Shown: one piece after another, positions 1 through 44,729 of the stretch
Position numbering within the stretch: the stretch's first letter is position 1
Layout of the letters: the number at the start of each line of letters is the position of its first letter
Origin: Myxococcus sp.
Lineage (GTDB): Bacteria > Myxococcota > Myxococcia > Myxococcales > Myxococcaceae
Length of the DNA stretch: 44,729 nt
Assembly: GCA_014879945.1 (NCBI GenBank)
Contig: JACSRE010000201.1
Coordinates: forward strand, 1 to 44,729
Reading direction: 5' to 3'
Translations under genes and position numbers: made by a program
Notes under the pieces: generated by a model
Databases searched by the model: none
The model's input: the letters and a program-made list of their open reading frames with translations, nothing else
Told to the model about the DNA's origin: nothing

Positions 1-72
1 CGCTGCACCTGCGCTGCCGCCACCCGCTGCACCTGCGCTGCCGCCACCCGCTGCACCTGCGCTGCCGCCGCC
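1..72. repeat. 24-bp tandem repeat, three copies, continuing off the left edge
   Basis: Three consecutive 24-base units occupy 1-72; the first two are identical and the third differs at its end. On the minus strand each encodes the octapeptide GGGSAGAA within the lipoprotein stalk. The unit length is a multiple of three, so copy-number change would lengthen or shorten the stalk without a frameshift. The true copy number is unknown because the array meets the window edge. Confidence 0.85.
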
Positions 73-381
73 TGTGCTGCCGCCGCCTGCGCTCCCACCA
101 CCGGCGTCACCGCCGGCGTCGCCACCAGCCGAGGCACCACCAGCCGAGGCCCCACCTGCAGCCGCGCCACCGGCCGCGCTCCCGCCGGCCGCGCCACCAC
201 TGACACACTCGAGCCCGGAGCCGCGGTTGACGCACACGGCCCCTGCTCCGCAGTCCTCGTCGCTGGTGCACGCAAAGCGGGTGTTCTCGATACCGAACTC
301 GCCGCACTGGCACGACCAGAGGGTCAACATCGCCACCATCAGCGCAGGCCCGCGCGGCGTGGTTCGAGGGGTGAACAGCAT
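1..381 (-). CDS. Stalked lipoprotein, 3' end cut by window edge
   Basis: The reading frame runs off the left edge, so only 127 N-terminal residues are visible. They start with a basic/hydrophobic signal sequence ending in a plausible lipobox (Leu-Trp-Ser-Cys, Cys24), so the product is probably exported and lipidated. A short Cys-rich stretch follows (Cys26, then a pattern like C-TSDEDCGAGAVC), then a Gly/Ala/Ser low-complexity stalk that ends the visible part. The ATG has a clear AAGGAG about 7 bases upstream. It lies 11 bases after the TPR protein gene on the same strand, so the two are probably co-transcribed. The functional domain lies outside the window and cannot be named. The stalk-plus-Cys design matches the Kelch lipoprotein at 4959-6545. 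Confidence 0.8.
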   Translation of the reverse strand, partial: MLFTPRTTPRGPALMVAMLTLWSCQCGEFGIENTRFACTSDEDCGAGAVCVNRGSGLECVSGGAAGGSAAGGAAAGGASAGGASAGGDAGGDAGGGSAGGGSTGGGSAGAAGGGSAGAAGGGSAGAA

Positions 382-392
382 CGTGCGCTCCT

Positions 393-1466
393 TCAAAAGT
401 GCCCCGCGACCTGCACGCCGCCGGCGGTCGGCAGCAGCGCCACCTTCACCTGCTGGAGGTCGACGATGAGCAGCACCGCGCCAGTGGCCGCCAGCACCCC
501 GGCCGAGACGAACAGCACGTTGGCGACGGTGGCCTCGGTGCGGCTGCGCTCCTCGAGGGCGAGGGCCTCGCGCCGTGAGAGCCCCGTCACCAGGCCGTTG
601 GAGTCACGCTCGGAGGCGGCGAAGGTGGCGCGCGCGGCGTTCGAGCTCACGCCCAGCGCCGCGCCGAGGCCCCCGGCCACCACGCCCGCGCCGAGCAGCG
701 AGAAGGCCGTCACCTTCATCCACCCCAGGGGCGCCCTCGCCGGCTGCTCCGCCTCGACCATCGGAGGCGACGCGGCGGCGCTGCTCACCAACGGAGGTGG
801 CGGAGGCGGCGGCTCGACCGGAGGCGTCGTCGCAGCCCTCCGCGCGCCCTCGACGCGCGGTGACGCTTCGCTCCCCAGGGTCGCCAGCACCGCGCCCTTC
901 GCCGTCAGCACCTCGGCCCACCACTCGACCGACGGCTCGGCCACGGCCAGCTTCGCGCGGCCCGACACCACCGGCACCTCGCTCGCCCGCCACGCGCCCT
1001 TCGCCCGCACCGAGAAGCGCACCCGCGCGGCCAGCTTGAGCGCGTCATCCTTCACCACCACGCTGAGGCTCTCGACGGCGCCCTCCGCGGTGGTCGAGGC
1101 CTCGGCGCGGGTGCTCACGGCGCCGTTCTTCGCCGCCCACTCGCGCGCCGCGTAGAACGGCGTGCGCACGCGAGGGGCGTAGTCGCCGACGAGCTTGAAG
1201 TCGGGCGACAGCGAGAGCACCACCCGAAACGCCTCTTCGGCCGGCTTCGCCTTGCCCAGCGTCGCGAGGGTCGCGCCGCGCAGGGCGTAGAGCTCGACCA
1301 GGGTGTCCTTCGAGTTGCCGGGCGCGGCCTCGACGGCGTCGAGCCGCTTGAGCGCCTGGTCGAGCTCGAGGTCGTCGATGAGCCGCCGGGCCTCGTCGAG
1401 GCCCGCGTTGGGCGCGCCCAGGGCCGAGAGCGCCCCACACATCCACAGGGCAAAGAGCAGCCGCAT
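393..1466 (-). CDS. TPR-containing exported/membrane protein
   Basis: A 357-residue protein. An N-terminal signal sequence of about 18 residues (MRLLFALWMCGALSALGA) is followed by a helical TPR-like region, roughly 22-110, with repeated Ala/Leu/Asp spacing such as LDEARRLIDDLELDQALKRL and AEEAFRVVLSLSPDFKLVGD. The middle is Ala/Val/Thr-rich and probably beta-structured, and is followed by a Pro-rich linker (PPVEPPPPPPP). Two hydrophobic segments near 250-275 and 315-340 would anchor the C-terminus in the membrane. Proteins of this build are common beside PEGA/kinase genes in myxobacteria, and here the Ser/Thr kinase gene diverges only 92 bases away. No catalytic motif is visible. A role as an envelope scaffold is inference. 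Confidence 0.8.
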   Translation of the reverse strand: MRLLFALWMCGALSALGAPNAGLDEARRLIDDLELDQALKRLDAVEAAPGNSKDTLVELYALRGATLATLGKAKPAEEAFRVVLSLSPDFKLVGDYAPRVRTPFYAAREWAAKNGAVSTRAEASTTAEGAVESLSVVVKDDALKLAARVRFSVRAKGAWRASEVPVVSGRAKLAVAEPSVEWWAEVLTAKGAVLATLGSEASPRVEGARRAATTPPVEPPPPPPPLVSSAAASPPMVEAEQPARAPLGWMKVTAFSLLGAGVVAGGLGAALGVSSNAARATFAASERDSNGLVTGLSRREALALEERSRTEATVANVLFVSAGVLAATGAVLLIVDLQQVKVALLPTAGGVQVAGHF

Positions 1467-1558
1467 CGGGGCCGATGCTACTCCCGCCCATCGGGGAAGC
1501 GATCATCCCGCACCGCTTCAATTGACTCGCCCCGCGAGGGTGCCCACACTCCCGCACA

Positions 1559-3274
1559 GTGCCCGAGACGCCCCTCAACACCGCCCGCGCCTGGGAGCCG
1601 GGAACGCTCATCGGCCCGTACCAACTGCTGACGCCGCTCGCGCAGGGCGGCATGGCTGAGATCTGGCTCGCGCGGCACTCGGGGCTCAAGGGCTTCGAGC
1701 GGCTGGTGGCCATCAAGCGCCTGCTCGAGGCGCTGCTCGACGACGCCGAGCAGGAAGAGATGTTCCTCACCGAGGCGCGGCTGGCGGCGCAGATCAACCA
1801 CCCGCACGTCGTGCAGATCAGCGACCTCGGCGAGACGGGCGGCTCGCTCTACATCGTCATGGAGTACCTCGACGGCGAGAACCTGGCCGCGGTGCGGCGC
1901 GCCGGCCAGAAGGCGGGGCTGCCCGTCGACGACGCGCTGGCGGCGAAGTGGGTCGCGCAGGCCGCCGCGGGGCTCCACGCCGCGCACACCGGCACCGGGC
2001 TCGACGGCAGGCCGCTCAACATCGTGCACCGCGACATCTCGCCGCAGAACGTGATGGTGACGTTCGACGGCGGGCTCAAGGTGCTCGACTTCGGCGTGGC
2101 GAAGGTGGCGAGCCAGGCGACGGCCTCGGGCAAGCTCAAGGGCAAGTTCGCGTACATGTCGCCGGAGCAGGTGCGGGGCGAAGAGGTGGACGGCCGCAGC
2201 GATGTCTTCGCGCTCGGCATCGTCTTGTTCGAGCTGGTGACGCGCAGCCGGCTGCTCCCCGGCGTCGACGACGTGCAGACGCTCACCGCCATCAGCACCG
2301 GCAAGCTCCCGCGCGCGGCCGAGCGCCGCCCCGACCTCGACCCCGCGCTGGCCACCATCGTCGACACCGCGCTCTCGCCGGCCCGCGAGCACCGCTACCA
2401 GAGCGCGAAGGCCTTGCAGGACGCGCTCGAAGACTGGCTGCAGGCCAGGCACGCCTCGCCCGACCCGGTGACGTACCTGCGCACGCTGTTCGCGCGGCGC
2501 ATCACCCAGCGGCGGGAGCTCATCGACTCGGCGCTCAAGGCCGAGCTGACGCCAGGCGCCCTTCACCAGCTCGCCAGGGCGGTGCCGCCCGACTCGAACG
2601 TGTCGTCTCGCCACTCGAGCGGCCGACGCAGGCTGGCGCCCGAGCCGGAGCCGGCGAAGGCGAACCCGGCGTTGTTGGCGGCGTTGGTCGCCACGCTCTT
2701 GCTGCTCATCGGCGGCGCGGCGTTCGTGCTGATGCGGCCCCGGGAAGAGGCGGTCATCGTGAAGGCCGAGCCGGCCGAGCTGGCGCCGCTGCCGGTGTTG
2801 GTGGTGGACACGGTGCCGACGGGCGCGACGGTGCTGCTCGACGGCGAGGCGCGCGGCCAGGCGCCGCTGACGCTCCCGGTGCAGACGGGCGAGCACCAGC
2901 TCGAGGCGCGGCTCGAAGGGCACCAGCCGTCGACGCGCACGGTGAAGCTCCCGCGCCGCGGCGAGCGGGTGGTGCTCGAGCTGGCGCTGGTCCCCGAGCC
3001 GGTCGCGCCGCCCACCGAGCGGCCGCCGCCCATCGTCGCCGCGAGGCCGACGACGCCGAAGCCCGCCGCGCAGGGCAAGCTGACGCTGAAGACGTCGCCG
3101 TGGACGACGGTGTACCTGGGCACGCAGCGGCTGGGCGACACGCCCTTGCTGGCGGTGCCGCTGCCGTCGGGCAAGCAGGTGCTCCGGCTGGTGAACCCCG
3201 AGGCGGGCCTCGAGAGCACCATCGAGGTGGACATCAAGCCAGGCGAGACGACCGTCACCAAGCTGCGCCTGTGA
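1559..3274 (+). CDS. Serine/threonine protein kinase with C-terminal PEGA domains
   Basis: A Hanks-type kinase of 571 residues. The N-terminal catalytic domain (about 20-285) shows a Gly-loop variant (LAQGGMAEIW), the ATP-binding Lys53 in VAIKR, the catalytic loop HRD at 157-159 (HRDISPQNV), DFG at 177-179 and SPEQ in the activation segment. All key residues are present, so it should be active. A single membrane span near 369-391 places the C-terminus outside the cytoplasm. There, two PEGA-like beta modules (about 400-475 and 507-571, with PTGATVLLDG and SPWTTVYLG) probably contact the envelope. The start is GTG. The enzyme gene at 3317 follows after 42 bases, suggesting one transcript. Family role: phosphorylating proteins in response to an envelope signal. 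The substrate is unknown; the FHA protein at 12988 is only a possible partner. Confidence 0.95.
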   Translation: MPETPLNTARAWEPGTLIGPYQLLTPLAQGGMAEIWLARHSGLKGFERLVAIKRLLEALLDDAEQEEMFLTEARLAAQINHPHVVQISDLGETGGSLYIVMEYLDGENLAAVRRAGQKAGLPVDDALAAKWVAQAAAGLHAAHTGTGLDGRPLNIVHRDISPQNVMVTFDGGLKVLDFGVAKVASQATASGKLKGKFAYMSPEQVRGEEVDGRSDVFALGIVLFELVTRSRLLPGVDDVQTLTAISTGKLPRAAERRPDLDPALATIVDTALSPAREHRYQSAKALQDALEDWLQARHASPDPVTYLRTLFARRITQRRELIDSALKAELTPGALHQLARAVPPDSNVSSRHSSGRRRLAPEPEPAKANPALLAALVATLLLLIGGAAFVLMRPREEAVIVKAEPAELAPLPVLVVDTVPTGATVLLDGEARGQAPLTLPVQTGEHQLEARLEGHQPSTRTVKLPRRGERVVLELALVPEPVAPPTERPPPIVAARPTTPKPAAQGKLTLKTSPWTTVYLGTQRLGDTPLLAVPLPSGKQVLRLVNPEAGLESTIEVDIKPGETTVTKLRL

Positions 3275-3282
3275 GGCGTTGC

Positions 3283-3295
3283 CTCTCTCTCTCTC
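3283..3295. repeat. Short CT dinucleotide repeat between kinase and spermidine synthase-like gene
   Basis: Thirteen bases of strictly alternating C and T lie 22 bases upstream of the GTG start at 3317. The only purine-rich Shine-Dalgarno-like stretch nearby (AGGTGG) directly follows it, about 15 bases from the start, which is farther than usual. Whether the tract varies in length is unknown. Confidence 0.7.
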
Positions 3296-3316
3296 AGGTG
3301 GTCTGACGCGGCAGCC

Positions 3317-4813
3317 GTGAACCGCTCGCTGCTGTTCCTCACCGTCCTCGTCATCGCCACCTGCGGGCTCATCTACGAGCTCATCGTCGGCACGCTGGCC
3401 AGCTACCTGCTGGGCGACTCCATCACGCAGTTCTCGACCGTCATCGGCGTGTACCTGTTCGCGCTGGGCATCGGCGCGTGGCTGTCGGGCTTCATCGACA
3501 AGGGCGTGCCTACGCGCTTCGTCGAGATCGAGCTGGCGGTGGCGCTCACCGGCGGCATCTCGGCGCCGTTCCTCTTCGCCACCTTCTCGTCGGGCGCGTC
3601 GTTCCGGGTGGCGCTGTACGGCATGGTGACGGTCATCGGCACCCTGGTGGGGCTCGAGATTCCGCTGCTGCTGCGCATCATGAAGGACCAGCTCGAGTTC
3701 AAGGACCTGGTCTCGCGCGTGCTGACGTTCGACTACCTGGGCGCGCTCTTCGCGTCGCTGCTGTTCCCCATCGTGCTGGTGCCGAAGCTGGGGCTGGTGC
3801 GCACCTCGTTGGCGTTCGGGCTCCTCAACGGGTTGGTGGGCTTGTGGAGCACCTACCTGCTCGAGTCGGTGCTGCCCTCTCCGACGCGGCTGCGCCTGAA
3901 GGCGGTGCTGGTGTCGGTGGTGCTGCTGGTGGGCCTGGCGATGGGCGGGCAGATGACCGACCTGCTCGAGGAGCAGCTGTACAACGACGAGGTGGTGCAC
4001 GCGCAGTCGACGCCGTACCAGCGCATCGTGGTGACGCGCGGGCACCGGGGCTTCTCGCTGTTCTTGAACGGCAACCTGCAGTTCGCCGCCATCGACGAGT
4101 ACCGGTACCACGAGGCGCTGGTGATGCCGGCCATGCGCGCGGCGGGTTCGGTGAAGCGGGTGCTGATTCTCGGCGGAGGCGACGGCCTGGCGGCGCGCGA
4201 GGTGCTCCGCTTCCCCGAGGTCGAGTCGGTGACGCTGGTGGACCTCGACCCGGCGATGACGAAGCTGGCGGTGGACTACGGCGAGCTCGCGGCGCTCAAC
4301 CGGCGCTCGCTCGAAGACCCGAAGGTGCGCGTCATCAACGACGACGCCCTGCGCTTCCTCGACGAGACGACGGAGCGCTTCGACGTCGCCATCATCGACT
4401 TCCCCGACCCGAACAACTTCTCGCTGGGCAAGCTCTACACCACGAAGTTCTACGGCATGGTGAAGCGGCACCTCACCGAGGGCGGCGTGGCGGTGATTCA
4501 GTCCACGTCGCCGCTGTTCGCGCGCAAGAGCTTCTGGTGCATCGACGAGACGGTGCGCGCGGCCGGCTTCGCGACGCGGCCGTACCACGTCTGGGTGCCC
4601 AGCTTCGGTGAGTGGGGCTACGTGCTGGCGTCGACCTCGTCGATGGAGCCCAGGCGCCCGCTCCCCGAGGGCCTGGCCTTCATCTCAGAGACATCGCTGC
4701 CGACGCTCTTCGTGTTCCCCCCCGACATGGACCGCGTACCCAGCGAGGTGAACAAGCTCAACAACCAGGTGCTGGTGCACACCTACGAAGACGAGTGGAG
4801 GCGCTGGAACTAA
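3317..4813 (+). CDS. Membrane-anchored spermidine synthase-like aminopropyltransferase
   Basis: A 498-residue fusion. The N-terminal half (about 1-215) has seven or so hydrophobic spans (MNRSLLFLTVLVIATCGLIY, then further Leu/Val/Gly-rich helices). The C-terminal half is a spermidine synthase/methyltransferase-fold domain. It shows LFLNGNLQFAAIDEYRYHEA, the AdoMet-type glycine loop LILGGGDGLAAREVLR, an acidic end of the next strand (LVDLDPAM) and the catalytic-region IIDFPDP. The family transfers aminopropyl groups from decarboxylated AdoMet to putrescine or other amines. Membrane-fused versions are known, but their substrates are mostly undefined. No AdoMet decarboxylase gene is in the window, so the donor must come from elsewhere or the reaction differs. 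The GTG start sits directly before the first membrane span. Probably co-transcribed with the kinase. Confidence 0.9.
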   Translation: MNRSLLFLTVLVIATCGLIYELIVGTLASYLLGDSITQFSTVIGVYLFALGIGAWLSGFIDKGVPTRFVEIELAVALTGGISAPFLFATFSSGASFRVALYGMVTVIGTLVGLEIPLLLRIMKDQLEFKDLVSRVLTFDYLGALFASLLFPIVLVPKLGLVRTSLAFGLLNGLVGLWSTYLLESVLPSPTRLRLKAVLVSVVLLVGLAMGGQMTDLLEEQLYNDEVVHAQSTPYQRIVVTRGHRGFSLFLNGNLQFAAIDEYRYHEALVMPAMRAAGSVKRVLILGGGDGLAAREVLRFPEVESVTLVDLDPAMTKLAVDYGELAALNRRSLEDPKVRVINDDALRFLDETTERFDVAIIDFPDPNNFSLGKLYTTKFYGMVKRHLTEGGVAVIQSTSPLFARKSFWCIDETVRAAGFATRPYHVWVPSFGEWGYVLASTSSMEPRRPLPEGLAFISETSLPTLFVFPPDMDRVPSEVNKLNNQVLVHTYEDEWRRWN

Positions 4814-4898
4814 CCACCAGCGCGCCCGTCGCAGCTTCGACGCACCTCAGCTCTTCCCCAACAGGGCCGCGAGCATGCACGGAGCTTCGCTGGCGGCC

Positions 4899-4919
4899 CC
4901 TCGCCGCTTTGGCGCGAGG
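4899..4919 (+). terminator. Possible terminator hairpin after the spermidine synthase-like gene
   Basis: CCTCG at 4899-4903 pairs with CGAGG at 4915-4919, and CGC/GCG pairs inside it around a TTTG loop with one bulged C. It lies 86 bases after the stop and 40 bases before the Kelch lipoprotein start. There is no real U-tract, so it may only be a fortuitous GC-rich fold. Confidence 0.3.
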
Positions 4920-4958
4920 TGCTTGGCGCGCGCGCGTCAATGGCCTACGCCGCGCCGC

Positions 4959-6545
4959 ATGAGAGAAGGCGCGCTCGCGGTCCTCTTCCTTGCGGTGCTG
5001 TGTGCGTGCCCGGCGCCTCCTCCCGCCTGCAACCCGAGCCTCTGCCGAGGCTGCTGCGATTCGTCGGGGGTCTGCCAGCTCGGCACCGACCTCCAGAGCT
5101 GCGGGGCGTCGGGCAACCTGTGTGCCGCCTGCGCGACGGGTCAGCAGTGCGCGGCCGGCGCGTGCCGCGCACCCGTCTCGGCGGGCGGTGGCGCTGCGAC
5201 GGGCGGTGGCTCAGCGGTCGGCGGCGGAACATCGGGAGGCGGCCTGGCCAGCGGCGGTGGGAGCGCAGGAGGCGGCGCCACGGGCGGCGGAGGGGCCGCG
5301 GCAGGCGGCGCTGCCACGGGCGGAGGCTCCACGTGCCAGCCTCGTCCCTGTGCGGTGCGCGAGTGCGGCGTGGTGAGCAACGGGTGTGGCGGCGCGCAGG
5401 ACTGCGGAGCCTGTGGTGCGAACGAGGCGTGCGGCGCCGTCGTCGCGAACCGCTGCGGCCCCCTGCCCTGCTTCAACGGCGTGCGGGACGGCCCCGAGGG
5501 CGACGTCGACTGTGGCGGGCCCTGCGCGGCGCTCTGCGCCATTGGTCGGCTGTGCAACGTCACGGCTGACTGCGTCGGCAACGCGAGCTGCACGATGGGC
5601 GTGTGCACGCGAGGCCGGGCGGTGGCGCTCCAGGCCATGCCTCAGGGCCGGGGCAACGCGGCCTCGGTCGTCGTCGACGGGCGGCTCTACGTCTTCGGCG
5701 GCCTCGACAGCTCGCTCGAGCCGACGACGTCGACGTACATCTTCGACGGAACGTCGTGGAGCGGCGGGGCCCCCTTCCCCGAGCCACGACAAATGGCCAC
5801 GGCCGTCGCGCTGGCCGGCGGCAAGATCGCGTTGGTGAGCGGCCGTGGGCCGAGCAGCACCGACCACCCAGACGCTGGCGTTCGACGCCGGGTCGACGTG
5901 TACGAGCCGTCGAGCAACTCGTGGTCGCGGTTGCCTGACCTCCCGACCAGCCATGTCGGGGCGTGCCTGGTGGCGCGGCCGAACGACGAGCTGCTCGTCA
6001 TCGGCGGGTACACGGGGAGTGACGACGACACCCAGACGCGCTCCGTCGCGCGGTGGACGCCAGACGCTGGCCAGTGGGTCGAGGTCCCCGACGCGCTCCT
6101 GGTGCCGCGTGGAGGCGCCACCTGCGGCCCGACCGCCGACGGCGGCGTGCTGCTGGCCGGCGGGCTCGCGGCTGGCTTCATCTACGCCACCGACACCGCC
6201 GAGCTGCTGAACCCGAGCTCGCTCACCAGCGTGCTGTTGCCCCGCCTCCCGGTGCGACGTGGCCTCTCCACCGCCGGCGTCCTGCCTGACGGGCGCGTCT
6301 TGCTGCTGGGCGGGTGGGACGCGACGTCCACCGTCACGAGGTCGGGCGCCGCGATGGCGGAGTCGTGGCTCTGGAGCGAGCGCGCGCCCCTGGGTGAGGC
6401 GATGACGCCGCTGCCCGCGCGCCTCTATGGAACGGCGAGCGGGCTGGGCCCCGACGGGGGGCTGTGGCTTGCGGGTGGCGTCGAGAAGGTGACGAACCTC
6501 CTCTTCCCGAGGGTGTCGAGCGTCACGACGAGCTGGAGCTACTGA
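4959..6545 (+). CDS. Kelch-repeat lipoprotein with Gly-rich stalk
   Basis: The start at 4959 is chosen because it directly precedes a signal sequence ending in Leu-Cys-Ala-Cys (Cys17); the longer frame to 4875 adds Arg-rich residues not expected in a signal peptide. The 528-residue product then has a Cys-rich segment (about 17-75), a Gly-Gly-Gly-Ser/Ala stalk (about 80-130), and a second Cys-rich segment containing the NGVRDGPEGDVDCGGPC signature often seen in myxobacterial surface proteins. Six Kelch-type blades follow, each with a strand ending in a Gly pair or equivalent: RLYVFGG, KIALVSG, ELLVIGG, GVLLAGG, RVLLLGG, GLWLAGG. A six-bladed propeller on a flexible stalk suggests ligand or glycan binding at the surface, but no ligand can be deduced. 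Confidence 0.88.
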   Translation: MREGALAVLFLAVLCACPAPPPACNPSLCRGCCDSSGVCQLGTDLQSCGASGNLCAACATGQQCAAGACRAPVSAGGGAATGGGSAVGGGTSGGGLASGGGSAGGGATGGGGAAAGGAATGGGSTCQPRPCAVRECGVVSNGCGGAQDCGACGANEACGAVVANRCGPLPCFNGVRDGPEGDVDCGGPCAALCAIGRLCNVTADCVGNASCTMGVCTRGRAVALQAMPQGRGNAASVVVDGRLYVFGGLDSSLEPTTSTYIFDGTSWSGGAPFPEPRQMATAVALAGGKIALVSGRGPSSTDHPDAGVRRRVDVYEPSSNSWSRLPDLPTSHVGACLVARPNDELLVIGGYTGSDDDTQTRSVARWTPDAGQWVEVPDALLVPRGGATCGPTADGGVLLAGGLAAGFIYATDTAELLNPSSLTSVLLPRLPVRRGLSTAGVLPDGRVLLLGGWDATSTVTRSGAAMAESWLWSERAPLGEAMTPLPARLYGTASGLGPDGGLWLAGGVEKVTNLLFPRVSSVTTSWSY

Positions 6546-6650
6546 GCCCTTCGCGACCGAAGCGGCCCGACCGCCCTCGAACGGCAGGTCCTCCTGGGGC
6601 GTCACCCGCAGGTGCCACCGCTCGCGCCGAGGTGTTCGCGGAGCACGTTC

Positions 6651-8342
6651 ATGGCTATGCCGCCGCTCGTGCGCTTCTCACTGGTCGTCGTGCTGTTGCC
6701 GCTCTCCTTCTCGTGCGGGCAGGGGCCGTTCGAGCCCGACGCAGGCGCGCCGAGCGACGCGGGCGACGTCAGCGACGCCGGAGCAAGCCTCACCGACGCC
6801 GGCGGCACCGGGGCCGACGCCGGGAGCGCTCCAGATGCGGGCGCCACCGACAGCGGAACGCCCGACGCGGGAGCGCCCGACGGCGGCCCCACCGACTCCG
6901 GCACGACGACGCCCGACGCCAGCGCGGTCGACGCGGGCCTGGTGACCATCGACTCCGGCGTCACGCTCGCCGCCGTCTCGCACCCGCGCGAGCTCCGCGG
7001 CATCTGGGTCGCCACCGTCGTCAACCTCGACGTGCCGCAGGGCCTCTCACCCGACGCGGGCGTCGCCGCGATGAACGCGCTCGTCGAGCGCACCCGCGAC
7101 GCCGGCCTCAACGCCATCTTCTTCCAGGTGCGCCCCGAGTCCGACGCCTGGTACCAGTCCGCCCTCGAGCCGTGGAGCCGCTACCTCACCGGCACCCAGG
7201 GCCGCGACCCGCTGTGGGACCCGCTCGACGCGCTCCTCACGGCGGCGCACGCGCGCGGCGTCGAGGTGCACGCGTGGATGAACCCGTACCGCGGCCTCGT
7301 CACCGCGGGCAACGCCACGGCGATGAACCACGTCACCCGCACCCTCTCGGCGCACGCCATCACCTACGACAACAAGGTGACGATGAACCCCGGCGCGCCA
7401 GCGGTGCGGGCCCACGTGGTGAACGTCGTGCGCGACCTGCTCGGCCACTACGACGTCGACGGGCTGCACTTCGACGACTACTTCTACCCGTACCCCGACG
7501 CGGCGAGCTCGCCCTTCCCCGACGACGCCACCTTCCAGGCGTACCGCGCCGACGGCGGCACGATGACGAAGAGCGACTGGCGGCGCGACAACGTCAACGC
7601 GCTGGTGCGTGAGGTGATGAACGAGGTGACCGCCAGCCACCCGACGGTGCGCTTCGGCGTCTCGCCCTTCGGCATCTGGAAGCCCAACAACCCGCCGGGC
7701 GTCGTCGGCCTCAACGCCTACGAGACCATCTCGTGTGACGCCGTCGCGTGGATGAACAACGGCTGGGTGGACTACGTGGCGCCGCAGCTGTACTGGCCGA
7801 CCACCTCACCCGGGCAGCCGTTCGTGCCGCTGGCGACGTGGTGGGCCGACGGCACCATGGGCGGGCGCCACGTCTTCCCGGGGCACGGGCTCTACCGCCT
7901 GGGCACCGCGGGGTGGAACGCCGACGAGATCCGCGCCCAGGTGAACGCGACCCGGAGCCTGCGCAGCCGCGGCATGATGGGCGGCATCCACTTTCGTGAG
8001 GCGAACCTGCGCGCCAACCTCAGCGGCGTCTTCGACCTCTTCCACGACGAGCTCTACGCGACGCCCGCGCTGCCGCCGCCGATTCCGCGGCAGGGCTCGT
8101 CGATGACGCCGCTGCCGCCGGTGGTGACGAAGCAGGGCGCGAGCCTCACCGTCTCGCACCCCCTGCCGCTGACCGCGCGCTTCTATGCGCTGTACCGCTT
8201 CGACTCCACGGGGTGGACGTTGGTGGACGTCGCCGGCGGCGTGCAGGCGCGCTTCGGGCCGCTGTCACCGGGCACCTGGGCCGTCAGCGCCATCAACCGT
8301 GGCGGCGCCGAGAGCCAGGGCGTCGTCGTCGTCGCGCCGTAG
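6651..8342 (+). CDS. GHL10 (DUF187/YngK-type) glycosidase-like lipoprotein
   Basis: A start at 6651 is preferred because CGGAG lies about 7 bases upstream and a hydrophobic signal follows at once (RFSLVVVLLPLSFSC, Cys22). Residues 28-100 are an Asp-Ala-Gly/Asp-Ser-Gly stalk. The catalytic-type domain (about 112-470) matches the GHL10 family: ELRGIWVATVVNLDVPQ near its start, FFQVRPESDAWYQSALEPWS, the VEVHAWMNPYR strand, and acidic DGLHFDDYFYPYP at 270-282, where the family's candidate acid residues cluster. A beta-sandwich-like end (about 480-563) could be a fibronectin-type module. The family is thought to cleave cell-wall or other polysaccharides, with few members characterised. It is 105 bases after the Kelch gene on the same strand and has the same stalked build. 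Confidence 0.9.
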   Translation: MAMPPLVRFSLVVVLLPLSFSCGQGPFEPDAGAPSDAGDVSDAGASLTDAGGTGADAGSAPDAGATDSGTPDAGAPDGGPTDSGTTTPDASAVDAGLVTIDSGVTLAAVSHPRELRGIWVATVVNLDVPQGLSPDAGVAAMNALVERTRDAGLNAIFFQVRPESDAWYQSALEPWSRYLTGTQGRDPLWDPLDALLTAAHARGVEVHAWMNPYRGLVTAGNATAMNHVTRTLSAHAITYDNKVTMNPGAPAVRAHVVNVVRDLLGHYDVDGLHFDDYFYPYPDAASSPFPDDATFQAYRADGGTMTKSDWRRDNVNALVREVMNEVTASHPTVRFGVSPFGIWKPNNPPGVVGLNAYETISCDAVAWMNNGWVDYVAPQLYWPTTSPGQPFVPLATWWADGTMGGRHVFPGHGLYRLGTAGWNADEIRAQVNATRSLRSRGMMGGIHFREANLRANLSGVFDLFHDELYATPALPPPIPRQGSSMTPLPPVVTKQGASLTVSHPLPLTARFYALYRFDSTGWTLVDVAGGVQARFGPLSPGTWAVSAINRGGAESQGVVVVAP

Positions 8343-8463
8343 CGCCAGGCTGAGGCGGGCTCTTCGCTTCGGGCGCCGGCTCGGGCGTGGCGACCCGCTC
8401 TTCGTGGTCGCGACCGGCGCAGTGATGGGAACACCGCCTCGAGCGCGCGCGGCTCCGGAGTCT

Positions 8464-9144
8464 CTACTTCGCCACCCTGGGCACGAACCCGCACAGCTTC
8501 GCGTTGGTGCGCGTAGCCTTCGCGATGCGCGCGAGCTCGTCTGCGAAGGACGGCTCGTAGCCGAGGGGCTCGCCCGGCGGGGCGTCGCGGTACTCCGCGA
8601 GCGGCTCGAGCGTCGACAGACACGCCTGATCGTCTCCGGCGCGGTGCTGCGCCAGGGCGAGGTCGTTCCGAATCCACATCACCTCGAAGCGGTCGAGCAC
8701 GGGGGTGCACGTCTCGAGCAGCGGCTGGAGCAGCGCGACGGCCGCGGGGAACTGCTTCTTCTCGTACGCCGCCTTGAAGGCCGCCCGCGCCTTCTTCGCC
8801 TCGGGCGCCGCGCAGCCCTTCGGCGGCGTCAGGTAGCGCCCATCGAACGACGCCCGCGCGCCGCAGTAGCTCCGGCAGGACTCGCCGGTCGACGAGACCG
8901 ACACCTCGCCGTCCTTCGCCGCGAACGACAGCACGCACCGCTCGCCTTCCTCGCTGGCGAGGCCCGTCGCGCCCGTCCACGAGCCGCCCAACTGGCAGGT
9001 GTGCGCGTTCGCGCCGACGACCTCGATGGAGAAGGTGCCCTTCGCCAGCACCAGCGTGCCCGCGCCGCCCTCGAAGACGTAGGTGCCCGGCTTCGGCGCC
9101 CCGGGCCCAGCGCTCAGCAGCATCGCGACCATCAGAACGTGCAT
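8464..9144 (-). CDS. Secreted protein with Cys-rich N-terminal domain, function unknown
   Basis: The start at 9144 gives a short signal sequence (MHVLMVAMLLSAGPG); upstream extension in this frame is Arg/Pro-rich and unlikely to be coding. The mature N-terminal half (about 20-115) is beta-rich with six or so cysteines (HTCQLGGSW, ERCVLSF, ESCRSYCGARASFDGRY, PKGC), probably disulfide-bonded in the periplasm. The C-terminal half is helical and TPR-like (KKARAAFKAAYEKKQFPAAV, VLDRFEVMWIRNDLALAQHR). I do not recognise a named family with certainty. It is the last gene of a three-gene minus-strand set, 65 bases after RNase H. There is no strong Shine-Dalgarno sequence. Confidence 0.75.
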   Translation of the reverse strand: MHVLMVAMLLSAGPGAPKPGTYVFEGGAGTLVLAKGTFSIEVVGANAHTCQLGGSWTGATGLASEEGERCVLSFAAKDGEVSVSSTGESCRSYCGARASFDGRYLTPPKGCAAPEAKKARAAFKAAYEKKQFPAAVALLQPLLETCTPVLDRFEVMWIRNDLALAQHRAGDDQACLSTLEPLAEYRDAPPGEPLGYEPSFADELARIAKATRTNAKLCGFVPRVAK

Positions 9145-9209
9145 GGGGCCGTCATCGCACGAGGGCGTCGTTCGCGCAGTCGGCTGCTCGACGCGCCCCG
9201 GGGTTCGAG

Positions 9210-9653
9210 TCACCTCCGGCCATGAGCCGTCACCGCGAGCCTCGCGGCCCTGGCCAGCGCGTCGACGTGGTCGTTCCACCGATGGCCTCCGTGGCCCCTC
9301 ACCCACCTCGTCGTCGCCCCGCTCGTCAGCGCGAGCGCGCGCAGGGCTTCGGTGAGCGCCGCGTACTTCGCGGGCCGGGGCGTGAAGACGCCGTCGGCCA
9401 CCTCGAGCGCGACCCGGCAGTCGCTGATCAACCGAACCTGATGGGAGCGGTGCCAGCCCGCCGCCACCACCTCGTCGAGCCCGGCCCGCGCGGCCTCCAG
9501 CTCCATCACCAGGCAGGTGGTCTTCGCCTCGCCGCCCGAGCGCTCGCGCAGCACCTCGTCGCCGTGGACGATGACGAAGGCCCAGCCGCCCGGCCGCCCG
9601 ACCCGCTCCGCTCCGGAGCCGTCGCAGAAGACCTCGAGCAGAGGCCTCGTCAC
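9210..9653 (-). CDS. rnhA: Ribonuclease H (type 1 fold)
   Basis: A 147-residue protein close to the usual length of RNase HI (about 150). The metal-binding residues align with the family: Asp11 in FCDGSG, Glu51 in MELEAARAGL, Asp78 in ISDCRVAL and Asp131 in the final helix, with His124 in GHGGHRWND matching the catalytic His. It should cut the RNA strand of RNA-DNA hybrids in the cytoplasm. The basic-protrusion region is short, as in some bacterial and archaeal variants, so whether this is the main chromosomal RNase HI or a second copy cannot be told. Its start lies only 4 bases after the stop of the upstream lipoprotein gene, so translation is probably coupled. Confidence 0.92.
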   Translation of the reverse strand: MTRPLLEVFCDGSGAERVGRPGGWAFVIVHGDEVLRERSGGEAKTTCLVMELEAARAGLDEVVAAGWHRSHQVRLISDCRVALEVADGVFTPRPAKYAALTEALRALALTSGATTRWVRGHGGHRWNDHVDALARAARLAVTAHGRR

Positions 9654-9657
9654 GGCG

Positions 9658-10455
9658 TCACCGCTGCAACATGGCCGAGCGCACCGGCGCTTCGTCCGCG
9701 GCGCCTGCGAGCACGGTCACCCGCCGCGACAGCACCAGGGTGCCAAGGCCTGAGACCCCGGGCGCGTCCTCCATCGTCTGCGAGCTGACCTCGACCGGCC
9801 CCTCGAGCGTCAGCGCCAGCGGGAGCGTGTCTGCGCGGCGCACCTCGAGCGAGCCGTACAGCGGCGCGCGGAGCGTCACCGCGCCCGCCCGGGTCACCGT
9901 CACCAGCGTGGCGGAGAACACGGCGACGGCGTCGGTCGCGGCCTGCAGGCGCAGGGAGGCGTGCTCCACCGAGACCGAAGGCCCGAGCGCCCGACGCGCC
10001 AGCGCCGCGAAGGCCGTGTCGAGGTGCGGGGCCGACTCGCGAAGGCGCAGCGGCCGCCGCAGCAGCGCGACCTGCAGCGCGTCCGGGCCGAGCGCGACCG
10101 CCGCAGCCGCGGTGGTGTCGCCTGCCTCGTCGCCGGAGAGCGGCGCGCCGTCGTCGAGCGCGCGGGCCTCGCCCCCCTCGACGCTGAAGCTGCGCCCCGC
10201 GAGCGAGGGGTGCTCGAGCCACCGCACCACCGACGCGCGCTCCCTCCACTCGACCCTCGCCCGCTGGCTGGCCTCGCTGTCGAGCGGCTGCTCGTCGACG
10301 TCTTCGCCGACGCCGATGGTGAGGTGCGCCGAGAGCCGGTGCCGGGTGGCGACCTCGACCGTGCCCGGCGGCGTTCCCAACGAGAAGGTCACCGGCGCTT
10401 CGGCGTGACAGGCGCCGAGCGCGAGGCTGATCAGCACGACGAAGGAGGCGCGCAT
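9658..10455 (-). CDS. Lipoprotein of unknown function
   Basis: The start at 10455 is chosen because it gives a classic lipoprotein signal (MRASFVVLISLALGAC, Cys16); the frame extends 62 codons upstream, but those residues are Arg/Pro-rich with no signal. The 265-residue product has a mostly beta, Val/Ala/Thr-rich mature part with no cysteines, and segments such as TVEVATRHRLSAHLTIGVGE and AVAVFSATLVTVTRAGAV that alternate hydrophobic residues like beta strands. I do not recognise the family. It is the first gene of a minus-strand set with RNase H and a secreted protein, though a shared role is not obvious. Confidence 0.75.
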   Translation of the reverse strand: MRASFVVLISLALGACHAEAPVTFSLGTPPGTVEVATRHRLSAHLTIGVGEDVDEQPLDSEASQRARVEWRERASVVRWLEHPSLAGRSFSVEGGEARALDDGAPLSGDEAGDTTAAAAVALGPDALQVALLRRPLRLRESAPHLDTAFAALARRALGPSVSVEHASLRLQAATDAVAVFSATLVTVTRAGAVTLRAPLYGSLEVRRADTLPLALTLEGPVEVSSQTMEDAPGVSGLGTLVLSRRVTVLAGAADEAPVRSAMLQR

Positions 10456-10507
10456 GCCACGCTCATCGCATGGGAAGCGTGAGGGCTCCCGAAAACAGCC
10501 GCGGTGA

Positions 10508-10660
10508 TGCAGGGCTGTAGCGCCGCGGAGCGGGTGCGGGGGTGCAGTGACGCGGAGCGGCCGCGGCGCGCTGATTCGCAGCGCCCTGCGGCGAGGCGCT
10601 GATCGGAGCGACCTTTGGCTGCGCGCTGCTTCGCAGGGCAACCTTCCGCCGCGGAGCAGG
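10508..10660. repeat. Block of imperfect GC-rich repeats with hairpins between two minus-strand genes
   Basis: CGCGGAGC recurs at 10524, 10551 and 10650. A 19-base motif (GCGCGCTGATTCGCAGCGC) near 10566-10584 recurs with two changes at 10621-10639. The first copy contains a perfect hairpin: GCGCTG at 10568-10573 pairs with CAGCGC at 10579-10584 around ATTCG. This 208-base gap has no credible gene and looks like a degenerate REP-like or terminator cluster downstream of the M50 gene. Confidence 0.5.
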
Positions 10661-10663
10661 CGC

Positions 10664-11599
10664 CTACGACGCGACGAAGCGCAGCGGCGTCGGCATGAAG
10701 GTCAGCACCGTCAGCACGAAGCACACCGCGCACACCACCTTGCGGCTCGTCGAGAGCGGCGTCGCCTCGTCCGCCACCGGCGGGTGCCTGAACTTCACCA
10801 CGAACGTCACCAGCAGGAACCAGACCAGCCACGTCGTCGAGAAGAGCAGCGCGGCGAGCGCGATGAGGGCCGCGACGGCCTTGCCCAGGGTGACGGCCCG
10901 CGCACCGAACCAGGCGTGGGTGAGGTGGCCGCCGTCGAGCTGCCCCACCGGCAACAGGTTCAACATCGTCACCAGGAAGCCGAACCACGAGGCCACCAGC
11001 ACCGGGTGCGCGAACAGGTCGGAGCCCGCGGGCAACGGGCCCTTCACCAGCCACTGCAGGCCCAGGCCCAACAGGTTGTCGCCGAACACCTGCACCACCT
11101 CACCCTCGGGGGCCGCGTCGCTCCAGTGGCCGAGCAGGTGCCACACCGAGAACTGCCCGGGGAAGGTGTCGCTGAAGCTCGGCGAGGGCGCCACCCGCGA
11201 CAGCCACACGCCCGCGCACCACAGCGGCACGCAGACCAACAACCCGGCCAGCGGGCCCGCCGCGCCGATGTCCACCAGCGCGTCGCGGGTGGGGATGCGG
11301 CCACGCAGCCGAATCACCGCGCCCATGGTGCCGAAGCCCAGGGGAATGGGGATGAACCAGGGCCAGCTGGAGTCCACGCCGTGGTGCCGCGCCATCAGGA
11401 AGTGGCCCATCTCGTGCGCGGTGAGGATGAGCATCACCGACAGCGAGAACCACGCGCTGCCCCACAGCTGGTCGGCCAACGCGCTGCTGTCGACGCCTCC
11501 GCCCGACTGGGTGAGGAAGGTGAAGAACGTGCTCAGGCAGGTGGCCACGAAGAGCACCGCGTGCAGCCAGAGCCGGTCTCTTCGGGGCGATTCACTCAC
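10664..11599 (-). CDS. Site-2 protease family (M50) intramembrane metalloprotease
   Basis: A 311-residue polytopic membrane protein with the zinc-protease motif HEMGH at 62-66 inside a membrane helix (VMLILTAHEMGHFLMARHHG) and the second metal-ligand motif LDGGH at 221-225 (Asp222). These define the M50 family, which cleaves transmembrane substrates such as anti-sigma factors. Other hydrophobic spans lie near 12-30, 107-132, 203-217, 236-266 and 285-303. No PDZ domain is evident, so this is the short form. It diverges from the small lipoprotein at 11755. A perfect-armed inverted repeat (11603-11635) sits just before the GTG start, so expression may be controlled there. The substrate is unknown; no sigma/anti-sigma pair is in the window. 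Confidence 0.93.
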   Translation of the reverse strand: MSESPRRDRLWLHAVLFVATCLSTFFTFLTQSGGGVDSSALADQLWGSAWFSLSVMLILTAHEMGHFLMARHHGVDSSWPWFIPIPLGFGTMGAVIRLRGRIPTRDALVDIGAAGPLAGLLVCVPLWCAGVWLSRVAPSPSFSDTFPGQFSVWHLLGHWSDAAPEGEVVQVFGDNLLGLGLQWLVKGPLPAGSDLFAHPVLVASWFGFLVTMLNLLPVGQLDGGHLTHAWFGARAVTLGKAVAALIALAALLFSTTWLVWFLLVTFVVKFRHPPVADEATPLSTSRKVVCAVCFVLTVLTFMPTPLRFVAS

Positions 11600-11602
11600 G
11601 GA

Positions 11603-11635
11603 GACAGGGTGTTGTGACGAACGTCACGCCCTGTC
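11603..11635. promoter_or_regulatory. Nested inverted repeat between divergent M50 and lipoprotein genes
   Basis: The outer arms GACAGGG (11603-11609) and CCCTGTC (11629-11635) are perfect complements. Inside them GTGACG (11614-11619) and CGTCAC (11622-11627) form a second perfect dyad around AA. The element ends 4 bases from the GTG of the M50 gene and begins 11 bases before the -35 hexamer proposed for the lipoprotein promoter. It could be an operator or an mRNA hairpin over the protease ribosome-binding region. Confidence 0.6.
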
Positions 11636-11645
11636 CAGTCTGTCG

Positions 11646-11673
11646 TTGACACGTCTCCGACTGCCGATAAGTT
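11646..11673 (+). promoter_or_regulatory. Putative sigma-70-type promoter of the small lipoprotein gene
   Basis: A perfect TTGACA (11646-11651) is followed after 16 bases by TAAGTT (11668-11673), which shares three of six positions with the -10 consensus. The -35 is part of a small dyad, TGTC-GTT-GACA (11641-11651). The predicted leader is about 75 bases and carries GAGGAG before the ATG at 11755. Confidence 0.45.
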
Positions 11674-11754
11674 CCGCGCGCTCGCTGGGAGGGGAAACGC
11701 CCTGGCAGGCAGTGAAGCAGTTCACCATCTTGGTTCACCTTGAGGAGTCCACAC

Positions 11755-12102
11755 ATGAAGAAGGCATTTCTTGCCCTGTCGCTCGCCGCTGCCGTCGGCT
11801 GCACGTCCGTTGAGTCGGCCACTGTCGCTGGCAACGAAGTCGTCGCCAACGGTGGCGAGGCTGTCGCGGTCATCCAGGCCAACAGCATCGGCATCACCCT
11901 CATCTTCCACATCATCGACATCGTGACGTCGGACCTCGACCAGGTCGTCAACAAGCTCCTCGTCGCGGAGGCCAAGGCCATGGGCGCGTCGAAGATCGAC
12001 CTCAAGGGCGCTGGCACCACCCCCCGCCACGGCATCTTCGCGCTCGCCGGCAACATCATCGGCATCACGAACTCCGGCGCGATGGGCATCGCGGTCAAGT
12101 AA
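11755..12102 (+). CDS. Small Ile-rich lipoprotein of unknown function
   Basis: A 115-residue lipoprotein: MKKAFLALSLAAAVGC gives an ideal signal and lipobox (Val-Gly-Cys16), and GAGGAG sits about 8 bases before the ATG. The mature part alternates a hydrophobic Ile-rich stretch (SIGITLIFHIIDIVTSDLDQ) with a helix (VVNKLLVAEAKAMGASKIDL) and a Gly-rich beta end. This is reminiscent of small sensor lipoproteins with a YbjQ/RcsF-like alpha/beta fold, but I cannot confirm that family. The Ile content is high for a genome this GC-rich. It has its own likely promoter and a hairpin after the stop, so it may be transcribed alone and strongly. Confidence 0.85.
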   Translation: MKKAFLALSLAAAVGCTSVESATVAGNEVVANGGEAVAVIQANSIGITLIFHIIDIVTSDLDQVVNKLLVAEAKAMGASKIDLKGAGTTPRHGIFALAGNIIGITNSGAMGIAVK

Positions 12103-12122
12103 GTCGGACCGCAGTGCAGTCT

Positions 12123-12163
12123 CGAAGGGCTCGGTGGCTCCGCGTGGAGTGCCGGGCCCTTCG
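12123..12163 (+). terminator. Likely terminator hairpin after the small lipoprotein gene
   Basis: CGAAGGGC (12123-12130) pairs perfectly with GCCCTTCG (12156-12163), and the enclosed sequence has an inner GGCTCC/GGAG pairing. It starts 20 bases after the stop and is followed by CATTTCT, a weak U-run. It ends 23 bases before the next lipoprotein start, so it may only attenuate transcription. Confidence 0.5.
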
Positions 12164-12186
12164 GCATTTCTGGAGGTCTGCGCACC

Positions 12187-12975
12187 ATGTCGCTGCGAAC
12201 GAGCTTGCTGCTGGGCCTGCTGTTGAGCGGCTGCCCGAGAGACGCCCCGAAGGCGCCCGAGAACCTGGCCTCCGAGGCGCGCCGGGCGCTGGCGGAGCGC
12301 GACCGGCGGTTGACGGCCTACCTCGTCGAGGCCGCCACCACGCAGGGCGACCAGACCGCCACCCACACCTTCGTGGCGCGCGCGCCCAACCGCGTGAAGG
12401 GCACCCTGCTGACGCCGCAGCAGGTGACGCTCTCGTTCGACGGCGCCCGCTTCTTCAAGCTGTCGGTGGCCGACAAGAAGCTCGAGGCCTTCGAGCTGAA
12501 GCTGCCGGCCGAGAAGGCGGCGCTCTTCCTCACCACCCAGTTCGCCCCCTTCGTGCCCGAGGGCTACCGCACGCCGCTGCTCCCCTCGAAGGGCGTCACC
12601 GCCACGAAGGTCGCGCACCCCAGAGGGCCCGAGGCGTTCGAGCTGGTGATGACGACGCCCGACGAGGCCGGCCAGCCCATCACCGTCACCTACCACCTGC
12701 GGTTTCCCTCGGGCGACTTCCTGGCGAAGACGACGAAGGCCGGGGCGCTGACGAGCGAGGTGGTGGTGGAGGCCGAGCACTGCGACGCCGCCCGCGCCCT
12801 GTGCGTGCCGAAGGTGGTGGTGCAGAAAGAGAACGGCGTCGAGCTGGGCCGCACCACCTTCACCCGCATCGAGCTGGCGCCCGAGGTGCCCAACGACACC
12901 TTCAGCCTGACGGCGCCCGAGGGGTACACCTTCGAGAAGCACGAGCTGGTCGAGTCGGGGGCCGACGGCCGGTGA
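12187..12975 (+). CDS. LolA-like lipoprotein
   Basis: A 262-residue lipoprotein (signal MSLRTSLLLGLLLSGC, Cys16; GGAGG upstream of the ATG). The body looks like the half-barrel fold of LolA/outer-membrane lipoprotein-sorting proteins: an N-terminal helix (LASEARRALAERDRRLTAYL), then many short beta strands with basic and aromatic ends such as NRVKGTLLTPQQVTLSFDGARFFKLS and ITVTYHLRFPSGDF. Assignment rests on this layout and is moderate. Members bind lipids or acyl groups in the periplasm. Two cysteines near 199 and 207 (HCDAARALC) could form a disulfide. The FHA gene begins 12 bases after its stop, with the ribosome-binding site overlapping the stop codon, so the two are one operon. Confidence 0.75.
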   Translation: MSLRTSLLLGLLLSGCPRDAPKAPENLASEARRALAERDRRLTAYLVEAATTQGDQTATHTFVARAPNRVKGTLLTPQQVTLSFDGARFFKLSVADKKLEAFELKLPAEKAALFLTTQFAPFVPEGYRTPLLPSKGVTATKVAHPRGPEAFELVMTTPDEAGQPITVTYHLRFPSGDFLAKTTKAGALTSEVVVEAEHCDAARALCVPKVVVQKENGVELGRTTFTRIELAPEVPNDTFSLTAPEGYTFEKHELVESGADGR

Positions 12976-12987
12976 GGAGCCCCGCGC

Positions 12988-13473
12988 GTGTTCACCGTTC
13001 GTGAGCTCAAGGAGCTGGCGCAGCGCCTCGACGCCGAGGCGTTCGAGCAGCAGCTGGGGCCCTTCGTGCTGGTGGAGCGCCCCTTCACCAGGGCGCGCGA
13101 GGTGGCGCCGAAGACGACGCGGCCGCTGACGGGCGGGCCACCGCGACGAGACGTGCTCGACTTCGACGACCTCTGGGTGGCGACGCTGCCTCCGCTGCGC
13201 GACGAAGACGAGTTCCTCATCGGGCGCACCGCCGACTGCGACGTGCTGCTCGACGAAGACACCGTCTCGAAGCACCACGCCCGCGTCACCTGGGCCCGGC
13301 GCCGCGCGCAGGTCGAGGACCTCGGCTCCAGCAACGGCACCAAAGTCAACGGCACCCGCTTGAGGGCCAACACCCCCCTCTCGCTCAAGGACAACGACGC
13401 CCTCGACTTCGGCGGGGTGCGGGTGCTGTTCCTGACGGTGTCGACGCTGCGCAAGCGCATGGGCCTGCGCTAG
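12988..13473 (+). CDS. FHA-domain protein
   Basis: A 161-residue cytoplasmic protein. The C-terminal half is a forkhead-associated domain, which binds phosphothreonine peptides: FLIGR (Gly79-Arg80), DTVSKHHARV (Ser94, His97) and EDLGSSNGTKVNG (Asn116) are the conserved binding residues, all intact. The N-terminal part (1-60) is helical and basic with no recognised domain. GTG start; TGAGGAG overlaps the stop codon of the upstream lipoprotein. No adjacent kinase is on this strand. The PEGA kinase at 1559 and the hybrid histidine kinase (convergent, 8 bases away) are the nearest signalling genes, and only a Ser/Thr kinase would be expected to create its ligand. Confidence 0.93.
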   Translation: MFTVRELKELAQRLDAEAFEQQLGPFVLVERPFTRAREVAPKTTRPLTGGPPRRDVLDFDDLWVATLPPLRDEDEFLIGRTADCDVLLDEDTVSKHHARVTWARRRAQVEDLGSSNGTKVNGTRLRANTPLSLKDNDALDFGGVRVLFLTVSTLRKRMGLR

Positions 13474-13481
13474 AGGCGCCC

Positions 13482-15371
13482 TCAGGCCACCGCGGCCTGA
13501 CCCATCGCCCGCGCCAGCAGGTCGAGGGTGAAGGGCTTCTGCAGGAAGGCCGCCTGGCCGCCCCCGACGCGCCGGGCGACGTCGGCCTCGGCGTGGCCGC
13601 TCATCAAGATGACGCGCACCTCGGGCCGCAGCCGGCGCAGGGCCTGGAGCGTCTGCGGCCCATCGAGCTGCGGCATCGTCACGTCGAGCAGCACCAGCCC
13701 GATGCGGGGCCCGTGCCGCTCGAAGAGCGCCAGCGCCTCGCGGCCGTCGGCGGCCACCAGCGTCGAGAGGCCGCACTCTTCGAGGAGCCGCGAGGTGCTG
13801 CTGCGCACCGACTCCTCGTCGTCCACCACCAGCACCGTGCCGCCTCCGGTGGGGAGCGGCAGCGGCGTCAACCTCGAGGTGATGGCGGCGCCCTCGGCGG
13901 CGGGGAGGTACACCTTGAAGGTGGTGCCAACCCCGACGGCGCTCTCCACCGTCAAGACGCCGCCGTGCCCGCGAATGATGCCCAGCGTCGCCGCCAGCCC
14001 GAGGCCGCGGCCGGTGAACTTGGTGGTGAAGAAGGGCTCGAACATGCGCTCGCGCACCTCGTCGCTCATGCCGCAGCCGTCGTCGGCCACCGTCACGCAC
14101 ACGAAGGGGCCCTCGAGCACGTCGGGGGCGCACCGCGCGCGCGTGAGGTCGATGGCCGCGCCCTCCACCACCGCGGTGGTGACGCGCACCACGCCGTCGC
14201 GCTCACCGACGGCCTCCGAGGCGTTCATCACCAGGTTCATCACCACCTGCTGCACCTGCGTGCGGTCGGCGCGCACCAGCGGCAGGAGCGCGCCGCCCGA
14301 CACCTTGAGCGCCACGCGCTTCGAGACCGTCGCCCGCAGCAGCTCGGAGGAGTCGCGCACCAACTGGTCGAGGTCGAGCGCCTGCAGCACCGTCGGGCCC
14401 TTGCCCGCGTAGGCCAGCATCTGCGCGCACAGCTCGGCCGCGCGCAGGGTCGCGGCCTCGATCTGGTCCAGGTTGGCCTCGAGGGTCGCGTCGACGCGGC
14501 GCTCGAGCCGCGCCAGGTTCGCGGTGTTCAAGATGATGGCGAGCAGGTTGTTGAAGTCGTGCGCGATGCCGCCCGCGAGAATGCCCAGGCTCTCGAGCCG
14601 CTGGGCCTGGTGGAGCCGCCGCTCCACCTCGAGCCGCTCCGCAACCGCCTGGTTGAGCGCGGTGACGTCGCGGGCCACGCTCAGCACCGACTCGATTCGG
14701 CCGTCGGGCCCCCGCTCCGGCACCACGCGCGAGACGAAGCTGCGAACGCCCGAGGGCGTGGGGAAGTCGAACGCCTTCTTGCCCTCCTGGCCCGTCTCGA
14801 AGACGTGGCGGTAGGTGGCCTGCCAGCTGTGGATCAGCTCCTCGGGCATGCCGAGCTCGCGGTGGTCCTTCCCGATGAAGTGGGCGGCCGTGGCGCCGGT
14901 CGCCTCGACGATGGCGCGGTTGACGTAGAGGTGGCGGAAGTCGCGGTCGAGCCGCGCGATGATGTCGGGCGAGTTCTCGGCGATGGACTCGAACTGCCTC
15001 AGCCGCCGCTGCAGCTCGGCGTCATCGGCCCGCTCCTCGAGCACCGTCAGGCTCAGCCCGCCGGGGCACGGCGCCGCCAGCACCCGGCACCAGCGGGCCT
15101 CGGCGGCGAACGTCAGCCACAGGCGCTCGTCGAGGCGCTCGCCCGTCGCCCCGCACTGCTCCAGCCTCGGCGCCAGCACGCTCGCCGCGGCAGCGCCCAC
15201 CAGGGCCTCGAGCGTCTCGGGCGCACCGGGGCCCGCGGCCAGGCGGTCGAAGGCCGCGCTCCGCGCGACGACCCGAAAGCGCCCCTCGCCGACGGGCGAG
15301 AGGTGGGCGACGGGGAAGGGAAGGTGCGCGAGCACCGCCGGGCTCGAGACCCGGTCTGCGGGGGAAGGCAT
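13482..15371 (-). CDS. Hybrid sensor histidine kinase with PAS and receiver domains
   Basis: The start at 15371 is chosen for the GGAG about 9 bases upstream. The 629-residue product has an N-terminal PAS-like region (about 10-115), a PAS domain (about 122-245, DIIARLDRDFRHLYVNRAIV), and a HisKA dimerisation helix with the phospho-His271 in GGIAHDFNNLLA. A GHKL ATPase domain (about 365-490) has an N-box at 383 (VMNASEAVGE), a G1 box at 430 (DDGCGM) and a G2 region FTGRGLGLA. A C-terminal receiver (about 511-629) has the acidic pair in VVDDEE, phospho-Asp563 in LLDVTMP and Lys612 in QKPF. There are no membrane spans, so it is a cytoplasmic sensor. The HDFNN type is typical of phosphorelay hybrids. 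No partner with an output domain lies beside it. Confidence 0.95.
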   Translation of the reverse strand: MPSPADRVSSPAVLAHLPFPVAHLSPVGEGRFRVVARSAAFDRLAAGPGAPETLEALVGAAAASVLAPRLEQCGATGERLDERLWLTFAAEARWCRVLAAPCPGGLSLTVLEERADDAELQRRLRQFESIAENSPDIIARLDRDFRHLYVNRAIVEATGATAAHFIGKDHRELGMPEELIHSWQATYRHVFETGQEGKKAFDFPTPSGVRSFVSRVVPERGPDGRIESVLSVARDVTALNQAVAERLEVERRLHQAQRLESLGILAGGIAHDFNNLLAIILNTANLARLERRVDATLEANLDQIEAATLRAAELCAQMLAYAGKGPTVLQALDLDQLVRDSSELLRATVSKRVALKVSGGALLPLVRADRTQVQQVVMNLVMNASEAVGERDGVVRVTTAVVEGAAIDLTRARCAPDVLEGPFVCVTVADDGCGMSDEVRERMFEPFFTTKFTGRGLGLAATLGIIRGHGGVLTVESAVGVGTTFKVYLPAAEGAAITSRLTPLPLPTGGGTVLVVDDEESVRSSTSRLLEECGLSTLVAADGREALALFERHGPRIGLVLLDVTMPQLDGPQTLQALRRLRPEVRVILMSGHAEADVARRVGGGQAAFLQKPFTLDLLARAMGQAAVA

Positions 15372-15450
15372 CGAAGGACTCCGGGCCGCGCGGCGCACGC
15401 GACGCGCGCACCCTATCGGAGCCCGCGCGCCCAACGCCAGCGTCGGCCGG

Positions 15451-16497
15451 TCAGGTCTTCATGCGCAGCCGGTGCTCGTGCACGCCCTCGGGCGGGGCCT
15501 CCCCGGCGGCGGCCTGCTTGAGGAGCCTCGTCACCTGCGGACCGAGCACGTCGAGCTCCGTCGAGGTGTAGCGCGCGCCGCCGAAGCGCTGCAGCTGGGC
15601 CGTCTGCCGCCGCAGCATCACCGCGTCCTGCGCGAAGATGCTCGTCGCGATGGGGGCCACGAAGGGCTTCACCAGCCACGCGGGCACCGGCAGCTTGAAC
15701 GTCACCACCGCGAACACCCGCGTCTCGGTGTCCGTCACCGGCGTCAACGCGCTGGTGGCCAGCAGGTGGCTGGTGGCGCCCAGCCGGTACTCCACCTGCG
15801 CGATGGACGGCAGGAGGAAGCGGTCGGTGTGCTCGGTGACGCCGCCGCCCGGCGCGAGCAGGCGGCCCACCAGGCCCCTGGGCGCCGGCTCTCCGATGAA
15901 CTCGGCCTCGGCGAAGGTGCCGTGGCGGCGCACCACCACGTCGATGACGTTCGACTTCTGCGCGGTGCGAAACAGCCCGCCGTGCAGGTACGCGGTGTGC
16001 GGCACGTCGAGGGTGTTCTCGACCACCGCGTGCACCGAGGCCTCGACGTGAAACTCGCGCACCACGCTCGAGTAGGGCGCCTCGCCGAGGTGGGGGAACG
16101 AGAAGGGCGGGTGCGTGGGCGCCTGGTTCGGCGTGCTGTACACCCAGACGAAGCCCTGCTGCTCCACGCACGCGAAGGCCTCGGCGCACCGCGACCTCAG
16201 CGACACCTCGCCGTCCACCAACCCGGGCACCGCCGTGCACTGCCCCGCCGCGTCGAAGCGCCACCCGTGGTAGCGGCACTGCAGCTCGCCTCCCACCACC
16301 GTGCCCATCGAGAGCGGCACGTTGCGGTGCGGGCAGCGGTCGGTGAAGGCCGCCGGCGCGCCGCCCGCTCCCCGAAACACCACCAGCGGCCGCCCCTGAA
16401 TCGTCACCGCCAGCGGCGCCGCCCGTAACGTCTTCGAGCGACACGCCACGTACCAGACGTCAGGCAACACCATTCCGGCCGGAGGCACCGCGCTCAT
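15451..16497 (-). CDS. Rieske non-heme iron oxygenase (alpha subunit-like)
   Basis: A 348-residue protein. The N-terminal Rieske [2Fe-2S] domain has the ligand set C55-P-H57 and C74-R-Y-H77 (RCPHRN ... CRYHGW). The C-terminal catalytic domain has the mononuclear iron motif NTLDVPHTAYLH at 161-172 with His167 and His172, and a likely third ligand Asp291 (FAQDAVML). These match ring-hydroxylating, O-demethylating and related oxygenases; the substrate cannot be read from the sequence. No ferredoxin or reductase gene is nearby, so electrons must come from a distant partner. Start chosen at the ATG for MSAVPPAG. It lies 79 bases upstream of the histidine kinase on the same strand. Confidence 0.93.
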   Translation of the reverse strand: MSAVPPAGMVLPDVWYVACRSKTLRAAPLAVTIQGRPLVVFRGAGGAPAAFTDRCPHRNVPLSMGTVVGGELQCRYHGWRFDAAGQCTAVPGLVDGEVSLRSRCAEAFACVEQQGFVWVYSTPNQAPTHPPFSFPHLGEAPYSSVVREFHVEASVHAVVENTLDVPHTAYLHGGLFRTAQKSNVIDVVVRRHGTFAEAEFIGEPAPRGLVGRLLAPGGGVTEHTDRFLLPSIAQVEYRLGATSHLLATSALTPVTDTETRVFAVVTFKLPVPAWLVKPFVAPIATSIFAQDAVMLRRQTAQLQRFGGARYTSTELDVLGPQVTRLLKQAAAGEAPPEGVHEHRLRMKT

Positions 16498-16636
16498 GCC
16501 AGCACTGTAGCAACCCACGCCGCCGAGGCCCGGTCGGTGATGATCCGCCCGCGCCGGACAATTCTACAGGGAACGAAGCGGACCCCAGCCGTCCGAGGTG
16601 GCTGCTACACAATCGCTGCGCGTGGGGGTTCAACCG

Positions 16637-17143
16637 ATGAATGAGACGGACAACAGGCCAATCGTCGTCTACGTCGAAGACGACCCCGACACGTTCAAGA
16701 TCGCCGCGCTCCGCCTCAAGGCGAAGTACCGGCTGGTGTGGGCGCAGAACGACCTCGAGGCCATCGACCTGCTCGACCACCACCGCGACCACCTGCACGC
16801 GGTGCTGATGGACATCGAGCTGCGCGGCTCGACGCTCGACGGGCTCGACCTGGTGCGCGTGCTCCGCGGCGCGGGCCTGCGGCGGCCGCTGCCCGACTTC
16901 GCCAGGCGCCTCAAGCCGCTCCCGCACGTGCCCATCATCGTGTTGACGGCCTACACGGCGCGCTACTCCGAGAGCGACGCCCGCGCGGTGGGCGCCACCC
17001 ACTTCGCCACCAAGCCCATCGACTTCACGCGCCTCAACCTCGCGCTCGCGCAGGCGAACATCGCCGCGGTGATGAAGCGCCTCGAGCGGCCCGTGGAGCG
17101 CCCGACGCCCCCGACCCAGCCCCCCCCGGCCGAGCTGGGCTGA
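16637..17143 (+). CDS. Stand-alone response regulator receiver protein
   Basis: A 168-residue single receiver domain with no DNA-binding output. The acidic cluster Glu14-Asp15-Asp16 (VEDDPDT), phospho-acceptor Asp59 (VLMDIELRG), Thr104 (VLTAYTA) and Lys126 (ATKPID) are all present. An insertion of about 20 residues after the phosphorylation site (GLRRPLPDFARRLKPLP) and a Pro-rich tail (about 150-168) are unusual. The start at 16637 is preferred because GGGGGTT lies 7 bases upstream; an in-frame GTG at 16598 is an alternative. It precedes the chemoreceptor gene by 78 bases and diverges from the Rieske gene. It probably relays a signal to another protein. Confidence 0.9.
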   Translation: MNETDNRPIVVYVEDDPDTFKIAALRLKAKYRLVWAQNDLEAIDLLDHHRDHLHAVLMDIELRGSTLDGLDLVRVLRGAGLRRPLPDFARRLKPLPHVPIIVLTAYTARYSESDARAVGATHFATKPIDFTRLNLALAQANIAAVMKRLERPVERPTPPTQPPPAELG

Positions 17144-17153
17144 CGGCGCACCT

Positions 17154-17186
17154 CCCCGAAGCGCGGTGGCGCCGCGTCGCTTGGGG
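17154..17186 (+). terminator. Hairpin between response regulator and chemoreceptor genes
   Basis: CCCC (17154-17157) pairs with GGGG (17183-17186), and AAGCG (17159-17163) with CGCTT (17178-17182), with one bulged G and an inner CGG/CCG pairing. It lies 11 bases after the response regulator stop. There is only a short T-containing sequence after it, so read-through into the chemoreceptor gene is likely. Confidence 0.42.
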
Positions 17187-17221
17187 CTTGTCCTGCCCGT
17201 GAAAGGTGGGACGCTGAACCC

Positions 17222-18826
17222 ATGGGTTCGCTCTGGGCCAGGCTGTCGCTGCGCGTGCAAGCCACCATCGCCGTCGTGATGCCGTGCGTGGTGGTGGCCT
17301 TGTTCGCGTCTGTCTACTTCCCCTCGCGCCTCAACCAGCAGGCCGGCGACGCGCTCGAGCGCCAGTCGCTCGCCCTCGCCCAGCTGGCGGCCACCAACGC
17401 GGCCCCGACGGTGCGGTTGATCAGCGACGGCCTCGCCCAGCCCGACGAGCTCTCGACCCTGCTGCGGGGCCTGCGCACCAACAAAGACCTCACGCAGTCG
17501 GGGGTGGTGCTGGTCGACCCGGCGCGCGTGCGCACCCAGGACGGCGCGCGCGTGCTCGAGCTGGTCAAGGGCGACCCGCTCTTCATCACCGGCGACCTGC
17601 CCCCAGACCGCTACCGGCTGCCCGCCCAGGGCGGCTGCGCCTCGTCGCGCGACGACGTGCTCGACGTGCGCTGCCTTGCCTCTGACAAGGACACCGAGGT
17701 GATGGTGGTGCTGCGCTTCTCGCTGGCCCGCTTCGCCGAGCAGCGCCGCGAGAACCAGCTCGCCGGCCTCTGGGTGCTCTTCGCGGCGCTGACGGGCGGG
17801 CTGGTGGTCGCGCTCTTCCTCTCCAACGCCATCGCCGGCCCGCTGGGCGTGGTGACCCGGGTGGCGCGCGAGCTGGCCTCGGGCGACATCACCATGCAGC
17901 GGGTGCAGGTCGGCGGCGCGCAAGAGGTGCAGTCGATGGCCACCTCGGTCAACGAGATGGTGGGCGGGCTCAAGGGGCTGGTGGGCGAGATGGTGTCGCT
18001 CTCGGCCCGGCTGTCGGGCGCCGCGAAGGGCCTCATCACCGCCTCCAACGACCAGGAGCACGTCACCAGCCAGCAGTCGGCCTACGCGCAGCAGATCGCC
18101 GCCACCTTCGAGGAGCTCTCGCGCACCGCCGAGATGATTACCCGCTCGACCGAGACGGTGGAGCAGGCCGCCGCGCGCACCAACCAGGCCGTCGACGACG
18201 CGCGCTCCACGGTGACGCAGGTGGTGTCGAGCATGGTCGACATCCGCCGCGAGTCGAAAGAGGTGGCCGAGGCCATCGGCCGGCTGAACACCGACCTCCA
18301 GCAGGTCGCGCGCATCGCTGGCGTCATCAAGCAGGTGGCCGACCGCTCCGACCTGCTGGCGCTCAACGCCGCCCTCGAGGGCACCAAGGCGGGCGAGGTG
18401 GGCCGCGGCTTCTCGGTGGTGGCGGCCGAGATGCGCAAGCTGGCCGAGAGCGTCGCCCAGTCGGCGCGCGACATCGGGCGCATCGTCGAGAGCGTGCAGC
18501 AGTCGGGCGACGTCGCGGTGAGCCGCTCCAGGCAGGGCGTCGAGGCGTCAGAGAAGGGCACCCGCATCGCCGAGCAGGCCTCGAGCTCCTTCCAGCAGAT
18601 CCTCGAGCTCTCGCGCGGCACCAAAGAGGCGGCCCAGCAGATCGCCGTCGCCACCCGCCAGCAGCGGCAGTCGAGCGAGCAAGCGGTGGCGGGCGCGCGC
18701 AACGTGGCCGACCTGGTGAAGCAGGGCGTCGACGCCACCGGCCGCACCACCCGCATCGCCCACGACCTGCAGAAGTCGGTCGACGCGCTGACCGCCGCGA
18801 CGGGGCGATTCAAAGTCGAAGCCTGA
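17222..18826 (+). CDS. Methyl-accepting chemotaxis protein
   Basis: A 534-residue chemoreceptor. A first membrane span (about 10-33) is followed by a periplasmic sensor domain (about 34-175) resembling a single Cache-type domain, with a possible disulfide (Cys139, Cys150). A second span lies at about 180-203, then a HAMP domain (about 204-256), then a long helical signalling domain. Its hairpin tip reads RSDLLALNAALEGTKAGEVG, followed by RGFSVVAAEMRKLAE. The tip is a variant of the common NAA.EAARAGE form, as often seen in myxobacteria. It would pass ligand signals to a CheA/CheW complex, but no che genes are in the window. The LysR gene begins 14 bases after the stop, so co-transcription is likely. 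Confidence 0.94.
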   Translation: MGSLWARLSLRVQATIAVVMPCVVVALFASVYFPSRLNQQAGDALERQSLALAQLAATNAAPTVRLISDGLAQPDELSTLLRGLRTNKDLTQSGVVLVDPARVRTQDGARVLELVKGDPLFITGDLPPDRYRLPAQGGCASSRDDVLDVRCLASDKDTEVMVVLRFSLARFAEQRRENQLAGLWVLFAALTGGLVVALFLSNAIAGPLGVVTRVARELASGDITMQRVQVGGAQEVQSMATSVNEMVGGLKGLVGEMVSLSARLSGAAKGLITASNDQEHVTSQQSAYAQQIAATFEELSRTAEMITRSTETVEQAAARTNQAVDDARSTVTQVVSSMVDIRRESKEVAEAIGRLNTDLQQVARIAGVIKQVADRSDLLALNAALEGTKAGEVGRGFSVVAAEMRKLAESVAQSARDIGRIVESVQQSGDVAVSRSRQGVEASEKGTRIAEQASSSFQQILELSRGTKEAAQQIAVATRQQRQSSEQAVAGARNVADLVKQGVDATGRTTRIAHDLQKSVDALTAATGRFKVEA

Positions 18827-18840
18827 GAGGACGACCCACG

Positions 18841-19740
18841 ATGGCGTGGCTGAACTACCACCACCTGCTGTACTTCTGGACGGTCGCCCGCACCGGCTCC
18901 ATCGCGAACGCGAGCCGGGAGCTGCACCTGTCGCAGCCCACCATCTCGACGCAGCTGAAGACGCTCGAGGAGTCGCTGGGCCACAAGCTCTTCCAGCGCG
19001 CTGGGCGGCGGCTGGTGCTGACCGACGTGGGCCGCACCACCTTTCGCTACGCCGACGACATCTTCCGCCTCGGGCGGGAGCTGCAGGAGTCGCTGGCGCG
19101 GGGGCCGCTGGGGCAGCAGGTGCGCCTGGCGGTGGGCGTGACCGACGTGGTGCCCAAGCTGGTCGCCGAGCGGCTGCTCGAGCCCGCGTTCAAAGAGGAG
19201 CCCGAGCTGCAGCTCGAGGTGCACGAGGGCCACATCAACGAGCTGCTGGCCAAGCTGGCCCTGCACGAGCTCGACGTCGTCCTCAGCGACCAGCCCGCGC
19301 CGCACGACGTGCGGGTGCGCGCCTTCAACCACCACCTCGGCGGCAGCGGCACCACCTTCTTCGCGCACCCGCGGCTGGCCGGGCCGCTGAAGAGGGGCTT
19401 CCCGAAGTCGCTCGACGGCGCGCCCATGCTGCTGCCCCTCGAGGGGAGCTCGACGCGAATCCTGCTGGAGGAGTGGTTCGAGAAGTGCGGCGTGCGCCCC
19501 AGGGTGGTGGGCGAGTTCGACGACTCGGCGTTGATGAAGGTGTTCGGCGCGTCGGGGCGCGGCATCTTCTCGGCGCCCACCGCCATCGAGGTCGAGATCG
19601 CCCGCCAGTTCGAGGTGCAGCCCATCGGCCGCGTCGCCGAGATGAAGCAGGCCTACTACGCCATCTCGGTGGAGCGGCGGCTCCGGCACCCGGCCGTCGT
19701 CGCCATCGCCGAGTCGGCGCGCAACGACGTCTTCGACTGA
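18841..19740 (+). CDS. nhaR: LysR-family transcriptional regulator, NhaR-like
   Basis: A 299-residue LysR protein. The N-terminal winged helix-turn-helix (about 1-62) is well conserved, and the opening MAWLNYHHLLYFWTVARTGS with ASRELHLSQPTISTQLKTLE is characteristic of the NhaR subgroup, which activates sodium/proton antiporter genes in enterobacteria. The rest is a periplasmic-binding-type effector domain (about 90-299). No antiporter gene is adjacent, so the target may differ. GAGAGGA lies upstream of the ATG. It follows the chemoreceptor by 14 bases, an unusual pairing. The symbol is assigned by family resemblance and moderate confidence. Confidence 0.88.
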   Translation: MAWLNYHHLLYFWTVARTGSIANASRELHLSQPTISTQLKTLEESLGHKLFQRAGRRLVLTDVGRTTFRYADDIFRLGRELQESLARGPLGQQVRLAVGVTDVVPKLVAERLLEPAFKEEPELQLEVHEGHINELLAKLALHELDVVLSDQPAPHDVRVRAFNHHLGGSGTTFFAHPRLAGPLKRGFPKSLDGAPMLLPLEGSSTRILLEEWFEKCGVRPRVVGEFDDSALMKVFGASGRGIFSAPTAIEVEIARQFEVQPIGRVAEMKQAYYAISVERRLRHPAVVAIAESARNDVFD

Positions 19741-19779
19741 CGAGGCAGAGTCAGCCCACCGTTACGCGCAACCCTGCTA

Positions 19780-19793
19780 TGAACGCGCGTTCA
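19780..19793. promoter_or_regulatory. Perfect 14-bp palindrome overlapping an extended -10 element
   Basis: TGAACGCGCGTTCA is a perfect palindrome of the TGAAC-N4-GTTCA type often bound by TetR-family repressors. It overlaps TGCTATGAA (19775-19783), a plausible extended -10 promoter, and ends 11 bases before the GTG at 19805. A repressor there would block transcription of the zinc-ribbon gene and what follows. No TetR gene is in the window. Confidence 0.55.
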
Positions 19794-19804
19794 GTGGTGA
19801 CTCC

Positions 19805-20170
19805 GTGGACGCGAACCAAAGACTCCTCGAGCTGGTGACGACCCTGGGCGCGGCCTTCCGCGAGCGGGGCATGGAGGAGCAGCTGCGCCGGCTCCGGCTC
19901 TTCTGGCTGGCGGCGCGGCATGGGCTCCTCAAGGGCCGCAACGAGCTCGACGTGCGCTGGAGCGAGGCCCACGTCATCGACTGGATGAAGACGCTGCACC
20001 TGCCGCCCTTCGAGGGCGCCTTCGTCGAGCGCGCGCCGGGGAGCGGCTGCCCGCAGTGCCCACGAGAGCCCGGGCAGATTCCCTCGGCCCGCGTCGACCT
20101 GGTCTTCCCCGGCGGCGCGCGGCTCAAGTGCAACACCTGCGGTGTGCAATGGGTGGAGCTCGAGCGCTGA
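19805..20170 (+). CDS. Small zinc-ribbon protein, unknown function
   Basis: A 121-residue basic protein starting with GTG. The first 65 residues are helical (MDANQRLLELVTTLGAAFRE, then RLRLFWLAARHGLLKG). The C-terminal part has two Cys pairs, CPQC (about 82-85) and CNTC (about 109-112), separated by a beta segment, a zinc-ribbon layout. Its role is unknown; such ribbons bind nucleic acid or protein. The gene lies 64 bases after the NhaR-like gene, and the palindrome in that gap suggests its own control. Confidence 0.75.
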   Translation: MDANQRLLELVTTLGAAFRERGMEEQLRRLRLFWLAARHGLLKGRNELDVRWSEAHVIDWMKTLHLPPFEGAFVERAPGSGCPQCPREPGQIPSARVDLVFPGGARLKCNTCGVQWVELER

Positions 20171-20174
20171 CGTC

Positions 20175-20196
20175 GGGTGCAAGGCCCTGCACACCC
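20175..20196 (+). terminator. Possible terminator after the zinc-ribbon gene
   Basis: GGGTGCA (20175-20181) pairs with TGCACACCC (20188-20196) with a two-base bulge, around an AGGCCC loop, 5 bases after the stop. There is no U-tract. Confidence 0.33.
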
Positions 20197-20262
20197 GCGG
20201 CCGGCGCGAGCCCTCAAGCCCCTGAAGCGCCATGTGGAGCGCCGCTTGCTCCGGTGGTGGGC

Positions 20263-20706
20263 ATGCCGCCGATGCTCCTCTCTCTCGTGATGGCCGCGGC
20301 CCCCCAGGCCGCCTCGGTGACGCTCGGCGAGGTGCTCTTCACGGCCGGCGAGGCCGGCTTCGCCGCCGTCAGCGCCCAGCCCTGGCTCGAGCGTGCGCGC
20401 GACGTCGACGGCGTCACCTCGGTGTTCTCGCGGTTCGACCTGAAGGTGACCGGCATTCCCCTGTTGGGGCCGGCGACGACGATGCTCCTCGAGGCGCAAT
20501 TCCAGGAAGACGGGTGGAAGGGCCGCTTCGCCGCCGGCGCCACCAGCTTCGGCCTGCAGGCCCTGGGCGGCACGCTGATGGCGCTCTCGTGGCTCGACGA
20601 CGACGCCCCCGACGAAGGCCTGCCCACGTCGCTCCGGGCGACCTCGATTGGCTTTCGGGTGGTGGACACGGGCGGGGTCGTCACGCTCTCGGGCGTCACC
20701 TTCTGA
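20263..20706 (+). CDS. Small secreted protein, unknown function
   Basis: The start at 20263 is inferred from the signal-like MPPMLLSLVMAAAPQAAS; a second ATG three codons later is equally possible, and the frame is open further upstream without coding character. The 147-residue product has a mature beta-rich Gly/Thr pattern with few charged residues (VTGIPLLGPATTMLLEAQFQ and FAAGATSFGLQALGGTLMAL). No family is recognised. It may act in the periplasm or outside the cell. No good Shine-Dalgarno is present. Confidence 0.6.
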   Translation: MPPMLLSLVMAAAPQAASVTLGEVLFTAGEAGFAAVSAQPWLERARDVDGVTSVFSRFDLKVTGIPLLGPATTMLLEAQFQEDGWKGRFAAGATSFGLQALGGTLMALSWLDDDAPDEGLPTSLRATSIGFRVVDTGGVVTLSGVTF

Positions 20707-20758
20707 GGCGCGCTCCGCTTGCCGAGCGCGACGCGGTTCAGTGCTAGGGGGCAGGCCC

Positions 20759-21223
20759 ATGCGCATTCCTCGCGGGCTGTTCGGCGTGATGAAAGAGGTG
20801 CTGCGGCACCTGCTCAAGCGACCGGTGGTGGGCTTCGTGGTGTACGCCCGCACGCCCGACGGCCGGCTGGTGTTGATCCGCCGCGGCGACACCGGCGAGT
20901 GGGCGCTCCCCGGCGGCACCCTGGAGTGGGGCGAGACGCTTCGCGCCGGGCTCCCCCGCGAGCTGATGGAAGAGGCCGGCGTCGAGCTGCTGTCGGCTGG
21001 CGAGCTGCTGGGCGTGTACTCGGACCCGGCCCGCGACCCGCGCTTTCACGCCGTGACGGTGGTGCTCTCGGCGCAGGTGTCGGAGCCGAATCGCCCGCCG
21101 ATGAACCCCGTCGAGATCCTCGAGGCCCGCTGCTTCACCGACGCCGAGCTGCCGTCTCCGCTCTCGCACGGGCTCGACGACGTGCTGCGGCGCGCGAGGG
21201 CCGGCGAACGCCACTGGGAATAG
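20759..21223 (+). CDS. Nudix hydrolase
   Basis: A 154-residue protein with an exact Nudix box: Gly53, Glu59, Arg67-Glu68, Glu71-Glu72 and Gly74 fit GX5EX7REUXEEXGU (GGTLEWGETLRAGLPRELME then EAGV). The family hydrolyses nucleoside diphosphates linked to another group, such as ADP-ribose, dinucleotide polyphosphates or damaged nucleotides, using Mg2+ or Mn2+; the particular substrate is not predictable here. Start at 20759 is supported by AGGGGG about 8 bases upstream. It lies 52 bases after the small secreted protein gene and converges with moxR. Confidence 0.92.
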   Translation: MRIPRGLFGVMKEVLRHLLKRPVVGFVVYARTPDGRLVLIRRGDTGEWALPGGTLEWGETLRAGLPRELMEEAGVELLSAGELLGVYSDPARDPRFHAVTVVLSAQVSEPNRPPMNPVEILEARCFTDAELPSPLSHGLDDVLRRARAGERHWE

Positions 21224-21301
21224 CCTCCCCGCGGTGCTCACCCGCTCGACGGCGAGCCTCACCGGGAGGAGCCACCGCGCGGCGCACGTTCCTTCTCCCG
21301 C

Positions 21302-22321
21302 TCAGGCCTTCACGCGCTCGACGATGCTGTCGATGAGCTTCGCCGACGTCAGCCCCTCGGACTCGGCGGTGAAGTTGGGCAGCACGCGGTGGCGCAGCAC
21401 GGGCCGGGCGAGCGCGCGCACGTCGTCCACCGACGCCACGAAGCGCCCCGACAGCACCGCCCGGGCCTTGGCGCCGATGACGAGGTACTGGCTCGCGCGC
21501 GGGCCTGCGCCCCACGACACGTTGCGGCTGACGAAGTCGAAGGCGCCGGGCTCCCTGGGGCGGGTCGCGCGCACCAGGTCGACCGCGTACTTCACCACGT
21601 GGTCGGGCACCGGCACCCGGCGCACCAGGTCCTGCAGGTCGAGGATCTCTTGCGGCGAGAGCACCTTGCTCAAGGTGGCCGTCTGGCCGCCCGTCGTCTG
21701 CTTGACGATGCGCACCTCTTCTTCGGCCGAGGGGTAGCCGACGTCGACGTAGAACATGAAGCGGTCGAGCTGCGCCTCGGGCAGCGGGTAGGTGCCCTCC
21801 TGCTCGATGGGGTTCTGGGTCGCGAAGACGAGGAAGGGCGGCTCGAGGTGCCAGGTGCGGCCCGAGGCGGTGACGCGGTACTCCTGCATCGCCTGCAGCA
21901 GCGCGGCCTGCGTCTTGGGCGGCGTGCGGTTCACCTCATCGGCCAGCACGATGTTGGCGAAGATGGGCCCCTTCATGAAGCGCAGCTCGCGCCGGCCCGT
22001 GGCGCGGTCTTCTTCGAGGATGTCGGTGCCGGTGATGTCGCTGGGCATCAGGTCGGGCGTGAACTGCACCCGGTTGAACGAGAGCGTCAGCACCTCGGCC
22101 AGCGTCGAGATGAGCAACGTCTTGGCCAGGCCCGGCACCCCGACGAAGAGGCAGTGACCGCGCGAGAAGAGCGCGATGAGCAGGTGGTCGACGACGTCCT
22201 TCTGGCCGACGACGCGCTTGTCGATCTGCTCCAGCACCGCCGCGCGGGCCCGCGCCAGCGCCTCTACGGCCTTCAGGTCATCTGCACTGCCGGTTCCGGG
22301 TCCGCCTGCGGTGTCACTCAT
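21302..22321 (-). CDS. MoxR-family AAA+ ATPase
   Basis: A 339-residue ATPase with Walker A GVPGLAKT (61-68), Walker B IVLADE (124-129) and the MoxR signatures [18 protein letters not shown] and [21 protein letters not shown]. MoxR proteins act as chaperones, usually beside DUF58 and von Willebrand A-domain genes. Here those partners are absent: the downstream side is the convergent Nudix gene and the upstream neighbour, 36 bases away on the same strand, is the giant modular lipoprotein. Co-transcription with it is likely. No Shine-Dalgarno is evident before the ATG. Confidence 0.94.
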
Positions 22322-22357
22322 GAATGGCGCAGGTTGTAACCGGGCGGGCCCCGAGCG

Positions 22358-25300
22358 TCACTGCACGAACGTCAGGGCGAACAGGCTGAACGTCGAGTTG
22401 TTGCCGCCGCCCTGCGCGCCGCGGGTGAGCACGATGCGGGTGTTGGAGGCGCTGCGGTTGTAGCTGATGCGGGCCTGGGTGTACCCGGGCGTGGCGGACG
22501 TCACGCTCGTCTCACCGCCACACTGCCCGCCGGGCCCTTGACCCGAGACGAAGCTCCACACCCGGTCGAGCGCCAGCGTCTGGCTGCCGATGTTCTGGTT
22601 GCCGCTGTCGGTGGTGTTGCCGTTGATGGTGACCGCCGGGAGCGCCTGAATCGACGCGAGCGTGTTCGGCACCGCGGGCCGCTCCCACGAGATGCCGCTG
22701 ACGGTGGCGTTGTTGCAGTTCGACGACGTGCCCAGCGCGCGGCTGAACGTCAAGACGGTGTCGCTCGTCACTACGCTCCGCAGCCTGAACTTGCACATCT
22801 CGCCGCCCGACTCGGCGCTGAAGCGCGTCGAGTGGAGCACGAAGCCATCGCGCGACGCGCCCGGCGCCATGGTGCTCGCCGTACCGCTGAGGCTCGTGGC
22901 CATGGAGAAGGTCGAGACGCCGCGCTCGACCACCACGCCGGGCAGCTGAACGACCTGGGCTGAGTAGTGGACCGTCGTCGGCCAGCTGATGCTCTTGAGC
23001 ACCACGGTCGTCGTGCTGCCGAGCTCTGCGGTCGAGTTGTCGTCGGCGCCGAAGTTCGTGCCCGACGTCGCCGCGTTGTAGAGCACGAACGCAGCCCCCA
23101 TCGAGGGCACGGCCTCACTCAGCGTCAGCGTCTGGTCTCCCGAGGCACCCGAGAGCGTTCCACTCAGCGGCAGCACGACGGCGTCTGCAACCGTGACGAG
23201 CTGCCAGCTGATGTTGACGACCCCGCTGGTGCCGACGCGCTGACAGGTGATGGCCGTCGGCGTCGGTGCGTCGAGCACACACTGAACCGTGACGTCCGAG
23301 GGCGCCGTGGGGGCCGCGGCGGTGACGGCTTGCACGGTGAAGAACGACTGTCGGCTCGCGCCGCTCGGGAGCGCCGGCGACACCGTGCACGGCGTCATGC
23401 TCGTCGCCGTGGACGAGTCGGTGTTCTGGATGGTGCAGGTGCCGCGGCGAACCGCCGGATGAATGCTGATGCTCGCGCTCGTCCCCGCGTCGAAGAAGCC
23501 CGCGGCGTCGGTGGCGATGGCCGTCATCGTGCGCAGCGTGCCGGCCGAGCTGTTGTCGCCCGCGCCCGTGGGCTCTGCGCTGCGGCCCCGCAGGTAGACC
23601 GTCGCCGTCGCGCTCCCTGAGCCGATGACGACACCAGGCAGCGTCGCGGCGCCGACGTCGCTGCAGTCGCTCAGGGTGTGCAGCGAGTAGGCGGTGGCCG
23701 GCGGTGCGCCTCCCACCGTCACGTTCACCGTCGTCGTCAGCGTCGTGAAGTCGACGCCGCCAACGGTGCGGCGGAGCGTGACGGGTGTACACGTTCGGTA
23801 CAGCAGGTCGGTCGCGGCCGGCGTCGCGGAGAGCACCGCTGGCGTCGCTCCCGCGACGGTGACGGTCGCGCTCGGGGTGGCCGTGAGCGGCATGCCGGTG
23901 GTGTCGGTGGCGATGGCCGAGAACGCGCCGTTGGCGAACGACAGCGCGTAGAGGTCAGGCGACTCCGACTGACCTGCCGCGATCTCGAAGGCGCCCGTCA
24001 CCGCCGTCGTGCAGGCCGCGTCGGTGAAGAAGCGGAAGCCGGTCGCGGCGAGGGGCGCGAAAGACAGGGGCCTCGCGACGCTGGTTGTCACCGCAACGTC
24101 GGCTGCGTCGGCGACCTCGACCCGAAACGCGCTGCTGCAGGTGAAGCGGGTGAGCATCGAGGGAGGCGCCGCCCCCACCTTCCAACGGAGCTTCGCGGGC
24201 CCGTTGGCTTCGATGTTCCAGCTCTGCACCGCCGAGGGCGCGGTGCCCACCGTCAAGCTGATGGCCGGGCCAGGAACGGGGTTGCGCAGGTAGAAGCTGG
24301 CCGTCGTCGCGGTGCCGGCCACCAACTGAGTGAGGCTGCCGCTGCTACAGCCGGCCGCGGACCAGAACGTGGCGTTCGCCATCGAGAGCGCCAACGTGCC
24401 GAGCGCGGCGGGGTTGCCCTGGTCGTCGACTCCGTTCACCGTGACGATGGGGCTGCACACGTTCGCGCCCAGCGACGCCGGCGGCGTGGTGGAGAACGAG
24501 AGCCCGAAGAGGGCGCCCGCCACCACGGTGGTGCTGGTGTCGGCCGGCGCGGTGAGCGGCGCGCTCGAGGTGGCCAGCGTCAACGCGCCCGCCTTGCGCA
24601 CCCGCACGCTGAAGGTGGCCGACGACGCCCCCGCCATGATGTCGATTGACGCCGGGTTCGCCTGGGCGGCGCCGCCGCAGCCTGCGCCGAGGTAGACCTG
24701 CGCCTCGTTGCTGGCCATCGCGGCGGCGCCCGAGAGCGTCACCTGCACCGTGCGCTGCGCGCCGACGGCGTCGTTGCCGCCCGAGTCGACGCGGCGCACC
24801 GTGAAGTCCACGCAGGTTCCCGCGGTGGTCATCGGCGCGAAGCCGGTGCGCTGGAGGCCTGCTTCAGGGCCCGCGGCCACGTTGAACATCGCGGTGCCCG
24901 ACATGCCCGTCGAGGGCGTCGCCGTGAGCGTCGCCGCGCCCAGCGCGCCCGGCTGATAGCGGAACGTCACCGTCGCGCTCGCCGGCACCGTCACCGAGTT
25001 CGTCATGCCCGAGAGGCAGTCGGTCGAGGTGAAGAAGGCGCCCGTCGCCGAGGAGCTCACCATCACGTTGGTGGGCGTGGTGACGGGGTTGTTGCCGACG
25101 TCGAGCGCCTCGAGCGTCAGCGGCACGCAGCCTCCGTAGGGCTGGTCCATCGTCGGCGGCGACACGAAGCGCACCCGCGCCACCGCGCCCGCGCCCACCG
25201 TGGTGGACCCCATGGCGGAAGCCAGGCCCGTGCTCGTCACGGCGAAGCTCAGCGCCCCGGTGGCCCGCGGCTCGTACGAGAACGTCGTGGTCGTCGCCGT

Positions 25301-28195
25301 GCCGAACGAGAGGCCGACCGACGACTGCATGGTGGAGCCACACGCCGAGGTGGAGTTGGCCAACACCAGGCCCATGCCGCCGGCCCCCGAGGCCGTCACC
25401 GTCGCCGCCAGGTTGGTCGGCAGCGTGGTGAGGTTGCCCTCGACGTCGCGGCGCTCCACGGTGGCCTGCGCGCAGGCCCCGACGGCCGAGGTCGCGGGCG
25501 GGCTGCCCGTGGCGAAGCGCAGCTCGGTCGCGGCGCTCGCCAGCACCTGCACGTTGGTCGTCGTCACCATCGCCGGCGCGGCGGTGACGGTGAAGGCCGT
25601 GGTGCCCGCAGCCCGCCCCCTCACGAAGAACGCGCTCCGGGTCTCACCGGCGAGGAAGCCGAGCGCCGGGCCCGCGCCGCCGCTCGCGCACGACGCCATG
25701 TCGCCGTGCACCGTCGCGGTGCCCACCGAGGTCGCGCTCACCGAGTAGGCCTGGGCCGCCCCCGGGCTCGGGTTCATGAAGGCGTCGAGGCGCTCGACCT
25801 GCACCGGGGTGCAGCTGCCCGCCGCCAACATCGACGAGGGCTGCGTCGCCACCCGGAGCACCGACGGCGCGCCCGCGTCGACGGTGAAGGTCGCCGCCGT
25901 GGTGGTGGACGACGAGAGGCCCGTCGCCGAGATGCTGTACTGCTGCGCCCGCTGGGCCTTGGCGAAGAACGTCACCCCGCCGTCGGCCATCATGAAGGTG
26001 GTGGTGGCGGCGCTGCAGTTCGACGCCGCCGAGAACGCCACGCCCGCCGGCAGCGCCACGCTCGGTGCGGCAGCCGGGGTGATGACGCCGTTGGCGAAGG
26101 TGGGGTTGTCGAAGGTGTCGAAGGCCAGCAGGCCCAGGCCTCCGCTGCAGCCGTCGGCGACGGCCGAGACCGAGGTGGGCGGTTGGAAGACGAGCTTGCT
26201 GGTGGGCGCCGGGGTGACGCGCGCGCTCTGCGGCGGCGACGTCGTCGACAGGTTGGTGGCGCTCGCGCTGAGGGTGAGGCTCCGCGCCGTGTTGCTGCGG
26301 AAGTAGAACGTCACCTCGCTGCTGCCCGCGGGCAGCGTCACCTGGTTGGTGGCCAGCAACGTGGTGCAGCTCGAGTCGAGGTAGAGCGCGGCCGACCCCG
26401 CGGGGCTGGGGCTCAAGGAGACGACGACGGGCGCGACGACCGGCGAGACCGGCGACGTCGTCGAGTTCGTCTCGCGCGTCTGGAGGCGGATGCCGGGCGA
26501 GCAGGTGCCGGCGCCGGTCGACACCACCACCGCCGGGGTGGGGAACACCAGGGCCGTCGGGTCCATGGTGCCGACGTCCACCTGCAGCTGCGTGGCCGGG
26601 CCGGGGAGCGCGCTGGCCGTCGCGGTGACGCCGTAGGTGCCCGGGCCCGCGGCGCGCAGGTAGACGCCCACCCGCGACTGGTTGGCGGGAATGGTGATGG
26701 CGGTGACGGCGCCGCCGGCGCACCCGGCCGCTGCGAAGAACTGGAGCGCCCCCCCGGCCGCGGGTGGCGTGAAGGCGAGCGTGACGTCGACGCCCGCAGG
26801 CCCGGCGGTGGTGACGTTGCCGTTGACGTCGAAGAGCTCGACCTCGGCCATCACCTGGCTGCACACGTTGTTGCGCAGGCCCAGGGCGGCGGCGGTGAAC
26901 TCGATGCGGTTGGCCGCCCCGGCGGTGATGGTGAGCGCGAGCGCTGCGGGCGCGCCGCCGTTGACGGTGGGCGAGCTGACCTGAACGGTGATGGGCATAC
27001 CGGGCGGCGTGGCGCGGCTGCCGCGCAGGTACAGCCGGGTCGACGAGGTGCCCGCGGGGATGGGGGGCGCGCCCGGCGTGGTGCAGCTGGGGTCGCTGAA
27101 CAGCTCGACCGAGCTGGTGCCCGCGGGCAGGAAGCCAACGGCCAGCGGCAGGCCCGACGACGACACGTTGGTGGGCATCATGCGGTCGTCGACGGCGGTG
27201 ACGTCGATGGCGCTCGAGCAGGCGCCGGCGCGGGCCGACAACGAGGTCGGCGTGAGGGCGAGGCTGGCGACCGGGCGGTCGGTGATGGTGGTGTCGAGCG
27301 AGGTGGAGCCGAGGCCCGGGGCGGTGGCGGTGAGGCTGAGGGCTCCCGGGGTCGTCGCGCGGAACGAGAAGGCCACGCGGGTGGTGCCGAAGCCCAGCCG
27401 CAGCGTGGCGCCGCTGAGGGGCGTGGCGCAGGCGGTGTCAGAGAAGAGCTGGAGCCCGGCGGACGCGGTGCCGGTGGGGACGAGCGTCACCGCGGTGTCG
27501 GCGGACACGGCGGCCGGCATGCCGCCCGCCACGCTCTGCACGGAGAGGGGCCCGGAGCAGTCGCGAGCCACCAACGTGGGCAGCTGGGACTCGTAGACGA
27601 GGCCGGTGGCAGGCGAGAGGCAGGTCGCCGTCTGCGCGCAGGTGGAGTCGGCGCAGAAGAGCTTCCCATCGCAGTTGGTGTCCACGCTCGAGGCGCAGTC
27701 CTGGGGCACGCCCGGCTTCACCGCGGCGTTGGTGTCGTCGCAGTCGGTGCCGCCCTTCTGCACGTCGACGAAGGTGTCGCGGTCGCCGTCGAGGGTGGCG
27801 TCGGGCTGGCCGATGGTGAGCGCGAAGGACTCGACGCCCGAGGCGGGGAACGCCCTGGTCACTTCGGGGGACCTCGACGAGAGCTTCCAGGTGGCGTCGT
27901 CGCCGCAGCGGCCTTGCACGGCCGAGGCCTGCCACGTCATCGACGCGGGGAAGTCGCCGCGGCTGATGCCGGCGAAGTACTCGGTGCGGGCGGCGTCTCT
28001 TGCGACGGCTGAGCGCACGCGGCGGCGCCCGTCTTCGAAGCCCTCGACGACCACGCAGTCGCCGCGCACGCCGGCCTCGAGCGTGACGGTGAGCAACAGA
28101 CCGCCTTCGGTCTTCGCGGGGCACCCGCTGAGCACCGACCCGAAGACGACGGCGACGACGAGGCTGCGGAGCACCAGCGGCGGAGGTCGGATCAT
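22358..28195 (-). CDS. Giant modular surface lipoprotein with 12 Ig-like Cys-pair modules
   Basis: A 1945-residue lipoprotein (MIRPPPLVLRSLVVAVVFGS then VLSGC; Cys25). A first domain (about 26-130) has beta character. Residues 134-192 resemble MopE-type calcium/metal segments: TLDGDRDTFVDVQKGGTDCD followed by DTNAAVKPG and five more Cys. From about 203 to 1581 I count twelve modules of 100-130 residues. Each starts near a Cys (AGTCSPxxVxxxD-xGN), continues through a beta core, has a second Cys about 45-60 residues later, and ends FYxR...G...LTATA; the pair probably forms a disulfide in an Ig-like domain. From about 1582 a different repeat occurs four times, diverged. The form suggests a long surface fibre or adhesin. 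Ligand unknown. No SD is obvious. Confidence 0.9.
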   Translation of the reverse strand: MIRPPPLVLRSLVVAVVFGSVLSGCPAKTEGGLLLTVTLEAGVRGDCVVVEGFEDGRRRVRSAVARDAARTEYFAGISRGDFPASMTWQASAVQGRCGDDATWKLSSRSPEVTRAFPASGVESFALTIGQPDATLDGDRDTFVDVQKGGTDCDDTNAAVKPGVPQDCASSVDTNCDGKLFCADSTCAQTATCLSPATGLVYESQLPTLVARDCSGPLSVQSVAGGMPAAVSADTAVTLVPTGTASAGLQLFSDTACATPLSGATLRLGFGTTRVAFSFRATTPGALSLTATAPGLGSTSLDTTITDRPVASLALTPTSLSARAGACSSAIDVTAVDDRMMPTNVSSSGLPLAVGFLPAGTSSVELFSDPSCTTPGAPPIPAGTSSTRLYLRGSRATPPGMPITVQVSSPTVNGGAPAALALTITAGAANRIEFTAAALGLRNNVCSQVMAEVELFDVNGNVTTAGPAGVDVTLAFTPPAAGGALQFFAAAGCAGGAVTAITIPANQSRVGVYLRAAGPGTYGVTATASALPGPATQLQVDVGTMDPTALVFPTPAVVVSTGAGTCSPGIRLQTRETNSTTSPVSPVVAPVVVSLSPSPAGSAALYLDSSCTTLLATNQVTLPAGSSEVTFYFRSNTARSLTLSASATNLSTTSPPQSARVTPAPTSKLVFQPPTSVSAVADGCSGGLGLLAFDTFDNPTFANGVITPAAAPSVALPAGVAFSAASNCSAATTTFMMADGGVTFFAKAQRAQQYSISATGLSSSTTTAATFTVDAGAPSVLRVATQPSSMLAAGSCTPVQVERLDAFMNPSPGAAQAYSVSATSVGTATVHGDMASCASGGAGPALGFLAGETRSAFFVRGRAAGTTAFTVTAAPAMVTTTNVQVLASAATELRFATGSPPATSAVGACAQATVERRDVEGNLTTLPTNLAATVTASGAGGMGLVLANSTSACGSTMQSSVGLSFGTATTTTFSYEPRATGALSFAVTSTGLASAMGSTTVGAGAVARVRFVSPPTMDQPYGGCVPLTLEALDVGNNPVTTPTNVMVSSSATGAFFTSTDCLSGMTNSVTVPASATVTFRYQPGALGAATLTATPSTGMSGTAMFNVAAGPEAGLQRTGFAPMTTAGTCVDFTVRRVDSGGNDAVGAQRTVQVTLSGAAAMASNEAQVYLGAGCGGAAQANPASIDIMAGASSATFSVRVRKAGALTLATSSAPLTAPADTSTTVVAGALFGLSFSTTPPASLGANVCSPIVTVNGVDDQGNPAALGTLALSMANATFWSAAGCSSGSLTQLVAGTATTASFYLRNPVPGPAISLTVGTAPSAVQSWNIEANGPAKLRWKVGAAPPSMLTRFTCSSAFRVEVADAADVAVTTSVARPLSFAPLAATGFRFFTDAACTTAVTGAFEIAAGQSESPDLYALSFANGAFSAIATDTTGMPLTATPSATVTVAGATPAVLSATPAATDLLYRTCTPVTLRRTVGGVDFTTLTTTVNVTVGGAPPATAYSLHTLSDCSDVGAATLPGVVIGSGSATATVYLRGRSAEPTGAGDNSSAGTLRTMTAIATDAAGFFDAGTSASISIHPAVRRGTCTIQNTDSSTATSMTPCTVSPALPSGASRQSFFTVQAVTAAAPTAPSDVTVQCVLDAPTPTAITCQRVGTSGVVNISWQLVTVADAVVLPLSGTLSGASGDQTLTLSEAVPSMGAAFVLYNAATSGTNFGADDNSTAELGSTTTVVLKSISWPTTVHYSAQVVQLPGVVVERGVSTFSMATSLSGTASTMAPGASRDGFVLHSTRFSAESGGEMCKFRLRSVVTSDTVLTFSRALGTSSNCNNATVSGISWERPAVPNTLASIQALPAVTINGNTTDSGNQNIGSQTLALDRVWSFVSGQGPGGQCGGETSVTSATPGYTQARISYNRSASNTRIVLTRGAQGGGNNSTFSLFALTFVQ

Positions 28196-28212
28196 AGAGA
28201 GTGGTCAGTGTC

Positions 28213-28234
28213 GTCCCGTCGGGAGGAGCGGGAC
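28213..28234. promoter_or_regulatory. Leader hairpin upstream of the giant lipoprotein gene
   Basis: GTCCCG (28213-28218) pairs with CGGGAC (28229-28234) around a ten-base loop that, on the minus-strand mRNA, contains CTCCTCC. The hairpin lies about 18 bases upstream of the ATG at 28195, in a leader with no visible Shine-Dalgarno. It may influence translation of the giant gene. Confidence 0.35.
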
Positions 28235-28285
28235 ACGGGTGAGGCTAGCACGCACGCCGTGAGGCGACGGCGCAGGGAACGAGGG

Positions 28286-28301
28286 GTGGGCAATCGCCCA
28301 C
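28286..28301. promoter_or_regulatory. Perfect inverted repeat GTGGGC-AATC-GCCCAC
   Basis: A 6-base perfect dyad with a four-base spacer lies in the 291-base gap between the PilZ gene and the giant lipoprotein gene, both on the minus strand. No U-tract follows on that strand, so an operator is as likely as a terminator. The rest of the gap shows no credible gene. Confidence 0.4.
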
Positions 28302-28486
28302 AGAGGGCGGGCGCGCGTCGGTGACGCGGTGCCTCGACGAAGTGGCCGAAGGTGGTGAGCCGGGGTCAGCGGCGGGGGCTTCTGCGCGGCAGGCATCCGG
28401 TCGGGCGATTCGACGCTGGCGTCGTGCGGCTCGGGCCTGACGGCGAGGCGCGCGCAGGGCGGTGAGCGCGGCACTCGCGGTGCTGG

Positions 28487-28777
28487 TCAGAGGCCGGTGA
28501 GCGTGCCGGCCACGTCCCACCCGCCGGTCATCGCGGGCGTGACGCGCAAGACGTGAAAGCTCGCGCGCAGCGGAGGAAGCCGGGCGTCCCTTCCGCTCAA
28601 CACCACCTGCATGTCGGCGCCGATGCTCGGCTCCATGGGGGCGCAGAACTTGAGGCCGTCGGTCGAGAGGTCCTTCCCGTCGCCGGCGAACTCCACCCCG
28701 CTCTCGATGTCGATGACGCCCACCGAGGTGTCTTCGAGGGTGAGGCGGGTGAAGCGGCGCAGGTTGGGCGAGGTCAT
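28487..28777 (-). CDS. PilZ-domain protein
   Basis: A 96-residue single-domain protein with both c-di-GMP-binding elements: the RxxxR loop at 7-11 (RRFTR) and the D/NxSxxG motif at 36-41 (DLSTDG). All family ligand residues are present, so it should bind c-di-GMP and act as an adaptor controlling motility, secretion or surface behaviour. Upstream, TCTGGAG gives a good ribosome-binding site. A promoter with TTGACG and TAACAT lies at 28817-28844. The giant lipoprotein and MoxR genes follow on the same strand after 291 bases, so functional linkage is possible but the gap is long. Confidence 0.92.
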   Translation of the reverse strand: MTSPNLRRFTRLTLEDTSVGVIDIESGVEFAGDGKDLSTDGLKFCAPMEPSIGADMQVVLSGRDARLPPLRASFHVLRVTPAMTGGWDVAGTLTGL

Positions 28778-28816
28778 CGGGGCTCCAGAGGGCAGGTGCT
28801 GCAGGGACGTCGCGCG

Positions 28817-28844
28817 ATGTTACGGGCGAGCGCCAGAGCGTCAA
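28817..28844 (-). promoter_or_regulatory. Putative sigma-70-type promoter of the PilZ gene
   Basis: On the minus strand TTGACG (28844-28839) and TAACAT (28822-28817) are separated by 16 bases, matching five and four of the six consensus positions. The predicted transcript starts near 28810, giving a leader of about 33 bases that contains the TCTGGAG ribosome-binding site. Confidence 0.5.
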
Positions 28845-28865
28845 CAAACCGACCGGAGGCGCTGA

Positions 28866-29459
28866 TCAGTCGACGACGGCGCGCTGGTACGCCGGCCGCG
28901 CGACGATGCGCTCGACGTAGGCCAGCACATTCGGCGCGTCTTCGAGCGCGCCCATGCGGTTGGCCCACCACGCCACGCTGCCGAGCACGATGTCGGCCAC
29001 CGAGAAGCCCGAGGGCAGCATCCACTCCCGGTTCGCGAGCTCGCCGTTCACCACCCGCGCCGCGACGTTCAGCCGCCGCTTCGCCTCGAGGGCGCGCTCA
29101 CTCACCGGCGTCTTCTTCTTCACCTTCTCGTCGAAGAAGGTGACGCAGTGGGGCTCGAGCTCGGTCATGGCGAAGAAGAGCCACTGGTAGACGAGGCCGC
29201 GCTCGTAGCTCCCGGTGGGCGGAATGAAGCGGCCGTGCAGGTCGGCGAGCTGGAGCACGATGGCGGCCGACTCGAAGAGCGTACCGTCGGGCGTGTCGAG
29301 CACGGGCACGTGCTGGAGCGGGTGCCGCGAGGTGTGCTCGTCGGAGCGGGTCTGGCCGGCCTTCGGGTCGAGGCGCACCAGTTGGTAGGGCACGCCGAGC
29401 TCTTCGAGGAGCCAGCGCGGTCGGTTGGAGCGGGTAAACGGCACGTAGTAGAGCTTCAT
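28866..29459 (-). CDS. Glutathione S-transferase family protein
   Basis: A 197-residue protein. The N-terminal thioredoxin-fold half (MKLYYVPFTRSNRPRWLLEE, then HVPVLDTPDGTLFESAAIVL) has the conserved cis-Pro before Val and the acidic/Ser pair (FESAAI) that binds the glutathione gamma-glutamyl group. The C-terminal half is all-helical, ending SVADIVLGSVAWWANRMGAL, the usual N-capping-box region. The start at 29459 is chosen because the longer frame is not GST-like. It may conjugate or reduce electrophiles in the cytoplasm; the exact subclass is unclear. It diverges from the membrane protein gene at 29520. Confidence 0.92.
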   Translation of the reverse strand: MKLYYVPFTRSNRPRWLLEELGVPYQLVRLDPKAGQTRSDEHTSRHPLQHVPVLDTPDGTLFESAAIVLQLADLHGRFIPPTGSYERGLVYQWLFFAMTELEPHCVTFFDEKVKKKTPVSERALEAKRRLNVAARVVNGELANREWMLPSGFSVADIVLGSVAWWANRMGALEDAPNVLAYVERIVARPAYQRAVVD

Positions 29460-29519
29460 GGGCCCCACAGACGTAGCAGCAAAATCCACCCGCGCCTCAG
29501 GCCCGGAAGAGGCGCACGC

Positions 29520-29900
29520 ATGACGAAGACTCCCCTGAACGTGCTGGTGTTGCGGGTGTTCGCGCCCGTGCTGCTCCTCGTCGGCGCCCTCGGCTTCGTG
29601 CTGCCCGAGTCGCTCGCGCTCACCAGCGGCGCGATGCCGTACAACGTCTTTCACCTCGTCTTCGGCGCCGTCGGCGTGGCGTGCTTGATGACGAAGCAGC
29701 TCGTGGTGGTGCGGGGCTTCGTCATCGGGTTCGGCCTCATCGACGTCTACCAGGCCATCGCCAGCGTCGCGGGGCTGTGGCCGAAGGCGCTCTTCCAGTG
29801 GAAGGTGGCCGACGACGTGCTGCACGTCGTCATCGGCCTGGGCCTGGTGGCGGTGGGCGTGTTGGCCGACCGCGCGCTGGTGGCGCCCCAGAAGGCCTGA
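29520..29900 (+). CDS. Four-span membrane protein, DUF4383-like
   Basis: A 126-residue membrane protein with four likely spans (about 7-29, 40-57, 63-86 and 95-116). The pattern YNVFHLVFGAVGVACL ... VADDVLHVVIGLGLVAVGVL (His after Asn/Asp-Val) resembles DUF4383 proteins, whose function is unknown. GGAAGAGG lies before the ATG at 29520. It shares a 60-base divergent region with the GST gene and ends 3 bases before the stop of the convergent DUF2330 gene. Confidence 0.85.
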   Translation: MTKTPLNVLVLRVFAPVLLLVGALGFVLPESLALTSGAMPYNVFHLVFGAVGVACLMTKQLVVVRGFVIGFGLIDVYQAIASVAGLWPKALFQWKVADDVLHVVIGLGLVAVGVLADRALVAPQKA

Positions 29901-29903
29901 GGG

Positions 29904-31325
29904 CTACTTCTTCTTCGCGGGCCGCAGCACGTCGCCGGCCTTCGCCTTGAGGCCCTTCACGTTCAGCTCGGCGATGGGGCTCTCGGCGAGGGCCTCGACC
30001 TTGCTCGGGTCGCGCGCCACGAAGGCCGTGTCTTGCGCCGCGCTGGCGCTGGCCTGCTCCTCACCCGAGGGCGGCCCGCCCCAGCGCCCGTAGATGGGGC
30101 TCTTGCACTCCACCTTGCCCTTCCACGGGTAGCGAATGGCGTAGCGCGCCTGGAAGTTGTTCATGCTGTCGGCGCGGCTGCCCTGCTCGAGGCCCTTGTC
30201 GTTGGTGACGAACTCGCGGCCGCCGACGATGGGCTTCGCCGCACGGAACACCAGGTCCTCGCCCAGCGAGGCCTTGTCGTAGCGGGCGTGCAGGCGCGTC
30301 AGCACGAACTGGCGCTCGGGCTTCCACTGGTCCTCCTCCGACTGCTTCGTCGCCAGCACGTCGGCGCCGAGGGTCGCGAAGTCTTCGGCCGAGAGCGGAG
30401 ACGTCGGGCACGGGTCACAGCTGGTGGCCTGCCACGCGTACTCGGTGACGACGGCCTTCGGGTTCCTGGCGAGCGTGCGGTCGAAGAGGCTGACGTAGAA
30501 GAAGGGGAACTCGGTCTTCGCCGACGGCGCGAGGTCGATGTTGGTGGGGATGGTGACGTTGGGCAGGTTGGCGAGCTCGTAGCGCTGGTTGCGCGCGAGC
30601 ACGTGCACGATGAGGTCCTGCTTCTCTTTGGCGTTGATGAGGCCCAGCCGCACCGGCAGCTCGAACTTCTCGGAGTCGTAGAAGAAGCGCAGCGGCGACA
30701 GCTTCGCCATGCCCTTCTCGAACGTCACCTTCTTCGCGTTCACCTTCGCGACGAAGAACTTGAGGCCCTGCTGCACGTAGGGGCGAAACAGCGGCGCCGC
30801 CCCCTCGGGGATTCGGTACTTGTTCTCTTTGAGCCACTGCTCGAGGGCGAGCGCGTCTTTGGCCGAGAGGATGACGACGTCGTACTCGCCCACCTCGAAG
30901 CGGGCCTCGACCTTCACCAGGCCGCCCTTGCGCTTCTCCATCATCGGGCCACCCGCCGACGACTCGACCGAGGCCATGCGGTCTTCTTCGTCGTAGGGCG
31001 GCTCGACGTAGCAGGGGTCCTGCTCCCAGTACTCGACCAGCCGGGGCGCCGAGAGGGTGTCGACGCGATGGAAGACGTCGCGGGGCAGCGTCTTGACCTG
31101 CTCCTTCTTCAAGACGACGGGCACGGGAATCACCATCGCGAAGTCGGCGGCGGGGCCCTGGTAGTTGTTCTGCATCGACAGCACCGTGCGGGTGCCCTCG
31201 CGCATCAGCACCACCTGGGTGGCGTTGTTGAAGAGCTCGGCGCCTCCACCTGCGACGTAGAAGCCGCAGAAGGCGTGGGCGGCGAGCGGAGCGACGGACA
31301 GCGCGGCGGCGAGCAGGCGGTGCAT
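29904..31325 (-). CDS. DUF2330 secreted protein
   Basis: A 473-residue protein with a signal peptide (MHRLLAAALSVAPLAAHA, cut before FCGFYV). The CGFYVAGGGAELFNNATQVV opening, VLMREGTRTVLSMQNNYQGP, and DFAMVIPVP-V regions are typical of DUF2330 proteins, which are widespread in myxobacteria and have no known activity. A cluster of cysteines (DPCYVEPP, SCDPCPT) suggests disulfides. The C-terminus is Lys-rich (RPAKKK) without the membrane anchor some relatives have. GGGGGTT precedes the ATG at 31325. It diverges from the SDR gene. Confidence 0.93.
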   Translation of the reverse strand: MHRLLAAALSVAPLAAHAFCGFYVAGGGAELFNNATQVVLMREGTRTVLSMQNNYQGPAADFAMVIPVPVVLKKEQVKTLPRDVFHRVDTLSAPRLVEYWEQDPCYVEPPYDEEDRMASVESSAGGPMMEKRKGGLVKVEARFEVGEYDVVILSAKDALALEQWLKENKYRIPEGAAPLFRPYVQQGLKFFVAKVNAKKVTFEKGMAKLSPLRFFYDSEKFELPVRLGLINAKEKQDLIVHVLARNQRYELANLPNVTIPTNIDLAPSAKTEFPFFYVSLFDRTLARNPKAVVTEYAWQATSCDPCPTSPLSAEDFATLGADVLATKQSEEDQWKPERQFVLTRLHARYDKASLGEDLVFRAAKPIVGGREFVTNDKGLEQGSRADSMNNFQARYAIRYPWKGKVECKSPIYGRWGGPPSGEEQASASAAQDTAFVARDPSKVEALAESPIAELNVKGLKAKAGDVLRPAKKK

Positions 31326-31459
31326 GGTGGAACCCCCGGGGAGCAAGTTGCGGGCGCACCTTAGCCGCTCCGCTCGTTGGCGACGGCGAACCTTCGAGGG
31401 TGCAAGAGCAGTCGGCGGTGCGGCGCGACCGTGCCGAAGGAGTTGCAATCTGACGCCCT

Positions 31460-31476
31460 GCCCGTGAACCACGGGC
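31460..31476 (+). promoter_or_regulatory. Hairpin directly before the SDR start codon
   Basis: GCCCGTG (31460-31466) pairs perfectly with CACGGGC (31470-31476) around AAC, ending two bases before the ATG at 31479. It occupies the place where a ribosome-binding site would be expected, and no other is visible. If the in-frame GTG at 31464 is the real start, the hairpin would lie within the coding region instead. Confidence 0.45.
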
Positions 31477-31478
31477 GC

Positions 31479-32108
31479 ATGACAACCGCTCTCGTCTTCG
31501 GCGCCGCAGGCGGCCTCGGGCGTGCCATCACCACCGCGCTGCAGGCCGCCGACGTTCGAGTCCTCGGCGTCGCGCGCGAAGAGTCCGTCCTCACCGGGCT
31601 CGAGGCGACCAGCGCCGACCTCGCCGACGAGCCCCAGGTCGCCGCGGCGTGCTTGTGGGCCGCGCGCGAGGCGGGCGCCATCGACGTGCTGGTCTTCGCC
31701 GCCGGCCGCATGGCCAACGCACCACTCGCCGAGACGTCTGCCGCTGCGCTCCAGCAACTGTGGGCCGACAACGTGCTCTCAGCCCACCTCGTCACCCGCC
31801 ACGCGGCGCCGCTGCTGACGCCGACGAGCCATCGCCTCTTCCTCGGCGCCTACGTCGAGAAGCTGGCCTTCCCGAGGCTGGGGGCCTACGCCGGCGCGAA
31901 GGCCGCCCTCGACGCGTGGGCCCGCGTGCTGATGCGCGAGGAGCGCGGCCTGAAGACGACGCTCCTCCGCCTGCCCGCGGTGGACACCCCGTTGTGGCAG
32001 CACGCACCGTTCCCCCTCCCGAAGGGCGCCCTCACCCCCGCCGCCGTGGGCGACGAGGTCGTCCGGTGTTGGCGGGAGGAGAAGGTGGGCGTCGTGGACC
32101 TCGCGTGA
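31479..32108 (+). CDS. Short-chain dehydrogenase/reductase, atypical active site
   Basis: A 209-residue SDR. The nucleotide-binding motif GAAGGLG sits near the N-terminus, the NAG equivalent reads FAAGRMA, and the catalytic YxxxK pair is present (AYAGAK). However, the strand that normally carries the catalytic Ser (NISS) reads LFLGAY here, so the Ser is missing. It may be a non-classical or inactive SDR, or use another residue. The protein is shorter than typical (about 250). An alternative GTG start at 31464 would add five residues. It precedes the MpaB-like gene by 25 bases on the same strand. Confidence 0.85.
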   Translation: MTTALVFGAAGGLGRAITTALQAADVRVLGVAREESVLTGLEATSADLADEPQVAAACLWAAREAGAIDVLVFAAGRMANAPLAETSAAALQQLWADNVLSAHLVTRHAAPLLTPTSHRLFLGAYVEKLAFPRLGAYAGAKAALDAWARVLMREERGLKTTLLRLPAVDTPLWQHAPFPLPKGALTPAAVGDEVVRCWREEKVGVVDLA

Positions 32109-32133
32109 GCGCGCCGCGACGCACCCGTGCGCG

Positions 32134-33294
32134 ATGAGGTCGCCCCCGTTACTCGCCCCCGCGATGTCTCCGACGCGGTTCATCTCTTCGACGCCGCTGC
32201 ACCCGCGCGAACACCGGCTCGCCGCCTTCCTCGAGCGCGCTGACCCGCTCGCTGACGCCGCCATCGAGGCCCTCGTGGCCTCTCCGAGGCCCGAGCAGGA
32301 GGCGCTCGTCACCCGCCTCCTCTCCACCTCGCCGGGCCCGCTGCCTCCGGCGCTCGCGACGCTCCACGCGTGGCTCCGCGAGACCCCGGTCTGGTTCGAC
32401 GACGCGAGGGCCGAGGCGGGCGGCGAGGTGGTGCTGCGCGCGGGGCTGCTCTCGGGGCTGGTGCTCGGCTTCAAGTCACTCGTGCTCGGCTACTGCTCAC
32501 CTGCAGGCAACAAGCCGCTCGTCTTCTCGGGCCGGCTCACCGGTGACGTGAACACCCGGCTGGCCGAGACGGCGCGCTTCGTCGAGGCCGTCAGTGCGCC
32601 AGGTGGGCTCCGCTTCGGCGCGCCGGGCTTCATCGCGGCCATGCGAGTTCGTCTGATTCATGCGCGCGTGCGCTACGCGCTCCAACGTTCGCCGCAGTGG
32701 AGCGCCCGGGACTGGGGCGTGCCCATCAACCAGTACGACATGGCCGGCACCGTGCTGCTGTTCTCGTCCATCCTCCTCGACGGGCTTCGTCAGCTGGGCG
32801 CGCGGGTGAGCGACGCCGAGGAAGACGCCACGCTGCACCAGTGGCGCTTCGTCGGCCGGCTGATGGGTGTGGAAGACGAGCTCCTCTCGACGACCGCGCA
32901 CGAGGCGAGGTCGCTGTGGGCGATGCTCGAGCGGACGCAGGGCTTGCCCGACGCCGACTCGCGGCGGCTCACCAACGCGATGATCAACGAAGGCACGGAC
33001 CGCGGCGCTCCGACGGCGGCCATCGACTTCGGCGCCGCGCTCTGTCGCTACCTCATCGGGCCGCGCTACGCCGACGCGCTCGAGCTCCCGCGCAGCTCGT
33101 GGGACCTGGCCCCCCGGCTGCTGAGCGGCGTCGTGCGCCGAATGGACGACGTGGTGCGCTACGTCCCCGGCGCGAAGCTGCAGGCCCTTCGCCTCGGCGA
33201 GAAGTACTGGCGGCGCTCGGTGTCGCTCACCTTCGGAGACGCCGAGGTGCCGTTCGAGCTGCCGGCCCACCCGCTCCGTGCCCAGGGACGGTGA
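32134..33294 (+). CDS. MpaB/Lcp-like oxygenase (DUF2236)
   Basis: A 386-residue protein of the family containing latex-clearing protein and MpaB. The family signatures RLIHARVR (His176, likely the proximal heme ligand) and WGVPINQYDMAGTVLLFSS (from Trp194) are clear, as is WRFVGRLMGVEDELL. Lcp is a heme b oxygenase that cleaves rubber; MpaB has other roles. The substrate here is unknown. No signal peptide is evident, so it may be cytoplasmic. Neither the ATG at 32134 nor that at 32164 has a good ribosome-binding site; the first gives the longer product. It follows the SDR gene by 25 bases, suggesting a shared redox role by inference. Confidence 0.88.
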   Translation: MRSPPLLAPAMSPTRFISSTPLHPREHRLAAFLERADPLADAAIEALVASPRPEQEALVTRLLSTSPGPLPPALATLHAWLRETPVWFDDARAEAGGEVVLRAGLLSGLVLGFKSLVLGYCSPAGNKPLVFSGRLTGDVNTRLAETARFVEAVSAPGGLRFGAPGFIAAMRVRLIHARVRYALQRSPQWSARDWGVPINQYDMAGTVLLFSSILLDGLRQLGARVSDAEEDATLHQWRFVGRLMGVEDELLSTTAHEARSLWAMLERTQGLPDADSRRLTNAMINEGTDRGAPTAAIDFGAALCRYLIGPRYADALELPRSSWDLAPRLLSGVVRRMDDVVRYVPGAKLQALRLGEKYWRRSVSLTFGDAEVPFELPAHPLRAQGR

Positions 33295-33371
33295 TGAGGT
33301 CGAGGCACCCGGGCTCCGACGTGGGGCTCCCGGCTCCAGCGGCGACCGTGTTCTGCTCCAGACGGCTCACC

Positions 33372-34541
33372 TCAGCCGACGGCGGCGAGCGCGCGCTGCA
33401 CCGCCGCGACCCCCGCGCCGAGGTCGAAGCGATGGCCACACGCGACGAGGCCCCGCTCCACCGCGCCCACCGTCTCGAGCAGCGTGCCGCCCGTCGCCGC
33501 GCCCATGTGCCCGACGCGGAAGTACGTCGCCTTGAGCGCCGGGTGCAGCCCGCCGGCGACGTTCACCCCCTGCGCGCCCACGTGCTTGACGAGCGAGGCG
33601 TCGACGCCGGCGGGGTACTTCACCGCTGAGAGGGTGTGCGCCGCGACCTCGGGCGTCTTCGTCAACAACGAGAGCCCGAGCGCGCTCCACGCCGCGCGCG
33701 CCGCCTTCGCCAGCGCCTGGTGACGGGCCACCCGCGCCGGCATCGTCTCGGTGACGAGCTCGCCGAGGCTCACGTCGAGCGCCATGAGGAGGTTGACCGC
33801 GGGCGTGGCGAAGTACGACGGCACGCCGCTCTCGTACGCCTGGTGAATCGGCAACCACTGCGCGAAGTCGAGGTACATCGCGGCGACCGGCCTGGTGCGC
33901 GCCTTCCACGCCGCCAGCGCGCGCGGGCCGGCCAGCACCACCGCCAGCCCCGGAGGCGCGCCCAACGCCTTCTGGCTCGCGGTGAAGGCCACGTCGACGC
34001 CCCACGCGTCGAACTCCAGCGCCTCGCCACCGACGCTGCACACGCCGTCCACCACGCAGAGGGCGCCGTGCTTGCGCGCGAGCGCGGCGAGGGCCTTCAC
34101 CGGCGCCAGCACCGCGGTCGAGGTGTCGACGTGGGTGACGGTCATCACCTTGAACGAGGCCGAGGCGAGCGCGCGCTCCACCTCCTCGAGGCTCGCCACG
34201 TCGCCCGGCTCCGCCTTCACGTGCGTCACCTGCGCGCCGTGCAGCTCGAGCATGGTGGCGATGCGGTCCGAGAAGTAGCCGGTGTTCACCACCAGCGCGC
34301 GGTCGCCGGGCTGCACCAGGTTCGCGACCGACATCTCCATCGCGAGCGTGCCGGAGCCCGAGATGACGAAGGGCTGCGCGGTCGGCGCCCCGCACACCTC
34401 ACGCAGCCGCTTCAGCGCGCTGGCGAACGACTGCATGAAGACCGGGTCGAGGTGCCCCCGCTGCGGCTGCGAGAGCGCGCGCAGCACGTCGGAGGAGAGC
34501 CCGATGGGGCCGGGGATCATCAGCAGGTTCGGAGTGGACAT
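33372..34541 (-). CDS. Class V aminotransferase (alanine-glyoxylate/serine-pyruvate type)
   Basis: A 389-residue PLP enzyme. The opening LLMIPGPIGLSSDVLRALSQ, the phosphate-binding SGSGTLAMEM (60-70), Asp165 of the PLP-ring (CVVDGVCSVGG) and the Schiff-base Lys191 in TASQKALGAPPG are all typical. It probably transfers amino groups among alanine, serine and glyoxylate or pyruvate in the cytoplasm, linking glycine/serine and glyoxylate metabolism. The exact donor is not determined by sequence. It lies 87 bases after the small secreted protein gene, with a strong hairpin between, so it is likely transcribed separately. It converges with the MpaB-like gene. Confidence 0.94.
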   Translation of the reverse strand: MSTPNLLMIPGPIGLSSDVLRALSQPQRGHLDPVFMQSFASALKRLREVCGAPTAQPFVISGSGTLAMEMSVANLVQPGDRALVVNTGYFSDRIATMLELHGAQVTHVKAEPGDVASLEEVERALASASFKVMTVTHVDTSTAVLAPVKALAALARKHGALCVVDGVCSVGGEALEFDAWGVDVAFTASQKALGAPPGLAVVLAGPRALAAWKARTRPVAAMYLDFAQWLPIHQAYESGVPSYFATPAVNLLMALDVSLGELVTETMPARVARHQALAKAARAAWSALGLSLLTKTPEVAAHTLSAVKYPAGVDASLVKHVGAQGVNVAGGLHPALKATYFRVGHMGAATGGTLLETVGAVERGLVACGHRFDLGAGVAAVQRALAAVG

Positions 34542-34554
34542 GGCTGCGGTGTTA

Positions 34555-34564
34555 GCTGATCAGC
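34555..34564. promoter_or_regulatory. Perfect 10-bp palindrome before the aminotransferase gene
   Basis: GCTGATCAGC is a perfect palindrome 13 bases upstream of the ATG at 34541. It could be an operator half-site arrangement or chance; no regulator gene is adjacent. Confidence 0.3.
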
Positions 34565-34593
34565 CCCGAATCCTCGGCCGAAATCCGCCTCCG

Positions 34594-34614
34594 CGAGTGG
34601 GCGTGCCCCACTCG
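34594..34614 (-). terminator. Terminator-like hairpin after the small secreted protein gene
   Basis: CGAGTGGG (34594-34601) pairs perfectly with CCCACTCG (34607-34614) around a five-base loop. On the minus strand it lies 15 bases after the stop at 34629 and is followed, after about ten bases, by GATTTC. It separates this gene from the aminotransferase gene. Confidence 0.55.
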
Positions 34615-34628
34615 ACCCGCGAGCGGCT

Positions 34629-35075
34629 TCACTTCGCCGCGGCCGCCACCACCTCGGCGCCTTCACAGACGCCGGCGACGGGCTTGACGTTCTTGCCCAG
34701 GAGAACCTGCGCCGGGCGGTGCGCCTCGCCCCGCTTCACGAACACCTCGCCCGTCGACGGGTACGCACAGCCGACGACGTCGCCGTCCTTCCAGCCAGCG
34801 CCGAAGCGCACGTCGATGGCGAAGGGCACGAAGGGGCGTCCCTCGGCGTCGGTGGAGGCCGCGAGCTGCGTCATGCGCAGGCGGCGGGCCATGGGCGGCA
34901 TGCGCGCGCGAGAGAAGCGACTGCGGCGCTCCTCGGCGACGGCGAGGGGCTTGAGCAGCACCGACTCCACCCGCGCCTGCGCGGTCTTCACCTCGGCCGA
35001 GGGCTCGGGTTCATCGGCCCACGCGAGCGAAGGGAGGAGCGAGAGCAGGAGCAGCGACGGGAGAACGGTCTTCAC
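34629..35075 (-). CDS. Small secreted protein, unknown function
   Basis: A 148-residue protein with a clean signal peptide (MKTVLPSLLLLSLLPSLAWA) and GAAAGGAA about 8 bases before its GTG. The mature part is Arg-rich in the middle (RRSRFSRARMPPMARRLRMT) and has two cysteines (VVGCAYP, GVCEGAE) that may pair. No family is recognised. Its first 65 bases overlap the 3' end of the DUF2306 gene in another frame, so the two are probably translationally coupled. Confidence 0.75.
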   Translation of the reverse strand: MKTVLPSLLLLSLLPSLAWADEPEPSAEVKTAQARVESVLLKPLAVAEERRSRFSRARMPPMARRLRMTQLAASTDAEGRPFVPFAIDVRFGAGWKDGDVVGCAYPSTGEVFVKRGEAHRPAQVLLGKNVKPVAGVCEGAEVVAAAAK

Positions 35076-35706
35076 GGTGGTTCCTTTCGGGGGCAGCCCA
35101 CGACAGCGCTTCGACGATGAGGCCAGAGAGGACGACGGGCACCCAGAGGGCGATGACGTAGGCGCGCTCGGGCTCGACGGCCGCGGCCTCGAGGCCCAGC
35201 AACATCGCGCGTGAGGTGACGGCCACGCTCATCTGCGCCACCACGTGCCAGGTGGCCCGGCGGTGCGCATGCACGAGGTGACGCCGCGCAGCGACCACCC
35301 CACGCACCATGAACCACGCGATGAGCCCGCCCGACAGGAGGAAGCCCGCGGTCACCGGCGCGCCGCCCTTGGCTTCGAAGGCCAGCACCACGCCCGACGG
35401 CACCAGCAGCGACAGCACCACCACGCCGGTGACGCGGCCCAGCCAGCGGTGCACGAGGAGCCGGCGCTGCAGCCCCTTCGTCATCAGCAGCAGGCACGCC
35501 GGCAACGACACCATGGCCGCCAGCACGTGCACCCGCAGCGCGCCGAGCCAGAGCGCCTCGAAGCGCACCGGCAGCTTCTCGATGACGAAGGCCGGCAGGT
35601 TCTCGTCGTCGAGAGAGCCCAGGCTCGAGGCGGTGATGGCCAGCGAGCCCGCCAGCATCACCAGGAGGAAGCACACGCGGGGCAGGTGGGGCAGCAGGCG
35701 ACGCAC
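35011..35706 (-). CDS. DUF2306-like membrane protein
   Basis: A 231-residue protein with six or so membrane spans (about 10-30, 52-77, 90-113, 118-137, 150-170 and 182-205). It has the family features RVHVLAAMVSLPACLLLMTK, HRWLGRVTGVVVL and HAHRRATWHVVAQMSVAVTS, with several membrane His residues that might bind heme or a quinone. Function of the family is unknown. The tail after the last span (about 205-231, APERNHREDRSPVAAPALAP) is hydrophilic and overlaps the next gene by 65 bases; it may be an extension gained by loss of an earlier stop. Confidence 0.82.
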   Translation of the reverse strand: MRRLLPHLPRVCFLLVMLAGSLAITASSLGSLDDENLPAFVIEKLPVRFEALWLGALRVHVLAAMVSLPACLLLMTKGLQRRLLVHRWLGRVTGVVVLSLLVPSGVVLAFEAKGGAPVTAGFLLSGGLIAWFMVRGVVAARRHLVHAHRRATWHVVAQMSVAVTSRAMLLGLEAAAVEPERAYVIALWVPVVLSGLIVEALSWAAPERNHREDRSPVAAPALAPPFARVGR

Positions 35707-35756
35707 CGGGCTTTGTACGGGCGAGGCGCTGAAACGATCTCTTCGCGCTCGATGTC

Positions 35757-35790
35757 AGGTCTCTTGACCTTCTCTCTCGGAACGCGAGAG
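35757..35790. promoter_or_regulatory. Two adjacent inverted repeats before the peptidoglycan-binding gene
   Basis: AGGTC-TCTT-GACCT (35757-35770) and CTCTCG-GAACG-CGAGAG (35774-35790) are both perfect dyads, four bases apart. They lie 46-79 bases upstream of the start at 35836, between two divergent genes. A TTGACC hexamer is inside the first, but no convincing -10 follows. Possible operators or leader hairpins. Confidence 0.45.
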
Positions 35791-35835
35791 CGACCTCGAA
35801 CGACCATTCCATACATCGTCTCCATGGAGGTCGTG

Positions 35836-37275
35836 ATGCCTGCTCCCATCGGTCAACCCAGCCCCGTTTCCCCTGTCATTCCGAGCACTCCCGTGGTTCC
35901 TGCGGCGACGGTTCGCGAGGCGGAGCGCCTGCTCAAGCGCGCTGGCTTCAACCCCGGGACGGTGGACGGCAAGAGCTCGCCGGCCCTCGAGAAGGCGCTC
36001 GCGGCGTTCCAGGATGCGTGGGGCCTGCCGGCCTCAGGCCAACCCGACGCGCGCACCATGAACAAGCTCCGCCAGACGGGTGCGCGCATCGCCTCGCACC
36101 GCGACCGCGACGCCTACGTGTCGGTGGGGCAGCAGTCGAAGGGCATCGCCGTCATCGAGCGCCGGCTGAAGACGCTCGGCTACGACGTGGGCAAGGCCGA
36201 CGGGGTGTACTCGAGAGAGACCTTCGAGGCGGTGAAGGCCTTCAAGGCCGACCAGCGCGACATCAAGAACGGCGCGGGCGCGCTCGGGCAGCACGGGCGC
36301 GAGGTGCTCCGCCGCGAGGTGGCCGCGCTCGCCCACGCCCCCCAGCGGCGCCGGCTCGACCCGACGAAGGCGCAGAAGGCCCTCGACACCCGCACCGCCA
36401 GGCGCGCCGCGGTTCGGCACCAGAGCGGCGAGGTGGGCTTCGGAGAAGGCGCGCGCGGCATGTCGGTCGCCAACGTGCAGAAGCACCTCAAGGCCGCGGG
36501 CTTCGACCCGCAGCACACCGACGGCGTCTTCGACGAGCGCACGAAGGGCGCGCTGATGGCGTTCCAGCGCCGCGCGGGCCTCGAGCCGAGCGGCCGCGTG
36601 GACCCGCGCACCTGGAAGCACCTGAAGACCAGCTTCATCCTCTCGAGCCACGCGGCCAGCCCCGCGCAGGCCCGGGGAGAGCACAGCGCCGAGGTGAAGC
36701 AGAGCGAGGCGCTGCTGAAGAAGCTCGGCTTCAACCCCGGCAAGGTCGACGGCGTGTTCGACGCGCGCACCGAGGCCGCGGTGAAGGCCTATGAGAAGAA
36801 GCACCACCTCGCGCAGGACGGGAAGATCAGCGCGCGCCAGTTGGCGCAGATGAAGAAGGTCGCCAGCACCACCGGCGGCGTCACGGTGACCAACGAGATG
36901 CGGCGGCTGGCGGCGAACGGCCGCGCGGTGGCGCTGTCGATGGGCGGCTACAGCGGCCTGGGCCTGTGCGCGACCGGCGTCAGCCGCGCCATCGAGCGCA
37001 CCATGGGCATCAAGGTGTGGGGCAACGGCAACCAGATCGACAATAACCTGCCGCGCTCGCAGTTCCGCCAGGTGAACCTGTCGCTGGCCGAGGCGCTCAA
37101 GATCCCCGGCCTGGTGCTGACGTGGGAGCGCACCTCGTCGCGGCTCGGCAGCATCTACGGGCACACCGCCATCACCACCGGCGATGGGCGCTCCTCGACC
37201 AGCGACTTCGTCGAGAGCAACACCCTGGGCACGGGCGGGCGCACCGGCTTCAAGGTGTTCCTGCCGCTGCCGTGA
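35836..37275 (+). CDS. Leaderless four-module peptidoglycan-binding protein with Cys/His hydrolase-like C-terminus
   Basis: The start at 35836 is set by GGAGG at 35826-35830, five bases upstream; the open frame extends back but lacks coding character. The 479-residue product has four PG_binding_1-type modules (about 25-80, 98-162, 207-265, 285-342), each with the RAGFNPGTVDGKS / GYDVGKADGVYSRETF / GFDPQHTDGVFDERTK / GFNPGKVDGVFDARTE motif. The last 130 residues have Cys378 (SGLGLCATGVSRAIE) and His443 (SIYGHTAITTGD), a layout like CHAP/NlpC-P60 cysteine amidases. There is no signal peptide. It might be a cell-wall hydrolase released by another route, for example a secretion-system toxin, but no secretion or immunity gene is recognised nearby. 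Confidence 0.85.
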   Translation: MPAPIGQPSPVSPVIPSTPVVPAATVREAERLLKRAGFNPGTVDGKSSPALEKALAAFQDAWGLPASGQPDARTMNKLRQTGARIASHRDRDAYVSVGQQSKGIAVIERRLKTLGYDVGKADGVYSRETFEAVKAFKADQRDIKNGAGALGQHGREVLRREVAALAHAPQRRRLDPTKAQKALDTRTARRAAVRHQSGEVGFGEGARGMSVANVQKHLKAAGFDPQHTDGVFDERTKGALMAFQRRAGLEPSGRVDPRTWKHLKTSFILSSHAASPAQARGEHSAEVKQSEALLKKLGFNPGKVDGVFDARTEAAVKAYEKKHHLAQDGKISARQLAQMKKVASTTGGVTVTNEMRRLAANGRAVALSMGGYSGLGLCATGVSRAIERTMGIKVWGNGNQIDNNLPRSQFRQVNLSLAEALKIPGLVLTWERTSSRLGSIYGHTAITTGDGRSSTSDFVESNTLGTGGRTGFKVFLPLP

Positions 37276-37320
37276 CGCGGGGTGGGTGAATGAGGTGCGG
37301 CGCGCGCCGTCCCACGCGCC

Positions 37321-37593
37321 GTGACTTCGCGCCTCGCGCTGATCATCGCCAGCAGCGCCGTGCTCCTGGCGACGATGGTGCGCGTCTGGCGCGTCGGGGG
37401 CGAGTGGGCGGCGATGGTGTTGACCGTCGACGCCGGCGTGCTGGGCCTGTCGGCCCTGGCGGCAGTGGTGGAGCTGAACGTGAGCCGAGGCGCCCGGAGG
37501 CGGACGCTGCTCGCGGCGTGGGCGCTCCTGGGCCCGGCGCCGCTGGCCCTCTACGCGGCCTTCCACGCCCGGAAGGTCTTCGGGCTGCCATGA
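37321..37593 (+). CDS. Small membrane protein, unknown function
   Basis: A 90-residue protein starting at GTG with three hydrophobic spans (about 4-20, 29-51, 62-82). No family is recognised. Its stop overlaps the next start (ATGA at 37590), so it is translationally coupled with the lipoprotein gene. It begins 45 bases after the peptidoglycan-binding gene, and might serve as an accessory or immunity factor, but that is only position-based speculation. Confidence 0.65.
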   Translation: MTSRLALIIASSAVLLATMVRVWRVGGEWAAMVLTVDAGVLGLSALAAVVELNVSRGARRRTLLAAWALLGPAPLALYAAFHARKVFGLP

Positions 37594-38093
37594 CGCGCGC
37601 CCACGCGAGCTGGACGGTCGCCCTGGCCCTCGCCTCGAGCCTGGTCTTCGCCGCCTGCGCCCACGCGGCGGGAGGTGGAGGACCCCAGGCCGGCTTGACC
37701 TGCGCGGTCCCCGTCGAGGCGCCGACGCCGCACGACGACTCGCTCGCCGCCGCGTGTCGGGCCGCCTTCGAGCCGCTCGCCCGAGATGACACCGAGGCGT
37801 GGCTGGCGGTGATGGCGCCACACGTGGCCGTCACCAGGACCCTCGCGGCCCTCGGCCCGGCCGACGCACCCGGCCGCCTCGAGCGGCTGCGCCAGGCCAT
37901 CGAAGGCGCTGGCGGCCCCCTGGTCTTCCTCGGGCTCGACCGAAGCGCCCCGGTGGTGGTGCGCGTCGAGCGCGACTGCCGACGCTGCCGGCGCTTCTTC
38001 ATCGTGTTCCGCGTCGCGGCGAAGCCCGAGGTCTCGGTGATGGTCGAGGGCGCGCGCATCACCCAGCTCCGCCTCGAGGACCCGGGGCATTGA
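37590..38093 (+). CDS. Lipoprotein of unknown function
   Basis: A 167-residue lipoprotein (MTRAHASWTVALALASSLVF then AAC; Cys23). The mature part is mainly helical at first (DDSLAAACRAAFEPLARDDT) and then beta (APVVVRVERDCRRCRRFFIV, Cys-x2-Cys). The end resembles a nuclear-transport-factor-2-like small beta sheet but I cannot assign it. Its ATG overlaps the stop of the small membrane protein gene. Confidence 0.75.
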   Translation: MTRAHASWTVALALASSLVFAACAHAAGGGGPQAGLTCAVPVEAPTPHDDSLAAACRAAFEPLARDDTEAWLAVMAPHVAVTRTLAALGPADAPGRLERLRQAIEGAGGPLVFLGLDRSAPVVVRVERDCRRCRRFFIVFRVAAKPEVSVMVEGARITQLRLEDPGH

Positions 38094-38146
38094 CGGCCAG
38101 TCTGCTCCGGAGCGAAAGCGCGCCGCGCCCGTGAGAGAGTGCAGCC

Positions 38147-38926
38147 ATGTGGATGCTCCGCTCGACGTCGTCCGTGCTCCTGCTCGCTTCGGTCGCGCTC
38201 GGCGCGCCGCCCTGCCCTGCCTCGTCCATCGACCCCAAGCACGAGCACGGCCCCTGCGAGAAGAAGCCGGCCCAGGCGTGCGTGACGGCCGGTGACGCGT
38301 TGATGGCCACGCCGGCGTGCCGGAGCGTCGCGCTCGAGCGCTACCAGCAGGCCTGTGAGCGAGCCGCCTTGCGCGGGTGCTCCAAGCTCGGCTTCCGCCT
38401 CATCGAGAACAGCCGCGACGCCGCCCTCGTCAAGCGCGCCATCGCCCTCTTCACGAAGGCGTGCGACGGCGGCGACGTGCTGGGCTGCTCCAACCTCGCC
38501 TCGTTCTATTGGGACGGCGAGGGCGTGACGAAGGACGTGAAGAGGTCGGCGGCGCTGTCACAGAAGGCCTGCGACGGCGGCGACGCGTTCGCCTGCGGCA
38601 CCCTCGGCAGCCTCTACGCGCAGGGCGAGCTGGGCCCGAAGGACCTGAAGAAGGCCTCGACGCTGTTCAAGCGCGCCTGCGACGGCGGCTCGGCGTCGGG
38701 CTGCAACCAGCTCGGCAACGTCACGGCCGCGAGCAGCCTCGACGAGGCGATGACGCTGTGGACGAGGGCCTGCAAGGAGGGCAACGGCGCCGGCTGCACC
38801 AACGCCGGGCGCGTGCTGCGCAAGCGCGGAGACGACCGCACCGCAGACAAGGCCTTCGCGCGCGCGTGCCGGCTGGGTGACGAAGACGGGTGCGGTGAGA
38901 AGGGCCTGGCGCCGCCCGAGGAGTGA
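38147..38926 (+). CDS. Sel1-repeat (SLR) secreted protein
   Basis: A 259-residue protein with a signal peptide (MWMLRSTSSVLLLASVALGA) and five or so Sel1/TPR-like repeats from about 60 to 250. Each has a helix ending in A-CDGGDxxGC (CDGGDVLGCSNLASFYWDGE, CDGGDAFACGTLGSLYAQGE, CDGGSASGCNQLGN, CKEGNGAGCTNAGRVL), so Cys pairs within each repeat probably form disulfides, as in HcpA-type proteins. Such solenoids bind proteins in the envelope. GAGAGAG lies upstream of the start. It follows the lipoprotein gene by 53 bases. Confidence 0.9.
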   Translation: MWMLRSTSSVLLLASVALGAPPCPASSIDPKHEHGPCEKKPAQACVTAGDALMATPACRSVALERYQQACERAALRGCSKLGFRLIENSRDAALVKRAIALFTKACDGGDVLGCSNLASFYWDGEGVTKDVKRSAALSQKACDGGDAFACGTLGSLYAQGELGPKDLKKASTLFKRACDGGSASGCNQLGNVTAASSLDEAMTLWTRACKEGNGAGCTNAGRVLRKRGDDRTADKAFARACRLGDEDGCGEKGLAPPEE

Positions 38927-38973
38927 CGCCGTCGACCGCGTGTTCGGCCGCGTGCTACGCGAGCCACGCGCGC

Positions 38974-39792
38974 ATGCGTCGCCTCGCACCTCAGCACCTC
39001 GTCGTCCTCTGCCTCGTGCTGGCGTGTGAGAACGCCGCCGGGCCAGCGACGCCCACGACGGACCCCATGGACCTCTCGGTGCCCCTCGGAGTGCCGGCCC
39101 GACAGGTGGTGGTGTGCCTGACCGGCGCCGTGGACCAGCAGAGCGGGTCGAACGCCGGGTTGTCTCGGCTGTGCGACGCGCTGGGGTCGGTGGCGACGGT
39201 GGTGCCGTCGTGCGAGGCCGGCAGGTGCTGGTCGTCGTTCGCGACCTTCACCAGGACCGAGCCCATCAGGCCCATCAGCGACGCGACCCTCGCCGCGCTC
39301 GACCTCACCGCCGACGGAAGGGTCGACGCCGCCGACGGCCCGACGACGTTGACGCTCGTGGGCTTCTCGTGGGGCGGCGTGACGGGCGCCGACCTGAGCC
39401 GGGCGCTCTCGAGCGACAAGCGCATCGACCACGCCTTCCTGACGCTGCGGTTGGTCGCCCTCGACGGGTTTCAGCCCTTCGTCCCCGACGTGAAGGCGGC
39501 GGCCGAGGTCGACGAGGCGTTCTCGTTTCGCCACTCGGTGACGCCAGCGAGCGACTGCTCGACCATCGCGCCGCTCGGGCCGTACCTCGGGCTGCCGCTG
39601 CGGTGCGCCCAGGGCCAGCGCTGCGCCGACTTCGACTTCTCGGCGGCGCCCAGCGCCCGGTTCAACGGCCTGCGCGGGAGCACCGTGGGCCACTGCGACG
39701 TCCCCGAGGCGGCCGCGCCCTGGGTGACGAGCCTGGTGAAGACCGGAAAGCTCGTCGCGCCGCTGCCGCCGACCGTGCCCGTGTTGCGCTGA
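38974..39792 (+). CDS. Alpha/beta-hydrolase-like lipoprotein
   Basis: The start at 38974 gives a lipoprotein signal (MRRLAPQHLVVLCLVLAC, Cys18). The 272-residue protein has the nucleophile elbow GFSWGG with Ser132 after LTLV, typical of alpha/beta hydrolases, and a calcium-loop-like LTADGRVDAADGP just before it. Multiple cysteines (Cys48, 67, 80, 85 and others) suggest disulfides. The Asp and His of the triad are not certain, with His near the end (GHCDVPEAA) a candidate. It could be an esterase or lipase tethered to the envelope; substrate unknown. Confidence 0.75.
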   Translation: MRRLAPQHLVVLCLVLACENAAGPATPTTDPMDLSVPLGVPARQVVVCLTGAVDQQSGSNAGLSRLCDALGSVATVVPSCEAGRCWSSFATFTRTEPIRPISDATLAALDLTADGRVDAADGPTTLTLVGFSWGGVTGADLSRALSSDKRIDHAFLTLRLVALDGFQPFVPDVKAAAEVDEAFSFRHSVTPASDCSTIAPLGPYLGLPLRCAQGQRCADFDFSAAPSARFNGLRGSTVGHCDVPEAAAPWVTSLVKTGKLVAPLPPTVPVLR

Positions 39793-40065
39793 CCGCCGAG
39801 AACGCGCAAGCACACCGGCACCCTCGACTCGACCGGGCGAGCGGGCACCTCGGGGCGGTGAACGAGGCGGGACGATGGGGAGCGCCGCGACGGTCCCGAG
39901 CTCCCCTGGGCATCGAGGGCGCTCCTACCGCGAGCACTGCCTCGCGTCGGACGTGGCCGTGCAGTCGTGCCGTGGCCGGGGGGCGGTCCTCGGAGCGCGT
40001 CACTTCGAGGACTCATGCCTGCGGGTGAAGCGCCGCAGCCTCGTGAGACGGCACGCCTTCGCGGG

Positions 40066-40878
40066 TCAGCTCCCCTCGAGGAACCCGAGCACCACGCGGT
40101 TGAACGCCGCGGGCTGCTGAAACAGCACGAAGTGGCTGGCGTCGGGGATGATGACGAGCCTCGCGCCGGGAATCGTCGAGGCGACGTGCTCGAGGTGCTC
40201 GCGCCGGACAATCTCGTCGTGGTCTCCATCGACCAGCAGGGTCGGCGCGGTGATGCGGGCGAGCTGCGCGTCGGTGAAGTCCGGTTGCGTGCGCCACATC
40301 GGCCGCAGCGCCTGCTGGAGCGCCTGGTAGGCCTTCGGGGTCGCCGAGAGCCTGGCAGCGTCAGCGGCACACCGCGCGTCGTAGGTACGGAACGTCTCGC
40401 CCGGCCCGGCGCGCTTCCCGCCTGCCAGCGTCGCGTTCTGCGCCACCACCACCAGCTTGCGCACGCGCGTGGGGTACCGCACGGCCAGCTCGAGGCCGAC
40501 CGCGCCGCCGTCGCTCCACCCGACGATGGCCGCGCTCGGCAGCCGCAGGTGCTCCATCAGCGCCGCCACGTCGTCGGCCATCAACGCGTAGCTCAGCGGC
40601 CGGGCGTCCATCGTGCTGCGCCCATGCCCGCGGCTGTCGACGACGTGCACCTGGTGCTTCGCGGCGAAGGCCTCCACCTGGTTGGCGAAGTGCTCGCCGT
40701 TGCCGCCGCCGCCGTGCAGCAGCAGGAGCGGCTCGCCCTCGCCGTACGTCGCGACGAAGAGCGTGACCCCGTTGACCGCGACGCGCGCCGACGAGGCGGG
40801 CGGTGGCATGGGGCCCGGCATCGGCGCCGTCTTCCACGCGGGGCTCGCGCTCATCACCAACAGCACCAGGGGCGTCAT
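40066..40878 (-). CDS. Alpha/beta hydrolase
   Basis: A 270-residue protein with AAGGAG before the ATG. A hydrophobic start (MTPLVLLVMSASPA) may be a signal peptide. The hydrolase fold is clear: oxyanion-hole region LLLLHGGGGNGEHF, nucleophile Ser122 in VGWSDGG, acid Asp221 in VDGDHDE, and His249 in PDASHFVLF. It fits esterases, epoxide hydrolases or lactone hydrolases of this family, with the substrate undetermined. Its start lies one base after the stop of the upstream lipoprotein gene (TGAGATG), so translation is coupled. The 273-base gap downstream (39793-40065), to the convergent lipoprotein gene, shows no credible feature. Confidence 0.92.
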   Translation of the reverse strand: MTPLVLLVMSASPAWKTAPMPGPMPPPASSARVAVNGVTLFVATYGEGEPLLLLHGGGGNGEHFANQVEAFAAKHQVHVVDSRGHGRSTMDARPLSYALMADDVAALMEHLRLPSAAIVGWSDGGAVGLELAVRYPTRVRKLVVVAQNATLAGGKRAGPGETFRTYDARCAADAARLSATPKAYQALQQALRPMWRTQPDFTDAQLARITAPTLLVDGDHDEIVRREHLEHVASTIPGARLVIIPDASHFVLFQQPAAFNRVVLGFLEGS

Positions 40879-40879
40879 C

Positions 40880-41260
40880 TCACTCCTTCGGCGTCGGGAG
40901 CAGCCGAGGGCTCGGCGGGTTGACTGGCGCGCGCGGCGTGCCGGCGTCGGCCGTGAGCGTCGGGGCGACCTCGACGCTGCGGAGCTCGAGCGTCGCGGTG
41001 GCGGCTGGCACACACCGCTCTCCCAGCGGCGACTGCTCGCACTGCTCGTGCTGGAGACAGGCGCCTCGGCAGGGCACCGGCTCACAGAAGCCCGACTGCG
41101 GGTTGCAGGTGTGGCCGGGGTTGCACGGCGTGTAGCACTCGCCGTTCGAGCGCCTGACGCCCGCGACGGTCGCGCCCACGGCCGTGCCCAGCAGCGCGTT
41201 CGCGCCGGCGGCCGAGCACCCCGAGAAGAACCAGAACGTCGTGAGCACGAGGGCGCGCAT
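40880..41260 (-). CDS. Cys-rich lipoprotein
   Basis: The start at 41260 gives a lipoprotein signal (MRALVLTTFWFFSGC, Cys15). The 126-residue product has a compact Cys-rich region (GECYTPCNPGHTCNPQSGFC, then CRGACLQHEQCEQ...GERC) that should form several disulfides, followed by a Pro-rich tail. I do not recognise the domain, but the CNPxxxCNPxxGxC pattern is common in myxobacterial surface proteins. It forms a two-gene unit with the alpha/beta hydrolase and diverges from the ABC transporter genes. Confidence 0.8.
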   Translation of the reverse strand: MRALVLTTFWFFSGCSAAGANALLGTAVGATVAGVRRSNGECYTPCNPGHTCNPQSGFCEPVPCRGACLQHEQCEQSPLGERCVPAATATLELRSVEVAPTLTADAGTPRAPVNPPSPRLLPTPKE

Positions 41261-41326
41261 CGGGTGCAAGATGTAGCCGGGGCCACCCGTCGTCGAAAGC
41301 GCCTCCGGTGGGACGAGGGAGAAAAC

Positions 41327-42232
41327 GTGTCTGAGTCCGTCATCGAGGTCTCTGGGCTGGTGAAGGACTACGGCAGGTTCCGCGCGCTCCACGAGGTGCA
41401 GCTGTCGGTGCGCCGTGGAGAGGTCTTCGGCTTCATCGGCCCCAACGGGGCCGGCAAGTCCACCACCATCAAGTGCCTGCTCGACCTCTTGCGGCCGACC
41501 GCTGGCGTCATCGAGGTGCTGGGCACCCGCGCGCTGGCGCAGCACCCCGAGGTGCGCTCGCGCATCGGGTACCTGCCTGGAGAGCTGTCGCTGGCCGAGC
41601 AGCAGACCGCGCGCATGCACCTCGAGTACCTCGCGCAGCTCAGAGGCGGCGCGGGCAAGGACGGCATCGAGCGCCTGGCGGCGCGGTTCCAGCTCGCCCT
41701 CGACCGCCCCTTCCGCGAGCTCTCCAGGGGCAACCGCCAGAAGGTGGGCGTGGTGCAGGCGTTCATGCACCAGCCCGAGCTCCTCATCCTCGACGAGCCG
41801 ACCAGCGGCCTCGACCCGCTGCTCCAGCGCGAGTTCCTGTCGTTGGTGCTCGAAGCCCAGCGCGCCGGGGCGACGGTCTTCATCTCGTCGCACATCTTGA
41901 GCGAGGTCGAAGCCATCGCCAGCCGGGTCGCCATCATTCGGGAGGGGCGGCTGGTGACGGTCGAAGACGTCGAGGCCCTGCGGGTGAAGGCCGGCCAGGT
42001 GGTGACGCTGACCTTCGACGCGCCGCCGCCGCTCGACGGGTTTCGCGCGCTGGCCGAGCTCGAGAGCCTCAGGCTCGAAGGGGCGACCCTCAGCGCCGTG
42101 CTGAAGGGCTCGCCCGACCGCCTGCTGAAAGAGGCGGCGCGGTTCCGCGTGACGCACTGGCGCGCGAAGGACCGCAACCTCGAGGAGCTCTTCATGGACC
42201 ACTACCGCCAGCCGACGGGAGCGACGCCGTGA
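41327..42232 (+). CDS. ABC transporter ATP-binding protein (ABC-2 exporter type)
   Basis: A 301-residue ATPase starting with GTG after GAGGGAG. Walker A is GPNGAGKST (38-46), the Q-loop region reads GYLPGE, the signature motif is LSRGN (132-136; the usual form is LSGGQ), Walker B is LLILDEP (152-158) and the H-loop is SSHILSE (His189). The C-terminal extension (about 215-301) is usual for this group. It powers export through the following permease, whose gene overlaps its stop (GTGA). The substrate may be a drug, lipid or peptide. Confidence 0.96.
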   Translation: MSESVIEVSGLVKDYGRFRALHEVQLSVRRGEVFGFIGPNGAGKSTTIKCLLDLLRPTAGVIEVLGTRALAQHPEVRSRIGYLPGELSLAEQQTARMHLEYLAQLRGGAGKDGIERLAARFQLALDRPFRELSRGNRQKVGVVQAFMHQPELLILDEPTSGLDPLLQREFLSLVLEAQRAGATVFISSHILSEVEAIASRVAIIREGRLVTVEDVEALRVKAGQVVTLTFDAPPPLDGFRALAELESLRLEGATLSAVLKGSPDRLLKEAARFRVTHWRAKDRNLEELFMDHYRQPTGATP

Positions 42233-43026
42233 GCGCGCAGCGGCTGGTCATCTTCCGGGGCGCCCTGCGCACCAGACGCACGGGGCTGCTCATCTGGGCG
42301 CTCTCGCTCGCGGGTGTTTGCGGCCTCTACACGGCGCTCTACCCCTCGATGGAGAAGGTGGACCTCGAGGGCATGCTGAAGGCGCTCCCGCCGGCGATGG
42401 TGGAGGCGCTCGGCTACGACGACATGAGCAGCGCCGCCGGCTACGTCGGCAGCGCCATCTACGGGCTGGTCGGCTTCATGCTGTTGCTCGTCTTCGCCAT
42501 CATCACCGGCGGCGGCGTGCTGGCAGGAGAAGAAGACCGCGGCACCCTCGAGCTCGAGCTGACCTGTCCCGTCTCGCGCCGCGACGTCTACCTGCAGCGG
42601 CTCGCCGCGCTGTGGGCGCAGGTGGCGGTGCTGGTCGTCTCGGTGCTGGTGGTGACGCTGGGGCTCTCGCTGTCGCTGTCGCTGGGCATCGAGGTGGGCG
42701 TGCTGGTGCGCGCGACGGTTCAGCTGCTGCTGCTGGTGGGCTTCTTCGCGTCGCTCGCCTACGCGGCCGGCGCCGCGACCGGTCGCCCCGGGGTGGCGCG
42801 CGGGCTCGCGGCCGCGCTCGCGGTCACCAGCTACATGTTCAACGCGCTCGGGCCGACGGTGGGGCAGCGGTGGATGGTGAGCGTCTCGCCGGTCGGCTGG
42901 TACATGGCGGACAACCCCCTCACCAGCGCCTGGCGCCCGCTCGACACGGGCCTGTTGGCCGCGAGCTCGGTGGTGGTCGTCGTCATCGGGTGGCTGCGCT
43001 TCTCGCGGCGCGACCTGATGGCTTGA
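42229..43026 (+). CDS. ABC-2 type transporter permease
   Basis: A 265-residue membrane protein with six spans (about 18-37, 77-103, 132-154, 160-183, 193-212 and 241-258). It has the ABC-2 hallmark between the second and third spans, GEEDRGTLELELTCPVSRRD, which contacts the ATPase. The start GTG overlaps the TGA of the ATPase gene, so the two are co-translated. The last residues FSRRDL are typical of this family. The substrate is unknown, and no regulator or immunity gene adjoins. Confidence 0.93.
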   Translation: MSAQRLVIFRGALRTRRTGLLIWALSLAGVCGLYTALYPSMEKVDLEGMLKALPPAMVEALGYDDMSSAAGYVGSAIYGLVGFMLLLVFAIITGGGVLAGEEDRGTLELELTCPVSRRDVYLQRLAALWAQVAVLVVSVLVVTLGLSLSLSLGIEVGVLVRATVQLLLLVGFFASLAYAAGAATGRPGVARGLAAALAVTSYMFNALGPTVGQRWMVSVSPVGWYMADNPLTSAWRPLDTGLLAASSVVVVVIGWLRFSRRDLMA

Positions 43027-43039
43027 GGTGCGCGCCGGC

Positions 43040-44729
43040 TCAGTCGTCGATGCGGAACACGCGGGTTGGGACCGATGGTCTTCCCGTCGTGAGCACCAGG
43101 CCCTGCTCTCCGTTGAACCGCTGAAACGGCGTCGCGGAGTAGATGAACGTGTTGTCCGCGTCGAGGAACCCAGCGCCCCCGAGCGGCTGGCACCCCGTAG
43201 GCGCGAGGTCTGCGGCGCACGACGCCTCGCCGCGGAAGTCGGCGCGCGAGGTGGCGGCCGGCGAGCTGGTGCGGAAGACCCGCACGCCGCCGTTCGAGTT
43301 GAAGCCGACGTAGAGGAAGTTCGGGGTCGCCTCGACCATCGTCACGCTCGCCAGGGCGGCGGTGTTGAACTGCGAGAGGAGCGTGTCTCCGCTCGAGTTC
43401 GGAGCCAGCAACTGCCAGTCGCCCGCGTCGCAGTCGCTGGGTGAGTCGGTGAGCGCCGGGTTGCACGACCACAGCTGCGGCCCGGCGGTGGTGTTTCGGC
43501 CGGCGAAGAAGCGGCCTCCGAAGGCAGCGAAGTGCGGCACGGCGAGGTCCGAGGGGCCGAAGCTGACGTCCTTGATGCTCGTCTTCGACGCCCGGGCGCC
43601 GTACGCCGCGGCGCTCGGCGTCACCCGCAGCCAGTCACCGGGGTACGAGGCGTAGGAGCGCGGGTTGTCGGTGGTGCTGCGGTACCACGCGTCGCCGTTG
43701 GCCACGTAGAGGCGGTCGTTGAAGGCGCCGATGCTGTCGATGCGGTTGGGCGCGGCGCCGGCGAGCCCGGGCATCAGCCGCGCCTCGAGGTTGTGACAGT
43801 CGAGCAGCGGCACCGCGTCGAGGCCGGGCATGGAGGGCCGGGTCGCCAACATCACCAGGCCTGGCCGCTGCGTGGTGTTGTTCGAGAGGCCGAAGTAGAG
43901 GCGGCCCTTGAACGACAGCCCGGCGGTGTACGCGGTCGTCCCGCCTGGAATGCAGCCAGCGAGGTCTGCCCACGCCAGCGGCGCGGTGGTGAGCCCCGGC
44001 ACCCCCGTGTAGGCGTACCTCAGCGCGCCACCGGCTCTCGACGGGCCGAACGCGAGGGTCGGGTTTCCTCCGAGGTCGCCGCCGAACATGAAGACGCGGT
44101 GGTCCTCGTTGTCCGGCCCGCAGGTGGTGTTGGCCGAGCAGCCGGAGTTGCCCAACCGCGTGAACGGCCCGGGCTGCGTGTTCGACATGGTGTTGGTTCC
44201 GCTGAGGTCCTTCGCCACCGAGAAGGGGAGGACCTGGCTGAACTGTCCGGTGGCCGCGAAGCGGGCGATGGAGGCGCCTGATTCGTTCGGCCCGACGTGG
44301 ACGAAGCCGTACATGAAGACGACGTGAGCGCTGCCGGTGTTGTCCGAGAAGGGGTCGAGCGCGATGCGCGTCACCAGGCCAGCGTCGGTCCTCGGGCCAC
44401 CGTCGACGACACCCGCATCGACGACCCCCGCATCGACGACCCCCGCATCCACGACCCCAGCATCCACGACCCCCGCATCCACGACTCCCGCATCGACGAC
44501 TCCCGCATCGACGACTCCCGCATCGACGACCCCCGCATCGACGCCCCCCGCATCCACGACGCCCGCATCGACGACTCCCGCATCGACGACGCCCGCATCC
44601 ACGACGCCCGCATCGACGACGCCCGCATCGACGACGCCCGCATCCACGACGCCCGCATCCACGACGACGCCCGCATCGACGACGACGCCCGCATCGACGA
44701 CGACGCCCGCATCGACGACGACGCCCGCA
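43040..44729 (-). CDS. Secreted protein with Asp-Ala-Gly-Val-Val stalk, 5' end cut by window edge
   Basis: The frame continues past the right edge, so the signal peptide is not seen; the ATG/GTG at 44662 lies inside the repeat and is unlikely to be the start. The visible N-terminus is a stalk of about 21 units of DAGVV or DAGVVV. The following 430 residues are beta-rich with several repeated strand pairs such as HVVFMYGFVHVG, HRVFMFGGDLG, GRLYFGLSNNT, DRLYVANGDAW and NFLYVGFNSNGGVRVF, like blades of a propeller, and some Cys pairs (SGCSANTTCG, GEASCAADLAPTGC). I do not recognise a family. It ends 14 bases from the convergent ABC permease gene. Confidence 0.8.
   Translation of the reverse strand, partial: AGVVVDAGVVVDAGVVVDAGVVVDAGVVDAGVVDAGVVDAGVVDAGVVDAGVVDAGVVDAGGVDAGVVDAGVVDAGVVDAGVVDAGVVDAGVVDAGVVDAGVVDAGVVDGGPRTDAGLVTRIALDPFSDNTGSAHVVFMYGFVHVGPNESGASIARFAATGQFSQVLPFSVAKDLSGTNTMSNTQPGPFTRLGNSGCSANTTCGPDNEDHRVFMFGGDLGGNPTLAFGPSRAGGALRYAYTGVPGLTTAPLAWADLAGCIPGGTTAYTAGLSFKGRLYFGLSNNTTQRPGLVMLATRPSMPGLDAVPLLDCHNLEARLMPGLAGAAPNRIDSIGAFNDRLYVANGDAWYRSTTDNPRSYASYPGDWLRVTPSAAAYGARASKTSIKDVSFGPSDLAVPHFAAFGGRFFAGRNTTAGPQLWSCNPALTDSPSDCDAGDWQLLAPNSSGDTLLSQFNTAALASVTMVEATPNFLYVGFNSNGGVRVFRTSSPAATSRADFRGEASCAADLAPTGCQPLGGAGFLDADNTFIYSATPFQRFNGEQGLVLTTGRPSVPTRVFRIDD
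44405..44729. repeat. 15-bp tandem repeat switching to 18 bp at the right edge
   Basis: On the minus strand, about 17 units of a 15-base repeat (consensus GATGCGGGCGTCGTC) encode DAGVV. Toward the right edge the unit grows by one codon to 18 bases (DAGVVV), with about four copies visible before the window ends. Units differ from each other at a few positions, chiefly GTC/GTG/GAG codon changes. Both unit lengths keep the frame. Confidence 0.9.

What the first reader, a model, noticed from the sequence alone, without database searches (positions are those of the whole stretch)
23458..27600. Twelve-module Ig-like surface lipoprotein, each module with a spaced Cys pair
The giant protein carries twelve diverged copies of one module (about 100-130 residues). 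Each has a Cys near its start and another 45-60 residues later, in a shared pattern: Cys-Ser/Thr-Pro, an Asp with Gly-Asn, a Phe/Ala-rich beta core, the second Cys, then a Phe-Tyr-x-Arg strand. The diverged copies imply old duplication with selection on the Cys pair, and may form a rigid disulfide-stabilised fibre. I do not recognise the module from known adhesin families.
Basis: partly seen in the sequence, partly recalled or inferred. Interest (0 to 1): 0.6.

Follow-up and report, generated by a model that had tools for sequence, protein, structure and literature searches.

The report
Disulfide-stapled Ig stalk of myxobacterial lipoprotein
A soil bacterium of the family Myxococcaceae encodes a lipid-anchored protein whose long stalk is made of twelve immunoglobulin-like beads, each apparently stapled by its own disulfide bond and ending in a previously unnamed beta-rich tip; it is a new variant of a familiar sort of bacterial surface fibre, and the same bead is common across the family.

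Summary
One 1945-residue predicted lipoprotein (window 22358-28195, minus) carries exactly twelve modules, each with two cysteines 36-47 residues apart (not 45-60). Leave-one-out profiles detect every module. Modules keep 1:1 orthology in order in related genomes, so the duplications are old.

The module is an Ig-like fold remotely related to the Big_1/Invasin_D3 domains of intimin and invasin. The window's own modules match no Pfam family, but some sister modules reach Invasin_D3 and the profiles align (shuffled controls do not). True Big_1 relatives sampled from the same phylum are cysteine-free; here the Cys pair is the strongest signature: of 304 modules, 298 have two Cys, 5 none, 1 three, none one. 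The two Cys columns are the most strongly coupled pair. A disulfide is very likely, but its distance could not be measured.

Best explanation: an outer-membrane fibrillar protein holding a binding tip away from the cell on a disulfide-stiffened stalk. Surface exposure, disulfides and ligand are inferred.

The parts
22358..28195 (-). Whole gene: 1945-aa predicted lipoprotein (P0001)
   Evidence: GC3 0.95; orthologues at 40-61% identity in same-genus genomes
28121..28195 (-). Signal peptide with lipobox L-S-G-C (Cys25); mature +2 is Pro and +7 is Gly, so neither the IM (+2 Lys) nor the ECM (+7 Ala) pattern described for M. xanthus lipoproteins
   Evidence: sequence; sorting patterns from PMC3222651; no signal-peptide program was run
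27791..28120 (-). N-terminal domain of about 110 aa with Cys47/Cys97, shared by the long homologues
27662..27745 (-). Asp-rich, Cys-containing putative metal-binding motif (MopE type), residues 151-178
   Evidence: PF11617 E 1e-4, 22.9 bits, just under the cut-off 27; homologues over the cut-off
27287..27625 (-). Cys-Ig module 1 (C213/C256)
26930..27286 (-). Cys-Ig module 2 (C326/C371)
26570..26929 (-). Cys-Ig module 3 (C445/C492)
26216..26569 (-). Cys-Ig module 4 (C565/C610); the modelled one (pLDDT 84, pTM 0.76)
25880..26215 (-). Cys-Ig module 5 (C683/C727)
25541..25879 (-). Cys-Ig module 6 (C795/C836)
25196..25540 (-). Cys-Ig module 7 (C908/C952)
24881..25195 (-). Cys-Ig module 8 (C1023/C1060)
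24524..24880 (-). Cys-Ig module 9 (C1128/C1173)
24206..24523 (-). Cys-Ig module 10 (C1247/C1283)
23858..24205 (-). Cys-Ig module 11 (C1353/C1395)
23456..23857 (-). Cys-Ig module 12 (C1469/C1511), the most diverged
   Evidence: (21 bits)
22361..23470 (-). C-terminal four-repeat all-beta domain (putative tip), a family of its own present after the modules in many homologues (the stretch modelled; its first few residues overlap the end of module 12 as cut here)
21302..22321 (-). MoxR-type AAA_3 ATPase, 36 bp downstream on the same strand; same neighbour in all five other same-genus genomes that hold the gene
   Evidence: PF07726 E 1.3e-60

Best explanation
A predicted outer-membrane lipoprotein that works as a fibrillar surface protein, probably an adhesin. 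Its lipidated N-terminus and a metal-motif domain anchor it. Twelve Big_1/Invasin_D3-like Ig modules form a stalk of roughly 40-50 nm (inferred from about 4 nm per module). One intramodular disulfide in each module ties the start of strand B to the loop after strand D, so the stalk resists force, unfolding and proteolysis outside the cell. The C-terminal four-repeat beta domain sits at the far end and binds a ligand, perhaps a glycan on prey, matrix or sister cells. Shown here: modules, Cys pairing parity and coupling, relation to Big_1/Invasin_D3, constant base-stalk-tip architecture. Inferred: disulfide formation, outer-membrane surface location, stalk rigidity, binding role of the tip.
For: Twelve modules above shuffles. 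Ig-like model pLDDT 84; VIA-align Z 8.4 to C-terminal domains of GH2 enzymes and Z 6.8 to intimin D0-D1. 21 of 105 modules hit Invasin_D3 (best 8e-8) and 13 hit Big_1; one homologue with 16 Cys-modules passes the Invasin_D3 cut-off. hhalign probability 87 against true Big_1/Invasin_D3 domains, 0.2 or less against reversed or shuffled controls. Cys count per module: 298 two, 5 none, 1 three, none one; where the first Cys is lost while the second stays, another Cys appears a few residues before the second. The two Cys columns are the top-coupled pair of 4851. The model's only isolated beta bridges, residues 20 and 69, lie beside the two Cys (21, 66). Lipobox without +2 Lys (PMC3222651). Same base + n Cys-Ig (up to 16 full modules) + C-terminal domain in many homologues. 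C-terminal model pLDDT 90.5, pTM 0.92, four internal repeats, nearest folds PCSK9 C-terminal domain Z 8.0 and H-type lectin domain of discoidin Z 3.4-3.7. Long proteins with covalently stabilised tandem stalks are typical of fibrillar adhesins (PMC12617251).
Against: No experiment, and no coordinates to measure the S-S distance. The coupling of the two Cys columns rests on only eight exceptional modules and on shared ancestry. Surface exposure of myxobacterial lipoproteins cannot be told from sequence; the protein could face the periplasm. No known adhesive domain is recognised by sequence in the tip; H-type lectin PF09458 does not match, and the structural match to it is weak. The constant MoxR neighbour in this genus is unexplained by an adhesin.
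Confidence: 0.6

Rival explanations
1. It is a periplasmic or envelope-spanning structural lipoprotein: the Ig rod and the beta domain scaffold or sense something inside the envelope, and the adjacent MoxR ATPase acts on it or its partners.
For: MoxR follows the gene 36 bp downstream on the same strand in this genome and directly in five other same-genus genomes, with 92-96% identity of the ATPase. The oxidising periplasm alone would explain the disulfides.
Against: MoxR ATPases are cytoplasmic (general knowledge); the homologues in other genera have no such MoxR in the fetched surroundings, so it is not part of the core design. A stalk of up to 16 modules would be longer than a usual periplasm is wide.
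Confidence: 0.2
2. It is a secreted or matrix-borne lipoprotein that works in the extracellular matrix or on vesicles (for example polysaccharide cross-linking) rather than as a cell-bound adhesin.
For: M. xanthus exports lipoproteins to the matrix (PMC3222651); the four-repeat tip could be multivalent.
Against: Residue +7 is Gly here, not the Ala found in most matrix lipoproteins, though that rule comes from few proteins of another genus.
Confidence: 0.12
3. The Cys are not a disulfide but ligate a metal or a cofactor, or stay free.
For: Cys spacing is too long to judge by motif; a metal motif lies elsewhere in the same protein.
Against: Two Cys per module only, with no conserved His or third Cys beside them; an even number of Cys is kept in 303 of 304 modules; the protein is exported.
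Confidence: 0.05

Closest known systems
Big_1 (PF02369) and Invasin_D3 (PF09134) Ig-like domains of intimin, invasin and related stalks
   Same: Ig-like fold of about 100 aa in tandem, D-x-x-G-N motif after strand B, aromatic strand E; remote but collinear profile match.
   Different: Two near-invariant Cys absent from the sixteen true Big_1/Invasin_D3 domains sampled; an extra loop around the second Cys; lipid anchor at the N-terminus instead of an outer-membrane beta-barrel; window modules match no Pfam family.
Fibrillar adhesins with covalently stabilised stalks (isopeptide CLIPPER/DUF11, Cna-type; PMC12617251)
   Same: Long surface-type protein: anchor, tandem beta-sandwich stalk, terminal domain; one covalent lock per module.
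   Different: Lock is a predicted disulfide rather than a Lys-Asn isopeptide bond; fold of the Big_1 type, not CnaA/CnaB; tip is an unnamed family.
PCSK9 C-terminal domain / apicomplexan APC-beta / H-type lectin domain of discoidin (for the C-terminal part)
   Same: Array of small all-beta units packed together; VIA-align Z 8.0, 3.5-3.8 and 3.4-3.7.
   Different: Four repeats instead of three subdomains; no sequence match; ligand unknown.

Membership tests
Big_1 / Invasin_D3 Ig-like domain | Sequence match over the family's curated cut-off by the window's modules | tested here: not met
   No hit to the window protein; homologue L036 reaches 33.7 bits against the Invasin_D3 cut-off of 33; 21 of 105 modules match Invasin_D3 at E 1 or better.
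Big_1 / Invasin_D3 Ig-like domain | Collinear profile similarity to true members | tested here: met
   hhalign probability 87, E 4e-6 over 70 columns; controls 0.2 or less; the twelve window modules alone give only 30.
Big_1 / Invasin_D3 Ig-like domain | Ig-like fold like intimin and invasin domains | tested here: met
   Model pLDDT 84; Z 6.8 (93 residues, 3.2 A) to intimin D0-D1, Z 8.4 to GH2 C-terminal domain. Z under 8 alone can be a common arrangement, so this rests on the profiles too.
Inverse autotransporter (intimin/invasin) | N-terminal outer-membrane beta-barrel | tested here: not met
   No barrel family in Pfam; N-terminus is a lipobox plus a MopE-type motif.
Bacterial lipoprotein | Signal peptide with lipobox Cys | tested here: met
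   Hydrophobic stretch then LSGC at 22-25 by eye, Cys conserved in orthologues; no prediction program run.
Fibrillar adhesin | Anchor + repetitive stalk + terminal domain in a long protein | tested here: met
   Architecture recurs in homologues.
Fibrillar adhesin | Surface exposure and demonstrated or recognised adhesive domain | not testable with these tools
   Tip family has no Pfam, NCBIfam or PDB sequence match.
H-type lectin (PF09458) for the C-terminal repeats | Sequence match to PF09458 | tested here: not met
   None of 24 domains or 19 single repeats; own genome has no match.
H-type lectin (PF09458) for the C-terminal repeats | Six-stranded H-type lectin fold | tested here: inconclusive
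   Discoidin I/II H-type domain at Z 3.4-3.7 over 78-85 residues.
Intramolecular disulfide-stabilised module | Cys pair lost and kept together, close in space | tested here: inconclusive
   Parity and top coupling met; distance not measurable because no coordinates are given; isolated bridges flank both Cys.

The most novel reading that the evidence does not exclude
Myxobacteria evolved their own large class of disulfide-locked Big_1-type stalks, a counterpart to isopeptide-locked stalks elsewhere, topped by a new four-repeat H-lectin-like or PCSK9-like binding head used for recognition of prey or kin, with array length tuned by tandem duplication.
Probability: 0.3. Interest if true: 0.7.

Novelty: new variant of a known kind. 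Interest (0 to 1): 0.47.

Why it matters
The module is widespread in Myxococcaceae (85 of 96 genomes by my count, up to 116 matches in one genome) yet has no entry of its own in the Pfam or NCBIfam copies searched, and neither has the C-terminal head. [quoted passage not shown] This gives a defined disulfide case, with a natural length series (2 to 16 full modules) to test stalk mechanics, and a candidate recognition head in contact-dependent social bacteria.

Tried and rejected
Pfam, NCBIfam, PHROGs and PDB sequence searches with the whole protein gave nothing for the modules. PDB search with the module and tip profiles gave chance hits or none. Foldseek on the module gave no match at E 0.001 or better, so the second look and the profiles carry the argument. 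Foldseek's first rows for the module (cystinosin) were taken as beta-sandwich look-alikes and not followed. The module was not found in plasmid, phage or viral-contig collections by tblastn or pattern. Orthology of module 12 could not be scored because its profile match is partial. The BFVD search of the tip gave low TM-scores and is not used. Whether the module lies outside Myxococcota was not tested: the one genome-contig scan found only a same-genus record. dN/dS was not attempted, since GC3 near 0.95 leaves synonymous sites unreliable. PKD and beta-helix hits come from a single member each. Paper searches for this module or a myxobacterial Ig adhesin found nothing describing it.

Full report
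Observation. The finding lies in one gene, window 22358-28195 minus, 1945 aa. Module identity averages 23%; leave-one-out profiles recover every module at 21-61 bits against at most 13.4 bits for shuffles. The two Cys are the only invariant columns. The window belongs to a 7.7-Mb draft genome; a same-genus orthologue lies in a record titled Myxococcaceae bacterium (MAG).

Age and history. Orthologues with twelve modules occur in four other same-genus genomes, and modules 1-11 match 1:1 in order at 34-76% identity in three of them and largely in order in the fourth, while modules within such a protein share 23-25%. A further genome of the genus has fifteen modules and shows the series 6, 7, 8, 6, 7, 8: a tandem duplication of three modules. 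Some other genera carry much more homogeneous arrays (mean 45-49% in L035 and L036). The duplications in the window's protein are therefore old, and array length still changes elsewhere.

What the module is. The window protein alone hits only the MopE-type metal motif with any significance. With 105 modules from the window and relatives, 21 members hit Invasin_D3 (best 8e-8) and 13 hit Big_1, and one homologue with sixteen Cys modules passes the Invasin_D3 cut-off. The AlphaFold2 model of module 4 is all-beta with pLDDT 84 and pTM 0.76; VIA-align gives Z 8.4 to C-terminal domains of GH2 enzymes and Z 6.8 to intimin D0-D1. A profile of sixteen true Big_1/Invasin_D3 domains from the same phylum, none with a Cys, aligns with probability 87; reversed and column-shuffled controls give 0.2 or less. 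The module is thus a remote, cysteine-bearing branch of this Ig-like group.

The Cys pair. In 304 modules from 40 loci and the window protein, 298 have two Cys, five none and one three; none has one. In three modules the first Cys column is empty while the second is kept; in each a further Cys lies a few residues before the second, and in two of these (L034 and L041, from different families) it is five columns before it. Mean-field coupling analysis (effective number 264) ranks the two Cys columns first among 4851 pairs, and other top pairs look like strand pairings. The caveat is that this rests on eight exceptional modules. The model's two isolated bridge residues flank the two Cys. I read this as one intramodular disulfide tying the start of strand B to the loop after strand D, a different place from the B-F disulfide of antibody domains (general knowledge). 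The distance itself could not be measured.

The rest of the protein. The N-terminus has a lipobox with Cys25; +2 is Pro and +7 is Gly, which fits neither the inner-membrane nor the matrix pattern reported for M. xanthus (PMC3222651), leaving the outer membrane as default. Residues 151-178 are a MopE-type motif. After the modules comes a C-terminal domain that many homologues share (tails of about 345-390 aa), whether they have two modules or sixteen. It has no Pfam, NCBIfam or PDB sequence relative of note, occurs in 19 of 146 sampled genomes of the phylum, and is predicted at pLDDT 90.5, pTM 0.92. Profiles show four internal repeats (repeat 2 against 4: probability 96; other pairs 40-82). Nearest solved folds are the PCSK9 C-terminal domain (Z 8.0, 193 residues, 4.7 A), the apicomplexan APC-beta domain (Z 3.5-3.8), and the H-type lectin domain of discoidin (Z 3.4-3.7). 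A lectin-like head is a reasonable lead, not a result. Short paralogues with two modules and the same tip lie in the same genome (L043, L044).

Surroundings and distribution. A MoxR-type ATPase follows 36 bp downstream on the same strand, and directly downstream in all five other same-genus genomes with the gene, but not in the fetched surroundings of other genera. The module occurs in 111 of 195 genomes of the phylum; by my count of that table, in 85 of 96 of the window's family and 26 of 99 others. One genome has 116 matches. It was not found in the plasmid, phage and viral collections searched.

Verdict. I file it as a new variant of a known kind.

Noticed in passing
window 22361-23470 minus: C-terminal ~370 aa: an unnamed four-repeat all-beta domain family with six invariant or nearly invariant Cys, confidently modelled, nearest to the PCSK9 C-terminal domain.
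   Followed up: partly
window 21302-22321 minus: MoxR AAA_3 ATPase directly downstream in all same-genus genomes that hold the gene; no obvious vWA or DUF58 partner beside it in the window.
   Followed up: partly
L028 (G001:C209) 10048-16995 plus: Fifteen-module orthologue with a tandem duplication of modules 6-7-8, up to 83% identity between copies.
   Followed up: partly
G014 (several contigs): A same-family genome of 6 Mb with 116 Cys-Ig module matches in many genes: an unusual expansion.
   Followed up: no
L034 (residues 982-1084 of the ORF) and L041 (residues 1505-1606 of the ORF): First Cys lost and a new Cys five columns before the second, in two different families: apparent relocation of the disulfide partner.
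   Followed up: partly
G115:C2:10004215-10005303: A copy of the C-terminal domain family with stops inside, probably a pseudogene.
   Followed up: no
L040, L053, L060, L066, L069: A second architecture: large, in part neighbouring ORFs with TIG-like and other Ig-like stretches followed by Cys-Ig modules.
   Followed up: no
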